Both the position numbers and the translations under genes were made by a program. Source: Candidatus Cloacimonadota bacterium (lineage in GTDB: Bacteria; Cloacimonadota; Cloacimonadia; JGIOTU-2). From it: a stretch of 60,135 nt of DNA. Location: contig JAGMCF010000192.1 of assembly GCA_023129415.1 (NCBI GenBank), positions 1 through 60,135 on the forward strand, read 5' to 3'. The notes beneath the pieces are model-generated. The model made no database searches and was not told the DNA's origin. It saw only the letters and a program-made list of their open reading frames with translations. Numbering within the stretch: the first letter of the stretch is position 1; every line of letters starts with the position of its first letter. Shown here one piece after another: positions 1 through 60,135 of the stretch.

Positions 1-154
1 GATTTTATATATTTTGACTATAAGTTTGAATCCTAACTGTCAAACAGGCATTTTCGTAAAGTCTTCGAAACTCATAATCTATCTCTTTATTTAAATCTTC
101 GCCTTAGCCTCAGCCTTAGCCTTTTTTAATCAATTTACAAGGTTATGTTCTTAT
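1..154. other. non-coding stretch downstream of recJ
   Basis: I see no gene here. At about 100-127 there is a short hexamer-like repeat (gccttagcctcagccttagc) just past the recJ stop. Read on the minus strand it would encode a Lys/Ala-rich tail, but no upstream frame supports one. Confidence 0.4.
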
Positions 155-1750
155 CTAATAAACTATCTCATAATCAATTATATTTATCCGATGATCTGCC
201 TTTGGCATGATTGGATTCTGAATATTATCATTATAAGAAATCAAAACATTAACTAATTCACTATCATTCAAATTTGGGATATTATTAATTTCTCTTCTTT
301 CTAATTCTTTTCGAGATATATTTTTATTAATAAAAATTGGTGGCCTATTCTTCTCTCCAAAAGGCGTGAAATTCTTAAAAATTTTTTGCAATAATTCTAT
401 ATTAAAATTTTCTTTTGACAATTGATAGTCAATGTAAATCTTATGCTTCAGATATCCTGTATTTTGAGTGGTAGCTGAATTCTCTCTTGCAATTTTTTCT
501 AATTTTTTCTTAATATTTTCAAACTCATTAGCATAGCAAGTAAAACCCGCAGCTTTTTTATGGCCTCCAAATTGGATCAAATGCTTTTCTATTTTATTAA
601 AACTTTCAATCCAATCAAATCCATCTGGTCCACGAGATTCTGCAGATAGAATATTATTATCTCTGGTTGTAAGAACTAATGAAGGTATTCTATATTTATC
701 TGCAATGTATGATGAAACCATTCCAATAAATTGTATAGGTATTTCGTTTTTATTATCTGAATATATGAAAATATTATCACCTCTGTTTTCATAATATTTC
801 TCATCAATTAATCTAATTACTCTTTTGACTTCCATCTCATTTATAACCAATCGTTTTTTGAGAATATTATAGTTTTCCTTTACATCAGATAAACTATTTG
901 AAAGAAGAATTTCCACACCAATATGTAAACCATCAATATCTCTTCCAACTGTAATAAGTCTAATAAGTTGATTAATAAGTTGATTTTTTTGATAATTCAT
1001 ATTTATTTCAGCAAAGAAACTGAATAATAAATTTTCAGATTTTTCAATATTCTTATATATATATTTTGAATAGATACGATTATCATCAAGAAGAGGAACT
1101 CTATCAGCAATAGTGCCAAGTCCAGCCAAAGTAATATCAAAAGGATCAGATGAGATATTCTTCAAATCTTCAATAATTTTTACAATATTATACACAACTC
1201 CAACCCCAGCTAACATATTAAAAGGAAACTTACAATCTTTTCTTTTAGGATTAACAACTGCGAAGGCATCAGGTAACTCATGAAAAATTATGTGGTGGTC
1301 TAAAACTATTGTATCAATATTATGTTTGTTAAAGAAATCTATTGCTTCAATATCATTAATTCCAATATCAACAGTTATGATTAAATTTGCTCTATCTTTT
1401 AAAACTTTATTTTTGAAAGCATCCTGAATTCCATACCTCTCAAATTCTCTATTTGGAATATAATAATTATGATTTTCTGAACCAAACTTAGTAAGACATT
1501 TATACAATTGGACAGTACTTACCACTCCATCAACATCATCATGACCAAATATGATTATCTTTTCGTTATTTTCAACAGCAGATATTATTCTTTTTGCAGC
1601 TTTTTCACCATCAGCAAGAAGATACGGATTGTTGAGTTTATCAAGAGTGGGAAAAAGAAATTTTTCATAATTAGTAATTCCTCTTCCAAGAAGGATAGAT
1701 CTTTCTATGTCATTATCTTTATACGAATTACAAATCCAATTTTCTTTCAT
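155..1750 (-). CDS. recJ: single-stranded-DNA-specific exonuclease RecJ
   Basis: This is a DHH-family 5'-3' single-strand DNA exonuclease for recombination and mismatch or base-excision repair in the cytoplasm. Residues about 68-77 read GHDDVDGVVS, matching the DxDG metal motif. A VLDHH motif near residue 150 is the DHH signature. FGGHKKAAGFT near residue 395 is the GGHxxAAG motif of the DHHA1 domain. At 531 residues it is slightly short for RecJ (often 560-580) but all signature motifs are present. It starts at an ATG without an obvious Shine-Dalgarno. It stands alone on the minus strand, downstream of the barrel protein and a palindrome. A related DHH phosphoesterase is the only realistic alternative. 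Confidence 0.9.
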   Translation of the reverse strand: MKENWICNSYKDNDIERSILLGRGITNYEKFLFPTLDKLNNPYLLADGEKAAKRIISAVENNEKIIIFGHDDVDGVVSTVQLYKCLTKFGSENHNYYIPNREFERYGIQDAFKNKVLKDRANLIITVDIGINDIEAIDFFNKHNIDTIVLDHHIIFHELPDAFAVVNPKRKDCKFPFNMLAGVGVVYNIVKIIEDLKNISSDPFDITLAGLGTIADRVPLLDDNRIYSKYIYKNIEKSENLLFSFFAEINMNYQKNQLINQLIRLITVGRDIDGLHIGVEILLSNSLSDVKENYNILKKRLVINEMEVKRVIRLIDEKYYENRGDNIFIYSDNKNEIPIQFIGMVSSYIADKYRIPSLVLTTRDNNILSAESRGPDGFDWIESFNKIEKHLIQFGGHKKAAGFTCYANEFENIKKKLEKIARENSATTQNTGYLKHKIYIDYQLSKENFNIELLQKIFKNFTPFGEKNRPPIFINKNISRKELERREINNIPNLNDSELVNVLISYNDNIQNPIMPKADHRINIIDYEIVY

Positions 1751-1803
1751 TTCTTGCCATTAGTTAGTGTCTGTCCGTAAACTCAAATCCTTGCGAATGG
1801 GCA

Positions 1804-1819
1804 TCCCAATATATCGGGA
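1804..1819. repeat. palindrome TCCCAATATATCGGGA
   Basis: This is a 16-bp near-palindrome between the barrel gene and recJ. It belongs to the dispersed TCCCGAT..ATCGGGA family of this window. Confidence 0.7.
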
Positions 1820-1841
1820 CGCAATGGTTGATTCGCTCTAC

Positions 1842-3110
1842 TTAATCCGGGACTTCATATTTTTTATCCAATTTTGGTATTTCCTTGTCCTTTTTAAATT
1901 TCTTAGGATTTCTCCATAAATCTACAGAAGAAAAACCAATGGATAATTTAATAAATTCATCTTTATACAAATTTTTTGAAATGTCTCCTCTAACTCCCCA
2001 GATTAATGCTAAAGAAATATTCCCTTTATTTTTTTCATTTAACGGGATATCAAAACCAAATGTTAGTGCTTTTTCATCTATAAAATGCCCATTCTTTTTG
2101 CAGGGTAATTGTTTGTAATATCCGCCTAATCTTGTAGGAACTTTCCAAAATAATTTTTTATATGGAATATATGACAAACCTACTGAAATGAATTTACTAT
2201 CTCTATCATTCATCCCTGAATAAGTAGAATTCTTCCAAAAAGAATGTCTGTAATTAGTTTCAGCATATAAATAATCAGTAATTTGCATACCTATTCCTAA
2301 TCCAATTTGTGATGGAAATTTTATTTTTTTCTCAACTACTTCAATATAATCAAAATCAAGATCAGGATTATATTGAATAGTATATTTTTTATCTGAATTC
2401 ATATTTAATGTGCTCTCATAAAAACCACCAAATGAAAATTTTGAATAAGGAATTGCAAAGCCAAAAGAAAAATTCGCACATTCATATTTCTTTTCAACAC
2501 ATTCAAAATGGTCTACAAATTCATTATCATCAAAATCAATAGATATTTCATTGTTTTCATTGCCAAAATTGTAATTCAAATTTGCTCCAATTAAAATCCC
2601 CAATATCGGGGATTTCATTTTTCTAGTATATGAGAATCCAATCTGATTTATTGAACCACTTAGATTTTGATATGTAGATATATTACCAATATCTTGAATT
2701 GAATCCTCTCTGCATGTTTCTAATCCTAAATGATATTTTTCAATAAAACTAATACCTATAAAATCGCTTTTGGTAACAGGAATAATAATTTTTATGTATG
2801 GAAAATCAGCAATTTTATCTTTGTATTTACTGTTCGCATCCTTATAATAATTATAACCAAAAATCAAATTTGAAGAAAAATTTGCTTGTGATACTGTTCC
2901 ATTTAAGGCTGGATTGCATATTGAAATATTTTTCCGAAATAATGAACTAATTCCCGTTTGACCCATTCCAATAGAATAGTTATCCAATCCATAATTCTCT
3001 TCAACAAATCCATTTGCTGAAAAGATTGAGCTTGCTAAACATATATCCCAAAAATTGGGACAAGTTGCTAATATAAATAATAGTGGCAATCCTAATATTA
3101 ATTTTTTCAC
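1842..3110 (-). CDS. outer-membrane beta-barrel protein (PorV/OMPP1-like)
   Basis: This is a 422-residue predicted outer-membrane barrel. It has a signal peptide (residues 1-27), then a SIGMGQTGISSLF segment and an early NPAL motif, the usual start of UPF0164/PorV and FadL-like barrels in this phylum group. Many alternating aromatic strands follow. The start is GTG, with AAAGGA seven bases upstream inside the end of the preceding lipoprotein gene, so the two genes are translationally close (2 bp apart). The signal peptide carries an odd segment, ATCPNFWDI, encoded by a palindrome (3046-3060), and a second palindrome lies within the gene at 2595-2614. The exact cargo or substrate is unknown. 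Confidence 0.65.
   Translation of the reverse strand: MKKLILGLPLLFILATCPNFWDICLASSIFSANGFVEENYGLDNYSIGMGQTGISSLFRKNISICNPALNGTVSQANFSSNLIFGYNYYKDANSKYKDKIADFPYIKIIIPVTKSDFIGISFIEKYHLGLETCREDSIQDIGNISTYQNLSGSINQIGFSYTRKMKSPILGILIGANLNYNFGNENNEISIDFDDNEFVDHFECVEKKYECANFSFGFAIPYSKFSFGGFYESTLNMNSDKKYTIQYNPDLDFDYIEVVEKKIKFPSQIGLGIGMQITDYLYAETNYRHSFWKNSTYSGMNDRDSKFISVGLSYIPYKKLFWKVPTRLGGYYKQLPCKKNGHFIDEKALTFGFDIPLNEKNKGNISLALIWGVRGDISKNLYKDEFIKLSIGFSSVDLWRNPKKFKKDKEIPKLDKKYEVPD
2595..2614. repeat. intragenic palindrome AATCCCC..GGGGATT
   Basis: Seven-bp perfect arms around a six-base centre lie within the barrel gene and encode KSPILGIL. It may be a translated member of the palindrome family or a chance match. 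Confidence 0.45.
3046..3060. repeat. palindrome inside signal-peptide codons
   Basis: TCCCAAAAATTGGGA lies in frame in the signal peptide of the barrel protein, between the hydrophobic core and the probable cleavage region. Confidence 0.55.
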
Positions 3111-3112
3111 TT

Positions 3113-4261
3113 TTAATCCTTTAAAATAGGTTTTGTATATGTTATTTTCAAGTATGGTTTTTCATTTTCAAATGTAAATTTTATAAAAGAAAAATCTTTA
3201 TTTTCAGTGGTTGATTTGAGCATAATTTGGTTATTTCTTCCTTCTTCTCTAAGATATCTTTGTAATAATGCGGTTATATTTATTTTGAATAAATCTTCTG
3301 GATCAAACTTTGATATCTCCCTTTCAAGTAAAGGAAGACGTTCAGTTGTAATATAAGTTGTATCACAAATATAATAAGGCTCGATATATAAATATGATTC
3401 AGAAATAAAATAAGAATCTATCATTGTTGAGTTAATAATAATTTCTGCTTTATTAACAGAAATTTTTGATAAATCTAATGGATTTTCTAATTTATTTATT
3501 AATGAATCCAAACAAAAACTTACAATGATTCCTGTAGGTGGTAAATTTCTTATTACTGTAGAATCCAATATTTCACAATTTGTAATATTTCCAATAAATG
3601 TATCTTCTGATGCTTTGTAAGTTTTTGTTGTATCTGTATCTGTTGTATCAGTATAGTTTATTTGTAAATAAGGGTAATTACTACTTTCTGAAGAATAAAA
3701 TTCAACAAAATCATTTACCAAACATCCATCAAATTTTAGCATTATACCAAAGTTTGTTGAATCTGATTCTATCCAATTTTTTAAAGTATCAATTTCAATA
3801 TTGAAAATTATCGTATCTTGTGAAGTGTTGAATTGAGCTAATTGGTTGGAATAGGCATTCCACAAACTATCAAAATTCACAGAATTTTCATTCCAATCTA
3901 GAGTAACTTTATAAACATTTACATCAAAATCTGTATCAAATAAGAGTTTCTTTATTATGATTATTTCACAAGAATTAATTGTAGTTGAATCAACCCAGGC
4001 AGAATCTGGTAAATTTTTAAATTTAAGTAAACTTCTCACTTCAACACCATTGAATTTTCCTACAATTAGTTTAGTATTCCCTTGATAATTAGATATACTA
4101 TCTTTATAAGATTTTTTGAAATTTATAGAATTAGTAAGCGTATCAGTTATTATTTTATCTTCGATATCTTCTTCAAATCCAATAAAATTGCTCTTTTTAG
4201 AACAAGATAGAATAAACAATAATAATAAAATTGTTAGAGAGATGATTTTTGCTTTATTCAT
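3113..4261 (-). CDS. lipoprotein with DNRLRE-like repeats
   Basis: This is a 382-residue predicted lipoprotein. It has a short positive N-terminus, a hydrophobic run and the lipobox LFILSC with Cys at residue 20. Two similar halves each contain DTFIGN-type openings, a -DSAWVDSTTI- or -LSKISVNKAEIIINS- strand and a closing YPYLQINYTD or KPYLKITYTK. This is the pattern of DNRLRE/TGF-beta-propeptide-like carbohydrate-binding modules. It is the first gene of a two-gene unit with the barrel protein and probably acts at the cell envelope. Function is not identified. The family assignment rests on motif style only. Confidence 0.55.
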   Translation of the reverse strand: MNKAKIISLTILLLLFILSCSKKSNFIGFEEDIEDKIITDTLTNSINFKKSYKDSISNYQGNTKLIVGKFNGVEVRSLLKFKNLPDSAWVDSTTINSCEIIIIKKLLFDTDFDVNVYKVTLDWNENSVNFDSLWNAYSNQLAQFNTSQDTIIFNIEIDTLKNWIESDSTNFGIMLKFDGCLVNDFVEFYSSESSNYPYLQINYTDTTDTDTTKTYKASEDTFIGNITNCEILDSTVIRNLPPTGIIVSFCLDSLINKLENPLDLSKISVNKAEIIINSTMIDSYFISESYLYIEPYYICDTTYITTERLPLLEREISKFDPEDLFKINITALLQRYLREEGRNNQIMLKSTTENKDFSFIKFTFENEKPYLKITYTKPILKD

Positions 4262-4314
4262 ATTTTCCTTTATTAATATTATTATATTAATATATTATAT
4301 ATATATATAATATA

Positions 4315-4505
4315 CGCTGTGGAAATGTGGAAAATTACTGAAAATCCATTAATACTGGGTATATTATTCATTTTATTATGTGGATATTTTTGTTGATATT
4401 TCTTTTTTATACACATTGAAAAATAAATATCTCATTTTAATATTTTAAAATGATAATTATCTACAGAAATTAACATACTATGTGAACAAATTTGTGGATA
4501 AGTTC
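4315..4505. other. putative oriC half, downstream of dnaA (DnaA-box cluster)
   Basis: This AT-rich tract holds several DnaA-box-like 9-mers. TGTGGATAA at 4493-4501 is a perfect box (TTATCCACA on the minus strand). Near matches are TGTGGAAAT (4318-4326), TGTGGAAAA (4326-4334), TGTGGATAT (4379-4387) and TTATCTACA (4457-4465). A long TA-dinucleotide run (about 4280-4314) adjoins and could act as an unwinding element. Together with the cluster upstream of dnaA this suggests a bipartite origin. Confidence 0.65.
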
Positions 4506-4551
4506 ATAAAAAAGTTTTTTTAAGGGAGATAAGGGAATTAAAGTAATATTT

Positions 4552-5880
4552 TTATCCATTTATATTCTGAATAATTTCATTGATTTTTGATTTCAGGTTT
4601 GGATCATCAGCAATCTTATTTGATATGATTTTTTTTGCATGGATTATTGTTGTGTGATCTTTTTTATTGTAATGATTTGCAATTTCAAGAAGTGAAGTAT
4701 GAGGTATAAGTTTAGTAGAAAGATACATCGCGATCTGGCGCGGGAAGGCAATCTCTTTTTTTCTGGTTGGTTCTTTTATCTGATTTTTACCAATTTCAAA
4801 ATATTTTGCTACCTCTTCTTGAATAATATCTAAAGTAATTGGTTTTTTCTGGTTTGCTATTAAATCTGCAAGCATTTCTTTTACTTCATCAATTTTGATT
4901 TGATGAGGTTTGATTTTTTTATATGATGTATATGCTAAAATTTTAATAAGAGAACCCTCAAGTTGTCTTACATTATCATCAAAAGTATTTGCAATATAAT
5001 CAATAACTTCGTTATTCATAGTAACATCTTCTTCAATACATTTTTGTCGAAGAATAGCGACACGAGTTTCAAAGTTTGGTTTTTTTATATCTGTAAGAAG
5101 TCCCCATTCAAAGCGGGAAATCAAGCGTTCCTGCAAATCTTGAATTTCTTTTGGAGGACGATCACTTGTTAGAATTATTTGTTTTTTTGCATTGTATAGT
5201 GTATTGAAGGTATGAAAGAATTCTTCCTGACTTCCTTCTTTTCCTGCAAAAAAATGAATATCATCAATCATTAAAACATCAAAATTGCGAAATCTTTTTC
5301 TGAAATTGATAATTGTATTAGTTTGGATTGCAGATATCATTTCATTAATAAAATCTTGAGAAGCACTGAATAAAATATTTCTATTTTTTTTATCATTATT
5401 TATTATATAATTTCCAATTGCTTGCATAATATGAGTTTTTCCCAATCCGACACCACCATAGATAAAAAGAGGATTGTAAATTTTTCCTGGTTTATCAGCA
5501 ACAGCTTGAGCAGCAGAATAAGCAAAATTATTATTATTTCCAACTACGAATCGCTCAAAAGTATATCTTGAATTCAGTCCAGATTCCTTTGTAGAATCTA
5601 TAATACTTTTCATAGTAGTTTTTTTGGTATTATTTGATGAACCTATGAAATCAATATCAATGTTTTGTGCGGTGATGTTGTAAGCTATTTCTTCTACAAT
5701 AGATTTATAATGTTGTTCAAGCCAGTCTGCAAAAAATTTTGTTGGAGCTTTTATTGTGAGAGTATTATTTACAAAGCTAAATTCTTCTGTTTTTTCAAAC
5801 CAGGTATTAAAAGTTTGAGAATCTACCTGCTTTTTTAATTCAGGTAAAATTCTTTTCCACATAATATTTGATTCTATCAT
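4552..5880 (-). CDS. dnaA: chromosomal replication initiator protein DnaA
   Basis: DnaA binds 9-bp boxes at oriC and melts the origin for replication. The 442-residue protein shows domain I (WKRILPELKKQV, FNTWF), a short linker, and the AAA+ core beginning at the YTFERFVVGNNNNFAYSAA motif. Walker A is GGVGLGKTHIMQAI, Walker B is VLMIDDIHFF, and the C-terminal helix-turn-helix carries the DHTTIIHA signature. Length and motif order are normal. The first ATG fits the family; a second ATG six codons in (MWKRI) is possible and neither has a clear Shine-Dalgarno. It is divergent from the rpmH-rnpA-yidD-yidC block, with DnaA boxes on both sides, so autoregulation is likely. Confidence 0.98.
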   Translation of the reverse strand: MIESNIMWKRILPELKKQVDSQTFNTWFEKTEEFSFVNNTLTIKAPTKFFADWLEQHYKSIVEEIAYNITAQNIDIDFIGSSNNTKKTTMKSIIDSTKESGLNSRYTFERFVVGNNNNFAYSAAQAVADKPGKIYNPLFIYGGVGLGKTHIMQAIGNYIINNDKKNRNILFSASQDFINEMISAIQTNTIINFRKRFRNFDVLMIDDIHFFAGKEGSQEEFFHTFNTLYNAKKQIILTSDRPPKEIQDLQERLISRFEWGLLTDIKKPNFETRVAILRQKCIEEDVTMNNEVIDYIANTFDDNVRQLEGSLIKILAYTSYKKIKPHQIKIDEVKEMLADLIANQKKPITLDIIQEEVAKYFEIGKNQIKEPTRKKEIAFPRQIAMYLSTKLIPHTSLLEIANHYNKKDHTTIIHAKKIISNKIADDPNLKSKINEIIQNING

Positions 5881-5939
5881 ATATTCACAATTTTAGATTG
5901 TGTAACTCAATGAATTAAAGAGAGGTAGTTTTGAGAGAA

Positions 5940-6060
5940 TAATTTTTATCCACATATTTATCAACATTTTATCCTTATTTGTATTTATCACCTGCACAAC
6001 AAATTACAAGAAAAAAGACCAATAACAAAAAACAGTTATTCACATTGTTGAAATTCTAAT
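5940..6060. other. putative oriC half, between dnaA and rpmH (DnaA boxes)
   Basis: This stretch carries a perfect DnaA box TTATCCACA (5946-5954) and one-mismatch boxes TTATCAACA (5958-5966) and TTATTCACA (6046-6054). It would also hold the divergent dnaA and rpmH promoters. Confidence 0.6.
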
Positions 6061-6179
6061 CTATAAATATTTGACCAAAACAGGAAATATTTATTTAGGG
6101 CTGTCAATAAAAAACAAAAATCTTGACACTAAAAATATCTCATCTGGATTCTAAATTATAATTTTCAGGAGGATTTGTT

Positions 6180-6314
6180 GTGAAAAGAACATATCAGCCA
6201 CATAATAGAAGCAGAAAAAGCACACATGGTTTCAGAAAAAGAATGAGATCAAAAAATGGTAGAAAAATCATTAATCGCAGAAGAGCTAAAAGAAGAAAAA
6301 GAATATCTGTATAG
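6180..6314 (+). CDS. rpmH: 50S ribosomal protein L34
   Basis: This 44-residue ORF is missing from the ORF track because it is short and starts with GTG. Translation gives [18 protein letters not shown], then [20 protein letters not shown], the complete bL34 pattern. L34 is a small basic protein of the large ribosomal subunit. A strong Shine-Dalgarno AGGAGG (6167-6172) sits seven bases before the GTG and fixes the start. A TTGACA at 6123-6128 lies upstream, but I could not place a well-spaced -10. It heads the classic rpmH-rnpA-yidD-yidC order. Confidence 0.97.
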
Positions 6315-6415
6315 TGAATTGGTTAATTTGTGAATTGGTAAATTGGTGAATTTGTAAATTTTTATATTTTAGTAGAAATTTTTTTCTATAAAATTTTTGC
6401 TATAAAATCATCTTA

Positions 6416-6487
6416 GTGTCTTTGTGCCCATTCTCCGTAGCAGTAGTACTGCTACTGCGAAGGATGAATCTTAGTGGTAAAATATAC
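6416..6487 (+). repeat. leader repeat with nested palindrome upstream of rnpA
   Basis: The tract reads as a broken copy of a ctttgtgtctttgtgg-type leader: TGTCTTTGTGCCCATTCTCC, then GTAG, a 17-bp palindrome-like core cagtagtactgctactg, CGAAGGATGAATC, and TTAGTGGTAAAA before the GTG start. The same frame CCATTCTCCGTAG..CG(A/T)(A/T)GGATGAA(T/C)C occurs upstream of the PorV-like gene with a different core. Confidence 0.6.
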
Positions 6488-6489
6488 AT

Positions 6490-6828
6490 GTGAAAAGCAT
6501 AAGAAGATATTATCAATTTAAAGAATTAAGGGAAAATGGAAAGAGATTTAGAAAATCATTTTTTGATTTGATTGTAGTGAAAAAGGATATCTACGGAAAT
6601 AGGGATTTTGGCCTTGCAGTTATTACATCTAAAAAAATTGGCAATGCCGTAAAAAGAAATAAAATCCGCAGATGGATAAAAGAATATTTCCGTATGTCAG
6701 ACCATTCCATACCATTAAACATAAATTATTTAATAATAACAAAGCCAGGAATTTTTGAATATGGTCGTGATAATATTTTGAAAGATTTAAAAAATGGTAT
6801 TGAAAAGATTAGAAAAGAATATTTGTAA
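6490..6828 (+). CDS. rnpA: ribonuclease P protein component
   Basis: RnpA is the protein subunit of RNase P, which cleaves the 5' leader from pre-tRNA. The 112-residue product has the [29 protein letters not shown] segment, whose KRNKIRR is the RNR-type RNA-binding signature. Length is typical. The start is GTG at 6490, overlapping an out-of-frame ATG (ATGTGA). The downstream yidD gene begins inside the rnpA 3' end (35 bp overlap), which implies translational coupling. A leader repeat with a palindrome lies between rpmH and this gene. Confidence 0.95.
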
Positions 6829-7060
6829 AACATTGATTAAATTTATTGGGATATATCAGAGATTTATCTCACCAATGTTTCCGGATTCATGTAGATTTGT
6901 GCCTTCTTGTTCTGCTTATTCTAAATTAGCATTTGAGAATTTTGGCATTTTAAAAGGCTTATATTTATCAGCCTGGCGAATATTACGATGTAATCCTTTT
7001 TGCAAAGGTGGAGAAGATCCTTTACCTTCTATGAAACAGACCGCGAATGCACGCGAATAG
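6794..7060 (+). CDS. yidD: membrane protein insertion efficiency factor YidD
   Basis: YidD is a small membrane-associated protein thought to assist YidC-dependent insertion. The 88-residue product carries the family core: [18 protein letters not shown], then [16 protein letters not shown], and [18 protein letters not shown], with the conserved cysteines. It overlaps rnpA by 35 bp and precedes yidC by about 100 bp, the usual arrangement. A slightly later start is possible because the first residues (MVLKRLEKN) are coded within rnpA. Confidence 0.93.
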
Positions 7061-7161
7061 TCGCTAATAAATAAATAATATTTTGGGAAAATGGCATTCA
7101 TTAGTAGTATTTTTTTATAGGACTATGATACATAAGGTTTGGAACTAAAGAGAATATAATT

Positions 7162-8793
7162 ATGGATAAAAGGACAATACTTGCTTTATTACTAATTTTT
7201 ATTGTATTTATTATTAGCAATAAAATACTATGGAAGAAACCTCAACAAGAACAAATTGTTATTCAACAAAAGAAAGAAGTTGTCTCTGAAACTATTACAG
7301 ATAAAGAGTTGGAACCAAAAGAACCGATCATTCCTCTTGGGGATAAAGAGGATTTTCAGGAAATAGATATTAACGATAATATAGTATTGGAAAATGATGT
7401 AGTTAAAATTATTTTTACTAATCGTGGTGGAAATATCAGGCAGATTATATTAAAAAATATAATGAAAGATGATAAGGTAACTCCTGTTGAACTTCTTTTA
7501 TCAGAAAAAGGATTATTAAATATTAAATTTATAACAGAGTCCGATAGTTTTGATATGAGAAAAAATAATTTAGCATATTACCAGAGTGATAATTTTGTTG
7601 AATTTTATTTAGAAGTAGAAGATAAGAAGATAGTTCAGAAATCATTTCAACTTCATGATAATTACCAACTAACTATGAATCTGTTGATTGAAGATTTTGG
7701 TTTGATACATTCGTATAATTTAGGAATGGATTCGGGTGTATTTTTTGACCAGAAAGGAGATAAACGTTTTGTAAGTTATATCAAAGCAGTATCTCAGATT
7801 GATAATAAAATTTCTAAGGTTGGATTAAAAAATGCTATTAAAGGCGAGTTATTATATGGAAATGTTGATTGGACTGTTGTAAAATCTAAATATTTTATGT
7901 TAGCAACAATTCCTGACCGTCGTGTAAAATTAAGAGAAATTTCTATTTTTGCTGGTAATAACTCATTAAAGCAGATTTCAAGAGTAGAAGTATCACGAAT
8001 AAAAATTGATCATAACTTTAATTTTTATTTTGGTCCTGTTGATTATGATAATTTAAAAGCAATTGGTTTAGAAAAGTCTATGAGTTTTGGAATGATACCG
8101 CCAATTAGTAAATTGATTCTAAAATTACTTATGTTTTTGTATAAACTTGTTCCTAATTATGGATTTTCTATTATCATATTATCAATAGTCTTGAAATTAT
8201 TATTTTCTCCTTTAACTCATAAAAGTACTCAATCCACACAGAAGATGCAGCATGTACAACCATTAATTAAAGAGATTCAAGCTAAGTATAAAAATAATCC
8301 CCAGAAAGCTCAGAAAGAAATAATGGCTCTTTATAAGGAACATGGTGTAAGTCCATTAGGTGGATGTTTACCATTGCTTCTGCAGATGCCAGTTTTCTTT
8401 GCTTTATATCCAGTTTTGCAATCTACTATTGATCTTAGGCATGCAAATTTTATTCTCTGGATTAAAGATTTATCCATACCTGACCCATATTATATTTTAC
8501 CAATTATTATGGGAATAAGTATGTTTTTGCAACAGAAGTTGATGTCTGCCAAAACCTTACCAAACATGGACGATAAGCAAAAGGCACAGTTACAAACCCA
8601 AAAGATTATGATGTATGGAATGCCAATATTTTTAGTATTTATTTTTAAATCTCTTCCTGCCGGTTTAGTGCTTTATTGGCTTTCATATAATATACTTTCT
8701 ATTTTTGAGCAGATTTTAATAAGAAAAGGCGGAATTCGGAAGTCAGGATCCGAAATGAAAAAGGTGGAATTCGGAAGGCAGAATCCGAAATGA
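7162..8793 (+). CDS. yidC: membrane protein insertase YidC
   Basis: YidC inserts proteins into the inner membrane, alone or with SecYEG. The 543-residue protein has an N-terminal membrane anchor (residues about 5-25), a large periplasmic beta-domain, and the conserved C-terminal membrane core from about residue 320 (YGFSIIILSIVLKLLFSPLT, then LGGCLPLLLQMPVFFALY). The last dozen residues (GGIRKSGSEMKKVEFGRQNP) are not family-like. They are encoded by a 35-bp direct repeat (ggaattcgga..) that also forms the left flank of the next gene, so the C-terminus was probably altered by an insertion. It overlaps the next ORF by 4 bp. Confidence 0.96.
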   Translation: MDKRTILALLLIFIVFIISNKILWKKPQQEQIVIQQKKEVVSETITDKELEPKEPIIPLGDKEDFQEIDINDNIVLENDVVKIIFTNRGGNIRQIILKNIMKDDKVTPVELLLSEKGLLNIKFITESDSFDMRKNNLAYYQSDNFVEFYLEVEDKKIVQKSFQLHDNYQLTMNLLIEDFGLIHSYNLGMDSGVFFDQKGDKRFVSYIKAVSQIDNKISKVGLKNAIKGELLYGNVDWTVVKSKYFMLATIPDRRVKLREISIFAGNNSLKQISRVEVSRIKIDHNFNFYFGPVDYDNLKAIGLEKSMSFGMIPPISKLILKLLMFLYKLVPNYGFSIIILSIVLKLLFSPLTHKSTQSTQKMQHVQPLIKEIQAKYKNNPQKAQKEIMALYKEHGVSPLGGCLPLLLQMPVFFALYPVLQSTIDLRHANFILWIKDLSIPDPYYILPIIMGISMFLQQKLMSAKTLPNMDDKQKAQLQTQKIMMYGMPIFLVFIFKSLPAGLVLYWLSYNILSIFEQILIRKGGIRKSGSEMKKVEFGRQNPK

Positions 8794-8800
8794 AAAAATT
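8731..8800 (+). repeat. two 35-bp direct repeats at yidC 3' end
   Basis: GGAATTCGGAAGTCAGGATC..GAAATGAAAAAGGT is followed at once by GGAATTCGGAAGGCAGAATC..GAAATGAAAAA. The arm GAATTCGGAA (8767-8776) recurs inverted as TTCCGAATTC at 9222-9231, beyond the four-helix-bundle gene. Confidence 0.75.
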
Positions 8801-9155
8801 TGCCATTGAATTAGAAAAAAGGACAAAAGATTTTTCAATAAATTTGATAAAGACTATCTCTAAAATTGGGAATACACCTGAACTAAAAATTATTAGATAT
8901 CAAGTTGTAAAATCAGGAACTTCTATTGGTGCAAATTATAGGGAAGCAAATCGAGCCATAAGTAAAGCGGAGTTTAAAGCAAAAATATCAATCTGTGAGA
9001 AAGAGGCTAGTGAAACAGTTTATTGGCTTGAAATATTAAAAAGTATTTTGGGCAATGAAAATATCAAGAAAGATATCAATAAACTCCGAAATGAAGCCAA
9101 TGAATTATTGGCTATATTTATTTCTTCTGGAAAAAGTTTAAGTAAAGACCGATAA
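8790..9155 (+). CDS. four helix bundle protein (23S rRNA intervening-sequence type)
   Basis: This 121-residue protein belongs to the small four-helix-bundle family first found in 23S rRNA intervening sequences. Diagnostic segments are FSINLIKTISKIGNTPELK, YQVVKSGTSIGANYREANRA and EASETVYWLEILKSI. The molecular role of the family is not known; structurally related proteins assist diversity-generating retroelements. The start ATG lies within the yidC stop region (ATGA overlap) and within a repeat. Inverted GAATTCGGAA/TTCCGAATTC arms flank the gene, which suggests it arrived as a small element. A paralogue is at 56.7 kb. Confidence 0.88.
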   Translation: MKKFAIELEKRTKDFSINLIKTISKIGNTPELKIIRYQVVKSGTSIGANYREANRAISKAEFKAKISICEKEASETVYWLEILKSILGNENIKKDINKLRNEANELLAIFISSGKSLSKDR

Positions 9156-9200
9156 ATTTTCCAAACATTTTTTGTATTGGTAATAATTTTTTGTTTATCA

Positions 9201-9231
9201 TTCCGAATTTCAAACTTCGCATTCCGAATTC
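9201..9231. repeat. right-flank inverted repeat of four-helix-bundle gene
   Basis: Two TTCCGAATT(T/C) copies, at 9201 and 9222, are inverted relative to the GAATTCGGAA copies at the yidC end. They sit directly before the SRP RNA. Confidence 0.65.
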
Positions 9232-9236
9232 AAATT

Positions 9237-9511
9237 GGGGTGTGCTAAGTGGGAAGTTAGCGGTGTCCTGTAACCTGCAATCCGCTATAGCAGGGCTGAA
9301 TTCCTATCCGCGGGATTTGATAGCTGAGTTTTATTTTATGAAAGTGATGTTGAGAGTCAAGTCTAACGCAATCATGCTCTGTGAATCTTGTCAGAACCGG
9401 AAGGTAGCAGCAATAAGCAGTTAGCCAGATGTGCCGTTAGTAAACTTGACTTGAGTTAACTACATAAAAGAGCTTGGAATAGAATCACAAGGATAGGTGC
9501 ACACCCCTTTT
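9237..9511 (+). ncRNA. ffs: signal recognition particle RNA, large bacterial type
   Basis: The 5' end GGGGTGTGCTAAG pairs with the 3' end GTGCACACCCC, closing the long helix. Near the 5' end are GGTGTCCTGTAACCTGCAAT and CCGCTATAGCAGGG, the Alu-domain sequence of the Gram-positive/thermophile-type SRP RNA. Near 9390-9420, TGTCAGAACCGGAAGGTAGC followed by AGCAATA is the universally conserved domain IV that binds Ffh. A T-run (CCCCTTTT) follows. The length, about 275 nt, fits the large form. The 77-residue ORF reported here (9191-9424) is a false ORF over this RNA. Confidence 0.95.
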
Positions 9512-9575
9512 AAAATTCCAAATATCAAATTTCAAATTACAAATTAACGGAAAATGAGGAGTTAAATTTTTTCTA

Positions 9576-10523
9576 ATGAGATATCAGCATATTTTTGGTC
9601 CAGTACCTTCCCGCAGATTGGGAATATCACTGGGTATTGACCCAATTCCTTTTAAAACCTGTACATATAACTGTGTTTATTGTGAATGTGGGGCTACAAC
9701 CAATCTTACTACAGATAGAGAAGAATATATTCCAGTAAAAGTTATAATTGCTGAATTGAAAGACTATCTTGATGCAAATCCAAAATTAGATTATATAACA
9801 TTTTCTGGCTCTGGTGAACCAACTTTAAATACTGGTATTGAAGAAATAATTGATTTTTTGAAAGAAAACTATCCACAATACAAAATAGCAGTTCTGACAA
9901 ATGGCTCTCTTCTATATCAAAAGGAAGTAAGGGATGAAATTATTAGGGCTGATTTGGTTATGCCTTCTCTAGATGCTGTTTCTGCGCAAGCATTTAGGAG
10001 AATAAATAGAGCATACATAGGTTTAGAGATTCAAAAAATTATTTCTGGTTTAATAGAATTTCGAAAGGAATTTAAAGGAAAAATCTGGCTGGAAATATTT
10101 ATAGTCCCGGGGATTAATGATACTGATAGTGAAATGAAATTATTGAGAGAAGCCATTATGAAAATCAATCCTACACATGTGCAGATTAACTCTCTTGATA
10201 GGCCAGGAACAGAAAATTGGGTAAAGCCAATTAACAGTGTTTCGCTAAAAAAAGTTGTTTCATATTTTAAGGATTTGCCAGTGGAAATGATTACGAATTT
10301 TAAATCAAGGGAGAAAATTGCCAGTTTTAACCATAATATAGAAGACAAAATAATAACTACTATTAAGAGAAGACCTTGCACCGCTGAGGATTTATCAGAA
10401 ACACTTGGAATACATATTAATGAGATAAATAAGTATTTGCAGGCGCTTCTTGAGAGGGAACGGATAGAAAGTATGTATTTGAAAAGAGGGGTTTTCTTTA
10501 AGACTACAAAAGATAACAATTGA
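9576..10523 (+). CDS. radical SAM protein (COG0731-like)
   Basis: This 315-residue radical S-adenosylmethionine enzyme has the cluster motif CTYNCVYC (CX3CX2C) near residue 29. It opens with FGPVPSRRLGISLGIDPIPF, the opening of the wyosine-related COG0731 group of bacterial radical SAM proteins. The SAM-binding GSGEPTLN motif follows. Residues about 250-310 form a winged-helix-like tail (RRPCTAEDLSETLGIHINEI). The substrate is unknown. The gene is 50 bp upstream of the DUF401 transporter, in the same direction, and could share its transcript. Confidence 0.85.
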   Translation: MRYQHIFGPVPSRRLGISLGIDPIPFKTCTYNCVYCECGATTNLTTDREEYIPVKVIIAELKDYLDANPKLDYITFSGSGEPTLNTGIEEIIDFLKENYPQYKIAVLTNGSLLYQKEVRDEIIRADLVMPSLDAVSAQAFRRINRAYIGLEIQKIISGLIEFRKEFKGKIWLEIFIVPGINDTDSEMKLLREAIMKINPTHVQINSLDRPGTENWVKPINSVSLKKVVSYFKDLPVEMITNFKSREKIASFNHNIEDKIITTIKRRPCTAEDLSETLGIHINEINKYLQALLERERIESMYLKRGVFFKTTKDNN

Positions 10524-10556
10524 AAATAGGAAAGAACATAATAATTAAGATTTAAT

Positions 10557-11747
10557 ATGAACTTAACAATCTGGCTTGGCTTTCTCTTATCTTTAGCTTT
10601 GATGATAATTATCGCTCGGAAGAATCTCTGGGTGGGATTTATTATAGGTGCTCTTGTTCTGGGCATATTCAATCTTAGTTTTAGAGAGATACTTGCTCAA
10701 ATACAGAATACTCTAACTGATCCATCAATATTATTGTTAGCTTTTGCTGTTGGTTTAATTCCACTTATTGGTGGAGCATTAGAAGTTTCTGGACTTATGG
10801 ACGATCTTGTTAATAATCTTAGAATGAAAAGAAAATTGTTTCTTGCATTCGGTCCAGCTTTTCTTGGAATGCTTCCCATGCCAGGCGGTGCGCTTCTTTC
10901 AGCTCCACTTGTTCTCCGAGCCGGAACTGACATTTCTGATGATAAATACACTGCAATAAATGTTTGGTTCAGACATGTTCTTGTATTAATTTACCCACTT
11001 GGAGCTTTGCTGGTTACAAGTAAGATGGCTAATCTAAGTCTCTATGTTGCTATGTTGTATATTATTCCTGGTTTTATACTAATGATTGTTTTAGGTTATA
11101 TTTTTTTGCTTAAAGGGATACATGGCAACCTGAAAACAAGTGATAATATTATACGGAAAAAAATTTTTATACCACTTGCAATAATACTATCTGCTCCTAT
11201 TATTCATTTAATTTTAATGAGTTTATTTAAGAACATTATTCAAGAGATACCTCTTTCGGTTGGTGTTTTGACCAGCCTTATTCTTGCATTTTCTATTGGA
11301 AAATTAGATTTGAAAAAGATAATACCTATTTCATTAAAGATGAAACCATGGAAATATTTCCTCATAATTATTGGAATGTTTCTTTTCTTGAATATATTTC
11401 AAGCTTCAAACATTTCAAAAGTAATTGCTGATATAGTTTTTTGCAAAAGTTTTTTAATTGTAGGAGTCGCTGCATTCCTGGGTTTTGTGACAGGTAGGGT
11501 TCAAATGCCTTTTGCCATTTTATTGCCAATTTATTATTCAAAGTTTGGAGTTGAGGCAACGACATATTTAGTTTTTGCAGTTATGTTCTTCTCTATATTT
11601 ATGGGGTATGTTATCTCACCAATACATCCCTGTGTGTCAGTTTCCGTTGAATTTTTTGGCTCATCTCTAAAGGATTTCTTTAAAAGATTAATTATACCTA
11701 CTGGAATATCTTTGATTTTTGCACTCATTATTTCATTAATATTATGA
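10557..11747 (+). CDS. DUF401 family membrane transporter
   Basis: This 396-residue polytopic membrane protein has about ten hydrophobic segments. The segment GPAFLGMLPMPGGALLSAPL is typical of DUF401 proteins, which belong to the ion-transporter-like group of carboxylate and ion permeases. The second half repeats the style (FGVEATTYLVFAVMFFSIFM, then GYVISPIHPC). The substrate is unproven. It overlaps the next transporter by 4 bp (ATGA), so the two are co-translated and probably work in the same process. Confidence 0.8.
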   Translation: MNLTIWLGFLLSLALMIIIARKNLWVGFIIGALVLGIFNLSFREILAQIQNTLTDPSILLLAFAVGLIPLIGGALEVSGLMDDLVNNLRMKRKLFLAFGPAFLGMLPMPGGALLSAPLVLRAGTDISDDKYTAINVWFRHVLVLIYPLGALLVTSKMANLSLYVAMLYIIPGFILMIVLGYIFLLKGIHGNLKTSDNIIRKKIFIPLAIILSAPIIHLILMSLFKNIIQEIPLSVGVLTSLILAFSIGKLDLKKIIPISLKMKPWKYFLIIIGMFLFLNIFQASNISKVIADIVFCKSFLIVGVAAFLGFVTGRVQMPFAILLPIYYSKFGVEATTYLVFAVMFFSIFMGYVISPIHPCVSVSVEFFGSSLKDFFKRLIIPTGISLIFALIISLIL

Positions 11748-12766
11748 TTATCACAGTTTTTAGGCAAGCCTTGATGATCACTGGCTTTGTGTTTGTAATG
11801 ATGCTGGTTATTGAGTATATCAATGTGCAAACCAGAGGTGTATGGCATGATTCTCTTAAAAAAAGTAAATGGAGGCAATATCTTTTATCAGCGTTTTTAG
11901 GAGCCATACCTGGATGTCTGGGAGCATTTACCGTTGTAGCTCTGTATTCACATAGGATAGTTTCGTTTGGAGCTCTTGTTGCAGCTATGGTTGCTACAAG
12001 CGGAGATGAAGCATTTGTAATGCTTGCCTTGTTTCCGGGGAAGGCTTTAATTTTGACAGTCATTATTTTTGGTATTGGAATTGTTTCTGGATTTATTACT
12101 GATAAAATTCTTCCTTTAAAATATATTTATGAAAAAATTGAATTACGCAAACTGTCTTTGCATGAAGAAGAGAGATGTATATGTTTTCAAAAAAATCTGA
12201 TTTTAAACCAGCTTAAACATTGTTCATTCCAGAGAGCTTTATTAATCGGAATATTGCTAATCTTTATTGTAGGATTAGTTATTGGAGAGATTGGTCCTGA
12301 TAAATGGAATTGGATAAGAGTTACACTTCTTGTAGCATCATCAGTTTCACTTTTTATTGTCACAACTGTACCTGAACACTTTTTAGAAGAGCATCTTTGG
12401 AAGCATATTGTTAAGGTTCATATACCCAGGATTTTTTTCTGGTCACTTGGCGCACTTTTAATAATGCATTTGTTATTAAGCCAACTGAATATTGAACAGT
12501 GGATTGAATCTAACAAATTTATAATATTAATTATCGCATGTTTAATAGGTCTTATTCCGGAATCTGGTCCTCATATGATATTTGTTACTTTGTTCTATCA
12601 AGGTGCAATTCCATTTAGTATACTTATGGCAAGCTCAATAGTTCAGGATGGTCATGGGATGCTGCCTATGTTAGCAGAATCAAAAAGAGGATTTGTATTT
12701 GTAAAATTTATTAATCTTTTGATTGGCTTTTTGGTTGGGATTCTGGGGTATTTTATCGGATGGTGA
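11744..12766 (+). CDS. putative metal/arsenic exporter (ArsP_2/DUF2899-like)
   Basis: This 340-residue membrane protein has about nine or ten transmembrane segments in two halves. Recognisable segments are GAIPGCLGAFTVVALYSHR, VAAMVATSGDEAFVMLALFP and, in the second half, IGLIPESGPHMIFVTLFYQG and QDGHGMLPMLAES. This is the pattern of the putative 10-TM heavy-metal (manganese/arsenic-like) exporters. His, Glu and Asp residues in the membrane (EHFLEEHLWKH, DGHG) fit a metal-transport role. It overlaps DUF401 by 4 bp; a repeat region follows and then a split permease of a related superfamily. Specificity is an inference. Confidence 0.75.
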   Translation: MIITVFRQALMITGFVFVMMLVIEYINVQTRGVWHDSLKKSKWRQYLLSAFLGAIPGCLGAFTVVALYSHRIVSFGALVAAMVATSGDEAFVMLALFPGKALILTVIIFGIGIVSGFITDKILPLKYIYEKIELRKLSLHEEERCICFQKNLILNQLKHCSFQRALLIGILLIFIVGLVIGEIGPDKWNWIRVTLLVASSVSLFIVTTVPEHFLEEHLWKHIVKVHIPRIFFWSLGALLIMHLLLSQLNIEQWIESNKFIILIIACLIGLIPESGPHMIFVTLFYQGAIPFSILMASSIVQDGHGMLPMLAESKRGFVFVKFINLLIGFLVGILGYFIGW

Positions 12767-12864
12767 TTTTTGGAGTTGGCGAATCTCTCACCTTATAGTG
12801 AAACAGGATAAACCCTGTTAGATAATATTTTCCTTGTTAAGATAGTAATATTTAATTGAGCTAA

Positions 12865-12883
12865 TCCCGAAAACAAATCGGGA
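12865..12883. repeat. palindrome TCCCGA..TCGGGA
   Basis: Six-bp arms are followed by CACAAAAGAATATGAAAAT, the same right flank as the longer ATGAAACATACATG element copies. Confidence 0.75.
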
Positions 12884-13007
12884 CACAAAAGAATATGAAA
12901 ATATCTTATTTGATGAGTGTGAACAGCAACAGGATAAACCTGTTGCTACCCCCCTTGTGGGTAGATTTGGGTTTATCCCAAATTTTGATATAAAGAAGGT
13001 TATTTTC

Positions 13008-13055
13008 ATATGAAACATACATGTCCCGAAAAAAATCGGGACACAAAGGAACATG
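13008..13055 (+). repeat. ATGAAACATACATG palindromic element, copy 1
   Basis: ATGAAACATACATG, then TCCCGAAAAAAATCGGGA, then CACAAAGGAACATGATAAT. Further copies are at about 30695-30745 (minus), 30826-30928 (minus, longer insert) and 55392-55455 (plus). Only its right end is seen at about 17128-17150 (minus). Confidence 0.75.
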
Positions 13056-13202
13056 ATAATTATTCACCCCGTGGAATAATCCGACAGTTGTAGGATTAAA
13101 ATCTTTGATTTTATTCCACAGGGTAAAGAATTTAAAATAGTTTAATTTTATGAATAAAATATTGTTCGTGTCCGTCTGGGCGCCGAGACCGATTAGTTCG
13201 TG
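13045..13202 (+). repeat. long inverted repeat, left copy
   Basis: About 155 bp nearly identical, in reverse complement, to 16983-17145. It runs from the ACAAAGGA-type end through the three-stem hairpin to GTGTCCGTCTGGGCGCCGAG and ACCGATTAGTTCGTG. The two copies bracket the split permease, broken GNAT, VOC and TIGR00725 genes and the 3' part of the broken ATPase. Confidence 0.85.
13067..13123. repeat. three-stem palindromic element, copy 1
   Basis: The outer stem is CCCCGTGGAATAA with TTATTCCACAGGG. Inside are AATCCGACagttGTAGGATT and AAAATCtttGATTTT hairpins. The second copy (17061-17117) has a perfect 13-bp outer stem and a perfect AATCTGAC/GTCGGATT-type inner stem apart from the paired variable base. 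Confidence 0.8.
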
Positions 13203-13229
13203 TGGTTCGTGGCAAAAAAGGATTTTAAG

Positions 13230-13658
13230 ATGAAAAACAATAAAAGTTTTTTAAAAGCACTTCTTAACTCATTAACAAGCTTTGGTAGATTATTTCCGAT
13301 TATGCTTGGAGTCATACTCTGTATTGGATTGTTCCAGGTTTATATTTCAAAGCACTTACTTAAGAATGTATTTACAGGAAAAATTATTCAAGATACATTA
13401 ATCGGTGGATTTATCGGTAGTATTACTACAGGAAACCCGATAAACAGTTATATTATTGGCTTACAATTATTAGATGATGGAGTTACACTCTTTGCTGTTA
13501 CTGCTTTTATTATCTGCTGGGTAACGGTTGGCATTGTTCAACTTCCTTATGAAATTTCAGCTTTGGGAAAAGAATTTGCCTTATCCAGAAACTTAATTAG
13601 TTTTGTAATTTCATTTTTTATAGCGATAGCCACTGTTCTAATTCTACAGATAGTGTAA
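13230..13658 (+). CDS. permease, N-terminal half of a split ArsP_1-like transporter
   Basis: This membrane protein of about 142 residues has four hydrophobic segments. The ORF track starts at 13200, but ATG at 13230 is better: AAAAGGA lies seven bases upstream, and the earlier 10 codons are repeat sequence. GGFIGSITTGNPINSYIIG resembles the first half of DUF318/ArsP_1-type permeases, which export organoarsenicals or other metals, and the next gene supplies the second half. The two genes are one base apart and must be co-translated. The start lies just right of the long inverted repeat, whose leader sequence provides its Shine-Dalgarno. Confidence 0.7.
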   Translation: MKNNKSFLKALLNSLTSFGRLFPIMLGVILCIGLFQVYISKHLLKNVFTGKIIQDTLIGGFIGSITTGNPINSYIIGLQLLDDGVTLFAVTAFIICWVTVGIVQLPYEISALGKEFALSRNLISFVISFFIAIATVLILQIV

Positions 13659-13659
13659 T

Positions 13660-14166
13660 ATGGAAGATAAAAGGAAAACGAGGAAAGTCCCAACCGGTAT
13701 TTACTTTTTATTAGCAGTTATTCTTATATTTATCGTTTTATTTTTTATTGACCGAACAGGAGCAAAGGAATCGCTAAAAATTAGTTTCAACATAGCTAAA
13801 ACAATTATTCCGATTCTGGTTATAGTAATTGCTTTTACCGCCTTTGTAAATTATTTTTTAGACTCGCAAAAAATCGCCAAATATTTGAGTAAGGAATCTG
13901 GCATTAAAGGTTGGGCAATAGCAACAATAGGTGGCATTATTTCTCATGGTCCGTCTTTTGTCTGGTATCAGCTGATTCAAGATTTGCGAGGGAAGGGAAT
14001 GAGCTCTGGAATGGCTGCGGTTTTTTTCTATAATCGTGCTATTAAGATACCACTTCTGCCAATGATGATTTTCTACTTCAGTTTAAAGTTTGTAGTTGTG
14101 CTAACTTTACTTATGATAACTGCATCTTTAATTGTATGGAAGGTTATGGATATAATTAATAAATAA
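13660..14166 (+). CDS. permease, C-terminal half of a split ArsP_1-like transporter
   Basis: This is a 168-residue membrane protein with a cytoplasmic basic N-terminus and four or five hydrophobic segments. IGGIISHGPSFVWYQLIQDL and FFYNRAIKIPLLPMM match the second-half signature of ArsP_1/DUF318-type permeases. It begins one base after its partner stops. Split two-gene permeases of this family are known in archaea and some bacteria. The group with DUF401 and the ArsP_2-like gene upstream suggests a metal or metalloid efflux locus, although repeats now separate the two pairs. Confidence 0.7.
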   Translation: MEDKRKTRKVPTGIYFLLAVILIFIVLFFIDRTGAKESLKISFNIAKTIIPILVIVIAFTAFVNYFLDSQKIAKYLSKESGIKGWAIATIGGIISHGPSFVWYQLIQDLRGKGMSSGMAAVFFYNRAIKIPLLPMMIFYFSLKFVVVLTLLMITASLIVWKVMDIINK

Positions 14167-14300
14167 AATAGTATGGTAAACCGCAAATAACAAATATCAA
14201 ATAATAAATTCCAAATAAATTCCAAAACCCAATAATCAAATGACCAAAATATTTTGTATCAGTCATTAGTGCTTATTTGTATTTAGAATTTGGAATTTAA

Positions 14301-14316
14301 TCCCGACTTGTCGGGA
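14301..14316. repeat. palindrome TCCCGACTTGTCGGGA
   Basis: Six-bp perfect arms lie between the permease and the broken GNAT gene, which face each other; it could serve as a bidirectional terminator. Confidence 0.7.
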
Positions 14317-14363
14317 AAACAAAGATTTTACTTGTAATACTATAATATAAAATCAATAAATAT

Positions 14364-14822
14364 TTATACATCAGGATATCTTTTTTTAGTAAAATATACT
14401 ATATCTGCAAACATATTATATCCCAAACTTTCAAAAAATTTCTTAGAATTCATATTCCAATCTTCAACTAAACAAGCTATGATATTAATTCCAAGTTTAT
14501 GAAGCCAACCTTCTACTTTATCTACAAGTCTTCTTGCAATACCTTGCATTTGATATTCAGGAGCTACTGCTAATCTATTTATCCAACCTTTTCGTCCATC
14601 ATGGGTTCCTTAAATTGAGCCTACTAATTTGCCATTTATCTCAACAACCAAGAAAAGAGCATTCCCTTGTTTCAGTTCAAATTCAATCTTATCTTTACTA
14701 TCTCTGCCTTTTGGTTTATAAGGAAGCTGTGAATCATTCCATAGTTTAATTAGTGCATCGTAGTCTTCTGTGCTGAATTTTCTTATTAAAATATTTGGTG
14801 TTTGATTATAATTTGAATTCAA
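14364..14822 (-). pseudogene. GNAT acetyltransferase interrupted by one in-frame TAA
   Basis: The ORF track lists two pieces (14610-14822 and 14364-14549), but they are one frame. The first ends ...NGKLVGSI and a TAA (14610-14612), and the second continues GTHDGRKGWINRLAVAPEYQ then MQGIARRLV. GSI(x)GTHDGRKGWINRLAV is continuous GNAT sequence, with the acetyl-CoA-binding Q(M)QGIARRL motif after it, so the only lesion is the stop codon, probably from TTA, ATA or similar. The full product would be about 152 residues, a normal single-domain N-acetyltransferase. It lies inside the inverted-repeat-bracketed region. Confidence 0.85.
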
Positions 14823-14884
14823 TAGTGTTTCACCAATTTTGCATAAATATAAAGTATGATTCCACTCTAAAAAGGAATCTCCCG

Positions 14885-14900
14885 TCCCGAATCATCGGGA
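14885..14900. repeat. palindrome TCCCGAATCATCGGGA
   Basis: A perfect-armed member of the palindrome family upstream of the broken GNAT gene. Confidence 0.75.
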
Positions 14901-14928
14901 CGAAAAATACATACGGATATTATCAGGC

Positions 14929-15043
14929 TCGGCGCCCAGACGGGCTGGAGTTACATGAACCATTTTCGGGTATTTCGTGTGTTTCGTCGGTCTCGGCCAG
15001 TCTTGGCTAGGCCAAGCCTAGACAGGCGCCCAGACGGACGGGT
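14929..15043. repeat. GC-rich cggcgcccagacgg repeat cluster
   Basis: Two copies of CGGCGCCCAGACGG (about 14933 and, without the leading CG, about 15030) flank TTTCGTCGGTCTCGGCCAG and the palindrome-like CTTGGCTAGGCCAAGCCTAG. The same block occurs in the long inverted repeat and, diverged, near 17413 and 17490. It stands out as GC-rich within AT-rich DNA. Confidence 0.65.
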
Positions 15044-15099
15044 TTTTATAGTGAACTTAAGTATAAATTCACAGAATTAATTCGAACCCCACCTTATTA

Positions 15100-15459
15100 T
15101 TATTTTGCGTCTTTATTTGTTTCCCAAATACCAAAAGCATTATTCTCAGTATCAAGGCATACTGCGAAATATCCCATACTGGGGACAGCAGTTTTGGGCA
15201 TAACTACTTTACCACCCAATTTTTCAATTTTTTTAGAATATTCATCTACACTTGAGACATCAATATAGTTAGTAATTTGCTGTTGTGGATGTTGCCTTTT
15301 CATCATACCACCGTCAACTGCTTTTTCACCGCTCGTTGTAATCATATGATATTCCATTTCTGGTTCTTCCTTAATTTCCCATCCAAAGAGCTCAGTATAG
15401 AATTTTTTTGCTCTTTCAATATCATCTACCGGGATTTCAAAGTGAACTATTGTTGACAT
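15100..15459 (-). CDS. VOC family (glyoxalase-like) protein
   Basis: This 119-residue single-domain vicinal-oxygen-chelate protein opens with VHFEIPVDDIERAKKFYTEL and FGWEI, the standard VOC opening with its first metal-ligand His. It ends MGYFAVCLDTENNAFGIWE, the usual closing motif with the Glu ligand. A GGAGG Shine-Dalgarno stands just before ATG. VOC proteins include glyoxalases, dioxygenases and resistance proteins; this subgroup (VNP-type, short) is mostly uncharacterised. It is monocistronic within the island, convergent with nothing obvious. Confidence 0.88.
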   Translation of the reverse strand: MSTIVHFEIPVDDIERAKKFYTELFGWEIKEEPEMEYHMITTSGEKAVDGGMMKRQHPQQQITNYIDVSSVDEYSKKIEKLGGKVVMPKTAVPSMGYFAVCLDTENNAFGIWETNKDAK

Positions 15460-15767
15460 TTTTCCTCCAATTCATATTTTTTTTATTAGTTGATTATTCA
15501 AAGGTGGGGTTCGGAATTTAACTTAAATAGATTTTAGATTCATCTTAAATAATTTTGAATAAATCTTATTAAATTTTAATATTACAATTCTATATTTTTT
15601 CTTTTATTGATATTATATAGAATATTTGTTTTATTTGTGTCAAATTTTCTATGAACATATCTTTATTTTTAGAATTCTGATAATTCATTTCACATTGAAC
15701 TTCTTGACATCTAATGGTGTTTAATTAGAAATATATAGTCATTATAAAATGAATTTTAGGAGATAGA
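15460..15767. other. AT-rich intergenic region
   Basis: About 300 bases separate the divergent VOC and TIGR00725 genes. It presumably holds their promoters. I see no gene, hairpin or repeat that stands out. Confidence 0.4.
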
Positions 15768-16256
15768 ATGTTGAAGCGAAGCGAAAATCCCGTCCCTGAT
15801 CGAATCGGGAATTCGGTGAGAGATAAAAAAATCATAGCAGTTCTTGGTGGAAATATTGCCACAGAGGAAATATACAAAAAAGCATATCAAGTTGGGAAAA
15901 TCATTGCTGAGAAGGATTATATTCTTATATGCGGTGGACTTGGGGGTGTTATGGAAGCAGCTTCTAAAGGGGCAAAAGGTAATAACGGATTGACAATTGG
16001 AATTCTCCCAGGGAAAAGTAAAACAGATGCTAATCCATATATTGATATTCCAATAGTAACTGCGATGTCAAATGCTCGTAATGCCATAATTGCCAGAACT
16101 TGTGACCTTGCGATTGCAATAGATGGCAAATACGGCACCCTTTCTGAGATTGCATATTGTCTAAATTTTGGAAAAACCGTATTGGGGATTGATACTTATG
16201 ATATAGAAGGGATTATCACAATTACTGATGTAGAGGAGATTAAAGGATTTCTGTAA
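15768..16256 (+). CDS. TIGR00725 family protein (LOG/DprA-like Rossmann fold)
   Basis: This 162-residue Rossmann-like protein is related to lysine decarboxylase-like LOG proteins. AVLGGNIATEEIYKKAYQVG, CGGLGGVMEAASKGAK and IAIDGKYGTLSEIAYCL match the GGGxGxM and PGGxGTxxE positions of the family, with GKYGT replacing GGxGT as is usual for the TIGR00725 subgroup. The role is unknown; relatives bind nucleotides. A good Shine-Dalgarno (TAGGAG) fixes the ATG, so the first 21 residues (MLKRSENPVPDRIGNSVRDK) are translated from a palindrome (15788-15810). The conserved domain begins only at KKIIAVLGG. Confidence 0.85.
   Translation: MLKRSENPVPDRIGNSVRDKKIIAVLGGNIATEEIYKKAYQVGKIIAEKDYILICGGLGGVMEAASKGAKGNNGLTIGILPGKSKTDANPYIDIPIVTAMSNARNAIIARTCDLAIAIDGKYGTLSEIAYCLNFGKTVLGIDTYDIEGIITITDVEEIKGFL
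15788..15810. repeat. palindrome translated in a protein N-terminus
   Basis: TCCCGTCCCTGATCGAATCG followed by GGA lies just inside the TIGR00725 gene and encodes NPVPDRIG, ahead of the conserved domain. Confidence 0.75.
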
Positions 16257-16379
16257 TACTATGAAAATGTAACGCTCCGATAAATCGGAACAATATTTTA
16301 CACACCCCGTCCGTCAGTCCCGTTTACGGGATGCCGAAAGTCGGCGCTGGTGGACAGAGAATGGGCTGGGTTTCAGAGA
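16257..16379. repeat. degenerate repeat patch
   Basis: This short intergenic patch carries two weak palindromes, TCCGATAAATCGGA (16276-16289) and TCCCGTTTACGGGA (16318-16331), then GAAAGTCGGCGCTGGTGGAC, a decayed form of the GC-rich block. The 60-residue plus ORF here is not credible. Confidence 0.5.
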
Positions 16380-16560
16380 TTTCTAAAGGATTTTCTATCA
16401 GATTTTCCACTTTCTCTTTTGTTTTTTGTAAAAGTTTTTTGGCTTCTTTGCGAGATTCGTGGGATTGTACAACTACATTAGATATTTTTTGTTGGACAGA
16501 TTTCGATTCTTGATGGAAGTTTCCATTTCATTTTTTAAATTTCTCAGCTTTTTTGATTCA
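16380..16560 (-). pseudogene. relic of a restriction specificity-subunit (HsdS-like) 3' end, copy a
   Basis: On the minus strand one frame reads QKISNVVVQSHESRKEAKKL, then LQKTKEKVENLIENPLE. A second frame supplies VESKKLRNLKNEM just upstream, so a frameshift separates them. The pattern (heptad-like ESxxEAKxLLxxAKxKVExLIE) is the coiled-coil tail found at the end of many HsdS proteins. No methylase or target-recognition domain remains. Three similar relics lie at 17.6, 19.7 and 21.0 kb. Confidence 0.6.
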
Positions 16561-16919
16561 ACAGAATTATAGTATTTCTAAAAGCTTATCTTTATGAAAA
16601 AGTATAACTTTTTCTTCTTTTGCAATTTTCTTCATCGCTTCAGTAAATCCACTTTTTGAAAAAAGTGAGAAATATTCTTTTCTTTTTTCGTTTTTCCAAT
16701 TTACTTTGTCTGTTTTTCTTTTTAAATTTTCATATACATTTGTTCCAACTTGTCTATTACTCCACTTAACTTCACAAAAGAGGATTTTATTTTCCTCTTC
16801 ATTCAAAGCTAAAACATCAATCTCTTCGTTTCTATCCCACCATCTACCAATTTTATCTATTTGAAAAAATTTTGTCTCATTACTTTTTATCTGAAAATCC
16901 TTTTTTTGCCACGAATTTA

Positions 16920-16981
16920 CCCCGTGAAATATTTTATCTGTACACCAACTTACCATCTTTCTTGTTAGTTATTTCACGGGG
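16920..16981. repeat. hairpin element CCCCGTGAAATA..TATTTCACGGGG
   Basis: Perfect 12-bp terminal inverted repeats lie around a 38-base centre. The element sits inside the right copy of the long repeat, between TTAGTTCGTG and TTCGTGGCAAAAAAAGGATT, which are nearly continuous in the left copy; it therefore looks like a clean insertion. Confidence 0.8.
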
Positions 16982-16982
16982 C

Positions 16983-17145
16983 AAGCACGAACTAATCGGT
17001 CTCGGCGCCCAGACGGACACGAACAATATTTTATTCATATAAACTATTTTAAATCCTTTACCCTGTGGAATAAAATCAAAGATTTTAATCCGACGACTGT
17101 CAGATTATTCCACAGGGTGAATAATTTTCATGCTCCTTTATCTTT
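16983..17145 (-). repeat. long inverted repeat, right copy
   Basis: Reverse complement of 13045-13202 with few differences. It begins where the ATPase coding sequence (YFLAQKI) breaks off. Confidence 0.85.
17061..17117. repeat. three-stem palindromic element, copy 2
   Basis: CCCTGTGGAATAA pairs perfectly with TTATTCCACAGGG over 13 bp. Inner hairpins AAAATCaaaGATTTT and AATCCGACgactGTCAGATT complete a cloverleaf-like fold. Confidence 0.8.
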
Positions 17146-17306
17146 TGTGCCAGAAAATAAATATATGGTTTTTGTTTAATAAAATGCTTTATCAGTTCAG
17201 TTTTACCTATTCGTCTTTTTCCATAAATAACAATTAGCGGGCTTTGGCTTTCCTGCCAGAATCTTTCTAAAGCTTTTAATTCTCTTTCTCTATTAATAAA
17301 TTTCAC

Positions 17307-17580
17307 TATTTATCCTTTCAAATATTAGTCTACTCTGGATTAGACTACTCAAAAGTAGACTCTTTCTGTCAAGGGAAATTGAAGATATTTTATTATCACC
17401 AATACTGCTACTGGTCTGGGTGCCCAAGCCCGAAGTGCTTCGTAAATATTAAATTTTGGTGGGTGTAATAGAAGATTATTATACGGTTCTAATCCGTCTG
17501 GATGCCGAGACCGATGGATTAAAATTCCTTGTATCTCCTGTTTCTTGAATCTGATTGGCTTGAGTTAAGTTGAAAAAAAG
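17307..17580. other. intergenic region with decayed GC-rich blocks
   Basis: No gene is visible. Two diverged copies of the GC-rich block (CTGGGTGCCCAAGCCCGAAG near 17416; ATCCGTCTGGATGCCGAGAC near 17490) are present. Confidence 0.5.
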
Positions 17581-17668
17581 CTAACATTGCTTTATCATAT
17601 TTTCTACTTTTTCTTTGGCTTCTTTCTGTAAACTTTCTGATTTTTGCCAATAACCAATTATATTCTTA
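17581..17668 (-). pseudogene. HsdS-like 3'-end relic, copy b
   Basis: The minus strand reads KNIIGYWQKSESLQKEAKEK, then VENMIKQC and a stop. The SLQKEAKEKVENMI core matches the other three relics. It lies immediately downstream of the AbiEii gene. Confidence 0.6.
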
Positions 17669-18553
17669 TAACTTTTGGGCAATCTCACCCACAAACTCAA
17701 ATACTTCATCAAAATTAAAATCTTGAAAATCTTTCCTTCGAAGGACTGGTTTTAATTCAGAATCAACTTGCAATTTCAGTTTTTTCTTTCTTTCCAGACT
17801 CATATTAACAGAAAGATTACCTGGAACAAAAAGCTTTCTCCTAACAAGTTCTAAAAAGTATTCACATTTAAAATCAATTTGTAAATTTTTCATTGCATAA
17901 AAGATATCAAAAAAATCACGAATTGCAGGTTCTCGCCTGGTGAGTGCAGCACGAAATTTCTCAGCATAAAGTTCATTTATCGTTGGAACATTTGTTTTAT
18001 AACTTTGGATAATTCTTTCCTCGCGAAAAGGGGCTATCAGCAAAGTTGAAGTTTCTCTTTTGTAAACTTCCTCGACCAGTTCTTCCCTTAGACCAATTTC
18101 TATTTTTATGATTCCCTTTCTACCAACAGCTCCAATAACAGAGTTATACTCAAGCTTACCAATATATTGCTTAGATTCATTGTGCCCGGTGATTGTTTCT
18201 TTCCAATTCAAACAATTATACCGAGCAAGAAGTTTATCAAAATCTTGTCTTATTGGACAGATTAAACCTTTCCTGGTATTCTTTGATAATCCTGTTGAAA
18301 CCGAAATCATAAAATCGAGGTCTTCACTCATCCTGTAGAAATCTGTATAAACTTTACTGATACAGGTTCCACCCTTAAAAACAAGCTGAGTATCTTCATT
18401 TCCAAATAAATAATCAAGGAGCAAGGAGCAATAATAATCTTTTTCTATTAACTCTTGATTTATTTCAGTTCGAGATGATGTATAATAAATTGCTTTTTGA
18501 AAATACTCTTTATCATTGTGAACTTTATATTTTTCAGTTTTGTTACTCTGCAT
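17666..18553 (-). CDS. AbiEii/AbiGii-type nucleotidyltransferase toxin
   Basis: This 295-residue protein is the toxin of a type IV AbiE toxin-antitoxin/abortive-infection pair. FKGGTCISKVYTDFYRMSED and LDFMIS contain the GG(T)xxxK and the DxD-type catalytic motif (SEDLDF) of the DUF1814 nucleotidyltransferase fold. AEKFRAALTRREPAIRDFFD near residue 205 is the usual second conserved block. It overlaps the upstream AbiEi gene by 11 bp (AbiEi is translated first), the typical antitoxin-toxin order. The lengths are normal and the frame is intact, so the pair is probably functional. Confidence 0.88.
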   Translation of the reverse strand: MQSNKTEKYKVHNDKEYFQKAIYYTSSRTEINQELIEKDYYCSLLLDYLFGNEDTQLVFKGGTCISKVYTDFYRMSEDLDFMISVSTGLSKNTRKGLICPIRQDFDKLLARYNCLNWKETITGHNESKQYIGKLEYNSVIGAVGRKGIIKIEIGLREELVEEVYKRETSTLLIAPFREERIIQSYKTNVPTINELYAEKFRAALTRREPAIRDFFDIFYAMKNLQIDFKCEYFLELVRRKLFVPGNLSVNMSLERKKKLKLQVDSELKPVLRRKDFQDFNFDEVFEFVGEIAQKL

Positions 18554-19382
18554 TAATTATCAGCCCCCATTTTTTATTTATTTTTCCTCTTGCTTTTTTA
18601 TTGGGAATATAGGAAATGAATGATTTGCCAGCATTGATCTTTCTTTGAAGTTTTTCTAATCGTTGGGAATCTACATTCAAGGTTTCTAATAAATAGCCTA
18701 ATCTTTTTTGAACTGACTTATTTCCATATCTATTTGCATTACTAATAAGTTTTTCAGTAAAAGCACTATCCCGATTAATTTCTTTACTAATCCATAAATA
18801 AACAGCAGGAATTGTATTATACCTGTTCCAATCATAAATACAATCTATCAAAAATCTGGATTTTGTAGCAAAGGGGATTTTACTTCCGTCATTCATCTTC
18901 ACCAACTCAGAGCCCTTTAACCTCTTTGCTGCAGTCTTCATAAAAACAAACGATTTACTACCAATTTGTTTTTCACCATAAATTTGGTCGTTATAAACAT
19001 ATATCTTGTTAGGAATTTGCTCGGTATAACCATAGTAATACATTGCAGTGGGACCACTAACCATATAATATGCACCATATTCTTTCATTAAATATTCTAA
19101 TATTTCATATTCACTGATAAAAGAAAATCCACCGGATGGAAGTTGCCTTGAAGCAAGATATACACCCCGCTTTAAACGAATCACTGCATTTTTTTTACAT
19201 AAATTACTTAAAAGTGTATTTTCACGCTGCTTTGAAATTCCTAAAGCCTGAACAATATCACCAGTTCTAACAATTCGGAGCTTTCTAAGCTGAAGATACG
19301 ATAATAATTTAATCTCAAGCATACCAAATTTTTGGTTTATCCCGTTGGATATGCATCCTACGGGATTTATCTTTTTATTCAT
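18543..19382 (-). CDS. AbiEi-like antitoxin / transcriptional regulator
   Basis: This 279-residue protein has an N-terminal winged helix (LRIVRTGDIVQALGISKQRE, then VIRLKRGVYLASRQLPSGG) followed by the AbiEi C-terminal domain (YGAYYMVSGPTAMYYYGYTE). AbiEi antitoxins bind their own promoter and neutralise the AbiEii nucleotidyltransferase without direct binding. The ORF start gives an N-terminal MNKKINPVGCISNGINQKFG, most of it encoded by a 28-bp palindrome (19339-19366). An internal ATG (MLEIKLL) could be the true start, but neither start has a good Shine-Dalgarno. Confidence 0.82.
   Translation of the reverse strand: MNKKINPVGCISNGINQKFGMLEIKLLSYLQLRKLRIVRTGDIVQALGISKQRENTLLSNLCKKNAVIRLKRGVYLASRQLPSGGFSFISEYEILEYLMKEYGAYYMVSGPTAMYYYGYTEQIPNKIYVYNDQIYGEKQIGSKSFVFMKTAAKRLKGSELVKMNDGSKIPFATKSRFLIDCIYDWNRYNTIPAVYLWISKEINRDSAFTEKLISNANRYGNKSVQKRLGYLLETLNVDSQRLEKLQRKINAGKSFISYIPNKKARGKINKKWGLIINAE
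19339..19366. repeat. 28-bp palindrome at AbiEi start
   Basis: ATCCCGTTGGATATGCATCC followed by TACGGGAT pairs over almost its whole length with one mismatch. It is translated (NPVGCISNGI) if the first ATG is used. Confidence 0.75.
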
Positions 19383-19660
19383 AAATATTAGCTACCTTAT
19401 ATTTACTAATAATTTTATAAAACATGTCAATACCCTTAATTTACTTATTATGTTTATATTATAAAATGTAACAAGAAATATTTTATTTTTGTGTCAAGAT
19501 ATTTTTTACATCTATCATTCAAATTAAATATCTAAAATGCTCGTTTGCAACTTTTTAAATTTTCCAGGTTTTCTTTTGCGTTTTCTTTAATTTTTCAGCT
19601 AATTAAAAAATTTATGAATTAAAAATTAATTTTCTTGATAAATGGTTTTAATGCTCTGGA
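19383..19660. other. AT-rich intergenic region upstream of the AbiE operon
   Basis: It presumably contains the AbiE promoter and operator. I see no gene and no clear inverted repeat. Confidence 0.4.
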
Positions 19661-19800
19661 TTAATTGTTTAAGATCATCTTCTCCACTTTTTCTTTTGCT
19701 TTTCGTAGAACTTGCCTTGCTTTATTTTGTAATTTCTCAGCTTTATGCATTCTTCGTTTTACTTCTTCTGCGATAATGCAGATGGTAATTTCCCCTGAAA
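19661..19800 (-). pseudogene. HsdS-like 3'-end relic, copy c
   Basis: The longest relic. The minus strand reads SGEITICIIAEEVKRRMHKA, EKLQNKARQVLRKAKEKVEK, MILNN and a TAA stop. This coiled-coil tail is typical of HsdS C-termini; the 5' rest of the gene is absent. The plus-strand 60-residue ORF here is a shadow. Confidence 0.65.
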
Positions 19801-19868
19801 TGACCAGCAGCCTGTTATTGGTGAATTGCCAACTGCTCGACCTCTGAGTAAGAATTAATTATCAAACT

Positions 19869-20942
19869 TTAATGATATGCACCCACAAAGGAAACATCCA
19901 TAAGCAATGTATTATAACCATAATCTTGTATAGTCCAGGTCTGTCCACCATCAACAGTATGCAAAATCATACCAAGGTCTATTTTTCCACCATAGGGACC
20001 AACTACCCAGGCTTCATCCTTATTTAATGGAGAAATCCTGTATAGCAAAATACCTCCTGCTGAACCAGGGGTTTCTTGTAACTCCCAATTCTCACCTCCG
20101 TTTTCTGTATAAAGGATCCATCCAACATCTTCTACGACCCATGCTACATCTTCACTTATTGCACAAACACCATTTGCATCCCATGTCGGATAGATATCGG
20201 TCTTTTGTATTTCCCATGTATCGCCACCATTCGAAGTATGAAGAATTGTTCTTCCATGTCCTACAACCCATAAACAGGAATCTGATGCTGCACTTATCTC
20301 AATCATTCCTCGTTCTGAAAGGAATTCACCTTCAGCTTGATGAAACCAGGTATCACCATAATCTGAAGAGTGAATTATTGTTCCACCTAATTCCATCTCA
20401 TTACCACACACCCAAATTTTATCGTTGACAACAGCAATGGAACATAAATTATAAGGTAAAAAGGAAGTGTCAGCTTTAGATGTCCAGGTATTTCCACCAT
20501 CATTTGTGTAAATAATTGTATTGTTAGAACCAACAACCCATAATTCATCCAGGCTATAAACATGTAATCCAAGTAACTCTTCATTTGGAATACCTCCGCG
20601 ATTTTCAATTCGCTCCCAGGTAGAACCACCATCAGAAGTTTTTAAAATAGTAGCATATTCATCTGCTTGATCACCTAAGATCCATGCATGTAATGAATCA
20701 ACAGCTTTGACAGCACCCAAGGATACATTCGGAATAGATAATGAATCTCCCTGACGAACCCAATTTTGGCCACCATCATTAGTATAAAAGATGGAACCAT
20801 AACCATCTAACGGGGATCCAACGATCCACCCAATTTGCTTTTGTTCATTATCTGGACCAGTTGTGTCTTTGGAACAATTTACTATCCAAAGTGAAATAAT
20901 GAAGCAAACCAGTAACCATTTGATGATATTATTCTTAATCAT
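19869..20942 (-). CDS. lipoprotein with Ycf48/BNR-like beta-propeller
   Basis: This 357-residue predicted lipoprotein has a basic start, a hydrophobic run and the lipobox WIVNC, then a TTGPDNEQ linker. Six to seven repeats with the sialidase-type Asp-box (YTNDGGQNWV, KTSDGGSTWE, YTNDGGNTWT, HTSNGGDTWE, YTENGGENWE, HTVDGGQTWT) alternate with WVVG or WVCGN strands, the layout of Ycf48/HCF136-like seven-bladed propellers. In non-photosynthetic bacteria these are extracellular proteins of unknown role. It has no co-directional close partner and sits between two HsdS relics, so it may be an older resident gene. Confidence 0.8.
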   Translation of the reverse strand: MIKNNIIKWLLVCFIISLWIVNCSKDTTGPDNEQKQIGWIVGSPLDGYGSIFYTNDGGQNWVRQGDSLSIPNVSLGAVKAVDSLHAWILGDQADEYATILKTSDGGSTWERIENRGGIPNEELLGLHVYSLDELWVVGSNNTIIYTNDGGNTWTSKADTSFLPYNLCSIAVVNDKIWVCGNEMELGGTIIHSSDYGDTWFHQAEGEFLSERGMIEISAASDSCLWVVGHGRTILHTSNGGDTWEIQKTDIYPTWDANGVCAISEDVAWVVEDVGWILYTENGGENWELQETPGSAGGILLYRISPLNKDEAWVVGPYGGKIDLGMILHTVDGGQTWTIQDYGYNTLLMDVSFVGAYH

Positions 20943-21018
20943 GTTTTTCTCCTTTCAAGATTATTTAGTTTTTAACAATCGGCAAATGTATTAATGTCAA
21001 GAACCTTTATAAATATTT

Positions 21019-21090
21019 TATCCATTTTTAAAATTTAAAATCATCTTCTCCACTTTTTCTTTGGCTTCTTTTTGAGAAATAAAAACATTC
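21019..21090 (-). pseudogene. HsdS-like 3'-end relic, copy d
   Basis: The minus strand reads VFISQKEAKEKVEKMILNFK, NG and stop. The same EAKEKVEKMI core as copies a-c. It lies just downstream of the intact hsdS, whose own C-terminus is different (KEVREEIDNYFEI). Confidence 0.6.
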
Positions 21091-21132
21091 TCTTAACTTA
21101 TTATTGATATTTAAATTGATTATCGGAATAAC

Positions 21133-22518
21133 CTAAATTTCAAAATAATTATCAATTTCTTCTCTTACTTCTTTAATCAATTTCTTTTTTTTTTCTTTTA
21201 ACTCAAAAGCTTGTTTTACAAGTTTTGTGATTTCATTGATAGAATTTTTATCTAATATAGGTATTTCGAATTCCTTTAATCTTTCTTCTCTTAAATGCGG
21301 AATTGTTGAAGCTACAACCGTTCTTCTTATTGCAGGATAAAGACCTGTTTCTTTTAAAGACAGTACCAAAAACAAATATTCTTGTGTTAAATTATATTTT
21401 TTAGCTTCTATTTTTAATCTTAATCTTGTCATTCCTGATGCAATAATTGCCTCATCATTTTTTGTAATCATCCCAGTCATTCCGACTTTTCCGTCTTTTG
21501 TAAAAACTACATCTCCTACTCTAATATCTTGCTTTAATTCTTGATAAATTTCTTCTGGGATATAAAAATCAGGGAATTGATCTACTTCGAAATTTACAAT
21601 GTCAGAAGTTCTAATAAATGGAACATCGGTATCTTTTTTATTTAAGTATTTATTGTAATTATAGCTTCCAACTTCATCGCCCTTTTTTACGGTAGCAATT
21701 TCGTCAAGAGAAACAGTTTTCCATTTTTTTTTAATAGTATTTAATGTCTTTACATAAAAAGGATAAGAATATTTTGGTGTCCATAAATCTACATATTTAA
21801 AATCAGAAAGATTCACAGAATAAAATTTTTCTTTTTCAATTTTTGAAAAATCAATATTTAACTTACGATAAAAAAGATTTTGGGCTTTATTTAGTAATGA
21901 AAGAGATTTTTCTGCGGTTTCTTCTGCTTTTGCAACCAAGTCGCTTATTTTCTTTATTCTTTTTTTTGGAAGTTCAACAACTTCAATGTTTCTGATATCG
22001 TTAAGATTTAATTTATCTTGAAGTTGTTTTTTCTTGTTTTTCTTAATTTGTAATAAGGCTAATTTTGAAAGTAAAAAAGCAAAAATATAATTTTTATTCG
22101 TTTCTTTTTTTAATCCAACGCCGATTATATTTTGGCTTATATTAACTTCGGGAAAACGCTTTCCAATTCTCAAAATTTTCCCCAAAGTTCCTATTTTTGA
22201 AAAAGCAATATCTCCGTGTCTTAAAATAGTTTTGAAGTTGGCTTTATTGTCTTCTTCTGTGATATAAACTAAATCTTCTGTTCCCAATTCAAAATATTTT
22301 AGATTTGATATTCTCAAAAAAGGTATTCCCTTATTTTGATATCTTTCGGCTTTTAAATCAAAAATTCCTTTCTTGATAAATTTAGAATATTCAGAAATCT
22401 TTTTATGTTGGTAGTTAAACAAAACATCATCAATAAATTTTCCAATAATCCAAAATCCAGGCTCAAATCTATCATCTTTTTTTATGCTATCTATATTAAT
22501 TGTAATTGTTTTTAACAT
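21133..22518 (-). CDS. hsdS: restriction-modification specificity subunit S
   Basis: This 461-residue DNA target-recognition subunit consists of two half-repeats. Each half has a variable target-recognition domain: GIPFLRISNLKYFE..DIAFSKIGTLGKILRIG in the first and DVPFIRTSDIVNFE..DVVFTKDGKVGMTGMI in the second. Each ends in a helical spacer (KKRIKKISDLVAKAEETAEK; INEITKLVKQAFELKEKKKK). This two-TRD layout implies a bipartite recognition site. It follows the methylase-nuclease gene by 12 bp in the same direction, and the two form a complete BcgI-like system. No separate HsdR motor subunit is present nearby. Confidence 0.9.
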   Translation of the reverse strand: MLKTITINIDSIKKDDRFEPGFWIIGKFIDDVLFNYQHKKISEYSKFIKKGIFDLKAERYQNKGIPFLRISNLKYFELGTEDLVYITEEDNKANFKTILRHGDIAFSKIGTLGKILRIGKRFPEVNISQNIIGVGLKKETNKNYIFAFLLSKLALLQIKKNKKKQLQDKLNLNDIRNIEVVELPKKRIKKISDLVAKAEETAEKSLSLLNKAQNLFYRKLNIDFSKIEKEKFYSVNLSDFKYVDLWTPKYSYPFYVKTLNTIKKKWKTVSLDEIATVKKGDEVGSYNYNKYLNKKDTDVPFIRTSDIVNFEVDQFPDFYIPEEIYQELKQDIRVGDVVFTKDGKVGMTGMITKNDEAIIASGMTRLRLKIEAKKYNLTQEYLFLVLSLKETGLYPAIRRTVVASTIPHLREERLKEFEIPILDKNSINEITKLVKQAFELKEKKKKLIKEVREEIDNYFEI

Positions 22519-22530
22519 TTTTAAAACCCT

Positions 22531-24354
22531 TTAAAAGTTAAATTGCTTTTCTTTTGCCCATTCTTTAAATTTATCTGCAACTTTCAAAATATCATCGTCT
22601 TCAAGTTTTTTTCCTCTTCTATCATGTCCGCAAGTTTCAGCCACAGCCATAAAAACAGGGTATTTTTTAGGAATTTTACTTTCAGGAAGTTTTTGAAATA
22701 TCATTATTGTTGTTTTTGTAGATGTATTTGGCATAAATGTTTCAAGAGGAACATCAATTACCGCAATTAGCCTGCCTTTCTTTAACAACCAATTTCTAAT
22801 ATAACCCAAACTTTCATTCCCATAAACACCATCAGGCAAAACTATTGCCATTTTTCCGCCATCTTTTAATAACTGCAAACATCTTTCAATGAATAGAATC
22901 TGTGGTGCTTCTTTATCTTTTAATTTCCCTTTTTCCCATTCGCCAGTTTTTTTATTTAATTTCCATTTATGCCCTAATTCAAATTGTTTTAATTTATCTT
23001 CACCACGAACAGGAATTTTTGAACCAAATGGCGGATTAGTTAAAAGAATACTAAATTTCCCCATATCTATTTTTAACATTGTTTTATCTTTCCAATTTTC
23101 AGGTTTTTCTAAACTATCCTCACAAAAAATACCGCTTTTACCATCTCCAATTATCGCCATATATGCTTTGGCTACTTTGGATAAGAAATAATCTTTATCA
23201 ATCCCTCTAATTTTGTTTAAAGCAACTTCCATTTTTTCTTCTTGAAGATTACTCTTATTCCAATTATATTTTTCGCCCTCTGTATCAAGTTTTTTCCAAA
23301 CATGTCTTAATGCTTCAATTAAAAACCCGCCACTACCACAAGCAGGATCAATTATTAAATCCTCATCATCAGGGTCTAAAACATTAACCATCATTTTAAT
23401 AACATTTCTTGGGGTAAAAAATTGCCCTTGTCCGCCTTTTAATGCATGCCCTATAAATGTCTCAAAAGCATCAGCAATAACATCTCTTTCTGCCTCGATT
23501 AAACAATAATTCTGTAATTCACCAACTACATAAGCAATAGATTTAGCATCTAAATTTATTACATCAATTTTATCTAAAACTTCTTTATATTTTCTTTTTA
23601 CTAATTCAAACAAATCTAAAATTCTTTTCTTTATATCTTCTGCTTTTTCATTAACGCCAGCTCTAAAAGTAACTATGTCGTCTGGCTCTGTGAATCTTTC
23701 ATCGTAAATTTTACAGAAAATAATATTAATAAGTTGCTGTGCCAAAACTTCATCTCTTGTAGCCCCAATAGTATTCGCAGCTAAATGATTTCTAATCGCT
23801 TTGAAAGTTGCTTTAAGATTGTGTGTAGGTTTTAGGTCTTTTCTTTTAAACTTACCAACATCTTCAACTCTTTGTCCAAATTGTGGAATGTTTGGAATTT
23901 CTTCAAATTCTATTCTGCCTGATTTTTCAACTTTTCTTAGAAAAAGTCTTTCTTCACCATTAAACCATACACCTAGAAATGCCCTTGAAAATCTTAAATA
24001 ATCCTTTAACTGTGTTTTTCCGTCTTTCCTTGTTTTCTTTTTACATTCAACAACAATTAAAATATTGTCTTCTGTATGATTTTCTGAATTAAAGACAGCA
24101 ATATCAACAGGATATTCTTTTCTTGTATCTGAAGGTCTTATCTTAACTCTCCATTGAGGTCTTGTTTGGATATGGTCTTTTGGATATTCATAATCTTCAA
24201 CAAGTTGCTTAGAGAATACTTGAACTGCTTCAATTTCTTCAGGTTTTTTTTTAATATATCTTCCAGAGATATAATCTATTACAAAACCACTCTTATCCTC
24301 CGGTTCTACTTTAATTTCTTCTTTTTTTTCTTCGTATAATATTTTGCTCATCAT
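22531..24354 (-). CDS. restriction-methyltransferase fusion (HSDR_N nuclease plus N6-adenine methylase)
   Basis: This 607-residue two-domain protein has a PD-(D/E)xK nuclease of the HSDR_N type at residues about 35-150: SDTRKEYPVDIAVF, then LIVVECKKKTRK gives the D..ExK core. An N6-adenine methyltransferase follows, with FFTPRNVIKMMVNVLDP, the SAM-binding DPACGSGGFLIEAL, and the catalytic LTNPPFGSK. No helicase motor is present. With the S subunit just downstream this resembles BcgI-type IIB systems, which cut on both sides of a bipartite site. AGAGGA stands just before the ATGATG start, so the second ATG may be used. Confidence 0.88.
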   Translation of the reverse strand: MMSKILYEEKKEEIKVEPEDKSGFVIDYISGRYIKKKPEEIEAVQVFSKQLVEDYEYPKDHIQTRPQWRVKIRPSDTRKEYPVDIAVFNSENHTEDNILIVVECKKKTRKDGKTQLKDYLRFSRAFLGVWFNGEERLFLRKVEKSGRIEFEEIPNIPQFGQRVEDVGKFKRKDLKPTHNLKATFKAIRNHLAANTIGATRDEVLAQQLINIIFCKIYDERFTEPDDIVTFRAGVNEKAEDIKKRILDLFELVKRKYKEVLDKIDVINLDAKSIAYVVGELQNYCLIEAERDVIADAFETFIGHALKGGQGQFFTPRNVIKMMVNVLDPDDEDLIIDPACGSGGFLIEALRHVWKKLDTEGEKYNWNKSNLQEEKMEVALNKIRGIDKDYFLSKVAKAYMAIIGDGKSGIFCEDSLEKPENWKDKTMLKIDMGKFSILLTNPPFGSKIPVRGEDKLKQFELGHKWKLNKKTGEWEKGKLKDKEAPQILFIERCLQLLKDGGKMAIVLPDGVYGNESLGYIRNWLLKKGRLIAVIDVPLETFMPNTSTKTTIMIFQKLPESKIPKKYPVFMAVAETCGHDRRGKKLEDDDILKVADKFKEWAKEKQFNF

Positions 24355-24380
24355 TCCTCTTTATTTTCAAACATTAATAT

Positions 24381-24430
24381 TCATTCTACAATTTCCCAAT
24401 AGCCGCCTTTAGCAGGTCCAACTTTTTATA
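24381..24430 (-). pseudogene. fragment of a winged-helix C-terminus (KVGPAKGGYWEIVE)
   Basis: The minus strand reads L, stop, KVGPAKGGYWEIVE, stop. It is nearly identical to the last residues of the relic at 27364 (LKRIGPAKGGYWEIVE), so a second AAA_4/AlbA_2-type gene once ended here. Confidence 0.65.
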
Positions 24431-24448
24431 AATCTGTTTTTGATCAAG

Positions 24449-25192
24449 TTATACTTTTATTGGTAATTTTTTAGAATTTTCTAAATCTTTGGTAAGTTTT
24501 TTATAACACCTATCTATTGTAAATGGAATATTTTTATGAAAATTTTCAATAAAACTTTTTAGTTCATAGTCTTTTTTATATGTAAATGGTCTCTTTTTAG
24601 GATTATCTGGTATGGGAATTTTTAAGGTTTCTTTTTCCACTGTTGCATCAAAAGTAGTATCTATATTCTTTGCTATTATTGCTTCATGTGTAATTGCATT
24701 CCTAAACTTTTCTAAAGTTTTCCACCATCTTTTTTTTATTAAAATTTCAGAAGTATATTTATAAAATTCAGAATTAGGCATTTTCTGTTCAAATTCCTTA
24801 AAAATTGTATAGAAATAAATTTTTGTATTAGGATCAGAACTTAAGAATTTAAATAGACTATTAACCTCATGAGCAAGCGAATCAAAAATACTCATAACGC
24901 TCATAAAATAACCATCAATATAAAGGTTACAATATCTTGCTATTTCTACTTTATCTAAGGACATGATGACAGTGACAGTTTGTGTTTTTTCCCCCAGTGT
25001 TTCAGAGTAGGCAAAATTATCTCCACTGAAATTTTTAATTTCGTTAATATAATAATTTGATTCCCATAACTTTTGCTGAACTGAAAAATGGAAAATATCA
25101 AAATCGCTCTTTATAATAGATTGTTTATTTTTATTATAATAATATTCAATCTTTTCTTTAAATTTTTTACTTATAGACTTTCTTATAGCCAT
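24449..25192 (-). CDS. HEPN-like helical protein
   Basis: This 247-residue protein is largely alpha-helical and Lys-rich, with no signal peptide. The segment FRNAITHEAI (residues about 160-170) matches the RX4H catalytic motif of HEPN ribonucleases, and the helix before it (LYIDGYFMSVMSIFDSLAHE) fits the first HEPN helix pair. HEPN proteins are common RNase toxins in abortive-infection systems. It begins 6 bp after the end of the proteasome-like gene, whose last codons (AAAGGAGAATAT) may supply its ribosome-binding site, so the two are probably coupled. I cannot name the family; the HEPN call rests on the motif and helix pattern. Confidence 0.5.
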   Translation of the reverse strand: MAIRKSISKKFKEKIEYYYNKNKQSIIKSDFDIFHFSVQQKLWESNYYINEIKNFSGDNFAYSETLGEKTQTVTVIMSLDKVEIARYCNLYIDGYFMSVMSIFDSLAHEVNSLFKFLSSDPNTKIYFYTIFKEFEQKMPNSEFYKYTSEILIKKRWWKTLEKFRNAITHEAIIAKNIDTTFDATVEKETLKIPIPDNPKKRPFTYKKDYELKSFIENFHKNIPFTIDRCYKKLTKDLENSKKLPIKV

Positions 25193-25198
25193 AATAAA

Positions 25199-25966
25199 TT
25201 AATATTCTCCTTTTAATTCTTTTCTTTGTATCCACTTTGCACCTTCCGGAGTAATTACTAATACATCAATATGACCACCTACATTTTTGGAACGAGCTTG
25301 AAAACGTATAGTGTCAATTGTAGTACGTATTGCATAAATTGAAAAATCAACTGCATCTTGAAGGGACATTGCACCCCATATAATTGGATGTTTTTTCATT
25401 GTAAGGGCTTTACCTTTGGGTCCTGGAAGTGAGGATGGTTGTAGAATTCCAGCAAGAACATCGATTTGTCCTGACCAAGTTGAACCATAATCTAGACTAC
25501 CATCTGGTTTAACATTTTTCCTTTGATTAAAGATATTTTTACCCACATGACAATAATAAACATATGGAATGCTCTTTTTATCCTCTTTTTTGTATCCAAC
25601 CACATGGAATCCTGTATCAGCTTTCGGAAAATCTGATTTAAAAAAATCCAACAATTTTTTAGGGATTGTGGTAACATTATCTTCATTAATTAACTTTTCT
25701 TCAACAAATCTTTTAATGTGACTTGAGGTTGAGATTCCTCCTAAAAGATCTTGACCAAAAGAGTTAACTCCTACTTGAAAAATTGGATCGTTTGATTTAC
25801 TAAATCTTGATAAAAGAAAGGTTTTGTAAACATTATCTGAATTAATTGTCTCGATTTTTTTTAAAGATTTTCCATCAGGTGATTTGGTTTCAATAGTTAT
25901 TATTTGACGGCTATCAGAAGCCATAACAATGCCTTCTGGCACAAAGGTTGTTATTACTAAACTCAT
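25199..25966 (-). CDS. proteasome-like Ntn-hydrolase
   Basis: This 255-residue protein has the proteasome-beta/HslV fold pattern. MSLVITTFVPEGIVMASDSR aligns with the first strands of proteasome beta subunits, with Asp18 at the Asp17 position. NVYKTFLL fits the Lys33 strand. The C-terminal half reads LQDAVDFSIYAIRTTIDTIR and HIDVLVITPEGAKWI, very close to the proteasome helix and GGxIDVAVI strand. Counting back from Asp puts Ser2 where Thr1 stands, so after Met removal the nucleophile would be Ser. GGAGG before ATG fixes this start. The insertion IETKSPDGKSLKK is unusual. Its neighbour is a HEPN-like gene. Substrate unknown. Confidence 0.7.
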   Translation of the reverse strand: MSLVITTFVPEGIVMASDSRQIITIETKSPDGKSLKKIETINSDNVYKTFLLSRFSKSNDPIFQVGVNSFGQDLLGGISTSSHIKRFVEEKLINEDNVTTIPKKLLDFFKSDFPKADTGFHVVGYKKEDKKSIPYVYYCHVGKNIFNQRKNVKPDGSLDYGSTWSGQIDVLAGILQPSSLPGPKGKALTMKKHPIIWGAMSLQDAVDFSIYAIRTTIDTIRFQARSKNVGGHIDVLVITPEGAKWIQRKELKGEY

Positions 25967-26078
25967 ATTTTACCTCCATTTGTTATTTGTTTTTTATTCA
26001 CTATTTAGATATACTTAAATATTTATATAAAAGAATCTTTGTTGTTTTTAAAATTATTAACTAAACTCATTGGAAGTG

Positions 26079-26453
26079 TCAACTTTTTCCATAATATTTA
26101 TTTATTCTCTCCCTATCTTCATTCTCTTTATCACCTTTATAATAAATTTCAATAAATTCTATGATATCCTCCTTCTCATAATAAGCATAAATTATTCTTA
26201 TGCCACTTCTTGAGCCGGTGCCTTTTAATGATTTACAGGCAAATTTTGTAACTTTATAAATTTGGGGATATTTAATACCCAATCCGGAAATTTCAAAAAT
26301 TCCTTTATTATCTATATCTAATTTATGGAACATTTTTAATTGCACTTTAATGAAATTTTTCAGATCGGAATCCAGAGTCCTAAATCTCTTCTTCAACTTT
26401 TTGAACTCCTTTTCGAATTCACTGAGCTGTGTGATCTTGTTAAAGAGCTTCAT
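26079..26453 (-). CDS. RelE/ParE-superfamily toxin
   Basis: This 124-residue small basic protein has an N-terminal helical hairpin (FEKEFKKLKKRFRTLDSDLK) and a RelE-like sheet (FACKSLKGTGSRSGIRIIYA, YYEKEDIIEFIEIYYKGD). RelE-fold toxins cleave mRNA at the ribosome; the Arg and Lys residues in the SRSGIRIIYAY strand fit. It starts three bases after the upstream Panacea-domain antitoxin gene ends, the normal coupled arrangement. It could also be a HigB- or YafQ-type variant; the superfamily call is firmer than the subgroup. Confidence 0.75.
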   Translation of the reverse strand: MKLFNKITQLSEFEKEFKKLKKRFRTLDSDLKNFIKVQLKMFHKLDIDNKGIFEISGLGIKYPQIYKVTKFACKSLKGTGSRSGIRIIYAYYEKEDIIEFIEIYYKGDKENEDRERINKYYGKS

Positions 26454-26456
26454 AAA

Positions 26457-27230
26457 TTAATCTCGAACAGAATAGGGAGTGGTACGGTAGAAGACGGTTT
26501 CATATTCAATTATTTTACCTTCATCTGTGGTCAACCAGGGAACATCATTGTGAGAGTATTCACTTATCTGTGTAGCATTCATATCAGCAAATCTATTGAT
26601 TACCTGATCGATAAGAGTGATTTCCCGAGCTGATAGAATAGACAGATCGGGTTCTCTTAAAGGAAGGTATTTTGTTTGAGGATACTTGAAATATTCATCC
26701 TTAATTTTTCGCAGGTCTTTGCCTTCCATCAGAGAGACAATCTTGATGAATTCTTTGGGAGTGGGTCCATAAGGATTTTTTTGATAAGTTGCTCCAATCA
26801 ATTGTTCTTCATATTTTTCATAATAATCAAAATCGATGAAATAGAGTATTTTGTAGATAACGGTTTCGCCAATGTTTGGTTTTGAGCCAACTTTGTTTAA
26901 GATGTAAAGTAAGACTTCCTTAAATTTTTCTACATTTTTTTGTGGGACACTTATTCGTATTTCTCTTTTTTTCTTTGGAGTGATTTTCTTCCCTTCTTCC
27001 AGAACGACTTTTATATCTTCTTCTAAGTTAAGAAGTGCATCGGTTGAAATATTAAATAGCGTAGCAATTTTTGCAATTTCTTCAGCAGTTAACTTTCTTA
27101 CACCATTTTCTATTTGAGAAATTGAAACTCTTTTCATTTTTAGCATTTGTGAAAACTTTTCTTGGGAAAGACCTGCTTCATCTCTTAATTTTTTTATCCT
27201 TTTTCCTAAGCTTTTGTAAAAATTTTTCAT
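26457..27230 (-). CDS. XRE-Panacea antitoxin (PanA-like)
   Basis: This 257-residue two-domain protein has an N-terminal XRE/Cro helix-turn-helix at residues 7-65 (GKRIKKLRDEAGLSQEKFSQ, RVSISQIENGVRKLTAEEIA). A Panacea (SocA/DUF4065) domain follows from about residue 100 (YKILYFIDFDYYEKYEEQLI, YQKNPYGPTPKEFI, EYSHNDVPWL). Panacea antitoxins pair with many unrelated toxin folds and neutralise them directly. Here the partner is the RelE-like gene three bases downstream. The HTH suggests autoregulation. The unit is intact. Confidence 0.88.
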   Translation of the reverse strand: MKNFYKSLGKRIKKLRDEAGLSQEKFSQMLKMKRVSISQIENGVRKLTAEEIAKIATLFNISTDALLNLEEDIKVVLEEGKKITPKKKREIRISVPQKNVEKFKEVLLYILNKVGSKPNIGETVIYKILYFIDFDYYEKYEEQLIGATYQKNPYGPTPKEFIKIVSLMEGKDLRKIKDEYFKYPQTKYLPLREPDLSILSAREITLIDQVINRFADMNATQISEYSHNDVPWLTTDEGKIIEYETVFYRTTPYSVRD

Positions 27231-27363
27231 TTTTTTCCTTTCAAATAACCAATCAATTGTTTGTAGGATTTTCTGTCAAGTTATTGTAAGATTTTATTAC
27301 ATTTATATGTTTATAAGTTGTATTATTTTTTACAACTAAATTTATTTTACCTAATTATATTAG

Positions 27364-27667
27364 TTACTCTACAATTTCCCAATAACCACCTTTAGCTGGT
27401 CCGATTCTTTTTAATTTTCCATCTTCCTTAAGTTTTTTAATATTCCATTCAACTCCCTTAACTGTTAAACCTATCTTTGCAGCAAGTTCTGGTATGGTTA
27501 TTAAAGGGTTCTCTTTAATAAGAGCAATTATATTCACCCCGGTTTTCACCCTAATTTTCACCCTAGCTTTTGGGGTAGTACTCTCTAATTCAACATATTC
27601 ATTACTCTGCTTAAAAACGATATAAAAATGCGTGTCGGTATATTCTATTTCAGGATAGGGAGAATTT
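27364..27667 (-). pseudogene. 3' relic of an AAA_4/AlbA_2-type ATP-binding regulator
   Basis: The ORF track gives only 65 residues from an internal ATG, but the frame is open further upstream: ENSPYPEIEYTDTHFYIVFK, QSNEYVEL, then VKTGVNIIALIKENPLITIP, ELAAKIGLTVKGVEWNIKKL and RIGPAKGGYWEIVE. This is the end of the DNA-binding divergent AAA_4 regulators (RecG-C-like winged helix). A TGA closes the frame at the left, and no AlbA_2 or ATP-binding part precedes it; it abuts the end of the broken DUF1016 gene. Truncation by recombination is likely. Confidence 0.75.
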
Positions 27668-27674
27668 TCTTTTT

Positions 27675-28727
27675 TTATTCATTTTTCTCCAATAACCTTT
27701 TTTCCATTTCTATAAATTCTCTTTCTCTGGTTAATTCTCTTTCTAATTCTTTTTCTGTTGGTAAATACGGTTTATATTTTGAAGCAAATATCTGTTTTTT
27801 ATCCTTAATTAAAATATATTTAACCATTGTTTCGTTTTTATCGGAACATAAAATCAAGCCAATTGTAGGATTATCATTTTTTTGTTTTTCTTCCTTTTCA
27901 AAATAACGAACATAGAAGTCCATTTGTCCAATATCTTTATGTGTAAGTTTGCCGATTTTCAAATCGATTAGAACAAAACATTTTAAAATGAAATTATAAA
28001 AAACAAGGTCAATATAAAAGTGGTCACCATCTACAGTAATTCTTTTTTGCCTTGCTACAAAAGAAAAACCTTTTCCTAATTCTAACAAAAATTGCTGTAA
28101 TTTGTCAATTAATGCTTTTTCAATATTTTTTTCCAGGTACTTTTTATTTTCTTTTAAATCTAAAAATTCCAGAACATAAGGATCTTTAATGACATCTTTT
28201 GGTTGGTTAAGGGTTTAACCTTTTACGGATAATTCCAGAACTTCTGCTTTATCCTTACTTAATGTTATCCTTTCGTAGAGAAGTGAATTTATTTGCCGTT
28301 CTAATTCTCTTGTGCTCCATTTATTATTGATTGTTTCTATCAAATAGAAATCTCTTGCTTTTTCTTTTTCAACCCGGAGAAGCAAACGGTAATGTGTCCA
28401 GCTCAATTCTGAACGCAGTGCGTTCACTTTTGGGAAGATCGAATAAAAAGTTCTCATATACCACAAGTTTCTTTCATTAAACCCTTTTTCATAATCATAA
28501 GTAAGTTTTCTTGAAAGTCCTTTAATCAGGGATTTCCCATATTCTGCTCGGTCTTTGCCCTTTTGTTCCTGTTCAATAATAATTCTACCAATCTGCCAAT
28601 AAGCCTGAACCATAGCAAAATTAATAGAACGACATGCTGTGCTTCTTGCTTCTTCAAGAACTTCTCTTATGTTTTGATATGCTGTTTCAATTACAGGTTG
28701 TTTAATGAGATTATTGTTTATTGACAT
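27675..28727 (-). pseudogene. DUF1016/YhcG-type PDDEXK nuclease interrupted by one TAA
   Basis: Two track ORFs are one frame. The N-terminal part (28215-28727) is the DUF1016 N-domain (MVQAYWQIGRIIIEQEQKGK, YGKSLIKGLSRKL, NLWYMRTFY, WTHYRLLLRV) and ends VKG and TAA. The frame then continues TLNQPKDVIKDPYVLEFLDL, LEKNIEKALIDKLQQFLLEL and the nuclease core (VDGDHFYIDLVFYN..CFVLIDLKIGKL), where D..DLK replaces the usual D..ELK. Only the stop codon (28215-28217) breaks about 350 residues. Start is 7 bp after radC ends. The full protein would resemble E. coli YhcG/RmuC-like defence nucleases. Confidence 0.87.
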
Positions 28728-28733
28728 AATATT

Positions 28734-29423
28734 TTATAATAGATTTTTCTCTTTAAAACTACAGAATGAATCTTTTGATATAATAATATGATCAACCACA
28801 TCGATCCCCAGAATCTTACCGGCTTCTATCAATCTTTTTGTAATATCCAAATCATCTTCTGAAGGTTGTGTATCACCTGAAGGATGGTTGTGAACAATGA
28901 TTACAGTTGATGCGGAGTTTTTTATAGCAGGTAGAAAAACTTCTCTTGGGTGTGCTAAACTTGCACTTAATGTGCCTGTTGAAACTTTATCTACACCTAT
29001 TAAATTATTTCGCGTAGTTAATGAAAGGATATAAAAACTCTCTTTCTTTTTATTGCCGATTTCATTTTGCAAAAGTTTGAATACACTTTCAGGTCCTTCA
29101 ATTTTTTCTCCATACTTTGTAATTTGGATTTCTGCTTTTTCACCTAATTTGAAAGCAGCTTGAAGTTTGCATGCAGTAGCAAAACCGATACCTTTTACTT
29201 GTTTTAATTCCTCAATACTGGCATTTTTCATATTATTAAGATTTCCAAAGTGTGCAAGCAGGTTCTGGGCAACAGTTAAAACAGTTTGTCCTCTCCCTCC
29301 TTTTTCAATTATTAACGCAAGTAATTCCTGGGTGGAAAGATTATCTGCACCAACTTTTTGCAACCTTTCTCTTGGTCGCTCTTCTACTGGTAAATCTCTA
29401 ACCGTGTATGTTTTGTTATTCAT
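28734..29423 (-). CDS. radC: RadC family protein (JAB/MPN domain)
   Basis: This 229-residue protein has an N-terminal UPF0758 helix-hairpin-helix region (LPVEERPRERLQKVGADNLS, LKQVKGIGFATACKLQAAF) and a C-terminal JAB1/MPN metalloprotease-like domain with HNHPSGDTQPSEDD, the HxH...D zinc motif. The biochemical role of RadC is unresolved despite the name. It precedes the broken DUF1016 gene by 7 bp in the same direction; radC and DUF1016 genes often travel together in mobile regions. An ATG start with AAAAAAC upstream and no strong Shine-Dalgarno. Confidence 0.95.
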   Translation of the reverse strand: MNNKTYTVRDLPVEERPRERLQKVGADNLSTQELLALIIEKGGRGQTVLTVAQNLLAHFGNLNNMKNASIEELKQVKGIGFATACKLQAAFKLGEKAEIQITKYGEKIEGPESVFKLLQNEIGNKKKESFYILSLTTRNNLIGVDKVSTGTLSASLAHPREVFLPAIKNSASTVIIVHNHPSGDTQPSEDDLDITKRLIEAGKILGIDVVDHIIISKDSFCSFKEKNLL

Positions 29424-29558
29424 AGTTTTTTAAGGAATTTTCTTAATTATCATACATTAAAGTCAAGTTTTACTTTTTGGTTAAACTTATAATTGTAGAA
29501 GGTAAAAATAGATTTATATTCGGATTTGTATTTTGAAGTATATTTAGAATGAAATTTA

Positions 29559-30569
29559 TTAGAAATTTACAGTCAGCCCTACTCTGTGAGAATTTCCCAA
29601 ATCAACGTTTGTAATAAATGCGTAGTTAATGTTATATCGTTTATATCTAATTCCCATTCCTGCAGAAAAGTGTTTATCATAAAGCCCGGAACGGAATGAA
29701 AGCTGGTTATTGTATGTAAATTCTAATCCAACATTACGGGTTAATTCATACATATTGTCCCAATCATAAGCTAATATGATTTCTGATTTGATAAATTCAA
29801 GGGGTTGGACTATAGCTAATCCCAATTTTGGATTAGTAATAATTTCATCACTATGCTTAGATTTTGTATCCCAGGTAATTTCAGTACCAGCAACATCTTG
29901 AAGGTTGATAGCAAACTTGATTGCACCAAGCCAATCAACATCTGTAAGTAATGCAAAATCTGTTTTTATCATAAATGAGAGGTCAAATCCCATACCTGTA
30001 CCCATATTTTTGTAAAGATTTCTCTTGATATATTTGAATGTACCACCAATATAGTAGTCTACAGGAAGATCAAAAAGTGACCAGCCCAAATTTAAGATCT
30101 GTGATACTTTTTTCGCAAAAGCAAATTCAAAAAGCTGGTCTGTACTACTGAATGTTCCATCAGGAATACCTGTAAGTTGTTGTTCAACATCTGATGATCT
30201 TATATCAACATTTGTTCCAATAAGCCATTTTTCCTCATGAAGATCTATATCATCAATAGAAAGTTGTGTGAAACTAATGCCAATTGTAGTATTTGCTGGT
30301 AAGGGAATACAAAAAGAGAAGAAGTCATAAGCAGCTAAATTACCATATAGAAATGCTCGCATAACTTCTGCTTCAATCTCCTTTATCTGAGCCAAACCAG
30401 AAGCATTCCAATAAATAGCACTTCCATTATCAGCCACAGCAGCAAAGGCTCCACCCATTCCAAGTGGTCGAACGCCGCTTCCAATTATTATAAAATCGCT
30501 AGCATATCGTCCAGCAAATAAGATCTGTGGGAGTAATAAAATAATGATGATTATAAAAATTTTTTTCAT
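29559..30569 (-). CDS. PorV/PorQ-like outer membrane barrel of type IX secretion
   Basis: A predicted outer-membrane barrel of about 336 residues. The track start at 30638 adds 23 residues of repeat translation; ATG at 30567-30569 is preferred because it has AAAGGA eight bases upstream and begins a signal peptide (MKKIFIIIIILLLPQILFAG). GSGVRPLGMGGAFAAVADNG and AIYWNASGLAQI are the UPF0164/PorV opening. In Bacteroidetes PorV shuttles T9SS cargo to the PorU sortase, and here the gene lies downstream of a PorU-like C25 gene on the same strand, though 410 bp of repeats separate them. Confidence 0.82.
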   Translation of the reverse strand: MKKIFIIIIILLLPQILFAGRYASDFIIIGSGVRPLGMGGAFAAVADNGSAIYWNASGLAQIKEIEAEVMRAFLYGNLAAYDFFSFCIPLPANTTIGISFTQLSIDDIDLHEEKWLIGTNVDIRSSDVEQQLTGIPDGTFSSTDQLFEFAFAKKVSQILNLGWSLFDLPVDYYIGGTFKYIKRNLYKNMGTGMGFDLSFMIKTDFALLTDVDWLGAIKFAINLQDVAGTEITWDTKSKHSDEIITNPKLGLAIVQPLEFIKSEIILAYDWDNMYELTRNVGLEFTYNNQLSFRSGLYDKHFSAGMGIRYKRYNINYAFITNVDLGNSHRVGLTVNF

Positions 30570-30983
30570 ATGAAAATCCTTTCGCCACAAAGGTTCATCC
30601 ATCGTCCCGATTAAATCGGGACTACGGAGAATGGACACAAAGACACAAAGAAAAAAATTAGAAACATAATAAATTCAACAACTCTAATGTAATTTTCATA
30701 CTCCTTTGTGTCCCGATTTGTTTTCGGGACATGTATGTTTCATCTGAAAATCCCTTGCCACAGAGACACAGAGAACACAGAGATAATTTCTATTTCTTTT
30801 TTGATTATCTTCAAATTCTGCATATAATTTTCATGCTCCTTTGCTTGCCCCCTTAAATATTCTTTTTATATTTAACTGGGGTGCTGGTTTGCTGTCCCCG
30901 TATACACGGGGATGTATGTTTCATATTTAATCTGTCAACTTTGCGTCCCGATACCGGGACGAACTTTCGCAAAGATTATATCT
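30570..30983. repeat. mosaic of leader and palindromic repeats between porU-like and porV-like genes
   Basis: On the minus strand, before the porV-like ATG, CTTTGTGTCTTTGTG is followed by TCCATTCTCCGTAG, TCCCGATTTAATCGGGA (30605-30621), CGATGGATGAAC and CTTTGTGGCGAAAGG. Further right lie two ATGAAACATACAT elements (30695-30745 with TCCCGATTTGTTTTCGGGA; 30826-30928 with TCCCCGTATACACGGGGA), a CTCTGTGTCTCTGTGGCA leader remnant (30758-30785) and TCCCGATACCGGGA (30946-30959). No gene is present. Confidence 0.75.
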
Positions 30984-33900
30984 TCATCTTAGGATAGCCA
31001 GCTTCTCTATTTTTTCAATCACTTTCTTACCTTTTTTTGCAATGATTTTATAGAAATAAACACCATTTGCCAGTTTTCTTCCATCAAAATCCGTGCAATC
31101 CCATCCCCTTTCTTTTCGAGGATATTCATGGTATCCCACTGTGGTTGCCAGGTCTGATAATGTATTGACCAATCTCCCAGATACTGTGAAAATTTTTATT
31201 GTGATATCATCTGCGTCGTCAGTTAAAGTATATGTAAATCTTGTTCTTCCTTCATTATTTGGATCACTTGTTAATGAATACACAGGATTAGGATAGTTCC
31301 CAATATGAATTATATTAAACTCTTTTTGAACGGAGAAATTAACAATTTGTTCTTGATAGTTTCCATTAGCATCATTTACAGAAATAATAATTGTATAACT
31401 TCCTTCATCCACATCTATTTGGTATTTAACAGGAACTAAATTAAGATTTTGTTTGGAGATATGATAATTTGTGACCGTCTCACCATTTAGGAAGAGTTTA
31501 ATCTTCTCTACATCAATCCCGTTATCATCCTGAAGAAGGAAAGAAAAAGTAGCATTATCGTCAACATATTCACCGTTGGTAAACTCTTGACCTTGGACAT
31601 TCACATCGATTTTCGGGGGAGTAAAGTCATTGTTCTGGAAGAGAGAATAAATTCCAGGTCTTTCTATAAAAGCATATTTGACAGAGTCACCTTCTGGATA
31701 TGTATCTCCTCCGACTAAAAACCAATGCATAAGTTCGGGTTTATAACGATATATTTTGAAATTTCTTTTGTCTTCTGAAGATTGTGTTGAACTGTCAGTT
31801 TGTGAATAATTAAATCTGAGTTCAATATTTTTTCCATTTTTGAAAATACCTGAAGTGGTTAATTTTGTGGAATCAAAGATACCGATTTCATAACTGGCTT
31901 TTTTGTCATTCCGTAGCAGGATTTGAGAAATATCAGGTTGTCCACCTATTGGCTGATTGTTATCTTGATATTTATGGATGTAGAAGTAGCATTCGTTATC
32001 TACCAATCCTTCCGGAAATGTAACAACGAGATTAGAATCAAGACTACTATGCATACTCGGAAAATCAGAGGAAACAATAAAATTGTTTATTTGAAATTCT
32101 TTAGTGAGTTCGTTATTTGAATAATCTAATTCAAAGAATGTTGAACACAAATTCATCTTAATTAACCAATTTCTATTATAATATGGATATTGAGATATAA
32201 GAGCCCATCCTGATGGGGTTTTCCACCAGCCTCCTTTGTCTGGTGTGCTGGGACCACCATCCATCCATCCAACTTTTCCATCAAGGGTATGAATCTCATA
32301 TCCAATCCAATATTCAGTTAGTGGTTTAATTTTTATAGGAAAAGTAGGAATATGATCTACCCATTCATTAGCGTGGGAGTATCCTAATAGGGCTTCATAC
32401 ACTAACTCTCCGGGTGGATTTTCTGGAGAACCGCCTTCATAAATCTTTATAGTAATTTCACAGTTATAAGAAGCTGTTGGTGAATAAAATGAAACTTTAC
32501 CAATGACATCTCCTACATTGTCCTCAAGTTCATCAGGTGTAAAACGAGAAGCTATTTCCAGAGTGTGTTCATGAAACACATCAAAAACAAAAGATGGGTC
32601 ACCACAATAATTAATAATAATCCCAGGATTAACCCAAGCATTTAAATTATAAATTCCAGTAGTTAGATTACATGGAAATAAAATCTTTTCACTTTCCATT
32701 GGAAACAAACTATCAACTATTGTTGAATCAATCTTTGTTTCACCATTTTTAATAACAAGTTTTGCAGGTGGGGAGGTAAGATTTCCTTTGTTGAGTAACT
32801 TAACTTCAAAGTAGATTGAGTTATTTGAAATTATATTTTCAAAACTTTCGATAGCAATATCAGGTCCTGTTACTGTATATTGTATATCTTCAGAACTAAA
32901 TTGATTTAACGAGTCGTCTTTTACTTCAATCAAGTAAGATACAATTGTTTCATTGAGAAAAGCACTTATTGGTGACTCAGTGGCATAGGTTAAAGTATCA
33001 CATTGCTGCATCTGCATTGGAATAGTATCTCTTTTACCGGGATTTGTCCACCAAATACATCTTACAGTATCAATACCATCTTTATCATAGATTTTTGCAG
33101 AAATTGTAATAGAATCTCCAAGACAAGGTATCTCAGGCATAGCTGTAATATTAAAAATTGCAGATTTGCCAACAGTAAAAATTGTATAACCAATATAATC
33201 ACTTGTATCATCATAAGCATAGCTTCTAACTATTTGAGTAAATTCTGGTTCTGTATGTGTTGTATCAATTATGTATTCATATCCAGAATCATTATAGAAT
33301 TTTCTATTAATATCATAAAGCTCAACCTGTTTTTTTTCATCCTCGTGATATGGGTCGGGTATTAAGTCCTGCTCATCAGTAATATAATATGCAACTCTAT
33401 TTAATGTTGAGTCTATATTATTTATGAATATTTGAACAGTATCTCCCAACACAAATTCATAACTATTAAGATCAACATCAAGTTTCTTATTCTTTTTGGG
33501 AAGCACAATATTTATTGCTGGGTCACCCATATAATTGAAAGTTCTTAAGAAAGTTAGACCTATATCGTCAAAACCATTATAGATACAATACTCAATTTTT
33601 GAAAGGTTGGAAAGTTCAGCAAAGTTACGCATATCTCTATTAAATATGTTGTTGAACATTAATTCAGCTAATACTTTATCTTGGGTTAGAAATCCTTTAG
33701 CTGCACCACCAAAGAATCCAATAGCTCCTTTTTCCGGTTCAATAATAAATGCTTCTCCGAGACAGCTACAGCCAGGATATTCAAAGTTTGAAGTATAACA
33801 GGTCAAACTGCTAATTATTGGATAATTGTCATTAAAAAGAGTAAAAATATCAGCAAGATTCAACAAGTTAAGGTCAGACCATATCTGCCCACCACCATGT

Positions 33901-36434
33901 CCCATAAATTGTATAAATGCTGTTCCATCATCGATATAGTCCTTTAAATCAGTTGTGCCTCCCCAGTATGGATGATCATGGGATTGTTGAGCATAAATTC
34001 TGGAAACTCGAAATTCATCAGGGATGTATTCCTTTTTCAGGCTTTCATTTTGCTCTTCAAATGTGCCTTCACCACCTGCAATTAGCATACAATGATTACG
34101 CCAAACATCATTGAAATTTGGTTCAGTATTATAATGAATTGTCTTTTCTAAAACTGGAGCAATTTGTTCCTTTTCACAGATTGGAATTCTACCAATTGCA
34201 AGATCCGGCAATTCATCATCTCCAACTATACAAGCAAACCAATTATCATTAACAGTTGCTCCAAAATGATATGACCAGCTCATCTTTGTTGGGACTATAC
34301 TGTACTTCTTATCTGGAGAAGAATCTCGCTCATCATAGCAGGCATCACCTAAAAGGAGAACATATTGAACTGCTGGTTCTTGCCAATTATTATATGCATA
34401 TTTCAGGAAATCCTGGATCGCCTGAATGGATCGGATTCCGTAACTAAATTCGCCAAAGATATCTTCAAGAGCGACTGGCATTACAGTGAGATTTCCATAT
34501 TCCTGCCAATGAGCAACGAATTCAAGTATTGCTTCATCATTAATAAAATCTCTAATAGAAATTAAGATATAATCTGCCTGATTATTTGTATCGTGTAGAT
34601 TGCTGGGCATATCAGGTTTAACAAGTTTGGGAACTAATTTTTGTTGGGAATTTGCTGCAATATATTGTGTCGAATCATCAATTACTTCATCTTGAAATAT
34701 GACTATAAAAGGTGGTCCTCCAGCAGGCATTGTTGATTCTATGCTAACATTTTCAAGCTTGCTTACTCCAATTTTATAAACATCTATATCAGAAGATAGG
34801 AAGCCATTAATCTCAAATTGGAATAATCCGGATTCATAAAAGGAAGGTTTATTAAATTCAAGGATTTCATCATAAGGAATAAATTCCCGCCAATAAGTGA
34901 TATCAATATAGTCCAATATAACCATATCATAACTTGCATCAGTATCACCGGGCATAGAAATATAAATCATATTAGTCCCATTATTCAAGTTGTCATTGGA
35001 CATTGTGCCAGTAATGATTTGTTCTGTTTGATTCTGCCAATATTCAGATCCCACTTGAGAAGAGTTTATATAAGCTAATGCATGATGCCTTCCTGTATTT
35101 GTTACCTCGCCCGTCTCTGGGTCAGTTTTGAAATATGTATTGCCAAATAGTTCAACTTGAATTGTAGCCCGAGCATCTTGTATATTAATTTGTGCTGGAT
35201 TGTGTAATGTAAATGAAAAACTTTTCATATTAGGAGCACTGATTTGAGTCCAGAACCAATAATCCTCTCTATCGTAAACCCGACTGAGTTTATTATAAAT
35301 ACTTTGACGCTCTAAGTGAATATTTGTATCAAAATAATATGGTCTTTTATATTTTCTCGGATCAGTTTCGTATAATCCACAGTCTTCAACAGCAAGTCGT
35401 GCTCCTAAATGTTCCTCATTGTATTCAAGAATAAAGCAATTTTCCCATGAGTAATTATCATAAAAACAATCTTTACCGTGATTAATATCAGCATAAAATT
35501 CAAAATAATCTTCCTCATCAAAAGAACCATCATATTCACCGTAAAAATAGATTGGCACAGGATTTCCTTTATTGTATAATTCAAGATAGTGAGGATTTAT
35601 CTTATCAATGTCAAAATCGAACTGATAATCAAATCGCAAGGAATCTTGCCAGAATGCAATTGTATCCTTTAGATAAGAGTATGTTATTTTGTAAATACCT
35701 TTTTGGTCAATAATAAATTGGAATTTATTTATAATAGGCTCATCCTGTCTATATTTTGGAGAGTAAGAAGTTTCCCTTTCTTTTCTCCAATTTTTTGAGA
35801 ATTTATTGTTAATAATAAAGTCATCAGCGATATTATCGATATAATTTAATCCTGTGAAATTATTTCTTTTCTTACTTCCAATTATCTCAATATTAATTGT
35901 TAAATCATTATAAATTTTTACTTTATTCTCTACGGGATTAAACTGGATTGGGAAAATTCGGATTACACCCAAATTTCTATCTCCCACATATCCAATGATT
36001 TCAGATTCAGTTATCTTCCCCGGAAAATATGAGTGTGACCGGTAACTCGCTGGAATTTTAAAGTTTGTTATTAATTTGTCGTTTTTCTCAATATATGTGG
36101 GGTTAAAAGCTATATTTTTATTTTCAATTAACTTGTGATTTTCATATAATATTTTAGCTTTAATATTTCCATCAGGGGGTAGGCCAATTACTTTAGAAAG
36201 AAATGGAAGTTGTGGTGCACTTTCTTCACTAATTATAAGAAAGTCAATTTTTGGAAGGGCAATATTTTGATATAGTTGACCTTCAATATTAATATCAGAG
36301 AAAGAGTATTCATCTATATGAAGTTTAAGCTGAATGTTGTTTTCAGTCATTTTTGTAATCGTGAAACTATTTTCAGACCATAAATAATTGAAAATTAAAA
36401 GAAATAGGATGCTTACAAAAAGTATTTTTCGCAT
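30984..36434 (-). CDS. C25 (gingipain-like) cysteine peptidase, PorU-like, with T9SS tail
   Basis: This 1816-residue secreted protein has a signal peptide (1-21), then a propeptide-like region. A PorU-like strand region follows (FIIDQKGIYKITYSYLKD, residues about 230). The C25 domain is at about 600-1000: YVLLLGDACYDE, the catalytic His in FMGHGGGQIW and the catalytic Cys in SSLTCYTSNFEYPG. Ig-like and CARDB-like modules come next, and a C-terminal FlgD-like sorting tail (GNYPNPVYS..KIFTVSGRLV..GVYFYKI..EKLAILR). PorU is the T9SS sortase, but PorU itself normally lacks a sorting tail, so this may be a PorU-like cargo peptidase. It starts 3 bp after purD ends. Confidence 0.88.
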   Translation of the reverse strand: MRKILFVSILFLLIFNYLWSENSFTITKMTENNIQLKLHIDEYSFSDINIEGQLYQNIALPKIDFLIISEESAPQLPFLSKVIGLPPDGNIKAKILYENHKLIENKNIAFNPTYIEKNDKLITNFKIPASYRSHSYFPGKITESEIIGYVGDRNLGVIRIFPIQFNPVENKVKIYNDLTINIEIIGSKKRNNFTGLNYIDNIADDFIINNKFSKNWRKERETSYSPKYRQDEPIINKFQFIIDQKGIYKITYSYLKDTIAFWQDSLRFDYQFDFDIDKINPHYLELYNKGNPVPIYFYGEYDGSFDEEDYFEFYADINHGKDCFYDNYSWENCFILEYNEEHLGARLAVEDCGLYETDPRKYKRPYYFDTNIHLERQSIYNKLSRVYDREDYWFWTQISAPNMKSFSFTLHNPAQINIQDARATIQVELFGNTYFKTDPETGEVTNTGRHHALAYINSSQVGSEYWQNQTEQIITGTMSNDNLNNGTNMIYISMPGDTDASYDMVILDYIDITYWREFIPYDEILEFNKPSFYESGLFQFEINGFLSSDIDVYKIGVSKLENVSIESTMPAGGPPFIVIFQDEVIDDSTQYIAANSQQKLVPKLVKPDMPSNLHDTNNQADYILISIRDFINDEAILEFVAHWQEYGNLTVMPVALEDIFGEFSYGIRSIQAIQDFLKYAYNNWQEPAVQYVLLLGDACYDERDSSPDKKYSIVPTKMSWSYHFGATVNDNWFACIVGDDELPDLAIGRIPICEKEQIAPVLEKTIHYNTEPNFNDVWRNHCMLIAGGEGTFEEQNESLKKEYIPDEFRVSRIYAQQSHDHPYWGGTTDLKDYIDDGTAFIQFMGHGGGQIWSDLNLLNLADIFTLFNDNYPIISSLTCYTSNFEYPGCSCLGEAFIIEPEKGAIGFFGGAAKGFLTQDKVLAELMFNNIFNRDMRNFAELSNLSKIEYCIYNGFDDIGLTFLRTFNYMGDPAINIVLPKKNKKLDVDLNSYEFVLGDTVQIFINNIDSTLNRVAYYITDEQDLIPDPYHEDEKKQVELYDINRKFYNDSGYEYIIDTTHTEPEFTQIVRSYAYDDTSDYIGYTIFTVGKSAIFNITAMPEIPCLGDSITISAKIYDKDGIDTVRCIWWTNPGKRDTIPMQMQQCDTLTYATESPISAFLNETIVSYLIEVKDDSLNQFSSEDIQYTVTGPDIAIESFENIISNNSIYFEVKLLNKGNLTSPPAKLVIKNGETKIDSTIVDSLFPMESEKILFPCNLTTGIYNLNAWVNPGIIINYCGDPSFVFDVFHEHTLEIASRFTPDELEDNVGDVIGKVSFYSPTASYNCEITIKIYEGGSPENPPGELVYEALLGYSHANEWVDHIPTFPIKIKPLTEYWIGYEIHTLDGKVGWMDGGPSTPDKGGWWKTPSGWALISQYPYYNRNWLIKMNLCSTFFELDYSNNELTKEFQINNFIVSSDFPSMHSSLDSNLVVTFPEGLVDNECYFYIHKYQDNNQPIGGQPDISQILLRNDKKASYEIGIFDSTKLTTSGIFKNGKNIELRFNYSQTDSSTQSSEDKRNFKIYRYKPELMHWFLVGGDTYPEGDSVKYAFIERPGIYSLFQNNDFTPPKIDVNVQGQEFTNGEYVDDNATFSFLLQDDNGIDVEKIKLFLNGETVTNYHISKQNLNLVPVKYQIDVDEGSYTIIISVNDANGNYQEQIVNFSVQKEFNIIHIGNYPNPVYSLTSDPNNEGRTRFTYTLTDDADDITIKIFTVSGRLVNTLSDLATTVGYHEYPRKERGWDCTDFDGRKLANGVYFYKIIAKKGKKVIEKIEKLAILR

Positions 36435-36437
36435 AAT

Positions 36438-37721
36438 TTACTTGTTAGACGAGATTTTTTGAATCCCTTTTTGTGCAATATCAGTTCTGAAATACATACC
36501 TTCAAAAGAGATATTTTTTAAGTTTGTATATGCTTTTTCTTTTGCACTTATTAAATTATCTGCAACAGCTGTTACAGAGACAACTCTTCCACCATTGGTT
36601 TGGTATTGTCCATTTTCACATTTAACTCCAGAGAAAAAAAGTAATACATCTTTATCATCGATATTTTCAATCCCTGATATTTTTTTACCCTTTTCATATT
36701 TTCCCGGATAGCCTTGGGAAGCCAATACTACAGCGACAGCACTTTTATTTTTCCATTTAAGTTCGATTGTATTTATTTTCTTTTCAGTTATTGCTTGGCA
36801 AATATCAACTAAATCATTTTCTAATAATGGAAGTATTACCTGAGCTTCTGGGTCACCAAGACGGCAATTGAATTCCAATACTTTTGGTTCATCTTTTGTA
36901 ATCATCAAGCCAGCATATAAAATTCCAATAAAAGGACGATCTTCTTTAAGCATACCATTTAGCGTAGGAGCGATAATTTTATCATCTATTTCTTTTTTTA
37001 GATTTTCTTGAAAGATAGCTGGAGCATATGCACCCATTCCACCGGTATTTGATCCTTTATCTCCATCTTTTAATTGTTTATGGTCTTGAGAGAGGATTGT
37101 TGATACAAAATGATTTCCATCACAGAATGCAAAAAGTGAAGCTTCCTCACCTTCTAGGAAGTCTTCAACAATAACTTTATGTCCCCCTTTTCCAAGCATA
37201 TCATAATGCATCAGGTGATTCAATATAATTTCCGTATCAGTATAATTATCACAAATAAATACACCTTTTCCACCAGCAAGCCCATCTGCTTTTATGACCA
37301 ATGGTCCGCCAGCTGGCGGATGATGAAGGATATAATCCAATGCCGGGACAATATCATCAAATGTCTGATATTTTGTAGTTGGAATATTATATTTTTTCAT
37401 GAAATTTTTAGCAAAGATTTTACTACTCTCAATCTCAGCGGCCAATTTTGAAGGACCAATTATATTCTTTCCAGCTTTATTAAATTCATCAACGATACCA
37501 TCAGCCAGAGGTTGTTCGGGTCCAACAAATGTAATATCAATACCTTCTGATACAGCAAATCTTAGAATGTCTTTGTTGGTATCCAGTTGAATTAATTGAG
37601 CAAGATTTTCCATACCGCAATTGCCTGGAGCAGCAAAAATTTGATTAACTTTGGGGCTCTGAGCAAATTTCCAAACCAATGTGTGCTCTCGCGCCCCACT
37701 TCCTATTACTAATACTTTCAT
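36438..37721 (-). CDS. purD: phosphoribosylamine-glycine ligase
   Basis: PurD (GAR synthetase) joins phosphoribosylamine and glycine with ATP in de novo purine synthesis. The 427-residue protein has MKVLVIGSGAREHTLVWKFA, FVGPEQPLADGIVDEF, the ATP-grasp VIKADGLAGGKGVF, DHKQLKDGDKGSNTGGMGAY and EFNCRLGDPEAQVILPLLE, all complete. One oddity is the stretch LHHPPAGGPLVIKADG, where other PurD proteins have a shorter loop. The PPAGGP part is encoded by a perfect 16-bp palindrome (37305-37320). The loop precedes the ATP-binding strand and should tolerate it. purD is directly followed by the C25 gene (3 bp). Confidence 0.97.
   Translation of the reverse strand: MKVLVIGSGAREHTLVWKFAQSPKVNQIFAAPGNCGMENLAQLIQLDTNKDILRFAVSEGIDITFVGPEQPLADGIVDEFNKAGKNIIGPSKLAAEIESSKIFAKNFMKKYNIPTTKYQTFDDIVPALDYILHHPPAGGPLVIKADGLAGGKGVFICDNYTDTEIILNHLMHYDMLGKGGHKVIVEDFLEGEEASLFAFCDGNHFVSTILSQDHKQLKDGDKGSNTGGMGAYAPAIFQENLKKEIDDKIIAPTLNGMLKEDRPFIGILYAGLMITKDEPKVLEFNCRLGDPEAQVILPLLENDLVDICQAITEKKINTIELKWKNKSAVAVVLASQGYPGKYEKGKKISGIENIDDKDVLLFFSGVKCENGQYQTNGGRVVSVTAVADNLISAKEKAYTNLKNISFEGMYFRTDIAQKGIQKISSNK
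37305..37320. repeat. perfect palindrome TCCGCCAGCTGGCGGA inside purD
   Basis: A 16-bp perfect palindrome in frame in purD. A relative, TCCGCCAAAGGCGGA, lies in the intergenic region at 40119-40133. Confidence 0.8.
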
Positions 37722-37739
37722 TATTATCAGTTAAATTAG

Positions 37740-37803
37740 TTGAATCAGTTGAATTTGTTGAATCAGTTGAATTTGTTGAATCAGTTGAATTTGTTGAATC
37801 AGT
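37740..37803. repeat. 18-bp tandem repeat between fecR-like gene and purD
   Basis: TTGAATCAGTTGAATTTG is repeated three and a half times (37740-37757, 37758-37775, 37776-37793, 37794-37803), each built of two 9-bp halves. It decays into ACAACCAGTTCAACCAGTTA to the right. Such text-like tandem repeats vary in copy number between strains. Confidence 0.85.
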
Positions 37804-37837
37804 ACAACCAGTTCAACCAGTTAACCAGTTCAACCGA

Positions 37838-39988
37838 TTAGAATTTTAGCTTCACACCCAAAGTGAAAGATGTGATAGTTTCATCATCTCCTTTAATCTT
37901 ACCATCACCATTAAGATCTTCGTAATACTCTTTATAATCTGCTATAAGTATTGTATTAGGAGATAATTCATATCCAAATTGTGCTTCTATAATAGCATTT
38001 GGGCTTTTCCATGTAGTAATGTCTTTAACTTTTGATTGAGAATAGCGAGCATAAGCATAAGATAATCTGGGGATTAAGCTTCTTTTAAGATTAATCTGTC
38101 CCAGAATAGTTTTTCCCATCTCATAATCGTCTCCATGAATGTCTTCATAAGCAACAGAGAAATCAATGACATTAAATATATGTGTGATTAATTCTCCCCG
38201 CCACCCTTGAGCACTTTTAATGCTATCTAATCGGCTTTCTTTAGTAACAACAGAATCACCCATAATGATTGCTCTTTCATTATCATACAAATAGTTGAAG
38301 TAGTTAGGTTCAAATTCCTTTCCGAATATTCTATATTCAAGATTAAGATCGAATATAAAGAAGCGTGCACCAAAACCCGGGAAAATAAAGCCATTTCCAT
38401 AATCTAATATCTGAGCAAATTCTCCATAATGATATAATTTTAATGGTTTGCTTTTGAATAGTGGTAGTATATAATCAAAACCGAGAATTGTAACTTTTTC
38501 TTCTTTTCCTAATTTAAAAACCCTTTTTAGACTTTGGAAAAGTGAATCCAAATTCTGGTTTTCATCAAGAATATTATCATTATTAGCATCAATATCAACT
38601 TCAGGTGATCCAATTTGCGTAGTATCTTGAGGATCTGGCCAGCCATCTCCATCAGTATCTGCCCACCAGTTTTCATCATCAGGGAAGTCATCGAATTTGT
38701 CAGGACAACCATCTCCATCTTCGTCCTTTAGTCCACCTAATTGGTCTAAATCTGTAGCTGCTGTAACTCCGAATTGGATGTTTTTGATAATAGGAATATC
38801 AAGATTTTTCAATGGCTTGCCTTTAACCCTGGTAGCAAAAATGTCTGATTCAGAGACATTTGGACAAAAAACTTCAAATCCTAAATCAGAAATATTTGTA
38901 TTTACAGCTATTTCTGCGCCAAGTTGCTTCTTACCTGGATAGTTTAGCATATTGGTGTAGTCATTCATAATAAGACCTTGACCATATTTTACCCTTGGGA
39001 AACCACCAAATCGAAAATAGAAAGGATCAGTTTTTTTTGCAAACTGGACAAATAGGAATTTGTTAATATAATCCTCTGTGTCATCCCAATCTTCTTTTCT
39101 AATCTTGCCATTACTATCGATAAGCAAGTCAAAATCGAGTCCAACTCTAAACTTCCAGATTGGAAATTCTGGCATAAGTCTTATTTGCGAATAGGTCTTT
39201 CCATCTATAGTTACAGAACCTATTCCAATGGACATTGGGGATGGTTTAGCTGGTTCTTTTTCCTTTTCAGTTTCTTCAACTTTCTCTACTTCCTCTTGTT
39301 CTGGCGGTGCTTCAGGTATTTCAATTTCTTCTTCGACCTCTGGAACTTCTTTTTCTATTTCTACCTCAGCTTCAATTTCTTGTTGAATCTCCTCAGGAAT
39401 CTGATTTAGTTGTATTGGTTGCATTACAGGTGGGTCAATACCATTTGAGAATCCCTGATTTCCAACAGTAACATTAATAAGACCAAACTCGTTTCCGAAT
39501 TCAACAGTTCCTTCAAATACTGAGACTGTTGTATAAAGGGTTTGTGGGTCAACAGAGGTTAAGAACTTTGTACCTTTTACTGCTGCTACAGAAGTGGGTG
39601 TCTGAACAGTAAAATCACCTAAACCAGTTGTAACTTCAGCCCACAGGTCACCAACAGCCAGATTAAGTTTCTTATTAAGTCCAATATCTTTTTCCATTCC
39701 TATTGTCAGGGTGCTGTTGGAGAATAGTTTTAAAATAGCACCATTATCTGAGAATTTGACAATTCCAAGGGAATACTCTTTTGTGAGTAACATATCACCA
39801 TTATAAACTAAAGTACCCGTCTCAGCAGGTTGTAGCTGGTAATTATGACTTAAGATAACTTCTCCTTTTGTTTTTAAAACTACTGCAAATGGGTCTGGTT
39901 CTTGAGCAAATATTGAGCCAGCAATTAATGATATAATAAAGAGTGGTAAGATGAATAAGATTGCTTTGGAATTTTTATTATCAGTCAT
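37838..39988 (-). CDS. FecR-domain surface/outer-membrane protein
   Basis: This 716-residue protein has a signal peptide (MTDNKNSKAILFILPLFIIS..AQEPD). A FecR domain at residues about 35-170 (VVLKTKGEVILSHNYQLQPA, GDFTVQTPTSVAAVKGTKFL, VSVFEGTVEF) is followed by an acidic Glu/Pro linker (EVEEEIEIPEAPPEQEEVEK). A barrel-like region with the thrombospondin-type-3 calcium repeats DEDGDGCPDKFDDFPDDENW and DTDGDGWPDPQDT follows, ending in strand-like LGVKLKF. FecR domains of this kind occur in envelope proteins outside iron signalling. It precedes purD by 116 bp of tandem repeat. Function unknown. Confidence 0.8.
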   Translation of the reverse strand: MTDNKNSKAILFILPLFIISLIAGSIFAQEPDPFAVVLKTKGEVILSHNYQLQPAETGTLVYNGDMLLTKEYSLGIVKFSDNGAILKLFSNSTLTIGMEKDIGLNKKLNLAVGDLWAEVTTGLGDFTVQTPTSVAAVKGTKFLTSVDPQTLYTTVSVFEGTVEFGNEFGLINVTVGNQGFSNGIDPPVMQPIQLNQIPEEIQQEIEAEVEIEKEVPEVEEEIEIPEAPPEQEEVEKVEETEKEKEPAKPSPMSIGIGSVTIDGKTYSQIRLMPEFPIWKFRVGLDFDLLIDSNGKIRKEDWDDTEDYINKFLFVQFAKKTDPFYFRFGGFPRVKYGQGLIMNDYTNMLNYPGKKQLGAEIAVNTNISDLGFEVFCPNVSESDIFATRVKGKPLKNLDIPIIKNIQFGVTAATDLDQLGGLKDEDGDGCPDKFDDFPDDENWWADTDGDGWPDPQDTTQIGSPEVDIDANNDNILDENQNLDSLFQSLKRVFKLGKEEKVTILGFDYILPLFKSKPLKLYHYGEFAQILDYGNGFIFPGFGARFFIFDLNLEYRIFGKEFEPNYFNYLYDNERAIIMGDSVVTKESRLDSIKSAQGWRGELITHIFNVIDFSVAYEDIHGDDYEMGKTILGQINLKRSLIPRLSYAYARYSQSKVKDITTWKSPNAIIEAQFGYELSPNTILIADYKEYYEDLNGDGKIKGDDETITSFTLGVKLKF

Positions 39989-40435
39989 TTTAACTCCTAT
40001 GTGTTATTTTTGCAGTGAGTTATGCAAAATAGTATATTCTAACTCACCCTCGGTCCCTCTCTTCAAAGAGAGGGATGACTTCAAATTCCCCTTCTTCCCG
40101 ATTTCATCGGGAGGGTTATCCGCCAAAGGCGGATCTGCCTCTGGCAGAGGGGATGAGTTATTAAAGTTAATTTTTCTAAAATATTTCATCTTTTTTAAAT
40201 CTTACTTCATTTTGCGGATCTCATTAATTTTTTGTAAAACCGACATAAACTCTCACCAATTATTTATTTTTTTTTACTAAAAATATTAAAATTTTACTTG
40301 ACACCCTTGTTTTCATTTTAAAGGAAATAAATGAAGGCGATGAAAATTGGTGTCAAGATATTTGCAAGAGTAAAACGATCAGTGCTTATTAGTAAATACT
40401 TTCTTTTCGGAAAAAAATTTTAAACAGGAGAAGGC
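39989..40435. other. divergent intergenic region with two palindrome types
   Basis: This region lies between the fecR-like gene (minus) and cinA (plus). It contains TCCCGATTTCATCGGGA (40096-40112), TCCGCCAAAGGCGGA (40119-40133) and TGCCTCTGGCA (about 40136). CTTGACACCC with TTGACA at 40298-40303 may be a -35 for cinA, but the -10 is not convincing. Confidence 0.6.
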
Positions 40436-41653
40436 ATGATAAAGATAAGCTTAATTACAATTGGGAATGAAATATTGCTTGGTAAAACAATAAATACAAA
40501 TCTTGCATTTATTGGAAATGAACTTGCTAAAATAGGACTTCCTTTATATCAGTCAGTAACAGTAAAGGATAACGGTAAGGATATTCTTAGAGCATTAGAA
40601 GAGCTCTGGGGGAAAAGTGATATATTAATTACAACAGGTGGTTTGGGTCCAACAAAAGATGATGTTACAAAGAGAAGTATAGCAAAATTTTTTCATAAAG
40701 ACCTTGAATTCAAAGAAGAAATATGGATGAATATCGAAAAGCTATACAACCAAAAGAACATACGAATCCCTAAAATTGTCAAAATACAAGCAGAGGTTCC
40801 CAAAGGATTCAATACAATTGAGAATAAATATGGAACTGCACCTGGCCTGCACTTTCAGAATAATAAAAAGAATTTTTTTGCCTTTCCGGGTGTGCCCTCA
40901 GAAATGAAAGAGATGGTCACAGGTTATCTTTTACCATTTTTGAAGAGTAATTACCAAACCAAATCATTCTATTTAAAAACAATACGAACAATTGGATTAT
41001 TAGAAGCTGAATTAAGTGGAAGACTAAAAGATGTTAAAGAGACACAGAATGTAAATATGGCTTCCCTTCCTCAACTTGGAATGGTGGATATAAGAGTATA
41101 TGGAACTGATCTTAACGAATTTAATGAAATGATAAATATGATTGAAAAGAGAATCGGGGAGTTTGTATATGGGTATAATGAAGACAATATTGTTGAGCTC
41201 TGTCATAAGAAATTATTGAGCCAAAACAAAACATTAGCAGTTGCAGAATCTTGTACAGGTGGTTTAATCCAGAATATGTTTACTAATAATTCTGGCAGTT
41301 CGAAGTATCTTTTGGGCGGAATAGTTTCTTATAGTAATGAGGCAAAGATGCATTTATTAAATGTAAGGAAAGAGACTCTTGAAAAATTCGGAGCTGTGAG
41401 TGAACAAACTGTGAAAGAAATGTTGCAAGGTGTAAGAGAAAAATTCAATAGTAATTATGCAATTGCTGTTTCTGGAATTGCTGGACCAACTGGTGGAACC
41501 CCTGAGAAACCTGTCGGACTTGTCTTTATTGGAGTAAATATTGAAGATAATATTATTATTAAAAAATTTAATTTTTCAGGAACGCGGAAACAGATTAAAG
41601 AAAAAAGTGCAATTAATAGTATTTATTTGTTACAAAAGAATTATGTAAAATAA
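40436..41653 (+). CDS. cinA: CinA family nicotinamide-nucleotide amidohydrolase
   Basis: This 405-residue two-domain protein has an N-terminal MoCF/COG1058 domain (LITIGNEILLGKTINTNLAF, ITTGGLGPTKDDVTKRSIAK, FPGVPSEMKEM). The C-terminal PncC deamidase domain (LAVAESCTGGLIQNMFTNNS, GGIVSYSNEAKMHLLNV, AVSGIAGPTGGTPEKPVGLV) hydrolyses nicotinamide mononucleotide to nicotinate mononucleotide in NAD salvage; the N-terminal domain is an ADP-ribose pyrophosphatase in homologues. Both are complete and the length is standard. AGGAGA precedes the ATG. It is monocistronic, with a long AT-rich gap after it. Confidence 0.96.
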   Translation: MIKISLITIGNEILLGKTINTNLAFIGNELAKIGLPLYQSVTVKDNGKDILRALEELWGKSDILITTGGLGPTKDDVTKRSIAKFFHKDLEFKEEIWMNIEKLYNQKNIRIPKIVKIQAEVPKGFNTIENKYGTAPGLHFQNNKKNFFAFPGVPSEMKEMVTGYLLPFLKSNYQTKSFYLKTIRTIGLLEAELSGRLKDVKETQNVNMASLPQLGMVDIRVYGTDLNEFNEMINMIEKRIGEFVYGYNEDNIVELCHKKLLSQNKTLAVAESCTGGLIQNMFTNNSGSSKYLLGGIVSYSNEAKMHLLNVRKETLEKFGAVSEQTVKEMLQGVREKFNSNYAIAVSGIAGPTGGTPEKPVGLVFIGVNIEDNIIIKKFNFSGTRKQIKEKSAINSIYLLQKNYVK

Positions 41654-42186
41654 AAAAATTAATGAAAGAATTTCTAATATTTTTGAAAATAATTAAATAA
41701 TAAATAGTAAGCAAAGTCAAACATAATAATCAAATTTTCAATAAGATATAATTGAAAAAGTAAATGTTATTTTATATTATTTTTAATATTAATTTTCTTG
41801 TAAGTATGTTTTATTATAGTAATAATACTTAACTATTTAATTAAGTTGTTGAAAAACTTGACAGGTAAAATTTTTAAAATTTATAAATGACTTCATCAAT
41901 TAATCAAAAAATTTAAGGCATGAAGGAGATTTTAGCAAGAGAATTATTATTGTTTTTTGGGAAGTATTGATTTAACTTAGGAGAGATTTTTGTTTATGGA
42001 GAACAGAATACAATTATTCACTAAATTAAAAAGCGATTTAATAATTTGTAAACTTCTTAAATAGGCAAATTATAGATGTTAATGTCACTATTAGGATGTA
42101 TTTATATTACAATTATATTAATGTCAAAATAATAGGAAAAGTTACAAAAAAAATCCCGATAACATCGGGAAAAGGAGAAATTAATT
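41654..42186. other. long AT-rich intergenic region upstream of the giant surface gene
   Basis: 530 bases without a gene. The only structured feature I see is the palindrome TCCCGATAACATCGGGA (42154-42170), directly before AAAAGGAGAAATTAATTATG, i.e. abutting the Shine-Dalgarno of the giant gene. Confidence 0.6.
42154..42170 (+). promoter_or_regulatory. hairpin abutting the giant gene Shine-Dalgarno
   Basis: TCCCGAT/ATCGGGA forms a seven-bp stem three bases before AAGGAG. It could protect the 5' end of the mRNA or modulate initiation; it also belongs to the dispersed palindrome family, so the position may be incidental. Confidence 0.4.
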
Positions 42187-45100
42187 ATGAAAAAGAAATT
42201 TATAATAATCATAACTATATTAGCAATTGTAGGAATAGCTACTAATGCATTTGCTGATAAATCAACACCATTTACTGCAATAACTCTTGACACAAATAAT
42301 GATGGTTTTGTTGATGTTATCGATGTGTATCTCACTTTTAATATACTAGATGTTCAAGTTAATTGGGCTAATCTTACTGATGATTTCCAGGTGGGTGGTT
42401 ATACCAGCGCTGTTACAGTTGATGGTATTGATACAGGAGCGTTTCCAGACGATAATGTTTTTCGTGTTCATATTCATTCAGGTGTTCCAAACACTATACC
42501 CACAAGTACAGAAGATCTATTAATTGAATATACTTATGATGGGACCAATCAAATTGTTACCACTGATCCACCTCCTGGTGGTTACCTTTGGTCTTTTCCA
42601 TGGATGAATGTAGAAGATGGTGCAGCTCCAAGTTTGGTTTCAACAACTTTTGTATCAGATCATCAAAACACATCATTAGCTATAGAAGGAACTACAATTA
42701 CAGTAGATTTCGAATCTAATGAGGAATTACTTGATTTTCCAGTTGTAAAAATATATGCTGTTGGTGGTCCCGAGGGCGCTGAAATTAATGCAACTATGGG
42801 TGTCGACAGATATCATTGGAGTGCAAGTAGAGTAATGACTGGAGACGATAATGTTTCTGGTTTGATAAAAGCTGATTTCACTATTGAAGATCTGAATTAT
42901 AATGAAGATACAAAAACTGATACAAGCACGATTGCCTACAAAACGGACCCTGCAACAGAAGTTTATGTTGATCCAACATATACTGCCCAAGCAAATGTAC
43001 CAGCAGGTAAATATTGGTTATGGGATTGCTTTGAAAAAATTCAAGAAGGTATTAATGGTGTTGCAGATCCAGGAACCGTAATTGTTCTTGCAGGAACAGG
43101 AACATACAAAGAAGATCTCACTATTAATAAAACTCTTGAAGTTCGACCTTATGGAACAGCAAAAGCTTATGATGATGTTACTATAAAAGGTGAGGCAACT
43201 GTCGCAGCTGCTTTATGGCCTTTAGCAGACCCAAATATAGAAATTACTGCAAGTGGTGTTTCAATTCACAACTTCAAAATCGAAGCCCCGGACTATGTTG
43301 TCGGTTTTTATTCAAGTGGTATTGTAATTGGAGCTACAAATGTTTCTATTTATTTAAATGAATTTTATGCCACTTCTGCAAGCAATACAGATGATATCTG
43401 CCAATCAATCCAAACCTATAACGGTGTAGATGTCTCCGGTTTGAATATTTATACGAACACATTTACACATAAAGTTTATAAATGGACTGCAGACTGGGGA
43501 TATGAAGCTATCTATATTAATCCCGGTGGCACAGGATTAGTGAATATTGAAGATAATACTCTTGGCGGAAAACTGTTCAGGGCAATTACTGCTCAACGAT
43601 CCAACTGTAACATTGAAGCTAATAACATAAGTACTGACTTAAATCCTGTTTCTGATGATTGGGTCACAGCCGGTGCCTGGGTTGGAATCTGGGCTTACAC
43701 TGATATTTCCAATATCACTATAACCGGAAATACAGTTCAGGGTGATGTTGGTGGAGCTGGTTTCAATAGAGGTATCCGTCTAGGTTCGACCGGCGGAAGC
43801 ACATTCACAAACCTGAGTGTAACTTCTAACGAGATCTATTACAACAAAAACGGTATCTACTCACAAAGTGCTACCGGCATTACTATCACAGGCAACGCTA
43901 TTGTTAATAACACTCTTAATGGTATTTTCTGTGATACCGGCACACTCGATGCAGAACACAACTGGTGGGGCTCTCCAAATGGACCTACTCATGTAAATAA
44001 TACTTATAATATCGCTCTAGGTCAAGGTGATGCCTCTTCAGACCATGTAGATTATGTGCCTTGGTATGATACAGGTATGACAGGTACTACTTTTGCTCCT
44101 GTTCACAGTGATGATGGTTTAGTAAAAGCTATAACCTATTTCTCTTCTATCCAAACTGCCATCGATGCTGCCGCTGCTGGTGCTACACTTACCTGCCAGG
44201 ATGGTACATTCACCGAAGATTTCGAAGTTGACCAGGATGTAACCCTGCAATCTGCAAACGGTCTTGGTAATACAACTATTCAGCTTATAGATTCTGAAAA
44301 CGGTATCAATTTGATATCGGGTGCAGGTGGATTTACTTTCGGTGGTAGTAGCGGTCATGGATTCACATTATTAGGCGGTACATTTTCTGAGCAGGCTTTA
44401 ATTGGTACAGGATGTGGACTTAGCAATGTAACTATCTCCTACAATACTATTAACACTACCGGAAATGCCGCTTATGGTATTCAGTCTTGGACTGACGCTC
44501 CTCTTATTAACCTTATTATCGAATATAATAACTTCATTGCGGATGAAGTTGCAGGTACTCAACCTGGAGATCGTTCTCTTAATTTGTACAGTATTACTAA
44601 TTCCAGTATTTCATATAATCCATTCACAGGGCCAAACAGTGTTGTATCTAATAGTAGTTATGCAATGCAGTTTGCTGGAGTTACAACCTCGCAAATTTCA
44701 GGAAATAGCATAACAGGTTACTATAATGGAATTTATATTGGTAGTGGTTGCGATGGCGGTGGAACCTCTGATTTAACAATAACTGACAACACATTTACAG
44801 AATGTTATAGAGCTATCAGGATAAGAGACTGGGGTGAATCTTGGGTCGGAAATGTTACGACCTTGGATATCAATCTAAACACTTTCTCTCCTGATAATAC
44901 TTACGGAATTTACATTTATGATGGTATTCAGCTAAAACCTGAAGATTTTACAATTGTTAATAATGATTTCAGCGGTTGTACTACAGGAATTGAAAACTTA
45001 CACACAACACAAGTTGTTGCAGAAGACAACTGGTGGGGTTCCGGTTCGGGTCCTGACCATGTTGATAATACCTTCATAAATCCTGCAGGTGAACCACATG

Positions 45101-48100
45101 GTGTTATAGTCTCAAATAATGTGGATTATGTGCCCTGGATGGATACTGATATGACATGTACTTCCTTTGCTCCAGTTGAAAAACTTCCAGGTGCAATCAA
45201 AAATGGTATTGAATACTTCTCATCTATACAGACTGCAATTGATACTGCAAGTTCTAATGATGAGATTATTTGTTATGCTGGTACATTTACAGAAGATATT
45301 TCTATTCCACTAACAACAACAGGTCTTGAAATTAGACCTAATGGCACAGCAAAGGTATATGATGATGTAACTATTAAGGGAGTTGATACTTTAGCTTGGG
45401 CTAACTGGCCACTTGCAGATCCGAATATCAATATACTTGCAAGCGGAACAAAGATACATCACTTTACTATAGAAAGCCCGGATGTTGCTGATGGATACTA
45501 TTCCAGTGGAATGGTTATTGATGGAACTAATGTTGAAATCTATAATAATGATTTTGTTATGATTGGTTCAGGTACAGTTGATCCAGGTGGTGTTGCAATT
45601 CAAACATATCGTGATAATGTACTTGGTTATTATAGTAATATTACTGGCTTGAATATCCATGATAATACATTTAGCGGAACACCAGCAGGTGATTATGTTG
45701 CAATATTCATTAATCACCAGTCTTTCACTAAACCTATAGATTATCGTATTTATATTCAGAACAATGATTTCTCTGGATATGTCCATCAGGGTATTGTAAC
45801 TGAGCGTGATTATACAGTGATAAGTGGTAATACAGTTACAAGAAGTTATTCGATAAAACAAAAAACTGGTTATGGAATGATAATACAAGATTGGGACGCA
45901 CGTCCTCAAAATGATGTAGAAGTTTATGATAATAGCATTTCAAACTTTGCTTATGGTATTCTTATTGGTAGAACAACCCCATCTCCACAAACATTAACAA
46001 ATATCTATATTCATGATAATGATATTAACCAGAATGATGTTGGTGTTAAAGTTCGTGCTTCTTTATCTGGTGTAACAATTAATTACAATAACATATCTGG
46101 CAATGATACCTTTGGTGTTGAAAATGCAACTTATGATAAAGTTGAATTTCTAAATGCAGAAAAGAACTGGTGGGGTGATGCAACAGGTGCAACTCATCCA
46201 AGCAATCCTCATAATATTCCCAAAGTATATGGAGATGGTGATACTGTAAACGATGGTGTTGATTTCATCCCCTGGTATGCAACCATTACCACAACACCCA
46301 GCACACAATATGTTGGTGTTGATTGGGATGTTAAGAAACGAGGATCTGATAAGTGGAGCAAAAAACCCAGAGAAAGAAGTGGAGAAAAAGTAGATGTTGG
46401 AGATTTAAATTATCCTCTTGCATTTTCTGATATAATTCAGGATGCTATTGATGCTGCTGTGGATTACTGCGATATAATTATCGGTACAAGTGGAAGTCCT
46501 TATACTGAGGATTTAACTATCAATAATAAGAACTTTATTTGGTTATATGGATATGATGATAGTGAAAAACAGTTCAGCTATCCTGAAATTTATGGTTCAC
46601 ATCAAGTATTAACTGATTTTGTAGGATTTAGTTATTTGAATTTTATACCCGGAAATGATGCTGTTGCTATTTACATTAATTCTTCAGGTTATCCAATTAC
46701 CGATGTATATGTTATTAACAATGAATTTACTCTTAATGATGGAGCAGTAGGTGTCCAGGTTGGTGGTTTAAATACTCCATATTTAGTATCTTATGTTTTT
46801 ATGTATGAGAATACATTCAACGGTCCGACGAGTAAAACAGCAGGTTGTGCAAATCCATTCAGGATTGGCGGTTGGTTTGGAATTCCAGTTAGCTGTCCAG
46901 TTGAATTTGTATATTTCTATGGAAATTATGTAAATTATGCATCAATTCCAATTAATTTGCATAATGCCGATATTAATTATTTGTTGATTGGATATAATAC
47001 CTTCAGAAATACAGATGGAGTAATTTATATCTGGGATGATGGCGAAACTCCAACCGGTGCTTTATCAGATTTCTGGTTTAATAATAATGATGTAGATTAT
47101 ACAAATACCTATGGTGTTGGGATTGATGTGTTTGATGTATATGATGATTCAAACTTTGATCAAAGCTTAGGTTCCCATAGTTGTATCAATGAGAATAGTT
47201 TTGATGGTATTCCTGGGGACTATGGCTTTGAAGCTGTAAGTATATTGTCTAATTTAACCACATATGTTCTTGATGCAGAAAATAACTGGTGGGGTTCAAG
47301 ATCTGGACCTATTCATTCAGGTAATACCTATACTACTCCTCCTCCACCTAAAAATGGTGGTAGATGTACAGTCAGCGATAATGTTGATTATGTAAGATGG
47401 TATGACGATGGCACAAATGCTATGTGTCCACCAGGAGATCCAGGTTGGGAACCATATGGAAATCTATTTGCCCCTGTTGTTAGAGATGATGGCTATAAAG
47501 CAATTGTTGGATATTATTCTTCCATACAAGCTGGAATTGATGACGCTTCTAATAATGATGAGATAATTTGTTATGCTGGCACATTCACAGAAGATTTCAG
47601 TGTTCCTAATACAGTAACAGGTCTTGATATTAATCCAAGAGAAGTTGTCAAAGGTTATGACGATGTTACAATAAAAGGTATAGCAACCCTTGAAGCCGCT
47701 CAATTCCCGAATGTAGATCCTAATATTGATATTTGGGGAGCTAATACAGAAATTCACAATTTCACAATTGAAGCACCTGATTATGTTGAAGGATATTATT
47801 CAAGCAGTGTTGTCATCGGTGCACAGAATGTTACTATAGCTGATAATGACTTTATTATGAATTCTGTTTCTTCATGGGATGATGTTTCTCAAGTAATTCA
47901 GACATATGCAACTATTGATGTTTCCGGTTTGAATATTTCCGGTAACACTTTCACTCATACTGTATATAAAAATGGAGCTGACTATGGTTATGAAGCGATT
48001 TACATTAATTCAGATGCAGGCACTGGAACAGTTACAATAATTGATAATGTATTAAGTGGTTATATATTTAGAGGAATCACAACTGAACGTTCTTATACAA

Positions 48101-51100
48101 CAATAACAGGGAATTCAATAATAACTGATCTTGGAATTCTGCCAGATGATTGGAGTGCTCCTGGTTCATGGCAGGGAATTAATGTTTATAACTACGCTGG
48201 TGATCCTCAAACAGATATTACTGTAACTGGAAATACAGTCAAAGGTATCGATGCTACAAAAGGATTCAACCAGGGTTTGAGAATTGGTAAGGATGGTCAA
48301 ACCTTAACAAATGTGCTTGTAGGTGAAGTATTACCTAAAGGATTAGCTCTTGGAAATACATTTAATTATAACAAATATGGTATTTTAGTGAAATCTGCGA
48401 GTGGAGTTACAATTAATGGCAACGCTATTGTTGATAATACTTTATATGGTATTCAAAATACAGATACAGGAGCAAAAGCTATTCTTGATGCTATAAACAA
48501 CTGGTGGGGTGACCCAACCGGTCCGAGCTTCTCCTTTGATTACGGATTGGGTTCGGGATTAGGTGATACAGTCTCCACTTATGTTGATTACACACCCTGG
48601 TACGATACAGACATGTATGGAACTTCATATTATCCGACTGTAACTCAATTTGTAATGGAATTAAATCCAACATCTCCTTATCAAAATAATTACTTTGATA
48701 TCAGAATTGCAGCCGCTGACACATTTGGAACAAGAAACCAGGATTATGGAAACTTAGCTGATTTCAGCAGCAGTCATGCTGCTTTAACTGTGCCAGAAGA
48801 ACAGCTTCTTGTTGACGGCTTCAAAGAAGTAACAAACGGATGTATTTCTACTGAAGCATTTGCTGCAACTGATCATCTGACAATCTATTCTTGGGAATAC
48901 AACACAAATCCACCAATCTACTATTCTTCATTAACCGATATTGTAATTCAACCGCAATGTGCACCAGCTCCTCCTACTGCTGTATCAGTCTTGGATGTCC
49001 CGGATGATAATGGTGGTTGGATATATCTTGATTATACAGTCTCTACAGATGATCCATTCTACATAAGTAAAGATACTACTTGCGCAGGTGTTAGTTACTA
49101 TATAGTAGAAAGAGATGCTGATACAACTGCTGCTACAAACTGGCAGTACTTCGCAACAATAGGTTGTTATGATGATGGTAGTGGAACAAACGATAGAAGA
49201 GCACTACTTAATGCACCTGCATCTGATGTTGCTTATGATTATCAGATGTGTTCTGTCCATAATCCATCAAAAGAGGAAATCATATTTGATGATAACCACA
49301 TCTCATATGAACCAATTCTTTTGTCTAAGGATGCTTCACAATCTGCTTGGGTATTTGCAGGAAGCGCTCCAGCAAAGGATAACCTTCCAGCATACGCAAA
49401 TATGAATGTGTTCTTTGAGGGTCCCTATCAGACTGGCGGCATAATGACCAATGACCTCTACACTGCTGGGCTTCTTCCTGTTGGTGCTCCTGCTAATGCC
49501 GTTGATGTAATTACCGTAGAACTTAGATCTACAACTACTGGTACTACTGTAAAATCAGCAATTGCTTATGTAGCAACCGACGGTTCTATCATTAACGATA
49601 GCGGTGAAAAGAGTCTCCCATTCTACTACACAACTGGTATTGAATACTACATTGTCATTCTTCATAGAAATCACCTAGCTATCATGAGTGCTGCTACTCA
49701 TAAATTTGGTGACTTTGCAAGCCAGGCTACAACCATTGATCTGACTACTGTTGGAGCTGCCTATCTTAACGGTTTTAAAGAGGTTGATACAGGTGTGTAT
49801 GCTATGTATGATGGTGATGCTAATGGATCAGAACTAGTAAATGTTAATGATGCATATGATTTGATTGATCATTTTGGCATGGCTGGATATCTTGGTAGTG
49901 ACCTGAACTTAAGCGGTTATGTAAATGTCAATGATGCGTATGAACTTATTGGCAACTTTGGTGTTGGTACATCTGTACCTGGAAATCTTAAGGATGACCT
50001 AAATAATGGGCAAAATGTTAGCTTCAACGTACCTATTACTACAGGAACAAAAGTTCTTGAATGCACCCTAGAAATTAAGAATGTTCAAATAATAGCAGGT
50101 GTTTCTTATAGCTTTGATATTTACATCACAAGAAATACTTCTAACTGGTCAGCACTTGGACACCTTACATTCTTAACTGAGACTTACTATTCTGACCTTG
50201 TGTTCAACTACAATGGCTCAGCACTAAATAATCCAGTTGTCAGTAGTTTAAGTCCTGTTGCAACAGGTACAAATGTGACCACGCCTTCATCTGGTGTGTT
50301 ATCAATTGAAGTGATTGATGGTGGATCTAATGTTCCAACATCTGAGACAAAACTGTTAACCGTTACTTTCGATATTACCGATCCCTCTGCTACTGCTCAA
50401 CTAAGCTGGAGAACAGGTGATACATCAATTATCAATGAATCCAGTAATAACTACAACGTTGCAGAAGGAACTCTCAGCTTGTTAGGTTCAGATGACTCTA
50501 CGCTTCCTGTTGAGCTTTCAGCATTCACTGCTTTGTATAATGTTGAGCATGAAAATGTTATACTTAAGTGGACAACTGCAAGTGAAACTGATGTTCAGGG
50601 ATTCAATATTTATCGTTCTGAATGTGATGATATAGAAACAGTAGGAAATCGTATTAATTACTCACTGATTTCACTACCGGAGACAGGAACCACTACAAAT
50701 CCAATCGATTATTCATATGAAGATATTGTAGCGAATGTTTATTCACCTTACTATTATTGGCTTGAAGTAGTAGATTATGGTGGCACTTCCAGCTTTCACG
50801 GTTCTATTGTATATACCCCTGGAGATATAACAGGAGACAATACAACTGATGTCTATGCTGCAACCAGACTTATTGGAGCTTATCCAAATCCTGCTCATAA
50901 CTATACGATAATTAAATATCAGTTATGCGGAAGTGTGCTTGAGCAGAATGCGACAATAAAAGTGTATAACATTCTTGGTAAGTGTGTGAAGACTGTTGAA
51001 GGTAGAATCGGTAAAGTAGAATTTGATGTATCTGATCTTGGTTCTGGTATCTACTTCTATCAACTGAAAACTAGCAATTATAATATTGTGAAGAAGCTGA

Positions 51101-51114
51101 TTGTTATTAGATAA
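42187..51114 (+). CDS. giant parallel beta-helix surface protein with T9SS sorting tail
   Basis: This 2975-residue secreted protein has a signal peptide (1-23), then a dockerin-like DTNNDGFVDVIDVYLTF. Five right-handed beta-helix modules follow, each opening with (Y)FSSIQTAIDxA..GTFTED or similar and closing with an NNWWGxxxGP motif (codons near 43961, 45029, 46165, 47284 and 48499, about 1.1 kb apart) and VDYVPWYDT. Near residue 2545, GDANGSELVNVNDAYDLIDH and DLNLSGYVNVNDAYELIGNF form a dockerin-type EF-hand pair. A cohesin-like domain precedes the tail GAYPNPAHNYTI..GIYFYQL..KKLIVIR. A role in polysaccharide binding or surface assembly is likely; catalysis is unproven. Confidence 0.88.
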   Translation: MKKKFIIIITILAIVGIATNAFADKSTPFTAITLDTNNDGFVDVIDVYLTFNILDVQVNWANLTDDFQVGGYTSAVTVDGIDTGAFPDDNVFRVHIHSGVPNTIPTSTEDLLIEYTYDGTNQIVTTDPPPGGYLWSFPWMNVEDGAAPSLVSTTFVSDHQNTSLAIEGTTITVDFESNEELLDFPVVKIYAVGGPEGAEINATMGVDRYHWSASRVMTGDDNVSGLIKADFTIEDLNYNEDTKTDTSTIAYKTDPATEVYVDPTYTAQANVPAGKYWLWDCFEKIQEGINGVADPGTVIVLAGTGTYKEDLTINKTLEVRPYGTAKAYDDVTIKGEATVAAALWPLADPNIEITASGVSIHNFKIEAPDYVVGFYSSGIVIGATNVSIYLNEFYATSASNTDDICQSIQTYNGVDVSGLNIYTNTFTHKVYKWTADWGYEAIYINPGGTGLVNIEDNTLGGKLFRAITAQRSNCNIEANNISTDLNPVSDDWVTAGAWVGIWAYTDISNITITGNTVQGDVGGAGFNRGIRLGSTGGSTFTNLSVTSNEIYYNKNGIYSQSATGITITGNAIVNNTLNGIFCDTGTLDAEHNWWGSPNGPTHVNNTYNIALGQGDASSDHVDYVPWYDTGMTGTTFAPVHSDDGLVKAITYFSSIQTAIDAAAAGATLTCQDGTFTEDFEVDQDVTLQSANGLGNTTIQLIDSENGINLISGAGGFTFGGSSGHGFTLLGGTFSEQALIGTGCGLSNVTISYNTINTTGNAAYGIQSWTDAPLINLIIEYNNFIADEVAGTQPGDRSLNLYSITNSSISYNPFTGPNSVVSNSSYAMQFAGVTTSQISGNSITGYYNGIYIGSGCDGGGTSDLTITDNTFTECYRAIRIRDWGESWVGNVTTLDINLNTFSPDNTYGIYIYDGIQLKPEDFTIVNNDFSGCTTGIENLHTTQVVAEDNWWGSGSGPDHVDNTFINPAGEPHGVIVSNNVDYVPWMDTDMTCTSFAPVEKLPGAIKNGIEYFSSIQTAIDTASSNDEIICYAGTFTEDISIPLTTTGLEIRPNGTAKVYDDVTIKGVDTLAWANWPLADPNINILASGTKIHHFTIESPDVADGYYSSGMVIDGTNVEIYNNDFVMIGSGTVDPGGVAIQTYRDNVLGYYSNITGLNIHDNTFSGTPAGDYVAIFINHQSFTKPIDYRIYIQNNDFSGYVHQGIVTERDYTVISGNTVTRSYSIKQKTGYGMIIQDWDARPQNDVEVYDNSISNFAYGILIGRTTPSPQTLTNIYIHDNDINQNDVGVKVRASLSGVTINYNNISGNDTFGVENATYDKVEFLNAEKNWWGDATGATHPSNPHNIPKVYGDGDTVNDGVDFIPWYATITTTPSTQYVGVDWDVKKRGSDKWSKKPRERSGEKVDVGDLNYPLAFSDIIQDAIDAAVDYCDIIIGTSGSPYTEDLTINNKNFIWLYGYDDSEKQFSYPEIYGSHQVLTDFVGFSYLNFIPGNDAVAIYINSSGYPITDVYVINNEFTLNDGAVGVQVGGLNTPYLVSYVFMYENTFNGPTSKTAGCANPFRIGGWFGIPVSCPVEFVYFYGNYVNYASIPINLHNADINYLLIGYNTFRNTDGVIYIWDDGETPTGALSDFWFNNNDVDYTNTYGVGIDVFDVYDDSNFDQSLGSHSCINENSFDGIPGDYGFEAVSILSNLTTYVLDAENNWWGSRSGPIHSGNTYTTPPPPKNGGRCTVSDNVDYVRWYDDGTNAMCPPGDPGWEPYGNLFAPVVRDDGYKAIVGYYSSIQAGIDDASNNDEIICYAGTFTEDFSVPNTVTGLDINPREVVKGYDDVTIKGIATLEAAQFPNVDPNIDIWGANTEIHNFTIEAPDYVEGYYSSSVVIGAQNVTIADNDFIMNSVSSWDDVSQVIQTYATIDVSGLNISGNTFTHTVYKNGADYGYEAIYINSDAGTGTVTIIDNVLSGYIFRGITTERSYTTITGNSIITDLGILPDDWSAPGSWQGINVYNYAGDPQTDITVTGNTVKGIDATKGFNQGLRIGKDGQTLTNVLVGEVLPKGLALGNTFNYNKYGILVKSASGVTINGNAIVDNTLYGIQNTDTGAKAILDAINNWWGDPTGPSFSFDYGLGSGLGDTVSTYVDYTPWYDTDMYGTSYYPTVTQFVMELNPTSPYQNNYFDIRIAAADTFGTRNQDYGNLADFSSSHAALTVPEEQLLVDGFKEVTNGCISTEAFAATDHLTIYSWEYNTNPPIYYSSLTDIVIQPQCAPAPPTAVSVLDVPDDNGGWIYLDYTVSTDDPFYISKDTTCAGVSYYIVERDADTTAATNWQYFATIGCYDDGSGTNDRRALLNAPASDVAYDYQMCSVHNPSKEEIIFDDNHISYEPILLSKDASQSAWVFAGSAPAKDNLPAYANMNVFFEGPYQTGGIMTNDLYTAGLLPVGAPANAVDVITVELRSTTTGTTVKSAIAYVATDGSIINDSGEKSLPFYYTTGIEYYIVILHRNHLAIMSAATHKFGDFASQATTIDLTTVGAAYLNGFKEVDTGVYAMYDGDANGSELVNVNDAYDLIDHFGMAGYLGSDLNLSGYVNVNDAYELIGNFGVGTSVPGNLKDDLNNGQNVSFNVPITTGTKVLECTLEIKNVQIIAGVSYSFDIYITRNTSNWSALGHLTFLTETYYSDLVFNYNGSALNNPVVSSLSPVATGTNVTTPSSGVLSIEVIDGGSNVPTSETKLLTVTFDITDPSATAQLSWRTGDTSIINESSNNYNVAEGTLSLLGSDDSTLPVELSAFTALYNVEHENVILKWTTASETDVQGFNIYRSECDDIETVGNRINYSLISLPETGTTTNPIDYSYEDIVANVYSPYYYWLEVVDYGGTSSFHGSIVYTPGDITGDNTTDVYAATRLIGAYPNPAHNYTIIKYQLCGSVLEQNATIKVYNILGKCVKTVEGRIGKVEFDVSDLGSGIYFYQLKTSNYNIVKKLIVIR

Positions 51115-51158
51115 ATTTCCACTTGGTCAGTAAATAGATTCTGATAATCTTATAGATG

Positions 51159-51196
51159 CCCGGGTCCCGATTATTCGGGATCCGGGTTTTGTTTTA
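51159..51196 (+). terminator. intrinsic terminator after the giant gene
   Basis: CCCGGGTCCCGA pairs with TCGGGATCCGGG, forming a GC-rich stem of about 12 bp with one mismatch, followed by TTTTGTTTT. Confidence 0.85.
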
Positions 51197-51351
51197 ATAA
51201 AGTAAGACTTGCAAAATACTTTAAAGGTCTTGTAGTTCTTGTTTATTGGATTAAGAAAAAGGGACGATAAATTATTAAAGAATGCTAAATTATTTAATAA
51301 TGATTATGAAAGATGCTAGAGGAAAAATTGAAGGATTAAAGTTTTTCAAAG

Positions 51352-52269
51352 ATGAAGAGAATTATAATTTATAAAAATTATGTAATTACATTTGCTTTCA
51401 TTTTTGTTGTATTTGCTCAAATACTGTTTGCAGTTGAACCAAAGGAAGAAGTTGGAATTACTTTTACCTTTGCAAATGGAGAAGTTACAACTCAAGGTGA
51501 TAGCAGCTATTATGAGTTTGATGTTATGCTTGAAGCAGATGAATCAGATACTTTTTTTGGTTCAGGGATGGTTTATATCAATTACAACATAGATGGATTT
51601 GGTGATTACATTTCAACAAATAATAATATTATTTTAACTAAAGGTGCTCTTATCCAGGGAGAATTGACACCAGGATTGCCTCTTTATAACATTGTTAATA
51701 CTGTTGATAATACCCCATTTAGAATAGCAATTACAACAGATTATAATTATCCAGCAAACCCATTATTTGCAAATCCTTTAACTACATCACCAATTCAATA
51801 TCTTCATATTAAGATTCTAATTTATGACCCATCACAAAATGCAGGACTTAGCTTTGAGCAAAATTTGATGGAGGGACAACAATATCACTCAAACAACTCA
51901 ACAATTTACTCACCAGTTATTGCGATTGATATTGATAATTCCAGCCTTCCGGTAAGCAATGCTGATATATCGGAACCAAAATGTGGATTATTGCAAAATA
52001 CTCCAAATCCTTTTGGAAGAACTAATTCTTCTACAGAAATAAATTTTATAATTGATAAGAATGCTTTAGCTGAAGTAAAAATTTATAATATACGCGGACA
52101 ATTAGTAAGAAATTTATTTATAGGCATTGTTAATAAAGACGAGGAATTGAATCTTATCTGGAATGGAAAAGATGAGGAAGGAAATATTCTCCAGTCAGGT
52201 ATTTATTTTTATCAATTAAGGGTTGATAAAGAGTCTTATCAGTCAAAGAAGTTGCTATTAATAAGATGA
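51352..52269 (+). CDS. secreted protein with T9SS sorting tail
   Basis: This 305-residue protein has a signal peptide (residues 1-28, YVITFAFIFVVFAQILFAVE), a cohesin/immunoglobulin-like middle (GITFTFANGEVTTQGDSSYY, FEQNLMEGQQYHSN) and the tail LLQNTPNPFGRTNSSTEINF, AEVKIYNIRGQLVRNLF and GIYFYQLRVDKESYQSKKLL with LIR at the end. It belongs with the giant protein upstream: same strand, same sorting signal type. It has its own terminator. Function is unknown; the domain resembles surface adhesion modules. Confidence 0.82.
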   Translation: MKRIIIYKNYVITFAFIFVVFAQILFAVEPKEEVGITFTFANGEVTTQGDSSYYEFDVMLEADESDTFFGSGMVYINYNIDGFGDYISTNNNIILTKGALIQGELTPGLPLYNIVNTVDNTPFRIAITTDYNYPANPLFANPLTTSPIQYLHIKILIYDPSQNAGLSFEQNLMEGQQYHSNNSTIYSPVIAIDIDNSSLPVSNADISEPKCGLLQNTPNPFGRTNSSTEINFIIDKNALAEVKIYNIRGQLVRNLFIGIVNKDEELNLIWNGKDEEGNILQSGIYFYQLRVDKESYQSKKLLLIR

Positions 52270-52307
52270 TACTGTAAATAAATATAAAGTAAAATTTAAT
52301 ATATCAA

Positions 52308-52350
52308 AAAAGCCATCTCAAGATTCAAGATGGCTTCTTTATTTTTTCTC
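52308..52350 (+). terminator. intrinsic terminator after the small T9SS cargo gene
   Basis: AAGCCATCT (52310-52318) pairs perfectly with AGATGGCTT (52328-52336), with CTTTATTTTTT after it. The stem is preceded by AAAAA, so it can act in both directions. Confidence 0.88.
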
Positions 52351-52360
52351 AGCGTACCTA

Positions 52361-52787
52361 CCCTGCTGGTTCAGGTATATTACCTGAACCATGAGTTTAT
52401 TCACTTTCTGTCTTTTTAACTTTATGGTTCAATTTACAAAATTGAACCAGCAAAAGTGTTTGGAGCCCGATTCTCCAGAATTGGAAGTTACCCAATCTGG
52501 AGATAGGGATTTCATAGTGAATAAAATTTTATTCGTTTACATCAGTTGTATCTGCAGCACTTGCAAACATTTCCCCTGCTGGTTCAGGTATATTACCTGA
52601 ACCATGAGTTTATTCACTTTCTGTCTTTTTAGCTTTATGGTTCAATTTACAAAATTGAACCAGCAAAAGGTGTTTAGAGTCTGATTCTCCAGAATCGGAA
52701 GTTACCCAATCTGGAGATAGGGATTTCATAGTAAATAAAATTTTATTTCTTTACATCAGTTGTATCTGCAGCACTTGCAAACATTTC
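52361..52787. repeat. tandem duplication of about 213 bp at the ctpA 3' end
   Basis: Copy 1 (52361-52573) and copy 2 (52574-52787) are nearly identical. Each holds three hairpins: TGGTTCAGGTATATTACCTG with AACCA, TGGTTCAATTTACAAAATTG with AACCA, and CTCCAGAATTGG..CCAATCTGGAG, and then the last codons of the S41 protease gene (ASAADTTDV). Copy 2 provides the real gene end; copy 1 holds a pseudo-tail. Confidence 0.9.
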
Positions 52788-54290
52788 ATTAAGAGTTTCA
52801 AATTTTTCAAACAATTCAAGAGCTTTTTGTAGTTGAGGGTCCTGTCTAATTGCGATTTTATTACCTTTTTCTAAGCCGAATTTATTACTGATAATTTGAG
52901 ACTCCAAGGAGTTTCTTAACCAAGCTTGCCCTTCTTCAAATTCTTTTTCAGTATATTCAGTTTCATTTTCACTAATATATTTAACAAAAGAATTAAAAAT
53001 ACCATCAGTTACCGTAAAATCCATATCAATTTCATGAGAGGCAATATAATCAACCGCGAAGTTGAAAAACAAGTTCTTACGACGAACTGCTATTTCAAAC
53101 CGATTTAAAGTATCTTGTTCAATTACTATATCAGGCTTGATACCTCCACCACCATAAACAATTCTTCCGCTCTCTGTATAGAAAATCTCTTTTTCTCTCT
53201 CATTATCTTTATCTAATTCTTCATCAGGGTCTTTATGGATACATCTTCCACTTTTTATATAATACTTTGATGTGGTGATTTTAATCCCATTATTCATTGG
53301 TAATGGAAATAATTGTTGGACTGAGCCCTTCCCGAAACTATTCTCACCAACAATTAATGCCTTATCCCAGTCTTGCAGAGAACCAGCAAATATTTCAGAT
53401 GCACTCGCACTACCATGATTGATTAGGACAATTATTGGTGCTGAGTTGAAACTGTATTTACTTTTTGTATAAAATTCTCTGTCGAATTTTTTTACTCTTC
53501 CTTTTGTATAAACTACTAATTTCTTTTTAGGTAAGAAGTTATCAACTGTTTCAATTGCCTGACTGAGAAGTCCGCCCGGGTTAGAACGCAAGTCAAGGAG
53601 CAATCCTTTCATACCTTGTTCTTCCAGTTCAATCAAGGCATTATGTAAGTCTTTACCTGTTGTAGCATTAAAATTTGTAATTCTAATATAACCTATTTTA
53701 TCAACGATTTTGTACACATAAGGAATGCTTGCAATTTTTACTACATCCCTCTCAATTTCAATTTCCATTTCATCTTTAACACCTTCTCTGATAATAGTTA
53801 TATTTACGGTTGTTCCTTTTGGACCTCGCAAGTTTTTGGCAGCTTTGCTTGAACTCCATCCTTCTGTAGATTCTTCATTAACTTTTATTATTTGGTCGCC
53901 TGCCATCAGTCCAGAACGGGAAGCAGGGGTTCCTTCTATTACAGATATTATTGTTATGTAGTTGTCTTGTGCGGAAATATGAATTCCAAGACCTCCAAAT
54001 TCACCTTTAGTTGTAGTTTTTAACTCTTCAAAGTCCTCACTTGTCAAAAAGGTTGTATAAGGGTCAAGGGTTTTTACCATTCCTCTTATAGCACCAAATA
54101 TTAATTCTTCAGGATCGATTTCATCGACATAAACCTGTGGGATTAAGTCTGAGACTTTACTCATTAGTATTAAATAATCATAGTAGGTTCTACCTTTATT
54201 TTCAGCTCGTGCAGCACTAAATCTTCCTGCCCAAAAGCCAACAAGGATTAGAATAACTATTACAAGAATAACATTCTTCTTTATTTTCAT
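52743..54290 (-). CDS. ctpA: C-terminal processing peptidase, S41 family
   Basis: This 515-residue protease has an N-terminal membrane anchor (VILVIVILILVGFWAGRFSA) and acts in the periplasm. The PDZ domain lies at residues about 95-175 (GGLGIHISAQDNYITIISVI, GTPASRSGLMAGDQIIKVNE). The tail-specific protease core has LLLDLRSNPGGLLSQAIETV, the catalytic Ser in NHGSASASEIFAGSLQDW and the catalytic Lys in GENSFGKGSVQQLFP. The C-terminal helical extension (KNLFFNFAVDYIASHEIDMD) fits the Ctp-3-like group. It starts 7 bp after tmk ends, so the two form an operon. The 3' end lies in the tandem duplication. Confidence 0.93.
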   Translation of the reverse strand: MKIKKNVILVIVILILVGFWAGRFSAARAENKGRTYYDYLILMSKVSDLIPQVYVDEIDPEELIFGAIRGMVKTLDPYTTFLTSEDFEELKTTTKGEFGGLGIHISAQDNYITIISVIEGTPASRSGLMAGDQIIKVNEESTEGWSSSKAAKNLRGPKGTTVNITIIREGVKDEMEIEIERDVVKIASIPYVYKIVDKIGYIRITNFNATTGKDLHNALIELEEQGMKGLLLDLRSNPGGLLSQAIETVDNFLPKKKLVVYTKGRVKKFDREFYTKSKYSFNSAPIIVLINHGSASASEIFAGSLQDWDKALIVGENSFGKGSVQQLFPLPMNNGIKITTSKYYIKSGRCIHKDPDEELDKDNEREKEIFYTESGRIVYGGGGIKPDIVIEQDTLNRFEIAVRRKNLFFNFAVDYIASHEIDMDFTVTDGIFNSFVKYISENETEYTEKEFEEGQAWLRNSLESQIISNKFGLEKGNKIAIRQDPQLQKALELFEKFETLNEMFASAADTTDVKK

Positions 54291-54297
54291 AGTTTTA

Positions 54298-54957
54298 TTA
54301 CCTCATTTTTTTATTCTTAAATCGATTTTTTAGCATTTGAGAAATATGACTCATTATTTTATAATGTATGGTTTCTACCTTATCTTGTCCATCTAAAACT
54401 ATTATTCTCTCTTTTTCAGATTTTGCTAATTCAAGAAATCCTTCTCTTACTTTTTGGTGAAAATTTATATTCTCACTTTCCAATCTGTCAATTCCTTTTG
54501 ATGGATCAACATCTTTTTGCACTCTTGAAAGCCCTATTTCTACTGGCAAATCAAGCACAAAGGTTATATCAGGCTTAAGTCCACCTGTTGCTATTTTATT
54601 TATAAAGTCAATATCTTTATAAGAAATCTCTCTTGCAGCACCCTGATATGCATAAGTAGAGTCGTAATATCTGTCACAAATTACAATAATGCCTTTTTTA
54701 AGAGCAGGCAGAATCCATTCTATTGTATGTTGGCTACGGCTTGCCATATAAAGAAAGATTTCTGTAAGCCTATGCATTTCTGTGAATTCTTTGTTAAGCA
54801 AGAGATCTCTTATTTTTTCAGAAATACGTGGTCCACCAGGTTCACGAGTGAACAAAACTTTATAATCCTGAATTCTAAGTTCTTCAGCTAAAAGTTTTGC
54901 TTGTGTTGTCTTACCGCAGCCTTCTATGCCTTCAAAAGTGATGAATAAGCCTTTCAT
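54298..54957 (-). CDS. tmk: thymidylate kinase
   Basis: Tmk phosphorylates dTMP to dTDP for DNA synthesis. The 219-residue enzyme has the P-loop FEGIEGCGKTTQAKLLAEEL, the DR(x) type LFTREPGGPRISEKIRDLLL and CDRYYDSTYAYQGAARE, and the lid region KDVDPSKGIDRLESENINFH. All catalytic elements are present and the length is normal. It lies between the tRNA-Arg gene and ctpA on the minus strand. The last residues (RFKNKKMR) are basic and variable. Confidence 0.96.
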   Translation of the reverse strand: MKGLFITFEGIEGCGKTTQAKLLAEELRIQDYKVLFTREPGGPRISEKIRDLLLNKEFTEMHRLTEIFLYMASRSQHTIEWILPALKKGIIVICDRYYDSTYAYQGAAREISYKDIDFINKIATGGLKPDITFVLDLPVEIGLSRVQKDVDPSKGIDRLESENINFHQKVREGFLELAKSEKERIIVLDGQDKVETIHYKIMSHISQMLKNRFKNKKMR

Positions 54958-54980
54958 AATAAAAATTTCCTTAAATAATC

Positions 54981-55057
54981 TGGCACGCCCGGAGGGAGTC
55001 GAACCCCCAACAGTCGGATCCGAAGTCCGATGCTCTATCCAATTGAACTACGGGCGC
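54981..55057 (-). tRNA. tRNA-Arg (anticodon TCG)
   Basis: On the minus strand GCGCCCG, TAGTTCAATTGGATAGAGC, then the anticodon arm TCGGA-CTTCGGA-TCCGA with TCG at the centre, GGGGGTTCGACTCCC for the T arm, and CGGGCGT-G-CCA. The CCA end is encoded. The first acceptor pair is G-T; other stems are complete. Confidence 0.93.
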
Positions 55058-55538
55058 ACATATTACAAATTCCTATATAATTTATTTTATGTCAATAATT
55101 TTCATCATTGAGCTGAGGTGTCACGGTTTCCCGATGCATCGGGATGACATATGCAACTGTCATGGAATGGTCCATGACAGCTAAGAAGAATTTATTTTGT
55201 GTCAATAATTTTCATTCTTGAAAATGTTAGACAATTTTTTCATAATTTTTAGTAGAAAATTTGTTGACAGTGAAAATATATTTTAATGAGTTGACTAATG
55301 AATTTAAGATGCAATAAAATATTAAAAAATTTATTATGATTGTTAATATTGTTTATGACACAAACGGAAAAATATTCTCGAAAAAAATTAATATGAAACA
55401 TACATGTCTTGAATCCCCGATTAGATCGGGGACGGGACACAAAGAAGTATGAAAATGGTATTTAATTTAGAAGTTATTATATTTCTATTTCTTTATTCTT
55501 TGTGTTCTTTGTGCTCTTTGTGGTAAAGGTATTTACAT
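55058..55538. repeat. palindrome-rich intergenic region
   Basis: No gene (the 55249-55440 minus ORF is repeat translation). It holds TCCCGATGCATCGGGA (55129-55144, perfect 16-bp palindrome), CTGTCATGGAATGGTCCATG with ACAG (55157-55180), an ATGAAACATACATG element (55392-55455) with TCCCCGATTAGATCGGGGA, and a TTCTTTGTGTTCTTTGTGCT leader (55498-55529) ahead of the channel gene. Confidence 0.75.
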
Positions 55539-56558
55539 ATGAAAGATAAATTTTCTTCAAAAATTCTTAAGAAATTCTTATGGGCTGGTTTAGCTCTCAT
55601 AATAGTTATTCTCATAGGAACAATTGCTTACTGGTTTATTGGCAATAAACAAGATTCAATAATAAATTGCATTTACATGACGGTTATTACAATTGCTACA
55701 ATAGGGTATGGTGAAATAGTAGACCTTTCCAGCCGACCACTTGGAAGGGTATTTACAATGCTCTTGGCTTTTTCAGGATTTGGAATATTGACTTATGTAT
55801 TTTCAAGTTTTACAGCTTTTGCTGTGGAAGGTGAGTTGAAAGCAACCTTCATAAGGAGGAAAATGGAGAAAAACATAAAAAAACTTAAGAATCACTTCAT
55901 AATATGCGGAATTGAAGGAGTGGGATTTCATATTATAAATGAACTTAATAATACGAATAGGCCTTGTGTAGTTATAGATAAAGATAAGATGAAAATAGAA
56001 AAGTTAACTGAAAAGTTTCCTGAACAGATTTATATTGAGGGTGACGCAACTGAAGATATTATACTTTTAAAAGCTGGGATAGAAAATGCAAAGGGGATTT
56101 TTGCAGCTACCAATGATGACAATATAAATTTAGTAATATGTCTAAGCGCAAAGCAGATTAATAATAAAATAAAGATGGTTTCTGGTTGTAATGATATTAT
56201 GAACATAATGAAGATGAAAAAGTCTGGAGCAGATCATGTGATTTCACCAACCTTTATTGGTGGGCTCAGAATGGCATCTGAAATGATAAGACCTGCAGCA
56301 GTCTCCTTCCTGGATACTATGTTAAGAGATAAATATAAAAATTTACGCATTGAGGATTTACCTGTTTCTGATTTATATATTGGAAAACCCGTCTCAGCTT
56401 TAAATCTAAAAAAATACAATAATACATTATTATTAGCAATTAAGACTGAAAGTGATTGGATATATAATCCTTCAGAAAGTTTCATTCTCGAGTCAAATCA
56501 TAAATTAGTAGTAATGACCACGCCTGAAGAAAGAGAAGAATTAGAAAAGAACATTTAA
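55539..56558 (+). CDS. potassium channel with RCK/TrkA domains
   Basis: This 339-residue two-TM channel has TM1 (WAGLALIIVILIGTIAYWFI), the pore helix and selectivity filter TIATIGYGEIV (the K+ signature T(I/V)GYG), then TM2 (VFTMLLAFSGFGILTYVFSS). The cytoplasmic RCK-N domain (HFIICGIEGVGFHIINELNN, GDATEDIILLKAGIENAKGI) and an RCK-C domain (RIEDLPVSDLYIGKPVSALN) follow. It resembles MthK or Kch-type channels gated by ligands at the RCK ring. GxExVG replaces the GxGxxG dinucleotide loop in part (GIEGVG). Its Shine-Dalgarno (AAAGG) is provided by a leader repeat. Confidence 0.93.
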   Translation: MKDKFSSKILKKFLWAGLALIIVILIGTIAYWFIGNKQDSIINCIYMTVITIATIGYGEIVDLSSRPLGRVFTMLLAFSGFGILTYVFSSFTAFAVEGELKATFIRRKMEKNIKKLKNHFIICGIEGVGFHIINELNNTNRPCVVIDKDKMKIEKLTEKFPEQIYIEGDATEDIILLKAGIENAKGIFAATNDDNINLVICLSAKQINNKIKMVSGCNDIMNIMKMKKSGADHVISPTFIGGLRMASEMIRPAAVSFLDTMLRDKYKNLRIEDLPVSDLYIGKPVSALNLKKYNNTLLLAIKTESDWIYNPSESFILESNHKLVVMTTPEEREELEKNI

Positions 56559-56596
56559 ACAGAGATTCCTCTCCAATGAGGTTTAAATATATATTC

Positions 56597-56637
56597 AATA
56601 GGCAATAGGAAAAAAGCAGTAGGCAGTTGGCAATAAC
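56597..56637. repeat. left-flank repeat of the second four-helix-bundle gene
   Basis: AATAGGCAATAGGAAAAAAG and CAGTAGGCAGTTGGCAATAA. The TTGGCAATAA arm (56627-56636) returns inverted as TTAATTGCCAA (57119-57129), one base longer. Confidence 0.65.
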
Positions 56638-56657
56638 TAAAAAACATATTATAAAAG

Positions 56658-57122
56658 ATGACAAATTTTAAAGATTTAACTGTTTATAAAAAAGCTTTTA
56701 GTATGGCAATGGAGATTTATCATCTTACTAAAAGTTTTCCTAAAGATGAACTTTATTCCCTTACAAATCAAATTAGAAAATCATCTCGTTCTGTTTGCTC
56801 AAATATTGCTGAAGGATACAGAAAACGTCAATATCCAGCACACTTTATAAGTAAAATATCTGATGCGGATATGGAAAATAGCGAAACACAAGTATGGATT
56901 GATTTTGCCTTTAGTTGTAATTACATTGATAAAAATATAAAGCAAGGTTTAGAAAATAAAACAATTGAAATAGGACGACTTTTAAATCATATGATAGAAA
57001 ATCCGGAGAAATATAAGAAAAAAAGTAATCCATCAACTGGCGGGAAAAGGCAATTGAATAATGTGAGCAATCTTCCCGTCCGCGGGGATAGTAAGCAAAA
57101 GGGAAAAGTTGGCAACTGTTAA
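56658..57122 (+). CDS. four helix bundle protein (23S rRNA intervening-sequence type), second copy
   Basis: This 154-residue protein is of the same family as the gene after yidC. FKDLTVYKKAFSMAMEIYHL, FPKDELYSLTNQIRKSSRSV and CSNIAEGYRKRQYPAHFISK are textbook family segments. The conserved domain ends near residue 120 (NHMIENPEKYKK). The remaining tail (SNPSTGGKRQLNNVSNLPVR..) is encoded by flanking repeats, including the palindrome TCCCGTCCGCGGGGA (57074-57088). Inverted TTGGCAATAA-type arms flank it. It is only distantly similar to the first copy, so it is not a recent duplicate. Confidence 0.87.
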   Translation: MTNFKDLTVYKKAFSMAMEIYHLTKSFPKDELYSLTNQIRKSSRSVCSNIAEGYRKRQYPAHFISKISDADMENSETQVWIDFAFSCNYIDKNIKQGLENKTIEIGRLLNHMIENPEKYKKKSNPSTGGKRQLNNVSNLPVRGDSKQKGKVGNC

Positions 57123-57140
57123 TTGCCAATTGCCGATTGC
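57119..57140. repeat. right-flank inverted repeat of the second four-helix-bundle gene
   Basis: TTAATTGCCAATTGCCGATT. The reverse complement GGCAATTGGCAATTAA resembles the left flank text. Confidence 0.6.
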
Positions 57141-57260
57141 ATCTTAAATGTATATTTTTCTGCCGAATGGATGGAATTCCTGTTAAACAGATCTTTTTTA
57201 TAGTTTCAGTATATAGCACATTATCCATACTAACCAAGAGTATTGGTAATAATTGTAAGT

Positions 57261-58151
57261 ATGTTTACAATCAGAAAGATACGAAAATCACACAAAGAGA
57301 GGATCTTAGCTATTTCTTCAAAAATATGGGAGGGTGATGATTATGTAACTTCAATATTTGAAAAGTGGATTGATGATGAAAAAGGAGAGTTTACGGGTAT
57401 TTGGTTAAATAATCAACTTGTTGGCTTTGGTAAACTTACTTTTATTACTCCAACAGATGTGTGGCTTGAGGGTTTACGAAAAGATTTGTGTTTAGAACAA
57501 AAGGGGGTAGGATCAGCTTTAACGAAATATTATCTTGAAAGATTGAAACAAGAGCCAAATCTTACTTCAATTCGCTTTGCAACCTATTTTCAAAATTATG
57601 CTTCTATCAAGCTTTCTGAGCGATTAGGATTTGAACTGGTTGCAAAACTTTCTTTAAAAGAGTTTGACCTTAATATATATAAGAAAGAGATTAAAAAGCC
57701 TGAAAATGTAAAAGACATTTCAAATAAGGAAATAATTTTGGATTATATACATAAATCAAAATGGTTTGAGCTTTTTAAAAATTTTATCACAATTGGTTGG
57801 ATTGCTTATCCATATTCCGATGATTTCATAGCAGAGAGATTTATTAAACAAAATAGATGTTATGGTATTATTGAAAAGAATGAGATAAAAGGGCTTATTT
57901 TATGGGGTAAGGCTCATAGTAAAGTGAGTTTAAAAATTTCATTTTTTGATGCCAAAGATAATGAAAAAGCAAAAAACTTATTTGTATTCATAAAATCTTA
58001 TGCAATATCTCAAGGTTATGAAAACATTGAAGCAATGCTTCCGGATATTCCAAGAGTAAAAAAATATTTTAAAGAGAATGGATTTAAAAGCTGGGCTCAA
58101 GAACATGACTTTTTGATTTATGAATTTCCACTTCAAAAACTGGAGAAATGA
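57261..58151 (+). CDS. GNAT family N-acetyltransferase, two-domain
   Basis: A 296-residue protein starting at ATG 57261; the track start (TTG, 57243) adds only six unlikely residues. The N-terminal GNAT domain (TIRKIRKSHKERILAISSKI, GIWLNNQLVGFGKLTFITPT) has the acetyl-CoA loop LCLEQKGVGSALTKYYLERL, a relaxed QxxGxG/A pattern, and FATYFQNYASIKLSERLGFE. Residues about 155-296 form a second, degenerate GNAT-like domain (GIIEKNEIKGLILWGKAHSK, NLFVFIKSYAISQGYENIEA). The substrate is unknown. It is followed 78 bp later by the STAS-domain gene on the same strand. Confidence 0.83.
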   Translation: MFTIRKIRKSHKERILAISSKIWEGDDYVTSIFEKWIDDEKGEFTGIWLNNQLVGFGKLTFITPTDVWLEGLRKDLCLEQKGVGSALTKYYLERLKQEPNLTSIRFATYFQNYASIKLSERLGFELVAKLSLKEFDLNIYKKEIKKPENVKDISNKEIILDYIHKSKWFELFKNFITIGWIAYPYSDDFIAERFIKQNRCYGIIEKNEIKGLILWGKAHSKVSLKISFFDAKDNEKAKNLFVFIKSYAISQGYENIEAMLPDIPRVKKYFKENGFKSWAQEHDFLIYEFPLQKLEK

Positions 58152-58229
58152 ATATTTATAATATATTAGCAATTATTCGTTTTTATTAGTGGGAGAATAC
58201 TATTGAATATAATTATTTTAGGAGAGTGA

Positions 58230-60135
58230 ATGTTAGAAATCAAAATTACTTATGAAGGCACGATACCCGTTTTGAACCTAAAAGGCAGATTTGATGGGTA
58301 TGGGGCTTCTTTGTTCGATGAAGAATCAGGCAAAATAAGCAGTGACATGAAATATTGGATTATTGATTTTTCAGGTGTTGAATACCTATCAAGTGCTGGT
58401 ATCAGGTCTTTGATAAAAGTAGAAAAAGCACTCCACAAAAAAACAGGGTGGTCTATTTTAGTTGGACTATATCCTGATTTGAAGAGGGTTTTAGAACTTA
58501 CAGGTTTATTAGGACAATTTCATATTTCAGATTCACTTTCAGAAGCATTAAAGCAAGTTAAAGAAACCCAAACTGCTGATAAATCTGCAACAAAACATCT
58601 ATTTGATGATAGAGAGTACCAATTAAGATGGGCTTCTAAGAAAGCAAGTATCCTTGATTTGTGGGGTTCTTTGAAGAATATAGAAGATGGTGAATTATCA
58701 TCTAAAAGTCTCATCAGAACAAATCTCAAAGAGTTGGGGTATGCTTTTGGTATTGGTGGGTTTGGAAACACAAAAGGTCAGGCTTTTGAAGCACTTGGAG
58801 AATTTATTTCAACCCCAACATTTGCAGGAATCATTCCAGCTGATGAATATTGTCTTTCTGACTTTCTTATAACTGATAAACCTTCTGAATCAGATATGTA
58901 TCTATTATCTGCATATGGATTTTCAGGAAAACCTGCAGGAGTTTTTGATGTTAAAAGCAGATTACTCTTTACATTGAAAGAATTAATTGAGGATACATTT
59001 TATCTGACTACAAAAAATAAAGAAGAAGTACCGCCATTGATTGGTTTAATAATATTAGCTGAACCAGGCGAACTTATTTGTGCACATTTCGAAACTAAAA
59101 ATGATATTTCTATTGAAGAATATTGTAAAGAGAGATTCTCCAATGAAAGAGGAACTTTAATTATTGGAATTGCTGCTGATGAGACAGCTTTGAAATCATC
59201 AAAAGATAAATCAGTTTCGCAATTTATGGAGAATATCATTAAATATCCTATAACTGAGACTCGTTTCTTTCACGGACATGGAGTATTGTTAGCCGAATTA
59301 CCAACATTATCCATTAATATGGAGTTAGGCAATAGCATTCAGAAAATATCAAATCTTGAAAATCTTAAAACAGTTGCTCATATCCAGGTAGATTCAGAAA
59401 TTAAAAATGCCAGAGTTTGGTTCTATTTGCCCAAAGCTGTCCGTACTGCTGATGAAAAAAGGCTAAAAATTGATGTAGAGAAAGGAACGGAATTATTAGA
59501 TGAATGGGATGTTATCATCAGACGAATATACTCCAATGCTGGACGAGTTGTTATTAGAGAATTGCATGGAGGTTTCACTTCAAAAACCTTTTATGTAACC
59601 AGTTATGACAAAGAAGGCAGAAGACTGCTTCCCACAGTTTTGAAGATAGGATCAATTAAAGACACCCAAAATGAAGTAAATGCTTATCATGATTATGTTA
59701 AAAAGTTCATTTTGAACAATAGTGTAACAATTATGGGCACTACTACTTATGGAAATTGGGGTGGATTGCGTTACAATTTTGTCGGTATAAATGGTCCTGA
59801 TAGTAAATTAACATGGTTGACAGATTACTATCGAAGACTCCCAGCAGATGAGCTGATTCCTCTTTTTGATAGAGTATTTACTGATATACTAAAGCCCTGG
59901 TATGGTCAACCTAAATGGGAACCAATTTATCCTTATGCTGAGCACAATCCACTTGAAATGTTTCCAGGCATATTTGATTCTTTAGAAAAGGAAGTTGGCA
60001 TCTCACCTGATGAAAAGATTGTGTATTGTAAGGAACTTGGGATGGAACTTCCAAATCCATTTTACTTCCTAAAGTACGAATATCCAAAGCGTAAGGGATA
60101 TTCCCAACTTTGGTATAAATCCATTACTCATGGAG
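58230..60135 (+). CDS. STAS-domain protein with central uncharacterised region and kinase-like tail (3' partial)
   Basis: This ORF runs past the window end (at least 635 residues) and is absent from the track. TTAGGAG stands five bases before ATG. Residues 1-110 form a STAS anti-sigma-antagonist domain: IPVLNLKGRFDGYGASLFDE and IIDFSGVEYLSSAGIRSLIK, with the Ser at the phosphorylatable position. Residues about 130-360 (LGYAFGIGGFGNTKGQAFEA, ADEYCLSDFLITDKPSESDM) resemble a degenerate SpoIIE/PP2C-like module. From about residue 465, TVLKIGSIKDTQNEVNAYHD looks like a kinase/aminoglycoside-phosphotransferase N-lobe (Lys in LKIG, Glu in NEVNAY), then NWGGLRYNFVGING. I do not recognise the whole architecture. 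Confidence 0.65.
   Translation, partial: MLEIKITYEGTIPVLNLKGRFDGYGASLFDEESGKISSDMKYWIIDFSGVEYLSSAGIRSLIKVEKALHKKTGWSILVGLYPDLKRVLELTGLLGQFHISDSLSEALKQVKETQTADKSATKHLFDDREYQLRWASKKASILDLWGSLKNIEDGELSSKSLIRTNLKELGYAFGIGGFGNTKGQAFEALGEFISTPTFAGIIPADEYCLSDFLITDKPSESDMYLLSAYGFSGKPAGVFDVKSRLLFTLKELIEDTFYLTTKNKEEVPPLIGLIILAEPGELICAHFETKNDISIEEYCKERFSNERGTLIIGIAADETALKSSKDKSVSQFMENIIKYPITETRFFHGHGVLLAELPTLSINMELGNSIQKISNLENLKTVAHIQVDSEIKNARVWFYLPKAVRTADEKRLKIDVEKGTELLDEWDVIIRRIYSNAGRVVIRELHGGFTSKTFYVTSYDKEGRRLLPTVLKIGSIKDTQNEVNAYHDYVKKFILNNSVTIMGTTTYGNWGGLRYNFVGINGPDSKLTWLTDYYRRLPADELIPLFDRVFTDILKPWYGQPKWEPIYPYAEHNPLEMFPGIFDSLEKEVGISPDEKIVYCKELGMELPNPFYFLKYEYPKRKGYSQLWYKSITHG

Follow-up and report, generated by a model that had tools for sequence, protein, structure and literature searches.

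The right end of the stretch of DNA analysed here (60,135 nucleotides, hereafter the window) carries a gene that begins with a STAS domain and runs off the contig with a kinase-like tail. The original prediction suggested that it would be a novel signalling or defence architecture. Which of the two it is, and what lies between the two recognizable domains, are the questions that this locus raises. The gene is a single open frame of 635 codons, and the frame ends only where the 60,135-bp contig does. Its features are as follows.

58230..60134, + strand: STAS - ALDC/PPC-like - TCAD9 kinase fusion; the first 635 residues of about 790, cut by the contig end.
58230..58562, + strand: STAS domain, residues 1-111; Pfam PF01740, with the PDB anti-sigma antagonists 4hyl, 1auz and 1th8 as matches.
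58392..58394, + strand: codon of Ser55, which aligns with the phosphoacceptor Ser58 of SpoIIAA and is invariant across the family.
58563..59465, + strand: middle domain, residues 112-412; acetolactate-decarboxylase/PTD012/PPC-like fold, without a Pfam family.
59466..60134, + strand: N-terminal part of the TCAD9/APH-like kinase, residues 413-635; PF19974 (E=1.1e-23) and full-length alignment.
59643..59645, + strand: codon of Lys472, the predicted ATP-binding beta3 lysine, invariant in full-length relatives.
59673..59675, + strand: codon of Glu482, the predicted alphaC glutamate, invariant in full-length relatives.

The right edge of the window cuts off a conserved bacterial signalling protein after two thirds of its length. 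The domain order is STAS, ALDC/PPC-like middle and TCAD9/APH-like kinase. Pfam recognized the STAS and TCAD9 domains in the window's copy, and no family between them. The assembly of the window was searched for the missing C-terminus, and the sequence to the right of the window is absent from it. Fourteen full-length relatives of 719 to 812 aa, from several phyla, supply this part; the catalytic half of the fusion is known from these relatives only, as the window's own catalytic loop lies outside the assembly. The kinase part is the best-conserved domain, with a mean pairwise identity of 55%, followed by the STAS domain (39%) and the middle (27%).

The gene is rare and patchy in its distribution. 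It is present in 10 of 125 genomes of the window's own phylum, in 2 of 293 genomes of a verrucomicrobial order sample, and in 2 of 56 genomes of the class to which a relative from a Syntrophobacteraceae MAG belongs. Three relatives in the window's own family (G009, G011 and G013) show 48% identity. Relatives from MAGs are labelled Latescibacterota (67% identity), Cloacimonadota, Armatimonadota, Syntrophobacteraceae, Dependentiae, Verrucomicrobia and Bacteroidetes, these labels being the submitters' own. Two "Armatimonadota" records (L027 and L028) appear to be identical with G099 and G098, which have the same contig coordinates and are placed in the window's own class. In the genomes checked, there is one copy per genome.

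The STAS domain had been recognized from the sequence, and the profile search agreed: residues 9-106 match PF01740 (E=1.2e-12) with 48 bits, which passes the curated cut-off of 22.6. In the profile alignment with SpoIIAA (1auz, 1th8), Ser55 is the first serine of the MDSSG loop. Thus, a phosphoacceptor serine in the conserved loop, the mark of partner-switch antagonists, is present, and it does not vary within the family. Between 1th8 and the crystallographic variant 1tid, it is exactly the SpoIIAA position aligned with Ser55 that differs, which fits the S58A mutant of SpoIIAA described in a review (PMC8256260). Ser55 is followed by Ala, Met, Ile or Thr, and preceded by Ser where SpoIIAA has Asp. 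Because the flanking residues deviate from SpoIIAA in this way, phosphorylation of Ser55 is uncertain.

The assignment of the tail to a TCAD9-like domain is also borne out. Residues 439-572 match TCAD9 (PF19974) with 84.6 bits (cut-off 40), and full-length relatives reach 167 bits. The kinase-like LKIG..NEVNAY pattern pointed out earlier corresponds to the beta3-Lys/alphaC-Glu pair of a kinase N-lobe, and this pair is invariant in the relatives. In every full-length member, the C-terminal part continues with HGDLNxxN (634-641) and then IDFSE (653-657). The APH/choline-kinase-like motif set (beta3 Lys, alphaC Glu, HGDxxxxN and DF(G/S)) is therefore complete in full-length relatives. The window sequence ends at the HG of HGDLNxxN, leaving Lys472 and Glu482 as the sole kinase motifs inside it; judging from the 67% identical relative, the window's copy presumably continues into the same loop. 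A profile scan of 12 members found TCAD9 and STAS in all of them and APH in 11 (E down to 2e-9). In a first full-length structure model, pLDDT was below 50 at residues 632-660, in the kinase loops, which is too uncertain for a structural reading of the active site.

One other TCAD9 match was found in the genome of the window, on contig C286 (L094 8886-10682). It was considered as the missing C-terminus of the fusion and rejected, as it belongs to a different protein of 598 aa. The N-terminal region of that protein (~200 residues) is receiver-like in look and has no Pfam match. Upstream of it, at 4309-8961, a 1550-aa protein is encoded that shows weak matches to STAS and phosphoribosyltransferase and has an apparent HATPase-like C-terminus. 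It is possible that the 598-aa protein is another regulated TCAD9 kinase.

The middle domain has no match among Pfam families or PDB sequences, and no link at the sequence level to solved structures was found. The AlphaFold2 model of residues 112-412, built with 16 aligned sequences, has a pLDDT of 91 and a pTM of 0.91. The Foldseek search of this model against PDB indicated that the 15 best matches are acetolactate decarboxylase or human PTD012, the best E being 1.7e-8 to 1xv2, with TM scores of 0.5-0.66 (up to 0.66 by target). PPC/DUF296 proteins (DUF296 being PPC) come next, followed by noise. The predicted structure thus makes the middle domain a previously unclassified family with an acetolactate-decarboxylase/PTD012/PPC-like fold. 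It resembles these proteins in fold, but it has no sequence-family match to them and lacks a conserved zinc-binding His triad: no His is conserved in the alignment of 16. Based on the absence of a conserved His, the domain is taken as a non-enzymatic transducer or a ligand/oligomerization domain. It is probably not an enzyme, and it probably oligomerizes or binds a ligand. The original prediction had likened this region to a degenerate SpoIIE/PP2C-type phosphatase on the impression of GFG/D motifs, which would make the protein a kinase, phosphatase and switch in a single chain. There is no SpoIIE or PP2C profile match up to an E of 10, and the only Foldseek matches above noise are acetolactate decarboxylase, PTD012 and PPC folds. 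The phosphatase identity is refuted at the fold level, and we give it almost no weight.

SpoIIE phosphatases do occur as separate genes beside the fusion in relatives. In L025, a partial SpoIIE gene, a HATPase_c_2 gene and a free STAS gene are directly upstream of the fusion gene. In L031, a REC-SpoIIE gene is directly upstream, and the related L070 has in this place a SpoIIE homologue whose N-terminus is receiver-like. In L074 (G105), divergently from the fusion gene, there are genes for a PF04392 protein, a second protein, HATPase_c_2, NMT1, dCache-HAMP-SpoIIE and 5TMR-SpoIIE; a similar cassette is found on another contig, in G109. Overall, a SpoIIE gene lies within 6 kb of the fusion gene in 3 of 10 lineages, the three being independent, and an RsbW-like HATPase gene accompanies it in two of the three. 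The expected number of SpoIIE-linked loci among the 10 lineages is 0.157 (P about 6e-4); this expectation is built on per-genome SpoIIE counts with lineages grouped by hand, and the count of three is conservative owing to short contigs, which bound many of the relatives' neighbourhoods.

A fourth, kinase-less instance of partner-switch linkage comes from a Desulfobacterota-type sample. The gene at L096 1033-2298 encodes 421 aa with a STAS domain and an ALDC/PPC-like middle and no kinase; its middle aligns with that of the fusion with an hhalign probability of 97.5. A STAS/HATPase_c_2/GAF-SpoIIE cassette, whose HATPase is RsbW-like, adjoins this gene, which has PF04392 substrate-binding genes on one side and an ABC permease gene on the other, as in a PF04392 ABC transporter operon. 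At L097 4343-7336, a 997-aa protein has three PF04392 ABC substrate-binding domains in tandem.

The window itself shows a different context. The PP2C partner hoped for in the original prediction exists in relatives, as a separate neighbouring SpoIIE gene, but not here: neither SpoIIE nor HATPase partner-switch genes are beside the fusion in the window. The neighbours in the window and in the syntenic G009 and G013 are genes for a K+ channel, xthA and tmk, which argues against a partner switch. The genome of the window does encode candidate partners in trans. Contig C208 carries an RsbW/RsbV-like pair, orthologues of the HATPase and STAS genes of L025 (55% and 57% identical), and contig C268 carries NMT1-like and SpoIIE genes. 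An RsbW-like kinase is encoded in all 14 genomes checked. No sigma factor gene adjoining the fusion was seen.

The fusion gene of G009 and G013 has a channel-TrkA gene on one side and xthA on the other. The window has two further genes between channel and fusion, neither of which occurs there in relatives, one for a four-helix protein of the 23S rRNA-intervening-sequence type (56658-57122), just below the bAvd cut-off, and the other for a GNAT acetyltransferase (57243-58151). The syntenic place in G012 holds a truncated 148-aa remnant of the fusion (L093 6462-6908), indicating that the gene can be lost and suggesting its recent decay in this sister genome. Farther to the left, the window encodes a giant secreted-looking protein of 2975 aa (42187-51114) that contains NxWWGxxxGP repeats and ends in a sorting-type tail. 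A 305-aa ORF (51352-52269) has a similar tail.

From the domain order, the invariant Ser55, the intact kinase motifs and the SpoIIE/HATPase neighbours in relatives, we somewhat favour the view that the fusion is a phosphorylation-gated kinase, the output component of an Rsb/SpoII-type partner switch and not a defence system. An RsbW-like HATPase kinase would phosphorylate Ser55 of the STAS domain, and a sensor-driven SpoIIE phosphatase would remove the phosphate. The resulting change in the STAS domain would be relayed through the non-catalytic ALDC/PPC-like middle, and the C-terminal TCAD9/APH-like kinase, gated in this manner, would phosphorylate a small molecule or a protein. Three parts of this view are inferred: the phosphorylation of Ser55, the gating of the kinase by its state, and the catalytic activity of the kinase.

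Two other readings retain the kinase and change its role. STAS switch proteins require a serine kinase, and the fusion supplies one in cis; as its STAS domain resembles true anti-sigma antagonists, the kinase domain could phosphorylate Ser55, in its own STAS domain or in another one, the whole being a self-contained antagonist and kinase upstream of a sigma factor. The separate RsbW-like kinase, which adjoins the fusion in L025, is close by in L074 and is encoded in every genome checked, makes this unlikely, and the usual substrates of APH-type kinases are small molecules. About as unlikely, or slightly more so, is a reading in which the kinase has a metabolic or housekeeping function, perhaps linked to K+ homeostasis via the adjacent channel, and the STAS domain serves passively to bind a nucleotide or as a docking module. 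The single chromosomal copy conserved beside the channel-TrkA gene and xthA in G009 and G013 is in line with it, but outside family f1 the channel linkage was not seen, SpoIIE/HATPase genes being the neighbours in other lineages, and the phosphoacceptor serine is invariant.

The suggested role in defence fares worse than these two. TCAD9 was named from ternary conflict systems and is found near type III CRISPR loci (PMC10910872), and active APH-superfamily kinases are known among ternary-system effectors (PMC7159879). Together with the patchy spread across phyla, these reports speak for a component of an anti-phage or conflict system of the TCAD9/vWA-MoxR-VMAP type. The fusion shares with those proteins the domain itself, above the cut-off, and intact APH-superfamily kinase motifs; unlike them, it was seen with no conflict partners, and its input is a STAS domain instead of CARF or vWA. 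No vWA, MoxR, VMAP or STAND gene was seen in the window and the relatives' loci examined, where some of the neighbours were profile-scanned, and neither the caspase nor the NTPase partners proposed earlier were found among these neighbours. A defence island also gains no support from PADLOC, viral contigs or plasmids. PADLOC found nothing in ten proteins of the window and its genome, and its matches in the fusion family were marginal; viral contigs yielded no relative in a pattern-limited search, and plasmids yielded the STAS part only and no full-length copy. Within its family, the gene is single-copy, chromosomal and syntenic. The origin of TCAD9 in conflict systems alone does not make the fusion a defence gene, and we consider such a role improbable. 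Of the two possibilities named in the original prediction, the signalling architecture, a STAS partner-switch domain fused to TCAD9, is the one supported.

The favoured reading, a gated partner-switch output, can be compared with known modules. The fusion is similar to the Rsb/SpoII modules (SpoIIAA/RsbV, SpoIIAB/RsbW and SpoIIE/RsbU) in the phosphoacceptor Ser position of its STAS domain and, in several relatives, in the neighbouring HATPase_c_2 kinase and SpoIIE phosphatase. It differs from them in that the STAS domain is joined to the middle and the kinase instead of being free-standing, and in that no adjacent sigma factor was seen. Partner-switching STAS proteins are known mainly to control sigma factors or transcription and, in a few cases, diguanylate cyclases, the c-di-GMP enzymes. 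In HsbA/HsbD, BgrV/BgrR and the STAS-related SiaC/SiaD, the phosphorylation of a STAS or STAS-like protein controls an enzyme (PMC8457831). The output of these three is a diguanylate cyclase in trans, whereas that of the fusion would be an APH-like kinase in cis. The open-access papers searched contained no STAS-APH fusion and no detailed account of TCAD9. The chance is close to even, if slightly below it, that the fusion represents a new class of partner-switch output, in which STAS gates an active APH/TCAD9 kinase in cis via a non-enzymatic ALDC/PPC-fold transducer.

The middle domain is an unclassified family whose fold has so far been linked to decarboxylase, hydrolase and PPC proteins. 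With a STAS domain and an APH-like kinase fused in cis in several phyla, the outputs of partner switching would come to include the phosphorylation of small molecules or proteins. TCAD9, discussed in the searched literature only with conflict systems, would gain a testable regulatory logic. If the new output class is real, TCAD9 kinases would be general regulated signalling kinases, for which conflict systems are one context. In the fusion described here, the STAS switch seems to be wired straight to a kinase.
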